IMG/VR virus record: IMGVR_UViG_3300027870_000007
Span: 1 to 35,649 of that record
Source: a virus
Length of the DNA stretch: 35,649 nucleotides
Reading direction: 5' to 3' (one strand)
Shown piece after piece: positions 1 to 35,649 of the stretch. The position numbers and the translations under genes were made by a program. The notes below the pieces were generated by a model. That model ran no database searches. It was not told the origin of the DNA and saw only the letters and a program-made list of their open reading frames with translations. Each line of letters starts with the position of its first letter. Within the stretch, counting starts at the first letter, position 1.

Positions 1-21
1 CACGTCTATCACTCCTGGTCT

Positions 22-45
22 CCTGCTGCTCAAAGAAGCAGCAGG
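22..45. other. inverted repeat at the end of the tail cluster
   Basis: Nine-base perfect arms (CCTGCTGCT and AGCAGCAGG) enclose a six-base loop. It lies past the stop of the last leftward gene in the window. On the minus strand it is followed by a purine-rich AGGAG, so it probably sits between that gene and the ribosome binding site of a gene outside the window. There is no T-run, so a terminator role is not supported. Confidence 0.4.
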
Positions 46-89
46 TTAGGGTTAGTACGTGGGTCAGGTTTAGATGGAAATCCTGGGGG

Positions 90-458
90 TCAGTGGGTCA
101 CTTCTGCGTGGAAATCAACACCGATGGTGAGCGTGGGGGCAACCGGGAAGTCGAGCGTGGGCGGCAGCACGTCGAAGCCGTCGATCACCACGCCTGGCAT
201 GGACGCCTGCAGCTCGCTCGGTGTGTTCGTCGGGATGGCCAGGGGCACGTCCGGCAGCGCGGGCATTTCCGGGATGGGCGGCAGCACCGGCGCCGGCAGC
301 ATCTGCCAGTGCATCGAGAAGGTGGGCGGCGTGTAGACGCTGTCGCGCAGGGACTGCGCCGACTCCGCCACCTGGGCCGACGCCTGGTTGGCGAGGTCCA
401 CGGACCGGTTGTACTTGTCGTTGACGATCTCTGCTGCGCTTTGGGTTACATCAGCCAC
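90..458 (-). CDS. small Pro-rich virion or tail-associated protein
   Basis: A 122-residue product. I chose the GTG at 458 because a clear GGAGG lies a few bases upstream on the minus strand and the gene then overlaps its upstream neighbour by only 8 bases. The N-terminal half (VADVTQSAAEIVNDKYNR onward) is alpha-helical and low in hydrophobics. The C-terminal half is rich in proline with repeated xPxxP steps (PAPVLPPIPEMPALPDVP). I do not recognise a family. Its position as the last gene of a run of tail genes suggests a virion or fibre-associated role, but that is inference from context only. Confidence 0.7.
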   Translation of the reverse strand: MADVTQSAAEIVNDKYNRSVDLANQASAQVAESAQSLRDSVYTPPTFSMHWQMLPAPVLPPIPEMPALPDVPLAIPTNTPSELQASMPGVVIDGFDVLPPTLDFPVAPTLTIGVDFHAEVTH

Positions 459-903
459 GTTTGGTCCTCCGTTGTTTCGATTCGAGGGCGAGCACCTCAA
501 TGCGGTCGAGAGTGAAGCGCTGGCCGGCCGGCGTGCTTAAGCCGAAGCCCATGTAGTTCTCACAGATGCCGCGGCCGGGCTCTGCCCGCGTCACGCCAGC
601 CCTGAGCAGCGGGAAGGAGTAGTGCCACTGGGCGGGCGCAGGCATGCCGAATACCGTGAATCGCGCGCAGCCGCCGCCGTGCATGGACAGGAAGACCATG
701 CCGAGGTGCTTTTTCAGGGTGGTCTCCTGCAAGGTGGCCGGCAGCCGCAGATCGGCGACGATGGGTAGGCCGTCGTCTGTCTCGCCGAGGAGCTCAAAGA
801 GCCCCGTCGCCGATCCGCCGTATCTGGGCGTGATGCTCTGGAATGCGTAGCGCGTGTATTCGGACACTGCGCCGGTGAGGGTGTTGCAGACGATGGTGTT
901 CAT
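451..903 (-). CDS. conserved phage protein of unknown function, tail region
   Basis: A 150-residue product starting at the ATG at 903, which overlaps the stop of the preceding gene as ATGA, a sign of translational coupling. The sequence has beta-rich character (YTRYAFQSITPRYGG, VFLSMHGGGCARFTVFG) and no membrane segment or signal peptide. The last residues are basic (KQRRTKRG). No recognised domain. Placed between a 632-residue structural protein and the Pro-rich small protein, it is most likely a minor tail component. Confidence 0.75.
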   Translation of the reverse strand: MNTIVCNTLTGAVSEYTRYAFQSITPRYGGSATGLFELLGETDDGLPIVADLRLPATLQETTLKKHLGMVFLSMHGGGCARFTVFGMPAPAQWHYSFPLLRAGVTRAEPGRGICENYMGFGLSTPAGQRFTLDRIEVLALESKQRRTKRG

Positions 904-2798
904 GGCACAGACAGCAGTGAAAAATCCTTCTCGACGCGCACATCGGTCCCGTCGGGCAGCTCCAGTACATCGCGCAGCTGCTTGGCCCCCTTGTCGTCGG
1001 CCAGCACGATCCAGCTGCGCAGCGGCGGCGCGCTGGCGCCGGCCTGGTAGTCCAGCTCCACCACGTTGACGCACAGAGCCCCGGTGAGCGGGTCTGTCGC
1101 CGATAGCGCGGCGTACTGGATCCGGGTCCAGTTCGTGTTGCTGTCGAGCGGCGTGTCCACCACCAGCACCTCCACGCCGCGGCAGGCCACAGTGAGCCGG
1201 CGGGCATACGTGTGGGTCGTGATGCTGGTGGAGTTGTCCACGGTGCCTTCGGCGCCGCCCGGTGGACTGTTGAAGGTGTAGTCCGTGGTCAGGACGTTGG
1301 TGCCGGTGTGGATGTAGCGAGACGTGATGTTCAGGTCGGTCAGCTCGTCCACGAAGACCACGCGGGGGAGCTCGTCGCGCCTCACTGTGGTGGCGACCCC
1401 TGCGCGCCGGACGCGCCGGCGCACTCCGCCAGGCACCGACAGGTCATACCAGCTTTCATCCACCTCATCGAACGTGCTGTCGAGGTTCTCCCCGCCACCG
1501 TCGAACGACACCACGCGGCTGCCGTAATCGATGGAGGTTGCGGCGAACGTCTCACGGCTGGTGACTTGGCGCGACAGCGTGCGCAGCAGGTACAGGTCCT
1601 CGCTGAGGATCTCGCCCTCCCGGACCCGGAACTCGACCAGACGCGAGTTGAGCTCCGAGCCCAGGGCGCGCTGCCGCAGCTTGAATGCCGTGGTGTTGCC
1701 CTTGGCGTCGTAGCCGTATCCGCCGGCCAAGTAGTTCCATGCTGGCGTGGTCACCGTGGTGCTGGTGAACTCGCCTTCGAACTGGTTGCCGGTGTTCACC
1801 GTGTTGCTGGTGGCCGGGGTGTAGCTGCCGGTGTCGACCATGGACGCGATCGAAATGCCGCCCGGTGCTATGGCCAGGTCGACATGCGCGAACTCCACCC
1901 CCGCGACCTTGCGGAACACTATGCGCGCCCGCAGACCATCCGGTGCAACGGAGATGGTCTGCCAGACCATGGAGTACCCAGCGGGCACGGCCACATCGCC
2001 CAGCAGATCGCCGATGGTGTAGGTGAACTCGGCTCCGTCATAGAGCTGGCCCCACAGCTGCAGGCGCTGGGCGGGAAACTCAGCGGGCGTGATCTGCATG
2101 ATCCATAGGCGGCCCTCGGAATCCCGATGCGTGAACGGCACGGCGTCCACCCGTGCGCGAAACGCACCGGCCGCCTTGTTGCCGCCGGTGTAGATCAGGT
2201 CGCCAGCCGCGTACTCGCCGACGCGGTACGCCCGGTTGTTGGTGCCGAAGATCTCGTCAATGGACGACCAGTCCAGGATGTCGATGTCGTATTCCTTGCC
2301 GTCCACGCCAGCGAAGAAGCGCTTGCCGGCCTTGTCGCCCCACACGGCCTTGCCGCCGCTGTAACCGTCAACCTTGCGCACGCGCCACTTGCCCGTTGTC
2401 TTGCGTGTGCCAGATACCACGCGCGGCGTGAGGATGTACGGTTGAGGCCGCGTGCCATCCGAGTGGACGTGGCCAGGCACGAGGCCGCCCGTAAGGCTCG
2501 TCAGGCGCAATCCGATGCCGCTCAGGCGATCGTCCTCGCCGCCGGCGGGCCACAGCTCCATGATGGTCACGATGCCCACGACGACGATCCGGTACCGGGA
2601 TCCATCCGGCAGTTGACCGGCCGCAATGGCGTTCGGCACGACGGAGCCGCGGCGGCCCTCGCAAAAGCGGTAGAACGCTTGCTGGGCCATCAGCCGCTGC
2701 TCCGCCGTGGCCACGCCGCCGAGCACGCGCAACTCCGGAGGCACGACGGGGCCCACCGGGCGGCCGGTGGGAGTGCGCACGAATGGGTTCCAGATCAC
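900..2798 (-). CDS. large tail-region structural protein, unknown family
   Basis: A 632-residue product. The GTG at 2798 is chosen because it overlaps the upstream stop as GTGA; the longer open frame to 3065 has an Arg/Gly-rich, non-protein-like N-terminus. The chain starts with IWNPFVRTPTGRPVGP and continues as beta-rich sequence with many Gly, Thr and Asp (GGYGYDAKGNTTAFKLRQRA, DTGSYTPATSNTVNTGNQFE), typical of virion proteins that fold outside the membrane. I cannot assign a family. Its position in a translationally coupled run behind the adaptor genes argues for a tail tube, hub or baseplate-like role in a short-tailed virion. Confidence 0.8.
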   Translation of the reverse strand: MIWNPFVRTPTGRPVGPVVPPELRVLGGVATAEQRLMAQQAFYRFCEGRRGSVVPNAIAAGQLPDGSRYRIVVVGIVTIMELWPAGGEDDRLSGIGLRLTSLTGGLVPGHVHSDGTRPQPYILTPRVVSGTRKTTGKWRVRKVDGYSGGKAVWGDKAGKRFFAGVDGKEYDIDILDWSSIDEIFGTNNRAYRVGEYAAGDLIYTGGNKAAGAFRARVDAVPFTHRDSEGRLWIMQITPAEFPAQRLQLWGQLYDGAEFTYTIGDLLGDVAVPAGYSMVWQTISVAPDGLRARIVFRKVAGVEFAHVDLAIAPGGISIASMVDTGSYTPATSNTVNTGNQFEGEFTSTTVTTPAWNYLAGGYGYDAKGNTTAFKLRQRALGSELNSRLVEFRVREGEILSEDLYLLRTLSRQVTSRETFAATSIDYGSRVVSFDGGGENLDSTFDEVDESWYDLSVPGGVRRRVRRAGVATTVRRDELPRVVFVDELTDLNITSRYIHTGTNVLTTDYTFNSPPGGAEGTVDNSTSITTHTYARRLTVACRGVEVLVVDTPLDSNTNWTRIQYAALSATDPLTGALCVNVVELDYQAGASAPPLRSWIVLADDKGAKQLRDVLELPDGTDVRVEKDFSLLSVP

Positions 2799-3961
2799 TG
2801 GGGCACCGCCACGTACTGAGGGATCTCGTCCACCACGCGGAAGGTGGCGCACACCTCCTTCACGTCCGTGCGGTAGCGGTCGTCGGTCAGCACCACCGTC
2901 TGCCCGCCGGAGAAACCAGCTACCACGTGCCCGCCCGCGATGCACAGCACGGCATCGCCACTTCCCTTGCCGTCGCCCATGCCGATCTGATCGCCAGGCG
3001 CAGCCACGCCCGAGCCGGATACCACCGGCCCGCGCCTGGTGTCGCGAAAGACCAGCCCATCCCAACTCGTGCCGCCAAGGAAAACCAGGCCCTTGCTGGT
3101 GCCAACATAAATGCCGTCATCGACAGGGAGCACGGCAGTGATGGGCGCGCCGAGAGGCTTGAAGTCGCGCCAGTCGGACAGGTGGGGGGCATAGGTGCGG
3201 CAGGCCCAAAGCACGTCACCCACTGCGGTGAGCACCCGCCCACGCCAGTACGCAGTGATGGTGCCCACGGGCGCTGCCCGCGCTCCGATGGTGCGGCATG
3301 GAGTGACCAGGGCGGCGTTCGGCCCGCTGAACTCGAACGTGCCACCCGCGGCCCGACCGGCGAAGTAGGCGCCCTCCCCGTCCTGGGCGCTCAGGTACAC
3401 GTTGACAGCATGCCCCGCACGCTCTGGAAGCCCGTCGATCCGCAAGCCGCCCTGCAGAGCCTCCACAGGTGGCGCCTCCACGGCCGGGCTCTCGGCCCCA
3501 TCGCTCAGCCGCACGTGCGTGAGGTAGTAGCGGTACTTCCCAGGAAAGAGCGAGCCGAACGCGGCGTCGATCGCGCCCACGCTGTCGGGGGCAGGCACGC
3601 TCCGCTCGACGCTACCGATGCCGTCCGTGATCCCCTGCAGCAGGCCGTTGGAGAACGTCACACGCCCGTCGGGCAGCTGTCCGTACCAGATGCGCTCTGG
3701 TCCGATGGCTGGGTGCACCACGTGCTCAGCACCGCCGTCATGGGTGGCCACCAAGCGGCCGCCGCGCGTGCTGAGCAGGTAGCCCGGCGCCTCGAAGAGG
3801 TTCTTGTGGCACTCGTCCGAGGTTTTGGTCACACCGTGGCGCCGGGTGATCTGTCCGGTGCGGTCGATGTCGACGTTCTCGGCCGCCAGCAGATCGGCCC
3901 CCGTGAGGCGGTGCGACGGCAGCACGTTGTTGATGCCGGTGAAAGAGGCGAAGGTCAGCAT
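2795..3961 (-). CDS. virion structural protein with propeller-like repeats
   Basis: A 388-residue product starting at the ATG at 3961, overlapping the previous stop by 7 bases. The N-terminus (GINNVLPSHRL, then AAENVDIDRTGQITRRHG) resembles phage proteins that sit at the neck or tail hub of short-tailed phages. The rest alternates short beta strands with Gly turns and short repeated statements of the type VDDGIYVGTSKGLVFLGG and GGRLVATHDGG, suggestive of a beta-propeller. The exact family cannot be fixed from sequence reading. It is coupled to the repeat protein upstream and the large structural protein downstream. Confidence 0.8.
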   Translation of the reverse strand: MLTFASFTGINNVLPSHRLTGADLLAAENVDIDRTGQITRRHGVTKTSDECHKNLFEAPGYLLSTRGGRLVATHDGGAEHVVHPAIGPERIWYGQLPDGRVTFSNGLLQGITDGIGSVERSVPAPDSVGAIDAAFGSLFPGKYRYYLTHVRLSDGAESPAVEAPPVEALQGGLRIDGLPERAGHAVNVYLSAQDGEGAYFAGRAAGGTFEFSGPNAALVTPCRTIGARAAPVGTITAYWRGRVLTAVGDVLWACRTYAPHLSDWRDFKPLGAPITAVLPVDDGIYVGTSKGLVFLGGTSWDGLVFRDTRRGPVVSGSGVAAPGDQIGMGDGKGSGDAVLCIAGGHVVAGFSGGQTVVLTDDRYRTDVKEVCATFRVVDEIPQYVAVPQ

Positions 3962-4830
3962 GCAGTTCCCCGGGAAATAGAAGGCACACCCAGCTGCAGC
4001 GGGAAGGCCTGGCGGGTGGTGGCCATGTGCCCAAGCGGCCCAGGCTCACCGATCTCCAGCGGCGTCCCACCGCCCGCGACAGCGAGCCAGGCGCCGCCCT
4101 CGACGAAATGGAGCCCCGAGCGCACCAGGTCAATGCCCTGCGGGGCGATGGCGGTAGCGAGCCGGGGGAGCCCAAACTGCAGCGGCCGCGCGCCGCCAGC
4201 GAAGGCGCCATGGCCGATCGATGGCACCCCCAGACTCAGCGGCTGGCCGCCACCGGCCTGCAAGGCGGTGCCCACAGCAGGCGTGCCGAGCTCCAGCGGA
4301 AGGGCACCGCCTGCGGTGCGGGATTCAGCTGCAGGCAGGACAGAAGGCTGCCCGATTTCGAGCGGCCGTGCGCCGCCCGTGACGGTGATCATGTCGGGCT
4401 GGAGAATCGCCCCGACCATCGCGCTATGCAGGCCGTGCCGGACCAAGTCAATGCCGGGCACCACAACAGCAATGTCCAGGCCGCTGCGCAATCGCGGGGT
4501 GCCCAGCTGAAGCGGCAGGCCGTCGCCGGCAACTGGCGTGAACACCACTGCAGAAACGCCGTGCGTCACGAGGTCGAGGCCAGCGGGATACACATCGATC
4601 TCGTGCTCGCCCACGTGTGCGCCAGCTGTCACGAGATCCAGCCCGATAGGCTCAATCGCGGTCACCACGCTCGGCTCGCCAAGCTCAAATGGCACGCCGT
4701 CTCCTGCGGTGGTGAAGCCGGAAACTGTGTGCTGGCCGTGCGCGACCAGATCCAGGCCAGAGGGGCGGACCGCAACGTCCCCACCCTCCTCGCTGTTGAT
4801 GGCCGTGCCGTTGATGGACGGGAAGCTCAT
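3955..4830 (-). CDS. two-motif repeat protein, probable tail fibre or spike
   Basis: A 291-residue product starting at MSFPSINGTAINS (ATG at 4830). Almost the whole chain is built from two short motifs. Motif A is P-x-x-G-[LI]-D-L-V-x-x-G or a close variant, five copies near residues 22-36, 60-72, 81-92, 125-135 and 229-241. Motif B is G-[DG]-[GAT]-x-P-[LFx]-x-[LIF]-G-x-P, eight copies starting near residues 43, 102, 152, 174, 193, 212, 253 and 273. Both motifs have fixed Gly and Leu spacing, as expected of a beta-solenoid or similar stacked fold. It follows a fibre-like gene, so a receptor-contact or tail-spike role is plausible but unproven. Confidence 0.75.
   Translation of the reverse strand: MSFPSINGTAINSEEGGDVAVRPSGLDLVAHGQHTVSGFTTAGDGVPFELGEPSVVTAIEPIGLDLVTAGAHVGEHEIDVYPAGLDLVTHGVSAVVFTPVAGDGLPLQLGTPRLRSGLDIAVVVPGIDLVRHGLHSAMVGAILQPDMITVTGGARPLEIGQPSVLPAAESRTAGGALPLELGTPAVGTALQAGGGQPLSLGVPSIGHGAFAGGARPLQFGLPRLATAIAPQGIDLVRSGLHFVEGGAWLAVAGGGTPLEIGEPGPLGHMATTRQAFPLQLGVPSISRGTAC
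3970..4770 (-). repeat. coding repeats, motifs A (5 copies) and B (8 copies)
   Basis: At DNA level the repeats of the gene are diverged, so conservation is at protein level. Motif A copies read GLDLV or GIDLV, usually followed by an His-Gly or a nearby Gly. Motif B copies read PLxLGxP with an upstream Gly-Gly or Gly-Asp-Gly. The N-terminal half alternates A and B; the C-terminal half is mostly B. Confidence 0.75.
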
Positions 4831-4846
4831 GATCGAGCGCCCCGGA

Positions 4847-5857
4847 TCAGCCCGGCTCCACGAAGAAGCCGCGCCAGTAGAACCGGCCCGCAAACTTGCC
4901 GCCCGTGGCTGCCGTCTCCACCTTGAACATCAAGGTATCCACGAGCTGACCGCCGCCGTTCACAGGAATGCGGTGGATGCACTTCTCGCCGGTGATCTGC
5001 GACAGTGCAACGTTGTTGGCGAAGCGTGTCGGGTTCGAGGCGCTCGAGTCCAGGTCCGAGCCGATGGACACGGATGGCACACTCCCGGCGGTGAAGGCCC
5101 GCGAGATGAAGCCCACTTCTTCTACCACCAGCAGCACGCCAGAAAACCGCACACTGAAGTCCAGCGGCGTTGCCAAGGACACCATGTAGCCCAGCGATGG
5201 ATCAGCTTCGTCAATGGGCACATTGCCGCCAGGACCGGCGAACAACGGCTCAGCGGCGATGTTCACCGCCATGTCGCTATTGGTGCAGACCCAATATTGC
5301 GCGCCATCAGGCGTTGTGGGCACCACGACGTCACCATGGAGATAGTTGCCAGCGACGAAAGCTGACGGCACGCCGAGATCCACATAGGGAGATGCGCCGA
5401 CCGCCGCCGGACTGTTCCCGCCGCGGTGGAACGCAGTGGAGCCCGACAGCATCTGCGTGGAGTTGCGCTTGATCGCCGGAAACCCCAGCATGGAGAACAC
5501 TTCGGAGCCCTGCGCTGGGGAACCCAAGAATCCATTCTCTGACTGCACGAATAGCTTGAGCATTTCGGCAGTGACACGCGCCTCCATCTTGGTGCCTGCG
5601 GGCCAATCCACAGGCGTCGTACCTTCCTGGCCACGGGCACACTGAAAGACAGCATTGGAACTGGAGAGCAAGCGCACGATTTCCGACTCGCCGGGTCGGC
5701 TGCCGTGGGCCAAGGTTGCCAGTTGCGGGTAGGTACCGCCAAAGCTGAACTGCGAACCGTCGTCGACGACCGTGATGACCGAGAAGCCCGGGTCACCACT
5801 GTTGTCCGTCAGCGCGTTCTGTAAGACGGCCGCTGCGTTGTTCTGGAATTGCAGCAT
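4847..5857 (-). CDS. tail fibre or collar-like protein
   Basis: A 336-residue product starting at the ATG at 5857 behind a GAGAGGGG ribosome binding site. Residues 71-100 carry the motif CARGQEGTTPVDWPAGTK followed by a short helix, a signature seen near the N-terminus of many phage tail fibre and collar proteins (ARGQEGT...W..GT). The remainder is beta-rich with Gly/Ser/Asn turns and ends in FYWRGFFVEPG. It lies between the duplicated-domain tail protein and the repeat protein. The fibre role is inferred from the motif and the position. Confidence 0.7.
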   Translation of the reverse strand: MLQFQNNAAAVLQNALTDNSGDPGFSVITVVDDGSQFSFGGTYPQLATLAHGSRPGESEIVRLLSSSNAVFQCARGQEGTTPVDWPAGTKMEARVTAEMLKLFVQSENGFLGSPAQGSEVFSMLGFPAIKRNSTQMLSGSTAFHRGGNSPAAVGASPYVDLGVPSAFVAGNYLHGDVVVPTTPDGAQYWVCTNSDMAVNIAAEPLFAGPGGNVPIDEADPSLGYMVSLATPLDFSVRFSGVLLVVEEVGFISRAFTAGSVPSVSIGSDLDSSASNPTRFANNVALSQITGEKCIHRIPVNGGGQLVDTLMFKVETAATGGKFAGRFYWRGFFVEPG

Positions 5858-5872
5858 GTGCGCGCCCCTCTC

Positions 5873-6673
5873 TTACGGCGCCACCATGCTGAAGATCTTG
5901 GCCGCCCCATCGGACCAGCGCTGCGTGTACGGCGCACCGTTGGTCGCATACGGCAGGCCCACCACGTCATCAAAGAGGATCAGCAGCGGCGAAGTGGCGG
6001 CGCTGCCACCTTCCTTGTAGATCAGCACCGAACCCATGCTCGAGCCCGCTGCGACCGCGCCGAAGGAAGCGTCGTTGGCATCGAACACGCCTCCTGTCAC
6101 CGATTTGCCGGCGAGCGTCTGATCGACCCCGACACCCGCGCTGACCTGCGAGAGGAACTCGTGCGCGGGGTCATACACGTAGGAGGCGGGCAGCATGCGC
6201 ACCTTGATGGTGTCCGTGAGGAAGTTGATCGCGCCGGCGAACACCTTCTCGCCGCCCTTGGGATAGAACGGCAGGTTCATGCGAGCGATCTTCTTCACGC
6301 TGTCATCCCATGGCACGGTGATCACTCCGCCGTTGGTGGCGGCCGGCAGCCCTGTGGCCGTGTCGATGTGCAGCAGGACCGGCGATGTCGAGGCGTTCCC
6401 CGTGTCCTTGTAGAGCACCAACGCCTTCGCGGTGCTGCCCGGGGCCATGGCGCCATAGTTCAAGTCGTCGGCATCCAGCACGCCGCCGGCGATTGACTTG
6501 TTGGCAAGCGGCTGGGCCGTGCCAACTACTGCGCCGATATCGGACAGAAACTCGTGGGCGGTGCTGTAGGTGTAGCCAGTGGGCACGATGGCCACCTTGA
6601 TAGTGTCGGCCAAGAAGTTGATGGCGCCGGAGATCATCTTCTGGGCGCCCAGCGGGTATGCGGTATTGGACAT
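5873..6673 (-). CDS. virion protein made of two tandem copies of one domain
   Basis: A 266-residue product; the ATG at 6673 is preceded by GGAG at a normal distance, so the longer frame to 6943 is rejected. Residues 10-132 and 140-262 are two copies of the same domain. Matching blocks include ISGAINFLADTIKV / FAGAINFLTDTIKV, AHEFLSDIGAVVG / AHEFLSQVSAGVG, KSIAGGVLDADD / KSVTGGVFDAND, and a final GLPAATNGG / GLPYATNGA. The two halves have diverged considerably, so the duplication is old. The family is not recognised; placement just after the adaptor gene suggests a tail or head-surface protein. Confidence 0.75.
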   Translation of the reverse strand: MSNTAYPLGAQKMISGAINFLADTIKVAIVPTGYTYSTAHEFLSDIGAVVGTAQPLANKSIAGGVLDADDLNYGAMAPGSTAKALVLYKDTGNASTSPVLLHIDTATGLPAATNGGVITVPWDDSVKKIARMNLPFYPKGGEKVFAGAINFLTDTIKVRMLPASYVYDPAHEFLSQVSAGVGVDQTLAGKSVTGGVFDANDASFGAVAAGSSMGSVLIYKEGGSAATSPLLILFDDVVGLPYATNGAPYTQRWSDGAAKIFSMVAP

Positions 6674-6687
6674 GGGTGTCGCTCCGG

Positions 6688-7356
6688 TCAGGGCAGAATC
6701 GCCACGTTGTGGTGCACCTCGTCGGTGCGGGTGATGCGGCGCGCGTCGCTGTCGGGAAGCGGGCCGAAGTAGTCGGTGAAGGCCGTCTCGGCATTGGCCG
6801 ACCGGGCCGGGTCGTAGAGCTCGGCATCGGGCACGCTGAATGCCTTGTGCAATGCCCACTGCACCAGGTGCTCGTGGTGCATCGCATGGATCTCGGGTTT
6901 GTCTGTCGGCTGTGCCATGGCCCGCAGCGGCAGCCGGTAGCACTCCAGCGCCAGGGTGTCGCCGGTCTCTACCGTGCCCACCACGCGGATCGACGTGTCA
7001 TCCTGGATGGCAATGCACGCAGGCCGGTCCAGCTGGCGCCAGTCGGGAGAGTTCGCGTTCAGCCACTCGCGCGAGCGCAGAGTCACCGGCCGGTGGCGAT
7101 CGTCCGATGCGGGCACGATCCACAGGCAGATTAACTCGTAGGCCGTCGCATGCAGTGGGTAGGTGTGCTTGCCCTTCGTAAGGGGGATGCGGCATACAGC
7201 GTCCAGCTCATCCTCCCGGATCAGCCGACCGCGCACGCATGCCTGCGACTGGGCCTCGTTGAGCCATGCCTTCACGTCCTCATCGGAGGTGAAGTACGGC
7301 TCAGCCTTGTCGCCGGACAGCGCCCGAAAGCTGCGGATCAGGTCGGCGAGTGTCAT
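6688..7356 (-). CDS. head-tail adaptor-like protein
   Basis: A 222-residue product starting at the ATG at 7356, which shares one base with the upstream stop (TGATG). The N-terminus is helical with the block VKAWLNEAQSQACVRGRLI followed by ELDAVCRIPLTKGKHTYPLH, the pattern of phage adaptor proteins that bind the portal of short-tailed phages (gp4/adaptor-like). The C-terminus has a helical block HHEHLVQWALHKAF, also common in that group. Position two to three genes after the capsid gene fits. Assigned by resemblance, not by a search. Confidence 0.65.
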   Translation of the reverse strand: MTLADLIRSFRALSGDKAEPYFTSDEDVKAWLNEAQSQACVRGRLIREDELDAVCRIPLTKGKHTYPLHATAYELICLWIVPASDDRHRPVTLRSREWLNANSPDWRQLDRPACIAIQDDTSIRVVGTVETGDTLALECYRLPLRAMAQPTDKPEIHAMHHEHLVQWALHKAFSVPDAELYDPARSANAETAFTDYFGPLPDSDARRITRTDEVHHNVAILP

Positions 7357-7865
7357 CAGGCCGCGCCAGCTTGCGCAAGGGCCGTGACCTGGTTACGCAG
7401 GTCGCCCACCTTGGCCTTCAAGTCCAGGTCCAGGCCGTAGGTCTGCTTGGCGTAGGCCGCCAGTGCATCCTTGGACATGCGGGACACCTCGAGCAACTCA
7501 CCCTCGGTGGCGCGCTTTGCCTGCTTCTGGCGCTGCTGCAGCTCGGCCTCCTTCTGCTGCGCCAGGGCCAGAGCTGCCGCTTGAGGATCTTCCTCAGTGC
7601 CCGCGGCGGCGCCGGTGCCATCACCCTTGGTGGTGTTGGCATTGCCGTCTCCGGCGCCGCCGGCGTCGGGGTTTGTCTTTTCGATCTTGGCGGCAGCTTT
7701 CTTGGAAGCAGCTGGCACCACGACCTTGAACTCCAGGTAGCCGCGCAGGATCTTCGCGTCGCGCTCGGACACGGGGTTCTCGTCGCCCGGCGCCCATTGG
7801 GTGCGGTTAGGCGTGCGGTCGGTGTAGGGCTTCTTGCCCTCGTAGCGCATGGTGATGAACTTCAT
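7356..7865 (-). CDS. small virion-associated protein with Ala/Gln coiled region
   Basis: A 169-residue product from the ATG at 7865 (MKFITMRYEGKKPYTDRT). Residues 1-55 form a compact basic N-terminal domain. Residues 60-95 are a Gly/Asp/Thr linker, and residues 95-125 form an Ala/Gln/Glu-rich helix with coiled-coil character. The last 35 residues (LLEVSRMSKDALAAYAKQTY then a short helix) resemble the small helix-extension-helix modules seen at phage protein C-termini. No family recognised. It lies between the small head protein and the adaptor, so it may belong to the neck. Confidence 0.7.
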   Translation of the reverse strand: MKFITMRYEGKKPYTDRTPNRTQWAPGDENPVSERDAKILRGYLEFKVVVPAASKKAAAKIEKTNPDAGGAGDGNANTTKGDGTGAAAGTEEDPQAAALALAQQKEAELQQRQKQAKRATEGELLEVSRMSKDALAAYAKQTYGLDLDLKAKVGDLRNQVTALAQAGAA

Positions 7866-7919
7866 GTGTGCCTCCACGGGGAAAGGGCCGGTTCCCCAGC
7901 CCCTTCGGTCCTTCGGTCC

Positions 7920-8399
7920 TTACTTGACGCCCTCGGCGATGCCGAAGATCACGACCTCGATCTCCGAGGCCTTGGCATTGGCCACGGTCTTCACGGTTAA
8001 GGTGAGATGGGCGTCCTTGGGCAGCACCAGGCTCGGGTTCGAGGTGGCGTTGCGCAGACGTGCGGCAGTGGCCAGGGCCAGGCCCGCGCCGAAGTAGTCA
8101 GCGTCCTGGGCCACCGCGGCGTCGTTCACGCCGTCCTTGTAGGCAAAGCCCAGGTCGCCAGTCAGCGTCGCAGTCATGCCAGTGCCCACCACCACCTCGC
8201 TGTCCACGAAGCGGAAGCCCGCGGGCAGGTGGCCGATGTTGATGACGTCGTTCACAGCCGGGGCCGCATTCACGTCGCCGCCGACGACTTTTCCTGCTGC
8301 GTCGGTCTTGAGCAGGTAGCGCAACGCGGTGAAGTTGCCCCAGGGCGTGTTGCCCAGGTGCACCGCCGCGTCGGGGTACTTCTTGTTGATGGTTGCCAT
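7920..8399 (-). CDS. small head protein, possible capsid decoration
   Basis: A 159-residue product from the ATG at 8399, immediately downstream of the major capsid gene across a hairpin. The sequence is beta-rich with Gly/Asp turns (VGTGMTATLTGDLGFAYKDG, LVLPKDAHLTLTVKTV) and lacks Cys, signals or membrane segments. Genes in this position in phages with an N4-gp56-type capsid protein often encode decoration or head-stabilising proteins. That role is inference from synteny; the family itself is not recognised. Confidence 0.7.
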   Translation of the reverse strand: MATINKKYPDAAVHLGNTPWGNFTALRYLLKTDAAGKVVGGDVNAAPAVNDVINIGHLPAGFRFVDSEVVVGTGMTATLTGDLGFAYKDGVNDAAVAQDADYFGAGLALATAARLRNATSNPSLVLPKDAHLTLTVKTVANAKASEIEVVIFGIAEGVK

Positions 8400-8436
8400 G
8401 GTTGGCCTCCGTTCAGGAATTGAGGGGAAGAAGGAG

Positions 8437-8458
8437 GCGGGGCCCGAGTAGGCCCCGC
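8437..8458 (-). terminator. hairpin between capsid and small head protein genes
   Basis: An 8-base perfect stem (GCGGGGCC / GGCCCCGC) with a six-base loop. On the transcribed strand it is followed by a pyrimidine-rich CTCCTTCTTCC rather than a clean U-run. It could act as a partial terminator or RNA stabiliser that raises the dose of the capsid message. Moderate confidence in structure, low in function. Confidence 0.45.
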
Positions 8459-8464
8459 TGGCGC

Positions 8465-9757
8465 TTAAGCGCGTTCGCCCGGGATGAGCTTCACCACCGT
8501 GTCGACAGCCAGGGCGCCGATGTCGGTCCAGTGCTTCTGGCCGGTGCCTTGATCCACGGCGAAACGGATCTTCTGCAGGCCCTGGATCACACCGATCAGC
8601 AGCTCGCGCTTGTCCTTGTGGTCGAACTCTTCTTCGTTCCAGAAGAACGGCATGCCCGACAGGCCCGAAGCCGCGAAGGCTTGCATCAGCGTCTGGCCGC
8701 CCAGCAAAATCGCACGGTCCACGGCGTGCGTGGAGCCGAACGAAGCGGGCACCACGCACGTGCTTTCGTTCTCGGTCAGGTAGTTGTCGCAGTAGCGGAT
8801 GGTGTTACCCGCGTAGAAGCGAATCGGCTTGGGCTGCTTGAGCAGCAAGATGCCGTTCCACAGTCCAGCCTCGCCCTTGAACAGAGGATGACCCTTCGCG
8901 TTCGCAGCGCGGTTCAGGGCTGCCACCTGGAACTTGCGGAAGTCGTCATCCTGGGCAAAGGCGTGGTACTGGGCTGGGGACAGCATCAGTGCACGCAGAG
9001 GTTCGTCTTCAGCTGCGGCATCGCCGGGCAGCTTCACAGCGGGGGGCGGCAGCGGCAGCGACTCGATGAGCGTGCGCACTGCATCCACCACCGACATGTT
9101 GAGCTCGTCGGTTGTCGCGAGATCCACTTCACCGGTATTCACGGAGAAGGCCTGGACACCGTTGGTGCCGTCCGCCATGTAGTGGCGGTTCTTCGTCGGA
9201 GCCTTGACCTGGTTCACCAGCAGCTCGGCGAAGTCGGGATCGTCCTCCGTGGGCAGACGCCATTCGATGTTGTCGTGGAAGCCGCGAGCGCCGCCGATGT
9301 GGGTCAGGATGGACTGATCCAGATAGGCATTCGCGTGCGACTGGGCAACGGGCCGTGCCAGCTTGGTGAAATCCACTTGCGAACGGATGTTCGACATGGT
9401 GTCGCCCAGCTTCACGGGGATACGAGCCTGATTGACGCGGGTGCGGCCCTTCTCGTATGCCAGGCCCTTGCCCTTGCCTTCGGCCATGCGCGAGCCCATG
9501 ATGGGGCGCATCTTGGTGGGCTGCACGAACTGGAATTCCACCTCGTCGCCAGTGCCGCGGCCCAGGTCCATGCACTTGACGATGGGGTAATCAGAGCTCG
9601 ACTGCTTGCGGATCATCTCCGCGACCTTGCCCTCACCCTTGGGCAGGGGGCCAGACAGCTGGCCCATGCGCGACAGGCGGTTCTCCGCCAGCGCAAACAT
9701 GCCCGCAGCCTGGACAAAGGCGGCCTTGTCGGAACCGGCCGGTACGTGGCTGTTCAT
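8465..9757 (-). CDS. major capsid protein, N4-gp56 type
   Basis: A 430-residue product. Two in-frame ATGs lie 6 bases apart; the second (9757) is the better start because the AAGGAG on the minus strand sits 7 bases upstream of it, while the first is too close. Diagnostic features are the N-terminal PLPKGEGKVAEMIRKQSSSD region, the block VEFQFVQPTKMRPIMGSRMAEGKG, and the C-terminal block with WNEEEFDHKDKRELLIG. This composition and length match the N4-gp56 family of HK97-fold capsid proteins known from short-tailed phages such as N4 and F116-like viruses. It directly follows the scaffold gene, as usual. Confidence 0.85.
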   Translation of the reverse strand: MNSHVPAGSDKAAFVQAAGMFALAENRLSRMGQLSGPLPKGEGKVAEMIRKQSSSDYPIVKCMDLGRGTGDEVEFQFVQPTKMRPIMGSRMAEGKGKGLAYEKGRTRVNQARIPVKLGDTMSNIRSQVDFTKLARPVAQSHANAYLDQSILTHIGGARGFHDNIEWRLPTEDDPDFAELLVNQVKAPTKNRHYMADGTNGVQAFSVNTGEVDLATTDELNMSVVDAVRTLIESLPLPPPAVKLPGDAAAEDEPLRALMLSPAQYHAFAQDDDFRKFQVAALNRAANAKGHPLFKGEAGLWNGILLLKQPKPIRFYAGNTIRYCDNYLTENESTCVVPASFGSTHAVDRAILLGGQTLMQAFAASGLSGMPFFWNEEEFDHKDKRELLIGVIQGLQKIRFAVDQGTGQKHWTDIGALAVDTVVKLIPGERA

Positions 9758-9812
9758 GGTCATACTCCTTCGATGGGATGGGGGCGACTCATCACGAGCG
9801 GCCCACAGGTTC

Positions 9813-10862
9813 TTAAACTGCGTTCAAAAGACGCTCGATCTGCTCGGGCGTCATGTCCTGCATGCGCTCGATGAGCGCATTGGGGTTGGTGCCGGCCGAA
9901 GCCATCACCTGTTGCGCCACGTCCTGGTGCTGATCGCCCCCTGCCTCCGACAGGGAATGGGGAACGCGGCGCTGCACCTCCGGTGCCTGCTTGCCTTCGT
10001 CCTTCGCACTTGGGGCGGCGGCCTTGACGGTCGCTGCCTTGAACGTGTCAAAAATTTCAATTACTTCTGCTGCAGTCCCGCCCGTGTCCGGGTGGAACGC
10101 CGCTTCCACGGCCCCACGCGCATAGCCCGGGAGCCCCTTCTTCCAGGCGTCGAACTCGCTCGACTGGACGATGTCGTTGGCATCGGGATGCTTCTCGAAG
10201 ATCGAGGAGTAGTGCCCGTCTTTCGCCTCCTTGGCATCACGCTCCTGCAGCGGCTTCAACGCCTTGGCGCTTTCCGCCTGCATCTCGGCGCGCAGTTCTG
10301 TGCGCAGCTCCTCACGCGTCCGCTGGTTCAGCGCCACGATCCCCTTGGCGATGTCCTCTTCCGAGAACGTGCCAAAAAGGCTCATGTCCACGCCTTGAGC
10401 GATCGCGCTCTTCGCTGCATCCAGGTTCTGGTCCGCCTTGGTCTGTGCCTGCCCTGCATCCGCACGGGCCTGTGCACCGTCCTCGGCCTTGCCCAGGTTC
10501 GCCTGCTGCTTCGCGGTCAGATCCGCGAGCTGTGCACGCAGTGACTCGTTCTCGCCTTCCAGCGTCTTGGCACGCTCACGTGCAGTCTCCAAACGCTCAT
10601 ACGGTATGGTGTAGTTGCCGGACTTGCTGGCAATCGGTGCGCCCTTGGGCTCTTCGCCCGTGGCCTGCTCCGCGCCGGTCTTGCCCTGCTCCTGCTCGCC
10701 CTTGTCGCCCTGCCCTGCAGCATCCGCCGCAGTGCCAGCGCCACCAGCCGCGCCATCGTTGTTGCTTTGATTGCCTTCGTCACCCTGACCAGCGTCATCG
10801 CCATCCAGCGATTCACCGTTGAGGGCCTTTTCGAGAAGTTCGGCGGAGGAAAGTCCTGCCAT
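9813..10862 (-). CDS. capsid scaffold-like protein
   Basis: A 349-residue product from the ATG at 10862, with GGAG about 9 bases upstream. The first 75 residues are acidic and Gly/Asp/Asn/Gln-rich (SLDGDDAGQGDEGNQSNND), followed by a long charged helical stretch (ERLETARERAKTLEGENESL) and further Ala/Lys/Glu helices with coiled-coil periodicity. It ends in a helical tip (DMTPEQIERLLNAV). Highly charged, low-complexity, helical proteins encoded immediately upstream of the capsid gene are typical scaffolds. The assignment rests on composition and position. Confidence 0.75.
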   Translation of the reverse strand: MAGLSSAELLEKALNGESLDGDDAGQGDEGNQSNNDGAAGGAGTAADAAGQGDKGEQEQGKTGAEQATGEEPKGAPIASKSGNYTIPYERLETARERAKTLEGENESLRAQLADLTAKQQANLGKAEDGAQARADAGQAQTKADQNLDAAKSAIAQGVDMSLFGTFSEEDIAKGIVALNQRTREELRTELRAEMQAESAKALKPLQERDAKEAKDGHYSSIFEKHPDANDIVQSSEFDAWKKGLPGYARGAVEAAFHPDTGGTAAEVIEIFDTFKAATVKAAAPSAKDEGKQAPEVQRRVPHSLSEAGGDQHQDVAQQVMASAGTNPNALIERMQDMTPEQIERLLNAV

Positions 10863-11049
10863 GTTGCGTGCTCCATCCCAGCTATCCGGCTGGGCCTGAC
10901 TGGGCATGCGGGTTGAGAGGTTGGCCAGGGCCGAAGCCCCAGCCTTCCAGCTCTCCTGCTGCGGGAAGTGCGTCCTCATCACGAGGTTGCTAGTCGCCTT
11001 CGGCTTTCGCTTCTGGCTTGGAGGTAAGTGTCGCGGCGATGTGCGAAAC

Positions 11050-11063
11050 CCCTACGCCCTATA
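11050..11063 (-). promoter_or_regulatory. possible late promoter -10 element TATAGGG
   Basis: On the minus strand this reads TATAGGGCGTAGGG, between the ADP-ribosyltransferase-like gene's terminator and the scaffold gene. A near-identical TATAGGGTTAGG occurs ahead of the small terminase gene (16776-16787). No convincing -35 is visible at the usual distance, so any promoter would need an activator. Weak evidence. Confidence 0.25.
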
Positions 11064-11074
11064 CCGGGCAGCCA

Positions 11075-11100
11075 CAAAAAAGCCGCCTCGTTGGGCGGCT
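11075..11100 (-). terminator. intrinsic terminator of the ADP-ribosyltransferase-like gene
   Basis: Read on the minus strand: a 7-base GC stem (AGCCGCC / GGCGGCT), a short loop, then six T. It lies about 20 bases past the stop at 11121. It would end the cargo gene's transcript and partly insulate it from the scaffold-capsid block. Confidence 0.85.
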
Positions 11101-11120
11101 GTGCGATGCAAGATGAGGCG

Positions 11121-11783
11121 CTAGATCCAAACTGGCGGCGAAACAGCGCTGGTATCCAACAGGGCCATCCAAGAACGCGCGATCGGTGGCATAGGTTGCG
11201 TCGCTCCTCCATACCATCGGTCCACTTCGCAACCAATCAAGGCATGGTGCCCCAACTGCTTCGCGCTTCCCGAGATTCGATCAATCCATTCGCGGGTTAT
11301 GTACTGCATCGTGACTTTCATCAAGGCATCCTGCGGCACACTTTTGTATCCCGCACTATGCAGCTTGGCGCCCACCAATGTAGCTTTCGCAGAAAGCAAC
11401 GATTGGGGCGCTTGAGTAGAGTTGTAGTGCAAACGCATTACATCTCCCGTTTTCCAAGCGTCCTCCCAGAGCTGCTGACTGGACAGATGAACGCAAAAAC
11501 CATACTCCGGATCGGAGCGAAGTTTCTTGCGCAAATTCTCACTTTCCGCTCCTCCTGCTGCAGGCACAAGCACGTTCGCGGTCGACATCAACATCGCAGT
11601 GCAGAGATTTTTTCCAGCACCCCCGGCATACCCCCGATCCTGGGTGAAAAACACAGCTGGGCTCGGAGGAGTAATTTCGTCCTTCGGCGGAGCGGGGATC
11701 TGCCACGCAGAGAAATTTGGTGAGTCTGTACCGTGAAACCAAGGCGTTTCCAACGAGTAGGAATGCGCCAGTTGCGTAGCCAT
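11121..11783 (-). CDS. ADP-ribosyltransferase-like cargo protein between portal and scaffold
   Basis: A 220-residue product with a clear GGAG five bases ahead of the ATG. Residues 15-20 (WFHGTD) and 44-53 (VFFTQDRGYA) match the HGT...FFT pattern of the ADP-ribosyltransferase superfamily, with His17 in the NAD-contacting position. A catalytic Glu cannot be placed with confidence. The gene is less GC-rich than its neighbours, has its own terminator and breaks the portal-scaffold order, all signs of an acquired cargo gene. It could be a virion-delivered host modifier, like the Alt type in T4, or be expressed from the prophage. The family call is resemblance, not a search result. Confidence 0.6.
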   Translation of the reverse strand: MATQLAHSYSLETPWFHGTDSPNFSAWQIPAPPKDEITPPSPAVFFTQDRGYAGGAGKNLCTAMLMSTANVLVPAAGGAESENLRKKLRSDPEYGFCVHLSSQQLWEDAWKTGDVMRLHYNSTQAPQSLLSAKATLVGAKLHSAGYKSVPQDALMKVTMQYITREWIDRISGSAKQLGHHALIGCEVDRWYGGATQPMPPIARSWMALLDTSAVSPPVWI

Positions 11784-11841
11784 ATATTCTCCAAAAACAA
11801 AATCAAATGCTACATCGACAGATATCGCGCAAGACTATCAA

Positions 11842-14148
11842 TTAATGTAGGTTGTCGACGATGGAAGTGGTCTCGATTCCATGTAGGCCCTGCCCAGCCT
11901 CTTGCGGCACTGGCGGGAATGCCGGGCTAGTGTTCGCGCGCACCGTCGGCGCTGCATCCGCTTCGGTCTCGGCTTCCACCTCGGGCACTGCCGCCGCGCC
12001 GCCGCCACCCTGGATGTACGGGCTCTTGATGTTCATGGCAGCGGTCTGCCCCTCGGGCGGCACAGGGAAGTCCGGATCTACGCCACCTGGCGCTGGCTTG
12101 TAGCCCGCACCCTTCATCACCTCATCCGCGATGGGGGCGATCATCGGCATCTGCGCCACCTGCGCGCCGGCCTGCATGGCGCTGAACGCCGCCTGCACAC
12201 CGGTCTGCACCGCCTGGGCCACCATTTGCTGGATGCGGGCTTCGCTTTCGCGCTCCTTCATCGCCACCTCGCGTTCCTTGAGCTCGTGCATCAGCTCTTG
12301 CTTCACCTGCTCGCGAATCGCTTCGGGGTTGGCCTGGCCCTTCGCCTCGCGAATGGCCTGCACCACCTCCTTCTTGCGGGGCAGGTCCATCAGGTCGATC
12401 ATGAATGGCATCACCACCTGCTGAATCTCGGGCGGCGCCGCTTTGACGGACTCGGACAAGGAATTGAGTTGCTGTGTGCGGAAGCTGCTGGAGCTGGGGA
12501 CGTCCTCCATTGCTACCTTCAGGCGCGTGCGCTGCACGTCGTTCGACAGTAGGACGATGCCAGTGTGGGGGTCGACCTCTGGGCGGTTGAGCACCACGGT
12601 GCGCGGCTCGTTGATCACGTCCCCCTCGATCACGATGGTGGTTTCTTCCTTGCCGGTGTCCTCGATGATCATAGCCAGCAGCAGCTCGCCCACCAGGGTG
12701 CGCGCATCCTTGAACGCGTCCATCAGATCAGCCAGCGACACCTGCGACTGCTCCACCTGGGTCTGCTCCTGCACGCCGCTGGTGGCCGTGCCCTCCTGGC
12801 CCTGAAAGGATGCGGTGATGCCAGATACGCGGGCCGCCGATGCGCGCGAGTCGTTCATCAGCTGGAACTGCTGGGCATTGAGCTGGAAGTCGCGGTTGCG
12901 CTCGAAGCGCGCACCTGGTTCGTTCGCCTTCTCGGGATCCAGCACGAAGTCGGCATCGACGCGCGAGGACATCTGGCGGAACTGCTGGTCCGTCATGGCC
13001 AGGATGCCCTTGGTGCGGATCGTCTCCACCACCGACATGCCCCAGCGCAGCTTGGAAATCGTGCTGTTCAGGTTGTCCTGCGGGAAGAGCATGTCGCGCA
13101 CCAGGCCGTATGGGATACCGGTCAGGTCCTCGCCCCAGGCTTGGATGCGCACGTAGGGGAAGTGAGCGTGAGGATATTGGCTTGGACCGTCGAACAAGCA
13201 GTGTGGGCCCATCCAGAATGCCCGGCGGATCACTGGCAGCAGCTCCTCCACCAGGCGGCCGCGGCCCAGCGCCAGGGCCGCGCGGTGCAGTTCATTCGCC
13301 TCGTTGTACTTCACGGCGCGGCCGTCCTTCATCTTGAGCATGACAGTGGTCACCCAACGGCGGTACCAGAGCTCGGTGATGCACACCGTCTTGTTGTCTT
13401 CGTTGTAGTAGGCGTCCTCTTGCACCGTCCAAGCGCGCTCGGCATCCAGTGCGGACTTTAGGCCCGTGGACTGGCCGCCCTCGAACTCCTGCACTGCGAA
13501 CTCGGACATCCAGCGGTCCGGGCCGCCAGCAAGGATCAGCTTCGAATGGGCGGGAAACATGCGCGCCGCCCGGGTGCGACTGATCCAACGCCGGCGGTAC
13601 AGCCAGCGCGCATCCGACAGGTCGGGCTCGATGGCCTTCATGTCCCACCAGATCTCGTTGCGGTGCACATACCGGCACTTGTAGGGGAACTCCAGGGAGT
13701 TCGAGGCACGCGATACCTCCACCCAGCCGATGCCCACGGCAGCCGCGGGCTTGAATGCCGCCGACAGCGCGCGGTCGGCCTTGGAATGGCGCTCCGCCTG
13801 GTTGAGCTTGAAGTTCAACGCATCGCCCACGTCCTGGCCACCGGCATCGCCGTCTGGAGTCACACGCCAGTCCGTGCGAGTCTTGGCCTCGAAGCCGCAC
13901 ACCGCCCGGATGGCCGGGCCGATGATGTTCTCCTTGGCGGGCGGGATGCCCATGGACGCCATCTTGCGCAGCAGCTCGGTACTGAGCTGGTTGCCGTCCG
14001 CATAGTCCGCCTCGTGGTCGGCCTGGGCGCGCCATGGTGGCTGAGACAGGGCCTCGCGCACGATGCCGGCGTATTCATCCTGGGTGATCGGCTCGTCGCG
14101 GCCGTCCTGCAGCTCGTCGGTGGCGCGGGTTGGGTAGGTGTTCAGCAT
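11842..14148 (-). CDS. portal protein, P22-like
   Basis: A 768-residue product; the ATG at 14148 is preceded by GAGGAAA at a good distance, so the longer frame to 14193 is rejected. The N-terminal third holds the conserved portal pattern (NIIGPAIRAVCGFEAKTRTDW, ALSAAFKPAAAVGIGWVEV, NEIWWDMKAIEPDLSDARWLYRRRW with internal breaks). The middle contains the ring-channel helices, and residues 600-660 are a long Glu/Lys/Arg/Gln helix. The C-terminal 100 residues are low-complexity. Length and order directly after the large terminase match P22-type portals used by short-tailed phages. It forms the dodecameric DNA gate of the capsid. Confidence 0.85.
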   Translation of the reverse strand: MLNTYPTRATDELQDGRDEPITQDEYAGIVREALSQPPWRAQADHEADYADGNQLSTELLRKMASMGIPPAKENIIGPAIRAVCGFEAKTRTDWRVTPDGDAGGQDVGDALNFKLNQAERHSKADRALSAAFKPAAAVGIGWVEVSRASNSLEFPYKCRYVHRNEIWWDMKAIEPDLSDARWLYRRRWISRTRAARMFPAHSKLILAGGPDRWMSEFAVQEFEGGQSTGLKSALDAERAWTVQEDAYYNEDNKTVCITELWYRRWVTTVMLKMKDGRAVKYNEANELHRAALALGRGRLVEELLPVIRRAFWMGPHCLFDGPSQYPHAHFPYVRIQAWGEDLTGIPYGLVRDMLFPQDNLNSTISKLRWGMSVVETIRTKGILAMTDQQFRQMSSRVDADFVLDPEKANEPGARFERNRDFQLNAQQFQLMNDSRASAARVSGITASFQGQEGTATSGVQEQTQVEQSQVSLADLMDAFKDARTLVGELLLAMIIEDTGKEETTIVIEGDVINEPRTVVLNRPEVDPHTGIVLLSNDVQRTRLKVAMEDVPSSSSFRTQQLNSLSESVKAAPPEIQQVVMPFMIDLMDLPRKKEVVQAIREAKGQANPEAIREQVKQELMHELKEREVAMKERESEARIQQMVAQAVQTGVQAAFSAMQAGAQVAQMPMIAPIADEVMKGAGYKPAPGGVDPDFPVPPEGQTAAMNIKSPYIQGGGGAAAVPEVEAETEADAAPTVRANTSPAFPPVPQEAGQGLHGIETTSIVDNLH

Positions 14149-14158
14149 GGTCGTTTCC

Positions 14159-15763
14159 TCAGGTCCGCCAGTCGGGATCTGGCGGCATTTCAAAATCGTC
14201 TTGGGTGCCGTAGGAGTCGTCGTTGGGCACGTACAGGCCCGATTCCTTGGCCTGTGCCCACTGGCGCAGCGAGTCGGCCGCCTCAGTGCAGCCGTTGCTC
14301 TTGTCGGGCTCGTCCAGGAACTTGGCCAAGGCCTGGCTGTATTTCTTGCGGTAGCCCCGCAGGCGCTCTATGCCGAAGGCGCAGGCCTCTTTGTCGAACC
14401 AGGCCCCGCGCATGTGCTTGCGCAAGGTGTTCACGCCCGTCATGAGTTGGGTCACGCGGGGCACGATCACGAACTTCTGGCCCGGCATCAGTTTCTGGAG
14501 CAGCTGCTTCGTGGAACGGTTGGTGTCGCCCAGGCGCTTGTGATCGGCGTCGTGCGGCAGGTAGTGTTTGCCGAACACGTAGCCCAGCTCCTGCAGGTGG
14601 CGCACGTAGTGCTTCAGGTCTTCGTCGTGCTCTTCGTAGTAGTTGACGAAGCGGTCCTCGCCGCGCAGCTGCTGGGCGAACCAGATGGCACACCCGTCGC
14701 TATTGCCGATGTCCCAGAACGTGTACACCGGTAGGTCCAGCAAGGGCACAGCGGTGATGCCGCCGCGCTTAGTCAGCTCGGTGATGGCTTTGGTGAGGTA
14801 GTGGCCCTCGGTCGACTGCTGGAAGGCCTCGCGAGGCGTGGACGGGTATTCCTGCCACATGCGCTCCTCACGCCCGGCGAAGTCGGCCGCCTGTGTGGCT
14901 GCGTACCAAGCCCGCTGCTCCATGTCGAGCTTGGTGTCCATCGACACCTCGATCTCATCGAAGTACTCGTGGAGCTTGTCCGGAATGACCACCGCTGCCG
15001 CATCCATGCGGTAGTTCGGCTCCTGCCACCAGGCGTAGAAGTGGAACCGGTAGTCGCGGGGCGTGAGCTTCTGGTGCGAATGGTGCAGCGCCTCGGCCGC
15101 CGTGCACATGTCGTAGAACTCGCCGTTGGCGCCTTCGGCCGTGGACTCGATCACCAGGATGCCGGTTGTGGGCACCGCAGGGATGGAGCCGGTCATCACC
15201 TCCTTGGCCTTCTCCGGGTACTTGGCGCAGATCTTCCCGAACTCGCTGATGTGCAGGCGGTGGATGGTCCCCGACCGCATTGAGGTGGCCACGCGGATGC
15301 TGGAGTTGTTGTGCGCGAACCGCAGCTCGGTCTTGCTGTCGGTGGCCAGTGGGAAGCGGTCGCGGATCTCCTCGGGCAGGTTCGCATAGGCGAACTTCAC
15401 CTTGTCCCGGAAGATCACCTCGGCCGCCTCGCGGTCCTGCGCGATGATCCCGCAGCGCTGGTCGGCGTTGAACAGCGCGTGGTCCAGCCAGAGGATGGCG
15501 ATCAGGGTGGTGAAGCCCAGCTGCCGGGCCTTGAGGATCAGGTTGCGGTGCCAAAGCCGCTTGATGAAGCGGCGCTGCGCGCGGTTGGGCTTGAATGGCA
15601 GGCTGAAGGTGTCGCCTTCTTTCCCGTCCTTGTCGTCGCCCTTGACCATGATCTTGTAGAGGCAGCCTGAAAACAGGCGCCATTCCGGATCCGCAAGGCA
15701 ACGCTCCAGCTCCTCCTCATTGGTGGGGAGCTGGTTCAGGGGGACACTGACGCGCTGGGCCAC
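14159..15763 (-). CDS. terL: terminase large subunit
   Basis: A 534-residue packaging motor. Residues 78-86 (KARQLGFTT) form the variant Walker A loop, and residues 171-176 (HISEFG) carry the Walker B with the catalytic Glu174. The C-terminal RNase H-like nuclease has metal-binding acids at Asp351 (FWDIGNSDG), Asp405 or Asp407 (PHDADHKRLG) and Asp497 (EAADSLRQWA). It starts at a GTG two bases after the stop of the small subunit, indicating coupling. All key residues are present. It cuts and pumps phage DNA through the portal encoded next. Confidence 0.9.
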   Translation of the reverse strand: MAQRVSVPLNQLPTNEEELERCLADPEWRLFSGCLYKIMVKGDDKDGKEGDTFSLPFKPNRAQRRFIKRLWHRNLILKARQLGFTTLIAILWLDHALFNADQRCGIIAQDREAAEVIFRDKVKFAYANLPEEIRDRFPLATDSKTELRFAHNNSSIRVATSMRSGTIHRLHISEFGKICAKYPEKAKEVMTGSIPAVPTTGILVIESTAEGANGEFYDMCTAAEALHHSHQKLTPRDYRFHFYAWWQEPNYRMDAAAVVIPDKLHEYFDEIEVSMDTKLDMEQRAWYAATQAADFAGREERMWQEYPSTPREAFQQSTEGHYLTKAITELTKRGGITAVPLLDLPVYTFWDIGNSDGCAIWFAQQLRGEDRFVNYYEEHDEDLKHYVRHLQELGYVFGKHYLPHDADHKRLGDTNRSTKQLLQKLMPGQKFVIVPRVTQLMTGVNTLRKHMRGAWFDKEACAFGIERLRGYRKKYSQALAKFLDEPDKSNGCTEAADSLRQWAQAKESGLYVPNDDSYGTQDDFEMPPDPDWRT

Positions 15764-15765
15764 GG

Positions 15766-16743
15766 TCAGTCCTCGTCCTCTTCATCGTCAGGCGGGTCTT
15801 GCCGCACGGGCAGGCCGGATGCAGGCGCCTGGCGCTCGGGGTCTTCCTGCACGGGGGAGAAGCCATTGCCGTTGCCACCGGCGATGCGCTGCAGCAGCGC
15901 AGCCAGCGGGTCGGCCTTCTGCTGGTTGTCCTTCTCGTACAGGCCCAGGTGCTTGAAGACCTTTTCGAGGGCGGCGCTTTTGTCCTGCAGCTTCACCTCG
16001 ATGCCGAACTGGGTCTGTTTCGCACCGGCATACAGCGCCACGGCCTTCTCGCTCAGGTTGCGGGTGTCCTTGAGCACCACGCGCGCCTGACCATCGCCGC
16101 CGCAGGCCGGGCACTGAGGGTTGGGCAGCAGCAGCGGGTTGAAGCCAATGCCGCCCTGCTCGTCGAACTCGGCGGGGTTCTTGCCCTTGTCGATCCAGGC
16201 CTCGCGGTCCCGGTTCATCTCGCCCAGACTCCGCTGGTACTTGTGGCCTTCGCCGTAGCAGCAGCGGCAGCAGCCGGTTTTCAGGTCCACCAGCTCGCGC
16301 ACGTCGGCAGTGGCGATGTTCCAGGCCTCCCGCAGTGCGCCGTCCGCGGTGATGTTGGTGCGCTCCTGCTGCTTCTTGCGGGCTTCCAGCAGCGCGAACT
16401 GAATCTCAGGTTTTTTCAGGTTCTCGTGCCCGATAGAGCCTGCGGTGTCTCGGCTGTACCCGGCGCGGATGGCGGCCTGGGTGGCGTTGAGGTCCACCAT
16501 GTACTCCTCGATGAAGCGCTGTTGCTTCTCGGTGAGCGGGTGGATCTGGGTTTCCAGGGACGTTGCGACCTCAGGTGGCGCTGGAACTGGCTTGGCAACC
16601 CGGGCGCGCGGCGCAGACTTCTTGGCTGGTGCTGCGGTCTTGCGCGCAGGCGCGGCTTTGCCTGCGGCCTTCTTAGGGGCTGCAGGCTTTGAGGTCGTCT
16701 TCTTGGGGGGCGCGGGCTTCTTGCCCGCCGGGGGTTTGGCCAT
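15766..16743 (-). CDS. terS: terminase small subunit with basic tail and zinc motifs
   Basis: A 325-residue DNA-recognition subunit. Residues 1-58 are almost only Lys, Pro and Ala, like a histone H1 or AlgP tail. Residues 69-100 carry the Terminase_2-type block LTEKQQRFIEEYMVDLNATQ then AAIRAGYS, containing the helix-turn-helix. Two CxxCxGxG motifs, like those of DnaJ, are inserted at residues 159-166 and 211-218 and should bind zinc. The C-terminus is acidic (DPPDDEEDED). At 325 residues it is longer than the usual 150-200. It precedes the large subunit by two bases. Confidence 0.85.
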   Translation of the reverse strand: MAKPPAGKKPAPPKKTTSKPAAPKKAAGKAAPARKTAAPAKKSAPRARVAKPVPAPPEVATSLETQIHPLTEKQQRFIEEYMVDLNATQAAIRAGYSRDTAGSIGHENLKKPEIQFALLEARKKQQERTNITADGALREAWNIATADVRELVDLKTGCCRCCYGEGHKYQRSLGEMNRDREAWIDKGKNPAEFDEQGGIGFNPLLLPNPQCPACGGDGQARVVLKDTRNLSEKAVALYAGAKQTQFGIEVKLQDKSAALEKVFKHLGLYEKDNQQKADPLAALLQRIAGGNGNGFSPVQEDPERQAPASGLPVRQDPPDDEEDED

Positions 16744-17058
16744 GCCCGGGAGTCTTCCGGGGCATGGGGGAATGGCCTAACCCTATACAGGGCGCTGGTT
16801 CAATGCCACGACTCGAGGAGCCACAAGCCACTGTTGCAGTGGGCAAAGCTGAAGCATTTGAAAACAGTGTTGACCTCTTCAAAGCCAATCAATGAGGGGA
16901 TCACCTGCCGATGACCTCCTACTAGCGTGGGAGCACCGCGCTCTGTTGCGCGCTTTCATGAGGCAAAGGCGACATAGCCACTTGGTGGAGCCATCAAGCG
17001 TCACAACCGCGCATATATTCAATTGCGCGATGCTATGCTTGTCCACCAACAAAAAATT
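16744..17058. other. intergenic spacer upstream of the small terminase gene
   Basis: About 315 bases without a credible gene. The half nearest the terminase holds the minus-strand TATAGGGTTAGG (16776-16787), a possible -10 with no good -35. No hairpin with a T-run and no tRNA-like fold was seen. The half nearest the lipoprotein gene is AT-rich like that gene. Confidence 0.6.
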
Positions 17059-17934
17059 TCATTTCAACTTAATAGCCAGATTCGCCAAGAAATCCAGCAC
17101 TTCTTTATCTTCTATTTCCGAGAATAAATCTTTGCAATCTTTTATTTGCATAGGGCTATACATATGACGCTCAAGTGTATCAATTAGATCCTTCCCATGC
17201 ACCTTTCTTTCTAGAACAGTGGCTTCCAGCTGCTCCGTAAATGCTACCAAGCGGGCGCGTCCAACCTTATTAATGGGGTCAGCGATTGCGTCGAAAAGTG
17301 CGAGAATATAGGCATTATATTTTTTATAATTATCACCCGCATAAATATTATCTGGATCTTGAAGTGCAAATCCGTGACCAACAACCTCTCCATAAGCAGT
17401 AGAACTGTCAAAATCGCCCTTCACGTGCGCGTAACTGTCTCCGAGTGCATGAACAAGAAAACCTGTTTCCCAGTCCGGCCGCGCTTGGTGGTATGACTCA
17501 TGTATTAATCCCTGAAGAGCTGCTCGTCGCTTAACTACTGCAGCATGATTTCCACCATGGAGTGAGTGGAGAGCGTTGACAATGTGCGACCGCTTTTTCC
17601 AATCAAAAACACCAAATATGGAAACCGGTATCGCGTTGTACTTCGCTATTTCATCTGGCGCTTGGGAAAAACACCCGATTCGGTCCGCGCGAGCAGCGCG
17701 AACATCCGCAGCCTCCAAAACAAAATTAGTAGTGTAAAAATGCCCATCTATTTTAAACCTCTTGATATCAATGGCTAAGACAACTTGACCTATTGATATC
17801 AGCCTTTCAACGATTTCATCAGAAAGCGTATTTCCCGGATTTGGCGAAGTGAAAGTTGATTTAGTGTGCGCACAGCCTTGAAGAAGGATTGCAAATAAAC
17901 AAACAACCGCAATTTTCCAACTGGCAATTTTCAT
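17059..17934 (-). CDS. phage-borne lipoprotein with zinc-hydrolase-like HxLGDxxAH motif
   Basis: A 291-residue product with a lipoprotein signal: a basic N-terminus, a hydrophobic segment at residues 8-18 and the lipobox LLQG before Cys21. Residues 160-171 (LVHALGDSYAHV) match the H-x-L-G-D-x-x-A-H pattern of zinc-dependent phospholipase C-like and related alpha-helical families. Further His residues occur at 123-130 (LHSLHGGNH) and 145-149 (HESYH). The gene is clearly AT-richer than its neighbours and has its own promoter, so it is probably a lysogenic-conversion gene. The enzyme activity is inference; an inactive relative is possible. Confidence 0.7.
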   Translation of the reverse strand: MKIASWKIAVVCLFAILLQGCAHTKSTFTSPNPGNTLSDEIVERLISIGQVVLAIDIKRFKIDGHFYTTNFVLEAADVRAARADRIGCFSQAPDEIAKYNAIPVSIFGVFDWKKRSHIVNALHSLHGGNHAAVVKRRAALQGLIHESYHQARPDWETGFLVHALGDSYAHVKGDFDSSTAYGEVVGHGFALQDPDNIYAGDNYKKYNAYILALFDAIADPINKVGRARLVAFTEQLEATVLERKVHGKDLIDTLERHMYSPMQIKDCKDLFSEIEDKEVLDFLANLAIKLK

Positions 17935-17972
17935 ATGAGTTTAATTTGAAGTAATGCCAACGGGGCCCGAGT

Positions 17973-18001
17973 GTTGTATGGTGAATCCTTGCACTTAGCA
18001 A
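17973..18001 (-). promoter_or_regulatory. sigma-70-like promoter of the lipoprotein gene
   Basis: On the minus strand: TTGCTA, a 17-base spacer, then TACAAC, about 40 bases ahead of the start codon. The -35 side also forms a small inverted repeat (CTTGC acttA GCAAG). It supports expression independent of the late operon. Confidence 0.5.
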
Positions 18002-18100
18002 GAAAAACTTAACCGGCGCTCTGATGCATTGTTGCCCCACCGCTGCGCCCGATGCTTCCGAGCCAGGGCTCAGATGGCCTCGCTGTCCATCTCCGTTCGC

Positions 18101-18622
18101 TTACACGTTCAACATGCCCTGACGGTCATCACTCTTGATGATGGCCTTCAGAGCTTTAATTTCACGGCCCTGCTTCTCCACTTGCGCGGCTAGCTCGGTC
18201 GCCAAGAACAGGTGCGCGCGAGTGCTTTCAATCACGCGTGCGTCCTCGGCAAAGCCACCCAAGGCACGGGCCGCGCGCCGGGCCTCGGTCGGTGTCAGGC
18301 GCAGCATAGAGTCCCCAAGCTCCATCTTCACCCACCCATCCGAAAGCATGGTGCAGCTCAACTCGCGCGGCTCAGGGAAGTTCTCGACCAGTTCATAAAT
18401 CCCGCGCAGCAGGCGCTTGAGCTTCCCGTCGTCCACAAGGGCGCGCAAGCGATCGTCGACGATGGTCAGCTTCAGACCGGTCAACTCGGCCACCGTGTCG
18501 CGCGTGGCGATCTGGTCCAGCTCGCGCAGGTCGCGCACGGCGTCGAACACCCTCTGGGTGCTGGTGATGTTCTTGCCCGGCTCCGCTACGGTGTCTGGCT
18601 GCTGCAGGGTGGTTTCAGTCAT
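18101..18622 (-). CDS. winged-helix DNA-binding regulator
   Basis: A 173-residue product from the ATG at 18622, overlapping the upstream gene by 8 bases. Residues 20-80 form a winged-helix-like region (STQRVFDAVRDLRELDQIAT, then ELTGLKLTIVDDRLRALVDD and GKLKRLLRGIYEL): a strand-like wing follows a recognition helix. The C-terminal part is a charged helix (ELAAQVEKQGREIKALKAII) with coiled-coil character that may dimerise. As the last gene of the early leftward run, before the terminase genes, it may control late transcription, but no antiterminator signature is visible. Confidence 0.65.
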   Translation of the reverse strand: MTETTLQQPDTVAEPGKNITSTQRVFDAVRDLRELDQIATRDTVAELTGLKLTIVDDRLRALVDDGKLKRLLRGIYELVENFPEPRELSCTMLSDGWVKMELGDSMLRLTPTEARRAARALGGFAEDARVIESTRAHLFLATELAAQVEKQGREIKALKAIIKSDDRQGMLNV

Positions 18623-19139
18623 GAGGCCTCGTTGTGGGGAGCTGCGGGATTCGTGCGGGCCAGAGGCCCATGGTGTTCAGGAGCTGGCGCGTCTGCGCGG
18701 CCATGGCGCGGCCCAGCTCGATGTGCGCGGCCCGGCCGCCCGGCACCAGGCGGTACTGGTCGAACGCGACGTGGCAGCCCTCGATACCAGGTCGGGTGCA
18801 GCACAGGGGCATGGCGCGGCGGTCGTCCAGCTTCTGGCCCTTGCCCTTGCCGTCGTTCTCGTGGGCATGTTGGCTGTAGCCCGCGATGCCGCAGTGCGCG
18901 CACGGGAGGCTGGCCACAACGCGGCGGTACTTCTCGCTGCGCAGGGGCGCGGCGTCCTTTGGCGCCGGTGCGGCCGCCAGCGGGCGCGCGGTCATGGTGG
19001 CAGCGCGCGGCACTACGTTTTTCATAGCTGCTTGCGCCCGTTCCACAACGCGCTGCGCGCGATCAGCGGTGCACGCACGGCTGCTGGGCGCGCCGCGCTT
19101 CATGGCCGTGCGCTTCATCGGCGTGCGCCGGGTCAGCAC
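18615..19139 (-). CDS. HNH/Ref-like zinc nuclease
   Basis: A 174-residue product. I chose the GTG at 19139: it overlaps the upstream stop (GTGCTGA) and has AGGGGG five bases before it, while the downstream ATG at 19118 has no ribosome binding site. Residues 1-65 are basic and Ala-rich. Residues 68-125 hold Cys80-x-x-Cys83, His91/His93 and Cys122-His123 (YRRVVASLPCAHCGIAGYSQ, HENDGKGKGQKLDDRRAMPL), a zinc HNH pattern close to phage recombination-enhancement (Ref/DUF968-like) nucleases. Probably acts on DNA during recombination with the adjacent resolvase. Confidence 0.7.
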   Translation of the reverse strand: MLTRRTPMKRTAMKRGAPSSRACTADRAQRVVERAQAAMKNVVPRAATMTARPLAAAPAPKDAAPLRSEKYRRVVASLPCAHCGIAGYSQHAHENDGKGKGQKLDDRRAMPLCCTRPGIEGCHVAFDQYRLVPGGRAAHIELGRAMAAQTRQLLNTMGLWPARIPQLPTTRPHD

Positions 19140-19384
19140 GACACCCCCTGCCCGGCCCCGACGTGCAACTCCGCCTCTGCCAGCGCCACCACCTCGGGCG
19201 AGATCTGCCGGCGGTAGCGCACCGCAGCCGTGAGCAGGTAGCGGCGCTGGGCGGGCGACAGGCTGTAGGGCTGCTCCTGGGTTGCGCACGCGGCCATGTC
19301 CTTGGCGAAGCGCTTTGTGGCAACGCCGAGCGGGAATGTGCACGCGCCCAGGGCGCGGGCGATGGTCTTCTCGTTGTCTGTCAT
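19133..19384 (-). CDS. small conserved early protein
   Basis: An 83-residue product from the ATG at 19384 (MTDNEKTIARALGACTFPLG), overlapping the upstream stop as ATGA. The chain is helical, with a basic middle (SPAQRRYLLTAAVRYRRQIS) and no membrane segment. No family recognised. It sits inside a translationally coupled early operon between a helical protein and the HNH nuclease. Confidence 0.7.
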   Translation of the reverse strand: MTDNEKTIARALGACTFPLGVATKRFAKDMAACATQEQPYSLSPAQRRYLLTAAVRYRRQISPEVVALAEAELHVGAGQGVSC

Positions 19385-19713
19385 CGCGTGGCTCCTTCCA
19401 GCCGGCGGTTGTTCGCGTTCTCGCTGCGCCACACCTCGACGCGCAGGCGCGCGGCCTCGAGGCGCCAGCGCAGCGCCTCCTCCTGCTCCACGGCTGCCTT
19501 GATACCCAGCAGCACCTCCAAGTACTCGGGATGGCTGTATGCGTACTGCTCGCGCGCAGCGATCGCCTTCTCGCTGCAGGCGTTCATGAGCAGCGCCTTC
19601 TTGCTCTTGCGGAAGTGCTCAAGGTGCGCGCGGTTGGCCTTGGCCTGGGCGTACTCCTTGGACTTCTCGACCATGTAGTCGACGGCGCGGTTCGGGTCAA
19701 TCAGCTCAGACAT
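19381..19713 (-). CDS. helical early protein, coiled-coil
   Basis: A 110-residue product from the ATG at 19713. It is helical throughout: MVEKSKEYAQAKANRAHLEH, then a second long helix rich in Glu, Arg and Leu (EQEEALRWRLEAARLRVEVW). Highly charged with heptad-like Leu/Ala spacing. No function recognised. It overlaps both neighbours (resolvase and the 83-residue protein) by a few bases, so it is translated with them; a helper role in recombination is a guess only. Confidence 0.7.
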   Translation of the reverse strand: MSELIDPNRAVDYMVEKSKEYAQAKANRAHLEHFRKSKKALLMNACSEKAIAAREQYAYSHPEYLEVLLGIKAAVEQEEALRWRLEAARLRVEVWRSENANNRRLEGATR

Positions 19714-20149
19714 GGGTCACCCCCTGAGAGCGGCGGAACGGCCACGCCACCATGGCGGCGTCACGCTCGTGCTGGTTGCTGCGTGCTGTCCAGCCGGTGT
19801 AGATGGCGAAGTTCTCGGCGCCACGCTTCGGCCCCTTGGCCGCCGGGCTGATGCCATGGGCCGGGATGCCCAGCTCTGCGCACACCTCGGTGATGAGGCG
19901 GCACCAGGCGTCCACCTGGCCCAGGCTGCGCGCGGTGGCCAGCGCCGCGCCGCGGGCGGCCTTGGCCTGCGCAGTCCATGCGTGCGACTGCAGGCGCGAG
20001 TCCTCGAACACCACCCGGCCCGGCATCGCCTCGCGAATGGTGCGTTCGATCTGCAGTGGCCCGACGGTGTCCAGGCGGACCAGCTCGCCGTCTGCGAAGT
20101 GCGCCACGCCGGTGCTGGCGCCAGGGTCCATACCAAGAATCAATGTCAT
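19706..20149 (-). CDS. RuvC-like Holliday junction resolvase
   Basis: A 147-residue product from the ATG at 20149, overlapping the upstream stop as ATGA. Residues 5-15 (LGMDPGASTGV) give the RuvC motif with Asp8, residue 49 (VVFED) the second acid, and residues 127-131 (HERDA) the C-terminal acid pair including Asp130. These match the RNase H-like active site of RuvC. Length is slightly short of cellular RuvC (about 170) but typical of phage versions. It should cut four-way junctions before packaging, fitting with the ERF and exonuclease genes on the right arm. Confidence 0.85.
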   Translation of the reverse strand: MTLILGMDPGASTGVAHFADGELVRLDTVGPLQIERTIREAMPGRVVFEDSRLQSHAWTAQAKAARGAALATARSLGQVDAWCRLITEVCAELGIPAHGISPAAKGPKRGAENFAIYTGWTARSNQHERDAAMVAWPFRRSQGVTHV

Positions 20150-20682
20150 GGTCGGCCCCTTGCAGTCAGGCCGGAAAAGAGGCCTCCGGATGCGCGCACG
20201 GCGATGGACTCGCCCCGGCGGTACTTGCTCAGCGTGGCCGTGCTGACGCCCAGCTCCTCAGCCAGCGCAATGCCGGTCTTCTCGCTGGTTTGCACATAGA
20301 CGATCTGCTCGGGAGTGAGCACCGCCCGCTGGCGACCGATCGCTCGGTTGGCCAGGATGCGGTTGGTCTGCCCCTTGAACTTGCCGGTGCGCTGCAGCCA
20401 GGCGCCGTAGTCGACCTCGCTGGTGCACTTCACGTGCGCAGGGTTGCAGCAGGCGCGCTCGTCACACGTGCCGTACACACGGTAGCCTTCGGGCACGGCC
20501 TTCTGGTGAACGCAATGCCACACCGCACGCATGCCGCACTGGGTGCGCATATCACCATCGGCCCGGGTGTAGTCCGGCGCGAAGATGTTCGGGCGGCCGT
20601 CGGGACGCAATGCCCCACGCCACAGCCAGTGAGCGTCCTCGGTGATCACGCACCGGTCCTTGATCTCCTCGAGCGTTCTCAT
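20146..20682 (-). CDS. HNH endonuclease with C-terminal helix-turn-helix
   Basis: A 178-residue product from the ATG at 20682. Residues 18-30 (HWLWRGALRPDGR) and 67-86 (YRVYGTCDERACCNPAHV) form the HNH_3-type core, with Cys73, Cys78/79, Asn80 and His83 in the metal and catalytic positions. Residues 123-160 contain a DNA-binding helix-turn-helix (LTPEQIVYVQ, AEELGVSTATLSKYRRGE). This order is that of free-standing homing-type phage endonucleases. It overlaps the resolvase start as ATGA and the upstream winged-helix gene, so it has been absorbed into the operon rather than inserted as an intron. Confidence 0.8.
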   Translation of the reverse strand: MRTLEEIKDRCVITEDAHWLWRGALRPDGRPNIFAPDYTRADGDMRTQCGMRAVWHCVHQKAVPEGYRVYGTCDERACCNPAHVKCTSEVDYGAWLQRTGKFKGQTNRILANRAIGRQRAVLTPEQIVYVQTSEKTGIALAEELGVSTATLSKYRRGESIAVRASGGLFSGLTARGRP

Positions 20683-20987
20683 ACGGCACCGCCCTTCTCG
20701 CGCGGGAAGCGCAGCTTGCCCACCACGTTGCGCTCCAGATGGCCCAGGCGCACCAAGGTGCGGATGTGCCAGTCCGCGCTGGAGATCGCGAGGCTGAAGC
20801 GCTCTGCGACACAGTGCACCGGCGGGAGCTGGTCGTTCTGGCCCAGGAACGTGCGCATGTACTCCAGCACCTGCAGCTGCAGGTCGGAGGCGACAGGCGC
20901 CTTCTGGCGCCGGGGCGCAGCGGGCGCGGGCTGGCTGGCATGGCGCAGTCGCGCCGCGATATCGTTGGCTTCGTGCATGTAGCTCAC
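20679..20987 (-). CDS. small winged-helix protein
   Basis: A 102-residue product from the GTG at 20987, which overlaps the upstream stop as GTGA and has AAGGTGG before it; an internal ATG three codons on is possible. The N-terminal third is Ala/Arg/Pro-rich (HASQPAPAAPRRQKAPVAS). Residues 35-95 form a winged-helix fold (LQLQVLEYMRTFLGQNDQLP, SLAISSADWHIRTLVRLGHL, then a GKLRFPRE wing). It may be a transcription or replication accessory protein; the DNA-binding fold is well supported, the role is not. Confidence 0.65.
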   Translation of the reverse strand: MSYMHEANDIAARLRHASQPAPAAPRRQKAPVASDLQLQVLEYMRTFLGQNDQLPPVHCVAERFSLAISSADWHIRTLVRLGHLERNVVGKLRFPREKGGAV

Positions 20988-21793
20988 CGGGCACCACCTT
21001 TCACTTGCGCGGCCAGTCGCTGGTCGACCTGCTCCTGGGCCTGGCGCTTGCGCTCCGCAAAGTCTTGACGCTGCGTTTCGGCGTGGCGCGAGCGCGCTTC
21101 CGATGCCACCTGTGTGCGCGAAGCCAAGTCGGCCCGCAGTTCGGCCAGTCGCCCGCGCAATGCGGGGCTTGCACCTCGTGTGGGCTCGGCGCGGCCCGCC
21201 AGCAGGGCAACTGGGTTGATGGCCGGCTGGGCTGCAGTCTCAGGAGGCGGCAGAGCCTGGCGGAAAGTAGCCGCGAGTGCCGGCGAGAGCGTGCCGCGTT
21301 TCTCTGCCTGCTCGAGCGCTTGGTGACGACCCTCCGTGTCCCAGCCCATCGACACCCGGATGTTCACGGGCAGCCGCTGCTCGCGCGCCGTGCGCATCAG
21401 GCGCTCGTAGGCGGCCAGGAATGCCATCCGCGCGCCCACCATGTCGCAGGCGGCGGCCAGCGGCTGAGCCACGGCCCAAGCCTCTTCCATCTCGGCCGTC
21501 CACACCACCGTCGCGCGCTCGTCCAGCGCCTGCGAGGCCAGAGCCCACGCCTCATTGCCAGCGGGGCGGCCCAGCACTTCGTCAATGCGGTCCAGGATCA
21601 CCTTTGGCGTGAGCCGGCCGGAATGCTCGCTGCGCACACGGTGCATGGCGGCGGCGAGCGTCGCGCGGTCGAAGCTCGAAAGGTCTTCGGCCAGCAGCGC
21701 AGCGGCGCCGGGCTTGATCTCCTGGCCCAGCAGTTCCGCCGTGGCCACGATCTGGCGGACCAACCACTGCAGGTCTTCGTCGTTCATCGGCAT
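20984..21793 (-). CDS. replication-associated protein, P-like position
   Basis: A 269-residue product from the ATG at 21793 (MPMNDEDLQWLVRQIVATAE); a GGGAG lies about 10 bases ahead. The N-terminal half resembles phage proteins that follow the O-like initiator (LLAEDLSSFDRATLAAAMHR, GRLTPKVILDRIDE), a pattern seen in replication loaders and related phage P proteins. The C-terminal 70 residues are a charged Arg/Gln/Glu helix (ERKRQAQEQVDQRLAAQV) with coiled-coil propensity. The role as helicase loader is inferred from position beside the origin-bearing gene. Confidence 0.6.
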   Translation of the reverse strand: MPMNDEDLQWLVRQIVATAELLGQEIKPGAAALLAEDLSSFDRATLAAAMHRVRSEHSGRLTPKVILDRIDEVLGRPAGNEAWALASQALDERATVVWTAEMEEAWAVAQPLAAACDMVGARMAFLAAYERLMRTAREQRLPVNIRVSMGWDTEGRHQALEQAEKRGTLSPALAATFRQALPPPETAAQPAINPVALLAGRAEPTRGASPALRGRLAELRADLASRTQVASEARSRHAETQRQDFAERKRQAQEQVDQRLAAQVKGGAR

Positions 21794-21798
21794 ATCGA

Positions 21799-22698
21799 TC
21801 AATCTCCCTTGCCCGCGCGGCGGGCGCGCAGGATGTCCATCGCCTCGTCTGCAGCGCTGGCGTTCGTCTGGGTCTGGTCCACCTGGTGCGCCTTCGTGGT
21901 GGTCATCGCGGAGCCGGTGGCCCACTGCGTGCGATAGCCCTCAGCACCGGTGAGCAGCAGCCCCACGCCGTGGCAGTTGCGCACCACGTACGAGTCGTGG
22001 ACGAATTCCACAAACCAGCCCGCGACGCCCGGAGCCTCGTCGTAGCCGATGCGCTGCACGAACTGCTTGACCTTCGTGTTCACCTGGGCGTTGCGCACCG
22101 GCTTGGCGCGGTACCGGGTCTCGTAGGCAGCGGAGTAGGCGGCCCAGGTCGCCCGGCAGGCGGCCTGCAGTTCGGTCTCTTCGCGGTCAGCAGCACCACC
22201 CTCCCCCGCGGCGGCCGGCAGCGCCGGGCGCAATGGTTCATTGACGGTTCTATGACGGTTCAACTGATGATTTGGGTGCGCCATTTGCACCTCTGGAGGT
22301 GCGCCATCTGCACCCCCTGGTGCGCCTTCTGCGGGGGGTGGTGCGCCATCTGCACCCGGTGCGCCGTCTGCGGGGGGTGCGCCATCTGCACCCCTACCTT
22401 TCGTCGCACGTGAGCGCGCGGCTGGGGCCTTCGACGGGTCATAGCGCGACGGCGTGATCTTGTAGCTGGTGCTCGTGTTGGCGCGGTATTCGCGGTAGAC
22501 GATGCCGACGGCCTGGAGCCAGGCCAATGCATCCTGCACGGCGCGCTCGGACAGGCAGGTGCGCAGCGCGATCGACTTCACTGCCGGCCAGCACACGCCA
22601 TCGTCGCTCGCCTGGTCGGCCAGCGAGATCAGCACCGCCTTCTGCGACGCACTCATGCCCTGCAGGGGCCAGCATGCGGCCATGATCATGGTGCTCAT
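21799..22698 (-). CDS. O-like replication initiator containing the candidate origin
   Basis: A 299-residue product from the ATG at 22698, overlapping the upstream stop as ATGA. Residues 15-80 form a winged helix-turn-helix (SQKAVLISLADQASDDGVCW, LRTCLSERAVQDALAWLQAV, then IVYREYRANTSTSYKITPSR). Residues 95-145 are a low-complexity GADGAPP-type linker encoded by iterons. The C-terminal half (TWAAYSAAYETRYRAKPVRN and onward) is a helical domain common in phage replication proteins. As in lambda O, the initiator gene carries the likely origin in its own linker. It is followed by the P-like gene. Confidence 0.75.
   Translation of the reverse strand: MSTMIMAACWPLQGMSASQKAVLISLADQASDDGVCWPAVKSIALRTCLSERAVQDALAWLQAVGIVYREYRANTSTSYKITPSRYDPSKAPAARSRATKGRGADGAPPADGAPGADGAPPPAEGAPGGADGAPPEVQMAHPNHQLNRHRTVNEPLRPALPAAAGEGGAADREETELQAACRATWAAYSAAYETRYRAKPVRNAQVNTKVKQFVQRIGYDEAPGVAGWFVEFVHDSYVVRNCHGVGLLLTGAEGYRTQWATGSAMTTTKAHQVDQTQTNASAADEAMDILRARRAGKGD
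22231..22392. other. candidate replication origin: six iterons plus AT-rich flank
   Basis: Six copies of a 17-base repeat, consensus GGTGCGCCATCTGCACC, start at 22275, 22298, 22319, 22340, 22358 and 22376 (spacings 23, 21, 21, 18, 18). Four copies end in GCACC, which pairs with GGTGC in the same copy; copies 3 and 5 end in GCGGG. The left side (22231-22274) is AT-rich for this genome and holds TGACGGTTC twice (22242-22250 and 22253-22261). Copy 1 is in a different reading frame from the others, so the repeats are preserved as DNA, not as protein. Confidence 0.7.
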
Positions 22699-23135
22699 TC
22701 CGTGCGGGCTCCCCCGCCATTGGCGCCATCGAATTCGGGGCCCCCAAAAGGCCCTATGAGCTTCGCCAAGGCCTGGGTACGCTGCGCCTCATGACTCAAC
22801 TTTTCCAACACCATCTGGTCGTAGCTGCGGCCGTGCACCAGGGCGTAGACGCAGTTGCGCAGCTGGTTCGATGCGTCCGTGCTCTGCATGGAACACTGCT
22901 GCAGGAACAGGGTGTGGGTGTGCTCGTCCACCTTCGTCTTGAGAGGATGCTCGAGCTTGCCCAAAGGGCCTGCGATGCCGCGGCTGAAGCGCGGGCCGTC
23001 GTTGCCCTCCTCTGCGTCCAAGAAGTTCTCGACGTGGGCAAGGACTCTGACCGCCGATTCGGGCGGGAGGTGGAGGAGCAGTGCAAGCACTTGGTCACCC
23101 ACGACGCGCTCCTTCTTGGTGAGGGGCGTGGTCAT
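22695..23135 (-). CDS. early protein of unknown function
   Basis: A 146-residue product from the ATG at 23135, with AAGGAGG about 8 bases upstream inside the end of the cro-like gene. Mostly helical (VLALLLHLPPESAVRVLAHV, DASNQLRNCVYALVHGRSYD), with a Gly-rich C-terminus. No family recognised. It is the second gene of the leftward early operon and overlaps the initiator gene, so it may act in replication control. Confidence 0.7.
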   Translation of the reverse strand: MTTPLTKKERVVGDQVLALLLHLPPESAVRVLAHVENFLDAEEGNDGPRFSRGIAGPLGKLEHPLKTKVDEHTHTLFLQQCSMQSTDASNQLRNCVYALVHGRSYDQMVLEKLSHEAQRTQALAKLIGPFGGPEFDGANGGGARTE

Positions 23136-23393
23136 CTATGCTGCCTCCTTGCGCGCATAGGCCTCGACCAGTTCCGGCCAGATGAGGTGCCAGTCATCGG
23201 GACGCAGGTCGCGACGCGTGACACTGCCGTCAGTAGCACGTTCAATCGCGACGCAGTGAGTCGGGCCTGGTCGCCGCTTGGCATAGCCGTGTTGCCACTG
23301 CCGTATTTGGGCGTCGCTTGGGATGCCTGCGCGAATGCGAAGCTCACCGACAGTGAGCGCACCTGGGCTCGCTAAGTATTCGGACAATTTCAT
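23136..23393 (-). CDS. Cro/YdaS-like helix-turn-helix repressor
   Basis: An 85-residue product from the ATG at 23393 (MKLSEYLASPGALTVGELRI). Residues 1-40 fit the YdaS/Cro-type helix-turn-helix of phage switches (GALTVGELRIRAGIPSDAQI, then RQWQHGYAKRRPGP). The C-terminal half (DLRPDDWHLIWPELVEAY) matches the tail of YdaS-type proteins. It faces the S24 repressor across a 76-base intergenic region with three operator-like palindromes. A TATAGA -10 lies only 11-16 bases upstream and no ribosome binding site is seen, so the message may be nearly leaderless. Confidence 0.8.
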   Translation of the reverse strand: MKLSEYLASPGALTVGELRIRAGIPSDAQIRQWQHGYAKRRPGPTHCVAIERATDGSVTRRDLRPDDWHLIWPELVEAYARKEAA

Positions 23394-23403
23394 GCGACCC
23401 GAA

Positions 23404-23430
23404 TCTATAGCATTTGCTACCGACAATCAA
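23404..23430 (-). promoter_or_regulatory. leftward early promoter of the cro-like gene
   Basis: Minus strand: TTGATT (23430-23425), a 15-base spacer, then TATAGA (23409-23404). The spacer is shorter than ideal. The promoter is covered by the first operator palindrome (23408-23419), so repressor binding would block it directly. Confidence 0.5.
23408..23419. promoter_or_regulatory. operator site 1, TAGCATTTGCTA
   Basis: Palindrome with arms TAGCA and TGCTA around TT. It overlaps the -10 of the leftward early promoter. It matches the two perfect sites at 25570 and 25595 in the outer four bases on each side. Confidence 0.75.
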
Positions 23431-23431
23431 G

Positions 23432-23443
23432 TAGCCAATGCTC
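23432..23443. promoter_or_regulatory. operator site 2, TAGCCAATGCTC (degenerate)
   Basis: Left arm TAGC intact, right arm GCTC instead of GCTA. It lies 24 bases centre-to-centre from site 1 and 15 from site 3. Probably a weak site. Confidence 0.5.
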
Positions 23444-23446
23444 TTG

Positions 23447-23458
23447 TAGCGTCTGCTA
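23447..23458. promoter_or_regulatory. operator site 3, TAGCGTCTGCTA
   Basis: Arms extend to GTAGC and GCTAC (23446-23459) around GTCT. It ends 11 bases before the repressor start codon, so occupancy would block repressor transcription, as in lambda-like autoregulation. Confidence 0.75.
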
Positions 23459-23469
23459 CTGTCAATGGT

Positions 23470-24171
23470 ATGGATGAACAAGCAATTCAGGCATGGCGGC
23501 TGCAGCGGTTGTCAGCGATGGTGGAGCGGGAAGGCGGAAAGGCTCCCGCAGGCCGCAAGCTGGGCTATCGCGATGGCGCGTTTGTCGGTCAGATGCTCCG
23601 AGGGGAGCGGCCCGTCACCGAAAAAACTGTGCTCGCTGCTCACGCGCTCTCGGGGTATGCAGGCTGGTTTGACCATCCGCAGTCCGGCGCTCGCAGCCCG
23701 GTCGCGGTGGTAAACCTCGCACCCGCGCCAGGTCCTGGCGAGTCCGCAGTACACGTACCTCTACTCGCCAACGCGGGGAGCATGGGGCCGGGGACGGACA
23801 TCCAGCATGACGACGTACTCGTGGGACACATCGCCTTATCGGAACAGTGGGTGGCCAGACGTCTGCGCCCTACGAGCATATTGGCCCTACGGTTCATTCA
23901 CGCTTACGGTGACAGCATGAGCCCTACCTTCGAGGACGGTGACGTTCTGCTCGTGGACACGGGCATTCGAGATCCCAAGGACATCGACGGCGTCTATGTG
24001 ATGGCCGCCAACGACCGCGTGTACATCAAGCGGGTGCGCCAACGCCTGGACGGCATCATTGAAATCAGCAGCGACAACGTTACAGTGAAGACCGTTGACG
24101 TGCTCAAAGGCGACCACCGGATCGATATTCTGGGACGCGTCGTTTGGTGCTGGAACGGGCGGAAGCTCTGA
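23470..24171 (+). CDS. CI-type repressor, S24/LexA-like self-cleaving
   Basis: A 233-residue product; the ATG at 23470 is chosen because earlier in-frame starts would run through the operators and the cro-like gene. Residues 10-60 are the DNA-binding domain (AGRKLGYRDGAFVGQMLRGE). Residues 102-103 (Ala-Gly in LANAGSMG) are a good self-cleavage site. Ser149 (YGDSMSP) and Lys187 (VYIKRV) form the S24 catalytic dyad. All parts needed for RecA-stimulated cleavage are present, so the prophage should respond to the host SOS state. No ribosome binding site is visible, so a leaderless message, as for lambda cI, is plausible. Confidence 0.9.
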   Translation: MDEQAIQAWRLQRLSAMVEREGGKAPAGRKLGYRDGAFVGQMLRGERPVTEKTVLAAHALSGYAGWFDHPQSGARSPVAVVNLAPAPGPGESAVHVPLLANAGSMGPGTDIQHDDVLVGHIALSEQWVARRLRPTSILALRFIHAYGDSMSPTFEDGDVLLVDTGIRDPKDIDGVYVMAANDRVYIKRVRQRLDGIIEISSDNVTVKTVDVLKGDHRIDILGRVVWCWNGRKL

Positions 24172-24252
24172 GCGCCGCCCTGCTCTGCCTGGTCATGATC
24201 ATCACTGACAGCGGCGTTTGAGGGCCCGAGTGAGCAGTAGACTCGGCGGCCA

Positions 24253-25092
24253 ATGACACAGCGCAAACCCAAAGTAAAAGAAAGCAGAATCGTTCGCAAG
24301 ACCAGCAAGGCTCGGCGGTTTCTGCTATCAATTTTCACAGCGACAGTCGTCGGCTTGCAAGCCACCAGTTGCGGCTTCACGCCCGGTGCCGGACATGCCG
24401 CGGCTCGCACACCCTCCTCTGCTCCCACCAGCTTTGCGGCATGCCCGCAGCACTTTGCCGGCGGCCGGCCACCTATCACTCCCAAGGCCCCCAAGCTGCG
24501 CGAACTGTGCTTTGACGGCTTTGCCGTCCTGCACAGCGGCAACACGAAAACCCCGGTCTACGTGGCCCAGCGCCTCAATCGCCAGATCTTGCAGGACGGC
24601 CAAGGGATCAAGCGGACGGACCGTTTCTATGCTGATGCCAGGCTGCCTGCCTCTGAACGCGCCGAGTTGGAGGACTACAAGAGCTCAGGCTGGTCGCGAG
24701 GCCACATGGCGCCAGCTGGCGACATGGGCACGCCCGAAGCCAAGGCCCAATCGTTCAGCCTTGCCAACATGGTCCCGCAGGACGCGAAACAAAACGGCGG
24801 GCCTTGGTCCAAGATTGAAGAGGACACCAGGAAGTACGTAATGCGCGCCCGCGGCGACGTCTACGTGATTACCGGGCCAGTGTTTGAGCCTGGCGCCCAG
24901 ACCATTGGCTCGGGCAGGGTGGTCGTGCCGTCGCATGTGTTCAAGCTGGTCTATGACCCGAGCACTGGTAAGAGCTGGGCGCATTGGCAGGAGAACTCGC
25001 CACATGCAACGGTAGGGCGCCCCATCAGCTACCAGGAGGTGGTGGCGCGAACCCGGATGGAGTTGCTGCCGGAGCCCGCACTCCGAGACTGA
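24253..25092 (+). CDS. exported DNA/RNA non-specific nuclease
   Basis: A 279-residue product. Residues 1-23 are very basic, followed by a hydrophobic segment (LLSIFTATVVGLQATSC) that ends in a weak lipobox, so the protein is exported and perhaps lipidated. Residues 147-158 (WSRGHMAPAGDM) are the catalytic loop of the EndoG/Serratia nuclease family (usually DRGH; here SRGH), followed by the metal-site block ANMVPQDAKQNGGPWSKIEE near residue 175. All core residues except the first Asp of DRGH are present. As a gene behind the repressor it is likely expressed in the lysogen. It could degrade outside DNA, including that of rival phages, or serve the host in nutrient use. Confidence 0.8.
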   Translation: MTQRKPKVKESRIVRKTSKARRFLLSIFTATVVGLQATSCGFTPGAGHAAARTPSSAPTSFAACPQHFAGGRPPITPKAPKLRELCFDGFAVLHSGNTKTPVYVAQRLNRQILQDGQGIKRTDRFYADARLPASERAELEDYKSSGWSRGHMAPAGDMGTPEAKAQSFSLANMVPQDAKQNGGPWSKIEEDTRKYVMRARGDVYVITGPVFEPGAQTIGSGRVVVPSHVFKLVYDPSTGKSWAHWQENSPHATVGRPISYQEVVARTRMELLPEPALRD

Positions 25093-25139
25093 ACACCTGT
25101 GCGGCGGGAGTAGCGTGACCCCGCATGAAGTTTGCCCCG

Positions 25140-25409
25140 TTACCCCCGCACCGACCCGTGCAGGCTCATCAACCTCTGAGCGATGCCATCCGGGTCAATC
25201 CGCATGTGGCTCATGGGCACGGTGCCCGCGCAGACGTGTTCATACCAGACGTGATATCCGGAAAGGTCCGGCATGGGCTGGCCGGCACACTGACGGATGG
25301 CGGCCGCGATGCCAGTGGCGCCGAACTCGCCTAGTTCCTCCCTGCCGTCCAATACCTGGGCCCGGTAATTTCCGGGTTCTATCTTGTCGATGCGGAGTGT
25401 CAGGATCAT
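25140..25409 (-). CDS. small hypothetical protein
   Basis: An 89-residue product from the ATG at 25409 (MILTLRIDKIEPGNYRAQVL). Alternating strands and helices with a block VWYEHVCAGTVPMSHMRIDP that I have seen in unnamed proteins of Comamonadaceae. No ribosome binding site is visible. It is convergent with the nuclease gene and lies opposite the rightward terminator at 25519. Competing open frames on the plus strand here are poorer in protein-like composition. Function unknown. Confidence 0.55.
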   Translation of the reverse strand: MILTLRIDKIEPGNYRAQVLDGREELGEFGATGIAAAIRQCAGQPMPDLSGYHVWYEHVCAGTVPMSHMRIDPDGIAQRLMSLHGSVRG

Positions 25410-25518
25410 GGTCGCTTGCTGGCGGGAGGGTGCGACATTGTGCCGGCCCTTGCACAGTACTCGGGCAGCTGCCGCACGTTTCCTGAGTTCAACAACGCCT
25501 GCCGGGTGACCGATACAA

Positions 25519-25538
25519 GCCGCCCTCAGGCGGTTTTT
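25519..25538 (+). terminator. intrinsic terminator after the repressor-nuclease unit
   Basis: Plus strand: CCGCC, loop CTCA, GGCGG, then TTTTT. It ends rightward transcripts 40 bases before the next promoter, insulating the Com operon from repressor-nuclease transcription. Confidence 0.75.
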
Positions 25539-25569
25539 GTTGCCTCTACCTGCCTTTGCCCTAAAACAG

Positions 25570-25581
25570 TAGCAATTGCTA
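25570..25581. promoter_or_regulatory. operator copy, TAGCAATTGCTA (remote site a)
   Basis: Perfect 12-base palindrome whose outer TAGC and GCTA match the operators beside the repressor. It ends just where the -35 begins. Confidence 0.8.
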
Positions 25582-25610
25582 TTGACAATAACGGTAGCAA
25601 TTGCTACATT
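25582..25610 (+). promoter_or_regulatory. strong sigma-70-like promoter of the Com operon
   Basis: Consensus -35 TTGACA (25582-25587), exactly 17 bases, then TACATT (25605-25610). The spacer carries the second operator copy. One of the best sigma-70 promoters in the window. Being flanked and overlapped by repressor-type palindromes, it should be silent in the lysogen and open on induction. Confidence 0.8.
25595..25606. promoter_or_regulatory. operator copy, TAGCAATTGCTA (remote site b)
   Basis: Second identical palindrome (extended GTAGCAATTGCTAC, 25594-25607), 25 bases centre-to-centre from the first. It overlaps the spacer and the first bases of the -10. Confidence 0.8.
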
Positions 25611-25981
25611 CACCCATCGCACCAACAAACGCAACACGAACCGGCTCAGACGCACACAGGGCCACACCGACCGGAGACGCGAGGGGTTCTAGGCCTGAGG
25701 GCTGCAGCGAGTTGGAGGCGATGGGCTCAAAGCGGATCGGCGCGGGGCCTCATGGCTCCTTCACAACGTAGCTGCCGATGTTGCTTGCCCCACCTGCGGG
25801 GTATTCGTCCGGCGAAATAGCACCTTCGGGCACGGGCCGAAGCTATGCGCGGTGTCTCGACCGTGCCCAGTCCGCCAAAGCGCGGTACACGGCAAAAGGG
25901 GTGAGGGGTAGACGCCCGAGAACAGAAACGGTCACGCCGGTTGGAATGCCGGCATGCCCTTCGCAAGGGGGGCGAATCCTG
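25611..25981 (+). other. long leader of the Com operon, no credible gene
   Basis: About 370 bases between the promoter and the first possible start. Open frames here lack ribosome binding sites and have poor composition. Several small hairpins are visible (for example GCCCC-acct-GCGGGG near 25787, and the CCCTT/AAGGG hairpin just before 25973). I see no tRNA or known riboswitch. It may be an untranslated regulatory leader. Confidence 0.5.
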
Positions 25982-26010
25982 ATGACCTTGCAGAGGGCCA
26001 TCAGGATTCG
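25973..26010 (+). promoter_or_regulatory. 12-bp inverted repeat covering a possible start codon
   Basis: Arms CGAATCCTGATG (25973-25984) and CATCAGGATTCG (25999-26010) are perfect. The ATG at 25982-25984 lies in the first arm, directly after a purine-rich AAGGGGGG. When folded, the hairpin would hide this start codon. Confidence 0.6.
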
Positions 26011-26152
26011 GAAGAAAAGACAGGGCGAGTACATGAGGTGCGTCAACACCCCTTGCACCCGCCTCCGCCGTGAGTGCACACGGCATTGGCCAAGACCCTG
26101 CCACCTGATCAGGCCAGGGCATTATGGACTGTGCCGCATATGCAAGAAGTGA
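25982..26152 (+). CDS. possible Cys-rich basic mini-protein upstream of Com
   Basis: A 56-residue product, MTLQRAIRIRKKRQGEYMRC at the start, then Cys pairs (CVNTPC, C-x2-C near the end in LCRICKK) that could bind zinc. AAGGGGGG lies about 9 bases before the ATG. The stop overlaps the Com start by 13 bases, which would suit coupled translation. Against it: no recognisable family and short length. An internal start at 26033 would give 39 residues. Confidence 0.4.
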   Translation: MTLQRAIRIRKKRQGEYMRCVNTPCTRLRRECTRHWPRPCHLIRPGHYGLCRICKK

Positions 26153-26319
26153 GATGCGCCAGCTGCAACCGCAAGCTGGCAGAAGGACTTTTTCAACGTC
26201 TGAACATCAAGTGCCCGCGCTGCGGGACCCTGAACTCTCTGAGGGTCGAGAACCCCGCGACTCCGAGCGTAGAGAACGCCCAACCAGAGTGCCAGCGAGC
26301 ACCTTCAACTCAACCCTGA
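26140..26319 (+). CDS. com: Com-like zinc-finger regulatory protein
   Basis: A 59-residue product from the ATG at 26140 (MQEVRCASCNRKLAEGLFQR). Residues 6-34 hold CxxC (Cys6, Cys9) and CPRCGT (Cys28, Cys31) with the spacing and the surrounding L-x-x-x-x-x-I-K-C of the Mu Com family. Mu Com is an RNA-binding protein that turns on translation of mom. Here there is no mom neighbour; the next gene is an SGNH hydrolase starting 12 bases downstream. No own ribosome binding site, consistent with coupling to an upstream reading frame. Confidence 0.8.
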   Translation: MQEVRCASCNRKLAEGLFQRLNIKCPRCGTLNSLRVENPATPSVENAQPECQRAPSTQP

Positions 26320-26330
26320 AAGGTATTTGT

Positions 26331-28025
26331 ATGGCAAAGAAAATTGTGGTGATTGGCGACAGCTTGAGTGCACAACAAAACATGCTGGACCAAGCTTGGC
26401 CCAACATGCTGCAGTCCACTATGTCCGCAAGCGGTGAAGACGTGAAGGTGGTGAACTTGAGCACCAACGGCTACACATTCGGCGCAGCCCTGAGTACCGC
26501 CACCTACGGCACCCAAACGCCTGCGCAGAAGTGCGTCGCCGAAGCGCCTGATTTGATCATTGTGGCGTTGGGCTACAACGACTCCTACACGTCGCTGTCC
26601 GCTGCGCAGAGCAACGTAACCGCGCTGCTGAGCTACCTCAAGACGAATCTGCCTACCGCGAAGATCATCTACGCGAGCCAGACTCCGTACGACAAGGTGC
26701 ACGGCACCCCCGGCACATTGCTGAACCGCCAATCGATGCCGGCGTACTTCGACCGCGCGCGGGCGGACATCTTCAATGGCCTGTATTGCGCCGAGGTCCT
26801 GGGTGGCAGCGCACTATCCGGCTACAAGACCGCGATGGGCGTGTGGCAGAACCTGGATGCCTACATCAAGGCGCAACCACAGGTGGACGGTTCCTACGAG
26901 ATGCCCCTGTGGCCGTGCGCACGACTCGGTCTGGTGGGCACTGATGGCCTGCATCTGACCAACGTGGGACACAAGTTGATGGGTGGCGCGGCACGTCATG
27001 CCATGTTTGCACTCCCAGCTGCCCGAGCGCTCTTCCCTCAGCTGGGTACCCAGGGCCCGACCAAGTGGAACGAGTGGCAACTGCTCTTCAATGCCCTGCT
27101 GCAAAGCAACGGCACCGAGTACGTTTCCCAGACGCTCGAGCCGGGCGATGTGCACTTCATGCACTACTACGGTCCCTGGAATGCACTGATGGTTGATACG
27201 TGGTATCTCCCAACGCATGCAACCCACAGCACCAGCACTCCGAACTTCATTCGGGATGGTTCGCAGGTATGGTCCGTAACTGGCGCAACGCCAAATGCCA
27301 GCGTGTACACGTCGTTCAATGGCGGACCCTGGTCCCTCCAGCCACGCAAGACTGACATCCGGGGCAACTTCCTGGATGCCGGCTCTTTCGACGACTTCCC
27401 GGACGGAAGCTACACCCTGCGCTATCGCGTGGCCAACGAAGTCTTCCCTGCTGTGGTCCTCAGCGTAAGTGGCCCTGCCCGTGCCAAGGCGGATGGGTCG
27501 AACGCCACAGGTGTGTGGCCAATTCAGATCGCTGGTCCCAATGCGATGCAACGCCAAGGGCTTTTCACGAAGCGCAACATGGCCAACGGGACCTACTTCG
27601 CCAGCGCAACGCGCGAGCCGCTGGCGATGCCTGACGCAACAGCCTTCGGACTGCTCACGGCCGCCGACATTTCCAAGGACGGCAAGACCTTCCCCGGCTG
27701 CCGCCTGAGCCCAACGGCCACGGCCGACTGCTGGGTGCGTGTCAACGCTCGCGGCAGCGTCGTTGCCGCCAGCGCTGGCAAGCTGGTCTGGTTGGGGCTG
27801 TACGTGGCGAATGCTGCAGGCACCGTCTTGAACGAGGCAGTCCTTGGCGGCAGCTACTCTTCGCCTCGGTCCTCGGAGCTCGTGAGCTTCAGCGGCGAGT
27901 CGGTGATCAAGCTGTCTCCTGGCCAGTACATCGCTCCGTGGGTCTTCGTGGTCGATGGCGGCACGTCGGTTTCGGACGGCGTGCCCGGCAACTTCTGGGA
28001 GTTCTCCGCGAACGTGATCTATTGA
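26331..28025 (+). CDS. GDSL/SGNH hydrolase with tail-fibre-like C-terminus
   Basis: A 564-residue product; the ATG at 26331 has GAAAGG seven bases upstream, so the longer frame (from 26124, overlapping Com) is rejected. Residues 9-12 are literally GDSL with nucleophile Ser11. Gly47 is block II, Gly81-x-Asn83-Asp84 (ALGYNDSY) is block III, and Asp205-x-x-His208 (TDGLHLT) completes the triad. From about residue 230 the chain is beta-rich (WSVTGATPNASVYTSFNGGP, NFWEFSANVIY at the end), as in receptor-binding or fibre proteins. It probably removes acyl groups from a surface glycan. It is unusually far from the tail cluster. Confidence 0.8.
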   Translation: MAKKIVVIGDSLSAQQNMLDQAWPNMLQSTMSASGEDVKVVNLSTNGYTFGAALSTATYGTQTPAQKCVAEAPDLIIVALGYNDSYTSLSAAQSNVTALLSYLKTNLPTAKIIYASQTPYDKVHGTPGTLLNRQSMPAYFDRARADIFNGLYCAEVLGGSALSGYKTAMGVWQNLDAYIKAQPQVDGSYEMPLWPCARLGLVGTDGLHLTNVGHKLMGGAARHAMFALPAARALFPQLGTQGPTKWNEWQLLFNALLQSNGTEYVSQTLEPGDVHFMHYYGPWNALMVDTWYLPTHATHSTSTPNFIRDGSQVWSVTGATPNASVYTSFNGGPWSLQPRKTDIRGNFLDAGSFDDFPDGSYTLRYRVANEVFPAVVLSVSGPARAKADGSNATGVWPIQIAGPNAMQRQGLFTKRNMANGTYFASATREPLAMPDATAFGLLTAADISKDGKTFPGCRLSPTATADCWVRVNARGSVVAASAGKLVWLGLYVANAAGTVLNEAVLGGSYSSPRSSELVSFSGESVIKLSPGQYIAPWVFVVDGGTSVSDGVPGNFWEFSANVIY

Positions 28026-28099
28026 TGCCGCAGCGTGTTGCATCCCGACCGGTGGCAACACTCAACAAGTTGCGTCGTGCATCGCGGATGTAACGTTCC

Positions 28100-28128
28100 A
28101 GCCCAGGGACCCGCTCCCTGGGCTTTTT
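28100..28128 (+). terminator. intrinsic terminator of the Com-hydrolase operon
   Basis: Stem of 10 base pairs (AGCCCAGGGA / TCCCTGGGCT), loop CCCGC, then TTTTT. Strong. It closes the operon that starts at the promoter at 25582. Confidence 0.9.
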
Positions 28129-28154
28129 CAACGCCGGCTTTAAGGTCGGCAAGT

Positions 28155-28246
28155 GCCCTCGCAAGAGGGCCATCACAGCACCCTACTGCTCAGGCCAAGG
28201 CCCGCGACCCCCTCGCGGGACATCTGGTAGCGGGGTGCTGTGATGG
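28155..28246 (+). ncRNA. strongly folded intergenic element
   Basis: In order: a 6-bp hairpin GCCCTC-GCAA-GAGGGC (28155-28170), whose GCAA is a GNRA tetraloop; a perfect 14-base inverted repeat CCATCACAGCACCC (28170-28183) and GGGTGCTGTGATGG (28233-28246); and inside it a 7-bp hairpin CCCGCGA-ccccc-TCGCGGG (28201-28219). No open frame of quality covers it. It may be a small RNA, a processing site or a DNA-level site. The region from 28026 to 28374 otherwise holds only the terminator. The call as RNA is inference. Confidence 0.4.
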
Positions 28247-28374
28247 TGTCCGCATGACTGGATTGCGCCTGGCCCACGTGGCTGCGCGCGGTGACTGAAG
28301 CCTCGTGCACAGGCCCAGCCCGGAAAGCCTTGAAGGTAGCCCGGCCGCCATCGCCCTCCCCCTTCCCTCCACCT

Positions 28375-28548
28375 ATGCCCACAAAACGCAAGCGCATCGT
28401 CCTGGACTACCCCTGGCCGTTCCCGCTCATGGGTACCGGCGGCCAGCTGCTGGAGGTGGTCATCAAGCAGCCAAAGAAGCCGCGGCCCAAGCCTCTACGC
28501 AAGGTGCCGCCACCCAGCAAGTGGGAGCAGCAGACGCTGCTCCCCTAA
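28375..28548 (+). CDS. small basic Pro-rich protein
   Basis: A 57-residue product from the ATG at 28375 (MPTKRKRIVLDYPWPFPLMG). Rich in Lys, Arg and Pro (KQPKKPRPKPLRKVPPP). The ribosome binding site is poor (only CCTCCACCT upstream). Position ahead of a strong hairpin suggests a short early cassette. Could be spurious, but the composition is protein-like and distinct from shadow frames. Confidence 0.45.
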   Translation: MPTKRKRIVLDYPWPFPLMGTGGQLLEVVIKQPKKPRPKPLRKVPPPSKWEQQTLLP

Positions 28549-28607
28549 CCGATTTCAAACCGCCGCCGGGGAGTCTCCTCCCTCCCTCTCACGCGTTTCC
28601 CCGGCAC

Positions 28608-28666
28608 GCCCCGCAAGGGCAGCGGTTCTTTCTTCAACCACTGCCCGCCTTGCGGGCTTTTCTTTT
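28608..28666 (+). terminator. long hairpin with T-rich tail upstream of the 232-residue gene
   Basis: Imperfect stem of about 20 pairs, left arm GCCCCGCAAGGGCAGCGGTT (28608-28627), right arm AACCACTGCCCGCCTTGCGG (28636-28655), followed by TTTTCTTTT. The ribosome binding site GGAG (28667) begins at once after it. Confidence 0.7.
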
Positions 28667-28675
28667 GGAGCCCTC

Positions 28676-29374
28676 ATGGACGTCACCATCCAACTGGATC
28701 TGCCAGCAATTATCGCGCAGGCATGCTCTGCTGAGCACATTCAGCCCCTCGTCGACAAAGCCATCAGCGATGCGTTGAAAAGCGCCATCAGCGAAGCCAC
28801 CGGATATCGCAGCGCCTTCAGCGAAGCCCTGAAGAAACAGCTGGCCGAAGCCTTGCCGCACGGCCTGTTGGTTGATGATGTAGCGAAGTTTCAGCACGTG
28901 CTGAACCACGAGCTCCAGAACGCCGTGCACGGAGCCAACAGCGCAACCGTAAGCGCCGCGCTGGCGAAGGCTGTTGAGCAGGTCATGCCCAACGTACCCG
29001 CGGTCATCAAGATGTCGGACCTGCTGGAAGCGGCGCGCGATGGCTTTCACAAAAGCGAAGGCGAAGCGTTCTACGCCGTTCTCGAAGAGAGCGAATACGG
29101 CGGCGGGTACCTGTACCTTCACAGCGATACACAGCCGGGCGGCGGCTACGGTGTGGGCGGCGGAAAGTACGCAGCGCACTACCAGCTTGCATTCAACGAG
29201 GATGGCGCGGTGTACGCGCTCAAGCTCAGGGACAAGCATGTCACCCCGGCATCTCGCCCGGACGTGATCAGCCGCTTTGACGCCACGCTGATGGCCATGT
29301 ACGTGGGCCGCACCCGCATCGATGTGGACATTGACGCTGGCGATGTGCGTAGCGCCGCCGGGCACTACGACTGA
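28676..29374 (+). CDS. early protein of unknown function
   Basis: A 232-residue product with GGAG five bases before the ATG. The first half is amphipathic helix with repeated Ala/Ile/Ser (VDKAISDALKSAISEATGYR, FSEALKKQLAEALPH). The second half has a Gly/Tyr-rich block (SEYGGGYLYLHSDTQPGGGY) and a compact mixed domain that ends in RIDVDIDAGDVRSAAGHYD. No family recognised. It heads the set of early cassettes to the right of the folded element. Confidence 0.7.
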   Translation: MDVTIQLDLPAIIAQACSAEHIQPLVDKAISDALKSAISEATGYRSAFSEALKKQLAEALPHGLLVDDVAKFQHVLNHELQNAVHGANSATVSAALAKAVEQVMPNVPAVIKMSDLLEAARDGFHKSEGEAFYAVLEESEYGGGYLYLHSDTQPGGGYGVGGGKYAAHYQLAFNEDGAVYALKLRDKHVTPASRPDVISRFDATLMAMYVGRTRIDVDIDAGDVRSAAGHYD

Positions 29375-29392
29375 TCCCCTTCCACCCTCCTC

Positions 29393-29417
29393 AGCCCGCC
29401 TCGAGCGGGCTTTTTTT
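29393..29417 (+). terminator. intrinsic terminator between early cassettes
   Basis: Stem AGCCCGC / GCGGGCT with a five-base loop CTCGA, then seven T. It lies between the 232-residue gene and the next ribosome binding site (ACGAGG). Confidence 0.85.
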
Positions 29418-29434
29418 CGCCCAACGAGGTGCCA

Positions 29435-29638
29435 ATGAAATACGCCTTACTACTCCTCGCTGCAGTGATCGCCCTTGGCCTGGGCGCTGTGGCAGCGCAC
29501 GAATCCGAACAGCTGGCCGACCAGCAGGACGCCGAAGCCCAGAACTCCCGAGACTTCGTGGCCAGCCAGGTCTGCGGTGGCGGCCCGTTCTCGTGGGAAG
29601 ACGACAAGACCCTGGTATGCCACCGCGAGCGGCCGTGA
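29435..29638 (+). CDS. small exported protein
   Basis: A 67-residue product; the ATG at 29435 is preceded by ACGAGG and fits a signal sequence better than the GTG two codons earlier. Residues 1-22 (MKYALLLLAAVIALGLGAVA) are a signal peptide or anchor. The rest is acidic, with two Cys (VCGGGP, LVCHRERP) that could form a disulfide. The stop overlaps the next start as GTGA. No family recognised. Confidence 0.7.
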   Translation: MKYALLLLAAVIALGLGAVAAHESEQLADQQDAEAQNSRDFVASQVCGGGPFSWEDDKTLVCHRERP

Positions 29639-29742
29639 CCCGAAGCCGCGTGAAGCCCGTCGTTGCGCTTGCCGCCTGGCTCTTGGCAATAGCCACGGCA
29701 CTCGCCCTGTTCATGGTGCGCGTGAACCCCCCTTTCCTCTGA
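29635..29742 (+). CDS. 35-residue membrane peptide
   Basis: Starts at a GTG overlapping the upstream TGA (GTGA) and encodes MTRSRVKPVVALAAWLLAIA, then TALALFMVRVNPPFL. A basic N-terminus precedes one hydrophobic segment, so it should be a one-pass inner-membrane peptide. It was found by following the coupling and the continuous frame up to the stop just before the ERF gene. With the exported protein ahead of it, it looks like a coupled pair. Confidence 0.55.
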   Translation: MTRSRVKPVVALAAWLLAIATALALFMVRVNPPFL

Positions 29743-29752
29743 GGACACCTCA

Positions 29753-30616
29753 ATGACTGAAACCGCAACGGCGGAGGCGCCGGCAGCGTTCGCGCTCACG
29801 CCGCAGGCGACTCCCTCCGCAGCGCTGCCTGCCGTGGCAGCCCAGGCGCTGCGCCAACTGGTGCCCACCTCTCCCGCCGGCCTGATGATGTCCGTGCTGG
29901 CACAGGGCGGGAGCCTGGACCTGTTCGAGCGCATGCTGGATGTGCAGGAGCGCTGGGAGCGCCGCGAGGCCGAGAAGGCTTTCTACGACGGCATGACCCA
30001 GTTCCGGGCGCGGAACATTGTGATCCCCAAGCGCCGGTTGGTGGAGTTCGACAGCCGCGTGGGTCACACCGAATACAAGCACGCGGTCCTGTCGGACGTG
30101 ACGACCCGCATCGGGCCGCCGCTGTCGGAGCTGGGCTTCTCCTGGTCCTGGAAGATGCGCCAGGAAGGCGGCGCCATCACGGTCACCTGCGTGCTGCGCC
30201 ACCGCCAGGGCCACGCGGACGAGGTTTCGATCACGGCCCCGCCGGATCCCAGTGGTGGCAAGAACTCGATTCAGGCAGTCGTGTCGACGACGACCTACTT
30301 GGAACGCCACACGCTCAAGGCCATCACCGGCACGGCCGAGGCGGACGAGGACGACGATGGCAAGGGCGCTCCACCATTCGGCGCCAAGGACCAGGATCTC
30401 AACGCCGACGCGGCGCGCGGCAAGGTGACCGTGCTGGAGAAGTGGTGCCAGGAAGCCCGCGCCACCAAAACCCGCGCCGACCTCACCCGTGTGATGAAAG
30501 CCGGTGTCGCCGTCTTCAAGGCGGCCAACGACCGTGACGGCTACTCCGCCTTCAAGTTCGCCATCGAGAAGCACGGCGCGACCCTCCCCCCTGATGGCCG
30601 GAGCGTTGCGGCATGA
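29753..30616 (+). CDS. erf: ERF-family single-strand annealing protein
   Basis: A 287-residue product from the ATG at 29753. Residues 75-105 (AFYDGMTQFRARN), 110-130 (AVLSDVTTRIGPPLSELGFS) and 168-195 (SGGKNSIQAVVSTTTYLERH, then LKAITG) give the ERF pattern, including the conserved G-x-x-x-x-x-Q and T-Y-x-x-R/H-x-x-L. Residues 1-35 are an Ala/Pro-rich leader. ERF rings anneal complementary single strands during phage recombination. It overlaps the exonuclease gene as ATGA, the usual exonuclease-annealase pair. Confidence 0.9.
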   Translation: MTETATAEAPAAFALTPQATPSAALPAVAAQALRQLVPTSPAGLMMSVLAQGGSLDLFERMLDVQERWERREAEKAFYDGMTQFRARNIVIPKRRLVEFDSRVGHTEYKHAVLSDVTTRIGPPLSELGFSWSWKMRQEGGAITVTCVLRHRQGHADEVSITAPPDPSGGKNSIQAVVSTTTYLERHTLKAITGTAEADEDDDGKGAPPFGAKDQDLNADAARGKVTVLEKWCQEARATKTRADLTRVMKAGVAVFKAANDRDGYSAFKFAIEKHGATLPPDGRSVAA

Positions 30617-31338
30617 GCGACATCCTGTTCCGCTGCTCCAGTCTCGGCCACCTGATGACCGACCCCAAGACCCGGGCCGAAGGCGACCTCTCGACGGGCG
30701 CGCGCACCTATCTGCGCCAGTTGGTCAAGGAGGAACTGTTCGGCGTGGAGTTCGACATCGGCGGCAAGGAAATCGAGAAGGGCATCCGCGTCGAGGAGGA
30801 GTGCATCGCGCTGCTCAACACCGTGCGCGGCCTCACGCTGACCAAGAACACCGAGCGCCGGACCAACGGCCTGATCACCGGCGAGTGCGACCTGTTCGAT
30901 GCACGGCCCCGCCGCGGACACGACATCAAGGCGCCGTGGTCGATCAAAACCTTCCCCGGCTGGCTGGTGGACTGCGTGACACCCCTCTACGACTGGCAGA
31001 TGCGCGGCTACATGGCCCTGTGGGATGCCGACGAGTGGGAAGTGAACTACGTGCTGGTGAACACACCCGAGGACCTGCGCCGCGGCGAGCCCCTCGACAT
31101 GCACGTGGTCGACCACATCCCGCGCGAGCACCGCCTGACCACCTGGCTCATCGAACGCGACTTCCAGAAGGAAGCCCTGATCCGCGAACGCGTCGAGGCC
31201 GCCCGTTGGTACTACGGCCAGCTCATCCGCGAGTTCGACGAGGGGCACCGCATGAATGCGGTCATCGACGTGCTCGCCCGCGAAGTCCAACCAACCCCAT
31301 CGCAGCGCCCTCTGGTGCAGCTGCCGAGTCTTTTTTAA
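30613..31338 (+). CDS. YqaJ/RecB-like exonuclease
   Basis: A 241-residue product from the ATG at 30613. Residues 61-63 (Glu), 88-93 (ITGECD), 102-110 (GHDIKAPWS with Asp104-x-Lys106) and 129-133 (QMRGY) reproduce the PD-(D/E)xK core with its late Gln/Tyr motif, as in lambda exonuclease and YqaJ proteins. It digests one strand from duplex ends to feed the ERF annealase encoded just before it. All catalytic residues appear intact. Confidence 0.85.
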   Translation: MSDILFRCSSLGHLMTDPKTRAEGDLSTGARTYLRQLVKEELFGVEFDIGGKEIEKGIRVEEECIALLNTVRGLTLTKNTERRTNGLITGECDLFDARPRRGHDIKAPWSIKTFPGWLVDCVTPLYDWQMRGYMALWDADEWEVNYVLVNTPEDLRRGEPLDMHVVDHIPREHRLTTWLIERDFQKEALIRERVEAARWYYGQLIREFDEGHRMNAVIDVLAREVQPTPSQRPLVQLPSLF

Positions 31339-31346
31339 GGATCACC

Positions 31347-32480
31347 ATGACTGAACCCACCAGCACCGCGGTGGCCGCCCCGCAGGCCCCCGGCGCCATC
31401 CTCGCCAAGCGCATGTCCATCAAGGACACCGTGCTGGCCCAGTTCAAAGACACCGAAGCCGGCCTGCAGGCCATGGCGGAAAAGTACCGCGACGTGGTCT
31501 ATGACGTGAAGACCCCCAAGGGCATGAAAGAGGCGATCGCTGGCCGCGCCGAGCTGCGCGACGACGGTCGCCTCGCCATCACCCGTGCGGAGAAGAAGGT
31601 GAAAGCCGACGTCGCCGAGCTCAAGGAAGTGATGAGCGAGGAGGTGCAGCGGCTGGTTGGCATCGTGAAGCCTGTGGAAGATGCCATCGACGCGCAGATC
31701 AAGGTCGAGGAGAAGCGCAAGCTCGACGAGAAGGCTGAACGCGATCGCAAGGAGGCAGAGCGCACCGGTGGACACCGGACCAACATCGAGCAGCTGCGCG
31801 CCTACGTCGCCCAGGCCGAGGGCCAGCCGCTGCAGACCATCAACGGTGCCATCGACAAGCTGATGGAAATGACCTTCGGCGAGGAGTGGGAGGAGTTCGC
31901 GCAACAGGCGCAGGCCGAGCGCGACAACACCGTGGCGGGCCTGCGCGCCCTGGTGCAGCGGGAAGAGCAGCGCATCGAGAACGAGAAGCTGCGCGCGGAG
32001 CTCGCCGCGTTGAAGGCCAGCGCCGAGCCCGCGACAACTGCCGCGGCAGAACCGGAGCCTGCGCCTACCCAACAAGCGCCAGCAGCTATTGAATCAGTAG
32101 CAAAAAGCGAAACCCGGGCGCCATTTGAGGTGGACGACTGGGGCGCGCAGGACGCGGCGCAGGACGAGCCTGCACCAGCTGCAGCACCAGCTCCGGCGGC
32201 CAGCTCGGGCAAGGCATACACCGGCGGTGGATGGAGCCGCGCCGCTGCAGCCCCCATGGCGCCCGCGCCTGCAGCCGTCGTGACCGAAGACGACGGCACG
32301 CGCGCCTCGATTTCCCAGCTGAAGGAGCACTTCGCCCCGCTGAGCATCGACGCCGCCGGCCTTGAAACCCTGGGCTTCAAGCACGAATCCGCGGGGGGCA
32401 CCAGCAAGCTCTACCGCGCATGCGACCTCCCGGCCATCCGCGACGCGATGGTCAAGCACCTTCTCTCCATAAACTTCTAG
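31347..32480 (+). CDS. coiled-coil protein of the recombination cassette
   Basis: A 377-residue product; the ATG at 31347 follows AAGGATC, and the longer frame from 30504 is a shadow of the exonuclease. Residues 15-235 are helical with strong charge (ELKEVMSEEVQRLVGIVKPV, VEEKRKLDEKAERDRKEAER, ENEKLRAELAALKASAE), a long coiled coil of the type seen in phage recombination helpers. Residues 236-300 are an Ala/Pro linker that holds a short AGCTATTGAATCAGTAGC-like repeat at DNA level. A compact C-terminal domain ends the chain (FAPLSIDAAGLETLGFKHES). The role as recombination helper is inference. Confidence 0.7.
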   Translation: MTEPTSTAVAAPQAPGAILAKRMSIKDTVLAQFKDTEAGLQAMAEKYRDVVYDVKTPKGMKEAIAGRAELRDDGRLAITRAEKKVKADVAELKEVMSEEVQRLVGIVKPVEDAIDAQIKVEEKRKLDEKAERDRKEAERTGGHRTNIEQLRAYVAQAEGQPLQTINGAIDKLMEMTFGEEWEEFAQQAQAERDNTVAGLRALVQREEQRIENEKLRAELAALKASAEPATTAAAEPEPAPTQQAPAAIESVAKSETRAPFEVDDWGAQDAAQDEPAPAAAPAPAASSGKAYTGGGWSRAAAAPMAPAPAAVVTEDDGTRASISQLKEHFAPLSIDAAGLETLGFKHESAGGTSKLYRACDLPAIRDAMVKHLLSINF

Positions 32481-32492
32481 GAGCACTGCCCC

Positions 32493-32774
32493 ATGAGCGA
32501 AACCCTGCCCCCAGGCACCCACAAGGTGGTCAACGAATTCACCCCTGAGCAGACCACCCACGCGGTCAGCAACGTTGGCCAACCCATCATCAACGTGCTG
32601 AACGAGTACAGCCAGGAACACGACCAGATGCTCGCGATCTACGGCGGGCTGTATGCCCTGGGCTGCGCTCTGGCCAACATCGGCGCCGCGCTGGATGAGC
32701 CTGTCGACCTTCGCGCGGCGCTCTCACCGCTGATGCAGGGCTACGACGACGCCATGGCCCAGGACAAGCACTGA
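32493..32774 (+). CDS. small early protein
   Basis: A 93-residue product from the ATG at 32493 (MSETLPPGTHKVVNEFTPEQ), with AGGAGC ten bases upstream. Helical, slightly acidic, with a hydrophobic stretch too polar for a membrane segment (LYALGCALANIGAALD). No family recognised. It shares the recombination operon. Confidence 0.65.
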   Translation: MSETLPPGTHKVVNEFTPEQTTHAVSNVGQPIINVLNEYSQEHDQMLAIYGGLYALGCALANIGAALDEPVDLRAALSPLMQGYDDAMAQDKH

Positions 32775-32805
32775 GCTCCTTCCCCCCATTCCCTTCGCTT
32801 CCGAC

Positions 32806-32826
32806 ACCCGCCTTGAGCGGGTTTTT
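32806..32826 (+). terminator. intrinsic terminator between early cassettes
   Basis: Stem ACCCGC / GCGGGT, loop CTTGA, then TTTTTCTTT. It precedes AAGGATC, the ribosome binding site of the next gene. Same layout as the hairpins at 28608 and 29393. Confidence 0.8.
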
Positions 32827-32849
32827 CTTTGCTTCACTAAGGATCTTCC

Positions 32850-33383
32850 ATGACCGCAAATCGCCACTCCCCTCCCCTCGGCGCCCTGCTCGCCGCAATT
32901 CTGCTGGCCGACGTGCTCAGCGCCAAACGTGTTCCCCCTACAGCGCCCGTTACCGCAGGCGGCCTGCCGCCAGACCTGGCTGCGCTGCTCGGCAAGGACT
33001 TCGCCTTCCGTGAAGGCCAGAAGCACCAGCCCAGCAGCACCGCGACCGCCGCGGCGATGGATTCGGCGGCGGACCAGCAGCAGGCTACCGTCGCCGCAGA
33101 TGCTGGCAAAGACGCATGCCCCCCGCACCATGTCAGCACGGCCTACATCACCCCCGAGCTGGCTGCGTTGGTGGGCCTCACGCCGAGCATGGACCCGAAA
33201 TCGCTGGAAGGCGACACCCGCCTGCTGGCCGCCGCGCTGATCGCCAACGTGCGCAAGCTGGGCGCGCAGGCGGTGAACAACTTCCCTGCAGCAGGCGCGA
33301 AGCTCAGCGGCATCCGCTTCGTGGAGAACACCATCCTCTCCGCGCTGCACACCTTCTCCACTCTGGAAAAGCAATCGCAATGA
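32850..33383 (+). CDS. hypothetical early protein
   Basis: A 177-residue product with AAGGATC before the ATG at 32850. Residues 8-24 (PLGALLAAILLADVLSAK) are hydrophobic and may be a weak anchor. Residues 45-95 are low-complexity Ala/Gln/Asp. The C-terminal half (ALVGLTPSMDPKSLEGDTRL, then NFPAAGAKLSGIRFVENTIL) is a compact helical domain. The stop overlaps the KTSC gene as ATGA. Function unknown. Confidence 0.65.
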   Translation: MTANRHSPPLGALLAAILLADVLSAKRVPPTAPVTAGGLPPDLAALLGKDFAFREGQKHQPSSTATAAAMDSAADQQQATVAADAGKDACPPHHVSTAYITPELAALVGLTPSMDPKSLEGDTRLLAAALIANVRKLGAQAVNNFPAAGAKLSGIRFVENTILSALHTFSTLEKQSQ

Positions 33384-33676
33384 GCGCCGCCGCCAAGAAG
33401 CAACCGGGCATTCCCATGGCCCCGGTGAAGAGCGCGCAGCTCGGGGCGATCGGCTACGACCCAGAGCGCCAGGTGCTGGCAGTGCGGTTCGCGCGCGGCG
33501 CCACGGTCTACCACTACGACGGGGTCAAGCCGGAGCTGCACGCCGAGTTCATGGCCGCCAAGTCCATGGGCGTCTTCTTCGCCCAGCGCATCAAGGGAAT
33601 GCCCTTTACGAAGTTCGAGACGGCTCCCGAGGTTGAGCGCCTGCCAGCTGACGACACCGAGGGCGGCGCCCTGTAG
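33380..33676 (+). CDS. KTSC-domain protein
   Basis: A 98-residue product from the ATG at 33380, overlapping the upstream stop. Residues 22-60 (IGYDPERQVLAVRFARGATV, YHYDGVKPELHAEFMAAKSM) and 66-75 (FFAQRIKGMP) form the KTSC fold: a strand pair followed by the V-Y-x-Y-x-x-V motif and two helices. KTSC domains occur alone or next to nucleic-acid enzymes. Possibly binds RNA or helps the recombination set. The last 20 residues are acidic. Confidence 0.8.
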   Translation: MSAAAKKQPGIPMAPVKSAQLGAIGYDPERQVLAVRFARGATVYHYDGVKPELHAEFMAAKSMGVFFAQRIKGMPFTKFETAPEVERLPADDTEGGAL

Positions 33677-33727
33677 GCGCACCTGATCCTGCAACCTGCC
33701 CGCCCCGCGGGCCTTCACCCACCGATC

Positions 33728-34930
33728 ATGTTTCAAAACCTCATCATCTACCGCATCGCCGCAGGCTGGCAGTCCGAACTGCAGGCCGTCGAGGAGGCCC
33801 TGGCCAAGGCGCCTTTCATGGAGTGCGGCACCACGCAGGAGAAGTCCCTGGGCTGGGTGCCACCGCGCGGCGAGGCTCACGGCCCCCTGGCCGAATCCGT
33901 CGCCGGCCAGTGGATCCTGCGCTTCATGGTCGAGTCCAAGACGTTGCCCGCCAGCGCACTGGCCCGCAAGGTGAAGGAGAAGGCCGACCGCATCGAGAAG
34001 GAAACGGGCCGCAAGCCTGGGCGCAAGGAGACCAAGGAGCTCAAGGACGAGGCCAAGCTCGACCTGCTGCCCATGGCGTTCACTAAACAGGGCTCCATGT
34101 GGGTGTGGATCGACACAGCGTCGCGCCTGCTGGTGCTCGATACGTCCAGCCAGGGCCGCGCGGACGAGGTGGTCACGCTGCTGGTCGAGTCGCTGCCGGG
34201 CCTGTCGGTGTCGCTGATCAACACCCAGACTAGCCCGCAGGCCGCAATGGCCCACTGGCTCAAAGAGCAAGAACCGCCCACAGGCTTCACGGTGGACCGG
34301 GAATGCGAACTGAAGAGCGCCTGCGAGGAGAAGTCCCGGGTGGTCTACGGCCGGCATCCGCTGGACATCGAAGAGGTGCAGGCCCACATCGACGCCGGCA
34401 AGCTGCCCACCAAGCTTGCGCTGACCTGGGATGACCGGGTGTCGTTCCTGCTGACCGAAAGCCTGCAGGTCAAGAAGCTCGCGTTCCTGGACACGGTGCT
34501 CGAAGGAACGAAGGCCGACGAGGGCGGCTTTGACACCGATGTCGCGATCGCGACGGGAGAGCTGGTCAAGTTGATTCCGGACCTGATCGCAGCGCTAGGT
34601 GGCGAGGAGCGCCAGAACTTTGGTGAGGCATTCGCGGATGCAGTCGCGGCCGAATTCAAGCGAACTCTTCCCAGCGGCATTGATCGTGTGGAGATTCGGG
34701 CAGAGGGCACCACCGTTGTAGTGGCGCGGCCCATAGGGGACGAGCCCGATCCTCTATATGACCAAGCGGTCGACGCGGTGCGCAAGCACAACCGAGCCAG
34801 CATTTCCCTTGTGCAACGGATTCTCCGCATTGGCTACAACCGCGCCGCTCGGCTGTTGGAGGACATGGAGAAGGCCGGTATCGTCAGCAAGATGGCCGGC
34901 AACGGAGCACGCGATGTCTTGACGCCGTGA
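33728..34930 (+). CDS. rdgC: RdgC fused to an FtsK-gamma winged helix
   Basis: A 400-residue product from the ATG at 33728. Residues 1-310 are RdgC-like: [10 protein letters not shown] start, GWVPPRGE at 44-51, a basic helix ([20 protein letters not shown]), [20 protein letters not shown] near 122-141, and [13 protein letters not shown] near 195. RdgC forms a ring that coats duplex DNA and limits RecA. Residues 341-400 ([51 protein letters not shown]) are a full FtsK-gamma domain, the module that reads polarity sequences. The two parts are in one frame with no stop or shift. Cellular RdgC is about 300 residues and lacks this end. Confidence 0.85.
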
Positions 34931-34943
34931 GGCATCGCTCCTG

Positions 34944-35609
34944 CTATGGTGCCCTCTTGTCAAATGGCGCAGTGGAGAAGCCGCGCGAATGCAAGTAGTC
35001 ATTGAGGCCGGTATTTGCGTGCTCCAGCGCGGCGAATGCAGAGGCCATCGAAGTTAGAGTTTGCTGCCAAAAGGCGGATAGTGATCGCCCCGCGGTATCA
35101 GCGCCTTTGGTCATATCTAAAAGGCGCGAGCACTCAGCAAAGATGGAATATGCCTGGTTCAGGCTGTGGCTTATGCCCTTGCCGGCGGGTAGCAGTGCGA
35201 CTAACTTTTCATCGTCGATCATGAAACTTTTCAGATGGGCGACGAACCAGTCCACCTCTTCGGCGGTCAGGGGTGTTTCACATGCATTGCGCAATAGATC
35301 CAGGGTGGGATTGGTGCTTTGCAACAGAAGCCCGACGCTGTGCCGAACACGAAGCGCTACATGATCGGCGAGTACTAACTCCCGCTCTCGAACGCGTTGA
35401 GTTTCCAGGTAGTGAGCAATGAAAGCGACGAGGAACGCCGTGCCAATAGCCACGATACTGAAAATCGCCTGCATCCACCCAGACCACTCTCCCTTGGTCA
35501 TACACACGGTCCACCATCGATCCTGGTTGGCTAGAAAGCAGTACTCCGCCGCAGGCTTTGCCGCCTCCACAGCTCGCGCCAAGGCCTCAGCCAACTGATT
35601 CGCATCCAT
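34944..35609 (-). CDS. membrane protein, convergent with rdgC
   Basis: A 221-residue product from the ATG at 35609, with GGAGGG about five bases upstream. Residues 44-67 (GWMQAIFSIVAIGTAFLVAF) form one membrane segment; the rest is helical and cytoplasmic (TQRVRERELVLADHVALRVR and onward). It is read against its neighbour, with only 13 bases between the two stops, and is less GC-rich. No family recognised; a superinfection-exclusion or host-interaction role is a guess. Its promoter would lie outside the window. Confidence 0.7.
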   Translation of the reverse strand: MDANQLAEALARAVEAAKPAAEYCFLANQDRWWTVCMTKGEWSGWMQAIFSIVAIGTAFLVAFIAHYLETQRVRERELVLADHVALRVRHSVGLLLQSTNPTLDLLRNACETPLTAEEVDWFVAHLKSFMIDDEKLVALLPAGKGISHSLNQAYSIFAECSRLLDMTKGADTAGRSLSAFWQQTLTSMASAFAALEHANTGLNDYLHSRGFSTAPFDKRAP

Positions 35610-35649
35610 CGATTCCCTCCGTGGTTTGGACCAATGTTATCCCCGTCGA

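Follow-up and report, generated by a model that had tools for sequence, protein, structure and literature searches.

How a replication initiator tells its own origin from all others is a long-standing question, inherited from phage lambda. The lambda origin is situated in the middle of gene O, between the parts encoding the N- and C-terminal domains, and consists of dyad-symmetric iterons, each bound by a dimer of the O protein, and of an AT-rich tract, about 40 bp long, that comes after them (PMC6022878, PMC5043065, PMC7466680). This layout is that of a proven origin (PMC7466680, PMC5043065), in which the O protein also binds single strands of the AT-rich tract (PMC7466680); among plasmid initiators, TrfA and RepE have a comparable activity, binding one strand of a repeat-bearing AT-rich element (PMC4081077). 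Concerning the plasmid iterons themselves, they are bound by monomers and are mostly direct repeats without dyad symmetry (PMC5043065).

The present locus comes from the IMG/VR virus record IMGVR_UViG_3300027870_000007, the whole stretch of which (35,649 bases; hereafter the window) was analysed and read as a prophage. As described below, it very probably carries an origin of the lambda type, located within the gene of its own O-like initiator. Its nearest known counterpart is the origin of lambda, with which those of the Stx phages are grouped. Its likeness to lambda covers the dyad iterons lying mid-gene between two domains, the 6+5+6 arrangement of the half-sites, the use of three reading frames and the adjoining AT-rich tract downstream of the iterons in the gene. 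The locus differs from lambda in the iteron sequence, in the diverged N-terminal domain of the initiator, in the iteron spacings of 18–23 bp, in the better-kept half-site being the one nearest to the AT-rich tract, in the composition of that tract—an 11-bp AACC array that lambda lacks—and in the neighbouring gene, which is not P.

The initiator and the neighbouring gene

The initiator gene (21799–22698, minus strand) encodes a protein of 299 residues, assigned by profile search to PHROG 391 'replication initiation O-like' (E 3.2e-42) and matching Pfam HTH_36 above the cut-off. The C-terminal half of lambda O (residues 140–292) matches the same PHROG (E 2.7e-39), so that the C-terminal domains of the two initiators are homologous, and the lambda-O-like position proposed in an earlier sequence-only reading of this DNA is borne out. 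The AlphaFold2 model contains a winged-helix DNA-binding domain (residues 17–81; 22456–22650, minus strand; HTH_36 at residues 14–65) with helices at residues 17–29, 40–47 and 51–64 and strands at 67–70 and 78–81 (pLDDT about 76–91), the helix 51–64 being the predicted recognition helix. It is followed by a linker predicted to be disordered (residues 96–168; 22195–22413, minus strand; pLDDT < 50), which is encoded by the iterons together with the AT-rich array, and by a helical C-terminal domain (residues 170–296; 21811–22191, minus strand), for which, by analogy, a partner-binding role is predicted. A sequence search of the PDB with the initiator profile gave nothing useful, and the fold search returned general winged-helix matches only (E > 0.007).

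The next gene (20984–21793, minus strand) encodes a protein of 269 residues belonging to PHROG 6028, a group with unassigned function. It is probably a helicase loader, mainly by its position, the same slot being occupied in the relatives by P-like, DnaC-like or DnaB-like proteins. The protein was modelled confidently as mostly helical (pLDDT 91) and has weak fold matches among viral models to phage replisome organizers and proteins of the G39P type (best E 3.5e-3); profile comparison revealed no profile similarity to lambda P, and neither fold nor sequence gave a match in the PDB.

Iterons within the initiator gene

Six 17-bp iterons, starting at positions 22275, 22298, 22319, 22340, 22358 and 22376 and thus spaced by 23, 21, 21, 18 and 18 bp, span 22275–22392 between the segments encoding the two domains, about 300 bp into the coding sequence. 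Three of them are exact copies of GGTGCGCCATCTGCACC and the copy at 22275 differs from these at one base. On the coding strand the iteron GGTGCAGATGGCGCACC is an imperfect dyad, GGTGCA-N5-CGCACC, each full copy having the 6+5+6 form. In dinucleotide shuffles of the whole window, allowing up to three mismatches, the mean number of iteron matches was 0.53 and five were never reached.

All six copies are located on the minus strand, with the full dyads at 22376–22392 (GGTGCAGATGGCGCACC), 22340–22356 and 22298–22314 each reading GADGAP, the copies with a degenerate left half at 22358–22374 (CCCGCAGACGGCGCACC) and 22319–22335 (CCCGCAGAAGGCGCACC) reading PADGAP and PAEGAP, respectively, and the full dyad at 22275–22291 (GGTGCAAATGGCGCACC) reading VQMAHP (E-VQMAHP) in a shifted frame. 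The claim that five of the six repeats encode Gly-Ala-Asp-Gly-Ala-Pro therefore holds with regard to the frame shared by the five, but not to the exact peptide, two of them being variants. The first copy does lie 23 bases off in another frame, and the third and fifth copies (22319 and 22358) do end in GCGGG, as had been read, i.e. on the coding strand their left half has been lost to CCCGC. It is proposed that the DNA at 22275 could stay constant despite the change of frame since almost any peptide would do in the disordered linker. The lambda iterons, TCCCTC-AAAAC-GAGGGA, when checked directly, proved to be of the 6+5+6 form as well, their frames being 0, 2, 2 and 1, so that iterons in several frames are a property of lambda, too.

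Selection on the DNA of the iterons

Relatives of the initiator were taken from viral contigs and named genomes, a plasmid collection used as a further source having added little. Window-type iterons are also present in Acidovorax, Delftia and Aquabacterium, with spacings of 18, 18, 21, 21 and 23 (22) bp and a frame-shifted copy of the QMAHP type. The homologous initiators of the Pseudomonas aeruginosa phages LESphi3 and MD8 (gene O) share with the window the AACC array and the CCCGC-N7-GCACC class of iterons, which in these phages lie in all three frames, and differ in the spacings (17, 17, 17, 21, 23 and 22 bp) and linker peptides; in MD8, moreover, the neighbouring gene encodes a P-like loader. 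The repeats of nearly all close relatives fit a single core, GCA-N5-[CT]GC-V-CC. A frame-shifted copy is present in every close relative, its peptide being QMAHP or one of its variants, among them QTAHP, QVAHP and QEAHQ.

The repeats could in principle be a matter of the protein, i.e. a Gly/Ala/Pro linker grown by slippage with the DNA similarity as its by-product, and both the five copies sharing one frame and the copy number varying from 5 to 10 among the relatives—a comparison that the sequence-only reading had asked for—would suit such an origin. The frame data refute it, given the frame-shifted copies and given that 95 of the 103 genes with at least three iterons use two or more frames (56 two, 39 all three). 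It is contradicted as well by the codons of the linker alanines, GCA in 10/10 cases compared with 4/45 elsewhere in the initiator gene (Fisher p = 3e-8), and by the synonymous null, in which codons were reshuffled with the protein fixed: the linkers of 88 non-redundant genes hold 355 copies of the core versus 38 under reshuffling, codons being taken as independent, codon usage being pooled and the related genes not amounting to independent counts. The linker peptide, finally, is predicted to be disordered and differs between the relatives, and the protein-level explanation is thus extremely improbable. Selection on the iterons clearly acts on the DNA, and what had formerly been deduced from one frame shift is now backed by the GCA bias, the synonymous control, the three-frame use in relatives and the covariation within the dyad.

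Dyad symmetry and residue 55

Regarding that covariation, the third base of the left half-site is complementary to that of the right one in 122 of the 132 full copies, with three different bases in use, a pattern characteristic of a two-fold site. A plasmid-type iteron origin, the iterons of which lack a dyad, was considered and rejected on the same counts and on the dyads of the full copies in the window. The degenerate left halves, found throughout the family, also follow the specificity base, CC-C occurring with A in 237 copies and CC-G with C in 104. That such copies set the strength of binding, as the sequence-only reading had suggested, seems plausible; graded copies would be reasonable since, of the six iterons in Stx phages, only four show strong binding, while the remaining ones are required as well (PMC7466680).

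The base concerned is related to a single residue of the initiator. Residue 55, the fifth one of the predicted recognition helix, is Gln in the window (codon at 22534–22536, minus strand) and co-varies in the relatives with the half-site base, as judged from counts and from tree and AU tests. Within the close family, Gln is paired with A in 71 genes; where the residue is Arg, the base is C in 32 genes and G in 21. There are two exceptions: L263, having Arg55 together with A-type iterons, and L091, having Val55. It should be noted that Gln–adenine and Arg–guanine contacts are textbook preferences. Three initiators, L257, L089 and L314, have Gln55 and keep CACC, their iterons differing elsewhere (GTCACC, TTCACC); just ahead of residue 50 their helices differ, which possibly marks a second specificity position.

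The tree of all rows, based on the short N-terminal domain, was poorly resolved and was replaced by one built with care from a thinned set of rows, residue 55 being left out. In that tree residue 55 and the half-site base change five times each, the changes matching each other. A single clade is rejected by the AU test for all Arg55 rows (p 3.8e-5) as well as for all Arg/C rows (p 0.0016); if the count is restricted to branches with good support, three independent switches remain, which share one direction and are too few for a sign test to attain 0.05 (p 0.25). The closest switch is found in the window's own clade, separating the Comamonas sequences L050 and L038 (Arg, GCCCC) from the Acidovorax L033 and the window (Gln, GCACC). 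When applied to distant initiators with other iterons, found via the AACC scan described below, the rule failed, the rows being mixed; it is therefore claimed for the close family only.

The covariation between residue and base points to site-specific binding by the encoded initiator; the dyad and the covariation of the half-sites are consistent with the binding of a dimer to each iteron. The dyads might, on the other hand, be read as RNA hairpins acting in the mRNA as attenuators or terminators, for which a 5-bp stem is available in the full copies and the half-sites covary. In most copies, however, the CC-rich left half cannot pair with the right half, which is still kept; covariation with a residue of a protein helix is not expected of an RNA stem, and no Rfam match was found at the iterons. 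The hairpin reading thus has hardly any likelihood left.

The AT-rich flank and the AACC array

The AT-rich flank pointed out previously is real: the 40 bp from position 22232 are the least stable in the initiator gene, 1.5% of the window being less stable. The flank is itself a second multi-frame repeat array, overlooked in the earlier reading, in which three 11-bp repeats, AACCGTCATAG AACCGTCAATG AACCATTGCGC (22228–22260, minus strand), place AACC at 22257–22260, 22246–22249 and 22235–22238, i.e. in steps of 11 bp and each time in a different reading frame. In the relatives the steps are of 11 bp (143), 12 bp (72) and 10 bp (28); chains of at least three AACC at steps of 10–12 bp occur in 123 of 140 genes, compared with about four expected with the protein fixed, and the array persists even where the iterons next to it are of quite another kind. 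When IMG/VR was scanned blind, at the DNA level, for AACCNTCANNNAACCNTCANNNAACC, at least 120 stretches were retrieved; among the matches listed, 58 of the 74 ORFs lying across them match an O-like profile and most of the remaining ones match replication-initiation, primosomal or DnaD-like families. Based on its stability, the AACC counts and the blind scan, the array is probably the unwinding element.

This bears on the possibility that the iterons are operators by which the initiator represses its own operon, with replication starting elsewhere. The residue–base covariation, pointing as it does to site-specific binding, is by itself no proof of an origin function and would fit a repressor, too. 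The sites are nevertheless located mid-gene, some 300 bp from the start of the coding sequence, with the AACC array of low stability coming after them, a layout which in lambda is that of a proven origin (PMC7466680, PMC5043065), and the operator explanation is improbable.

A broader proposition, quite possible if somewhat short of probable, is that the AACC array represents a general element for unwinding or single-strand recognition in phage initiator genes, common to the O-like and DnaD-like ones whatever their iterons, and that the iterons diversify by a residue-55 code (Gln or Arg for A or G:C), leaving each phage with a private origin.

Proposed mechanism and its significance

In the lambda-type origin favoured here, dimers of the 299-residue initiator would use their N-terminal winged helix to bind the six dyad iterons, and the middle base of each GC-V-CC half-site would be read by residue 55 in the recognition helix. 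Once assembled, the complex would melt the 11-bp AACC array next to the iterons, and recruitment of the helicase by the C-terminal domain would go through the product of the next gene. The evidence, drawn from sequence throughout, shows the repeats, their conservation as DNA in several frames, the covariation within the dyad and between residue and base, and the second array; the start of replication at this place, the binding of dimers and the melting are inferred from homology to lambda. The locus also resembles the iteron plasmids (RK2, F, P1) in that repeats bound by a replicon-specific initiator adjoin an AT-rich element which itself bears repeats, but differs from them in that its sites are dyads within a coding sequence.

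While the organisation of such an origin is already known from lambda, the AACC array, the diversification of the half-sites and the link to residue 55 look new as far as the literature was searched: in the papers covered, which include few subscription ones, neither multi-frame iterons nor the AACC array nor a residue–base link were described. The family offers a large natural set of origin–initiator pairs, where a single amino acid allows one base to be predicted for all sites of an array, so that the specificity of an origin could be rewired and tested by a single codon. Evolution appears to have already made such swaps here, which bears on the lambda-era question of own-origin recognition. 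Attention is also drawn to a conserved 11-bp element within genes whose annotation often goes no further than helix-turn-helix protein, and the calling of origins in many prophages becomes possible.

Other features of the window

Upstream of the initiator operon, a YdaS-like repressor-type gene is present at 23136–23426 (minus strand; Pfam YdaS_toxin, E 2e-10), and the Burkholderiales-2 cis-regulatory RNA (RF02917, 87 bits) was found inside the phage at 25774–25848 (minus strand). The most AT-rich stretch of the window, with G+C down to 17.5% over 40 bp, is located at 17293–17353, close to that end of the structural genes where the terminase lies. One ORF of 400 residues at 33728–34930 (plus strand) combines an RdgC domain (E 1e-103) with an FtsK gamma domain (E 7e-25), a fusion that looks unusual for a phage.

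Follow-up and report, generated by a model that had tools for sequence, protein, structure and literature searches.

The locus described here raises the question of whether a phage RdgC protein carries at its C-terminus the gamma domain of FtsK, and what such a domain could do there. E. coli RdgC is reported to encircle double-stranded DNA and to oppose RecA. The original prediction, made for the 35,649-base stretch of a virus record that was analysed as a whole (the window), held that an RdgC was fused to FtsK-gamma and that the product would be a RecA inhibitor aimed at particular DNA sites, or one tying phage recombination to the handling of chromosome dimers near dif.

Domains and genetic context of the RdgC-gamma protein

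The frame at 33728-34930 on the plus strand encodes 400 residues without a break, and it was divided as follows.

33728..34930, + strand: rdgC-gamma gene, 400 aa, single frame
33728..34606, + strand: RdgC domain, residues 1-293 (Pfam; fold match to 2owl_A, TM 0.92)
34607..34741, + strand: linker, residues 294-338 (predicted helix 298-313, predicted strands 322-326 and 329-333)
34742..34924, + strand: FtsK-gamma winged helix, residues 339-399 (Pfam, PDB phmmer, AlphaFold2, Foldseek)
34817..34819, + strand: codon R364, equivalent to FtsK R1289, the XerD contact (alignments; role from PMC5052618)
34838..34870, + strand: codons N371, R375, E378 and E381, equivalent to E. coli FtsK N1296, R1300, E1303 and E1306 (alignments; roles from PMC2680272 and PMC2533119)

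Both profiles matched far above their cut-offs: the Pfam RdgC family (PF04381) was found on residues 2-293 with E=1e-103 and 347 bits (cut-off 25), the NCBIfam model NF001463 (RdgC) gave 459 bits against 324, and FtsK_gamma (PF09397) was located on residues 339-399 with E=6.6e-25 and 87.1 bits against 30.6. The latter match spanned positions 2-62 of the 63 in the profile, that is end to end, in agreement with what had been predicted for the last 60 residues. Searches of the PDB with phmmer placed RdgC (2owl/2owy) on residues 2-295 and FtsK gamma (2ve8/2j5o) on residues 337-400, and Pfam recognized only RdgC and FtsK_gamma in the window protein, the FtsK motor domains being absent. The fusion was confirmed by the presence of both Pfam domains in one uninterrupted frame; a frame break or an assembly join between the two parts was not found, and the intact two-domain protein occurs in unrelated named phages as well.

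Structure prediction with AlphaFold2 on a 42-row alignment (A3, modelled as a monomer) gave a mean pLDDT of 91.7 and two confident folds; the ten-residue blocks from residue 341 onward averaged 89-97, and residues 328-337 of the linker fell under 50. In Foldseek the first fold resembled E. coli RdgC (2owl_A, TM 0.92, E=1.5e-30), and the second, C-terminal one matched the KOPS-bound gamma of FtsK (2ve9) with 61-62% identity and an rmsd of 0.9-1.2 A. By eye, the linker (34616-34726) resembles those of the loci L037, L095 and L104, and RdgCs with such linkers occur both with and without gamma.

The residues by which E. coli FtsK reads KOPS were described as N1296, R1300 and E1303 (PMC2533119) and as R1300, E1303 and E1306 (PMC2680272), R1300A weakening the recognition (PMC2680272). 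All four were kept in the window gamma according to the alignments (N371, R375, E378 and E381). In the peptide equivalent to FtsK 1289-1297, which suffices for XerD activation and in which R1289 is the main XerD contact (PMC5052618), R364 was kept and two inner positions differed. Invariance was judged in a set of 13 sequences (A1) that had been assembled irrespective of the KOPS-reading residues, and there Q363, R364, I368 and N371 did not vary; the regular expression behind the 61 distinct viral gammas demands QR and N, and the pattern of the second scan QR and IGYN, so that invariance in that larger set is circular. Among these 61 gammas the R1300 position was occupied by R in 41, S in 10, A in 7, H in 2 and W in 1 (replaced in 20/61), the E1303 position by E in 53, D in 6, K in 1 and N in 1, and the E1306 position by E in 54 and Q in 7. 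A gamma without R1300 may still be functional, since the host FtsK gammas of two Comamonas genomes (L217, L223) have Asn at this position (NRSANLLEQ). Since a complete RdgC and a full gamma with conserved KOPS-reading residues form one protein, a KOPS-guided RdgC is plausible, and to this extent the interpretation put forward originally could be retained; its appeal to KOPS counts could not, as described below.

The surroundings of the gene were examined with Pfam and PHROGs, and the following features were located.

23323..24171, + strand: CI-like repressor (PHROGs)
29753..30616, + strand: Erf-like single-strand annealing protein, upstream of rdgC-gamma (PHROG 155)
30613..31338, + strand: phage exonuclease, upstream of rdgC-gamma (PHROG 5715)
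33470..33676, + strand: KTSC-domain region, directly 5' of rdgC-gamma (Pfam; tested part 33470-33673)

Further PHROG matches in the window comprised a portal, a terminase, a major head protein, a head closure protein and an O-like replication protein, and these matches together with the CI-like repressor suggest that the record belongs to a temperate tailed phage. The Erf and exonuclease genes lie upstream of rdgC-gamma on its own strand; the KTSC region immediately precedes the gene, which is followed by a frame on the minus strand (34944-35609) with no Pfam or PHROG match and a lower GC3 of 0.62. In PA8 the RdgC-gamma gene stands among DNA-metabolism genes, with ssb and a PolC-type gene; in KLER1-1 it is near exonuclease VIII and a ssDNA-binding protein, and in K279 near a ssDNA-binding protein.

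Distribution, origin and C-terminal tails

A tblastn search with the whole protein matched 211 phage records, and in 54 the match extended over 80% or more of the query length. Both domains were identified by Pfam in six named records (PA8, SHOU24, KLER1-1, D80, K279 and a Chromobacterium element), that is in Pseudomonas, Vibrio and Pararheinheimera phages and in a Chromobacterium phage-plasmid, so named because its record contains terminase, capsid and TrfA genes. In the latter record (NZ_CP029555.1; L421, L422) the capsid block is present twice with the same protein accessions, which is either a duplication or an assembly fault. The same graft in unrelated phages means that the fusion is real, and it looks useful. 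RdgC-gamma is a real, recurrent and apparently undescribed architecture composed of two known parts, with a function that is predicted; no account of an RdgC-FtsK gamma fusion was found in the literature covered, which lies mostly outside the subscription papers.

The viral scans and selected records yielded 107 distinct viral RdgCs, of which 59 had gamma, 2 gamma and a terminal PF (the PF tip), 12 the PF tip only and 34 neither; the 61 gamma-bearing proteins in 107 are not a frequency, as one of the patterns of the second viral scan was a gamma motif. These counts exclude loci L044 and L048-L050, whose match begins elsewhere than at residue 1 of RdgC, as well as proteins shorter than 290 aa or truncated by the contig end. 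Many phage RdgCs lack gamma. Among the matches listed for 100 genomes of the Acidovorax family no fusion was seen: the RdgC matches stopped by residue 326, and the gamma-only matches were in frames of at least 767 residues, except four of 67-313. A scan of named genomes (best 80 of 102 relatives) gave one fused copy (L165), the RdgC region of which is identical to that of a viral contig (L002). One Acidovorax genome (G001) also has a 75-residue stand-alone gamma-like frame (L224, G001:C4:28693-28845).

The RdgC part of the window protein reached 88% identity with the RdgC of Acidovorax genomes and 91% with that of the phage contig L006, a syntenic sister without gamma which shares Erf (95%), exonuclease (90%) and KTSC (94%; protein identities). 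The closest relatives of the gamma were found on other phage RdgCs (78% identity, L007), the gamma of the host (Acidovorax) FtsK being less similar (68%). DNA homology between the window and L006 stops at 34607, immediately behind codon 293 and at the domain boundary, where a GC3 of 0.87 gives way to one of 0.70 (Fisher p=1.4e-4), and the contig ends soon after; these features would be expected if the gamma were a chance similarity or the record an assembly chimera joined at this point. Against such an origin stand the in-frame gamma match with its E=6.6e-25, the Pfam-confirmed fusion in unrelated phages and the purifying selection on gamma in relatives, so its probability is very close to nil, and as the source of the architecture it was refuted by the in-frame gamma and the unrelated carriers. 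Position 34607 is read as a probable biological domain junction, since the same two-domain protein is intact in PA8, SHOU24, KLER1-1, K279 and D80.

On a tree of the RdgC domain (139 rows for 238 proteins; a quick tree, where stars count for less with long rows) the distribution of gamma takes 17 changes to explain, of which starred branches force 10, against a mean of 40.2 after shuffling; its deep branches are long and unsure in placement, and the changes cannot separate gain from loss. The loci L019 and L039 are 96% identical over the first 840 bases and have similar downstream DNA; in L019 gamma sits between the linker and the terminal peptide (tip), whereas L039 is without it, i.e. a module indel. 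These data indicate that the module is repeatedly gained or lost. The gamma of relatives had a median dN/dS of 0.21 (range 0.06-0.46; 19 usable of 21 pairs, which were chosen by us and are not independent, two giving no usable gamma ratio), a value indicating purifying selection; the class named linker was left aside in this calculation, because it includes part of RdgC. The RdgC of Acidovorax sp. sif1233 (L170:6001-6960) ends with NPTGSRDVLA, which resembles the last residues of gamma and may be what a deletion left of a fused domain.

The tails of host RdgCs gave a further clue. In the genome scan (best 80 of 102 relatives; L137-L216, e.g. L137:6001-7011), 71 of 75 distinct complete Comamonadaceae RdgCs end with PF, and the residues before it are mostly acidic, for example DTDPESAPF or DDDAPF. 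SSB of such genomes (nine loci, eight genomes) ends exactly with GFDDMDDDIPF in 8/9 cases, one frame running past. In the background, defined as open stretches 250 or more residues long in all six frames rather than gene calls in 400 + 400 kb from two such genomes, one of 966 stretches ended with PF and none was acidic; class-wide the PF tip was rare, with 2/30 loci, one being Acidovorax itself (12 further matches stand outside this count). The tip of Comamonadaceae RdgC is SSB-like and may bind SSB partners; RdgC, SSB and a 'C-terminal tail' are mentioned together in one paper, which deals with phage Orf proteins. Phage RdgCs lack the tip, keep it, have gamma instead of it or, in two cases, have gamma before it, and in some lineages gamma stands where the host RdgC has the SSB-like tip. 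From the comparison of the host tip with these four kinds of phage tails we read the RdgC tail as a putative swappable targeting module.

KOPS and dif-like sites, and the possible roles of gamma

The three KOPS sites named originally (9641, 24912 and, in reverse form, 11888) were an incomplete count: the window contains 13 GGGNAGGG, 2 on the plus and 11 on the minus strand. Shuffled windows had 7.2 on average and 4/100 reached 13, a number reached by 0/41 permuted control motifs in the window. The density was 2.21 per 10 kb in 13 gamma-plus loci (226 kb) and 1.73 in 32 gamma-minus loci (549 kb), which is no difference (Mann-Whitney p=0.32; 13 vs 32 loci), and the plus:minus counts, 6:44 and 18:77 respectively, were biased to the same strand. 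Given the equal density and the same strand bias, KOPS content is unrelated to gamma in these loci, and the counts lend no support to the predicted site-directed function; as evidence, KOPS was rejected against the 41 permuted motifs and the 32 gamma-minus loci. The motif is strongly one-sided relative to rdgC with or without gamma (121 minus, 24 plus in 45 loci, the window and L002-L047), a strand bias that ranks first of 42 motifs (GGGNAGGG and its permutations) in these 45 phage loci. In PA8 (L419, L420) the ratio was 1 plus to 10 minus.

In 400 kb sampled from a Comamonas genome GGGNAGGG was found 47 times on the leading and 6 times on the lagging strand (rank 3 of 42, two of the 41 permuted motifs being more polarised), and in a 400 kb sample of an Acidovorax contig the ratio was 62:31 (rank 13 of 42); these ranks imply that KOPS polarity partly follows G skew. 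The polarity in the sampled Comamonas genome coexists with Asn at the R1300 position of FtsK. Per Mb there were 365 KOPS in the window, 187 in the 45 phage loci, 132.5 in Comamonas and 232.5 in Acidovorax; being no sparser on phage than on host DNA, KOPS would not let gamma single out the latter, and targeting of host DNA only was rejected for this reason.

The search for dif used a consensus with 19 scored positions, which finds E. coli dif exactly. The 62 gamma-plus loci (833 kb) contained three matches with at most 4/19 mismatches; neither the 49 viral loci without gamma (752 kb) nor the 106 loci from genomes (1.03 Mb) contained any, and for these counts twenty loci that repeated contigs already present were listed for dropping. 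Resampling the gamma-plus set five times gave 0, 0, 0, 1 and 0 matches. The three sites are:

L054:11719-11746: dif-like match in SHOU24, 3/19 mismatched, between annotated genes
L093:8262-8289: dif-like match in L093, 3/19 mismatched
L053:7837-7864: dif-like match in KLER1-1, 4/19 mismatched, inside an annotated methyltransferase gene

The best match in the window, a partial contig, and in the gamma-plus PA8 was mismatched at 7/19 positions. No convincing site was seen with the same consensus in the Comamonadaceae genomes G001-G007 or in G114; as the host dif was not located this way, its absence from beta-proteobacterial phages says little.

We favour, tentatively and with confidence that stays short of even, the explanation that gamma is an address tag which places the phage RdgC ring at KOPS-like double-stranded DNA. 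RdgC-gamma dimers would encircle the duplex and oppose RecA, as reported for E. coli RdgC, the two gammas of a dimer might raise the loading or residence of the ring at KOPS-type octamers, and RdgC would thereby be put at defined sites instead of anywhere. For this speaks that a complete RdgC and a complete gamma with KOPS residues are joined in one polypeptide by a partly disordered linker. The retention of those residues, the purifying selection, the recurrence, the repeated gain or loss and the L019/L039 indel point in the same direction, as do the polarity of GGGNAGGG in Comamonas and the presence of gamma on NA37, GapR and, weakly, a beta-clamp-like protein. Against it are the lack of a difference in KOPS enrichment or polarity between gamma-plus and gamma-minus phages, the ranks of 3 and 13 of 42 with their partial dependence on G skew, the replacement of R1300 in 20/61 distinct viral gammas, the many phage RdgCs that lack gamma, and the stoichiometry, since three gammas bind each KOPS in FtsK (PMC5052618) and an RdgC ring is a dimer. 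The R1300 replacements, the missing enrichment and the frequent gain or loss of the module would equally suit a generic extra winged helix that raises the affinity of RdgC for double-stranded DNA or its ring loading, the octamer specificity being incidental; this is somewhat unlikely, because E1303 and E1306 are mostly kept (E in 53/61 and 54/61), N1296 is invariant in A1, and a generic domain need not be gamma time after time.

The other main rival, which we judge distinctly improbable, is that gamma lets RdgC touch and activate the host XerD, so that the phage could drive or time XerCD recombination, for dimer resolution or integration, in place of FtsK. It is consistent with the retention of R1289 and most of the XerD-activating 1289-1297 peptide, with the activity of XerC- or XerD-gamma fusions in the absence of the FtsK motor (PMC5052618), with the ability of the KOPS-defective R1300A to support XerCD-dif recombination (PMC2680272) and with one gamma carrier being a phage-plasmid. 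The peptide is weak evidence for Xer activation, as the same surface contacts DNA (PMC5052618), which would explain its conservation too. The few dif-like matches keep this rival alive and may favour it a little, but they are imperfect, that of KLER1-1 is within a gene, the window and PA8 have no better than the 7/19 mismatched site, the Comamonadaceae host dif was not found in the genomes scanned, and two carriers, CF418P1 and the Chromobacterium element, have their own integrase. Gamma might also be a decoy on KOPS or XerD that disturbs the host FtsK and delays segregation or division during infection; its 68% identity to the Acidovorax FtsK gamma with the same reading residues and the gamma proteins without RdgC in many phage contigs would fit, but the growth rate of E. 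coli is normal when its FtsK is blind to KOPS (PMC2680272), and the fusion to RdgC and its place beside recombination genes would be left unexplained, hence we give this little credence. On balance address-tagging is favoured, with generic affinity and Xer activation as its main rivals.

Gamma on other proteins and comparison with known systems

GapR and the beta clamp encircle DNA. Gamma was found fused to further nucleoid or DNA-binding proteins, namely to NA37 (L361:1445-2686, E=1.1e-94 and 9.9e-24) and, as two stretches, to GapR in the Rhodobacter phage RcBaka (L289:2986-4308). In the Gordonia phage Meyran (L286:2161-3192) it accompanies a sub-threshold beta-clamp domain (E=3.9e-5) in a protein annotated as 'sliding clamp beta', but assigned to the RusA-like PHROG 12598. 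A viral scan with the GapR-gamma protein gave no match and one with the clamp-gamma protein a single locus. Gamma proteins without RdgC are present in many phage contigs, and those of phrog_6576 have gamma in mid position; at 65 such non-RdgC loci (L295-L374, mostly phrog_6576-like and many closely related) a RecT homologue lies within 2.5 kb in 36/65. An SMC-like homologue is within about 2.5 kb in 56 of the same 65.

A broader proposal, and an unlikely one in our estimate, is that gamma would be a transferable loading tag on phage proteins that encircle or coat DNA (repeatedly RdgC, and also NA37, GapR and the beta-clamp-like protein), loaded and perhaps oriented by KOPS; in replacing an SSB-tip-like peptide it would re-address a RecA antagonist from the SSB network to polarised double-stranded DNA sites. 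The fusion itself suggests that gamma can act as a portable loading module apart from FtsK, and the SSB-like tip in Comamonadaceae genomes suggests the C-terminus of RdgC as a site of targeting. Closely similar phage RdgCs with and without the site-reading domain constitute a natural set in which it can be asked whether addressing the ring shifts the restraint of RecA.

The nearest prior art consists of a small terminase that bears gamma and of polyvalent proteins with the FtsK winged helix. The small terminase of the Bacillus phages Sam46 and Sam112 belongs to another family and has gamma with conserved DNA-binding residues, but there the domain is N-terminal and belongs to a packaging protein, the available part of the article does not mention RdgC, and the authors called the role of phage gamma genes unknown (PMC8190038). 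In the 'polyvalent proteins' of phages and plasmids the FtsK winged helix is an infrequent accessory DNA-binding domain, again with no RdgC in the portion accessible (PMC5512222). The phrog_6576 proteins of Pseudomonas phages (AUS531phi) likewise place a gamma protein beside a phage recombinase; unlike the window protein, they have no RdgC domain. RdgC has been described as a sequence-blind DNA ring, and lambda RexA, a phage protein with an RdgC-like fold, binds DNA non-specifically; its roles are in exclusion and the lysis-lysogeny decision, and the part of the source at hand describes no gamma in it (PMC11077077). The whole RdgC fold is shared with E. coli 2owl and with 2owy (TM 0.89-0.92 normalised by chain), the chains of which have 303 and 306 residues and, unlike the window protein, no gamma. 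The winged helix is the same as that of FtsK gamma bound to KOPS (2ve9), with the reading residues retained, but whereas FtsK carries gamma on a hexameric motor, the window protein carries it on RdgC, without a translocase motor.
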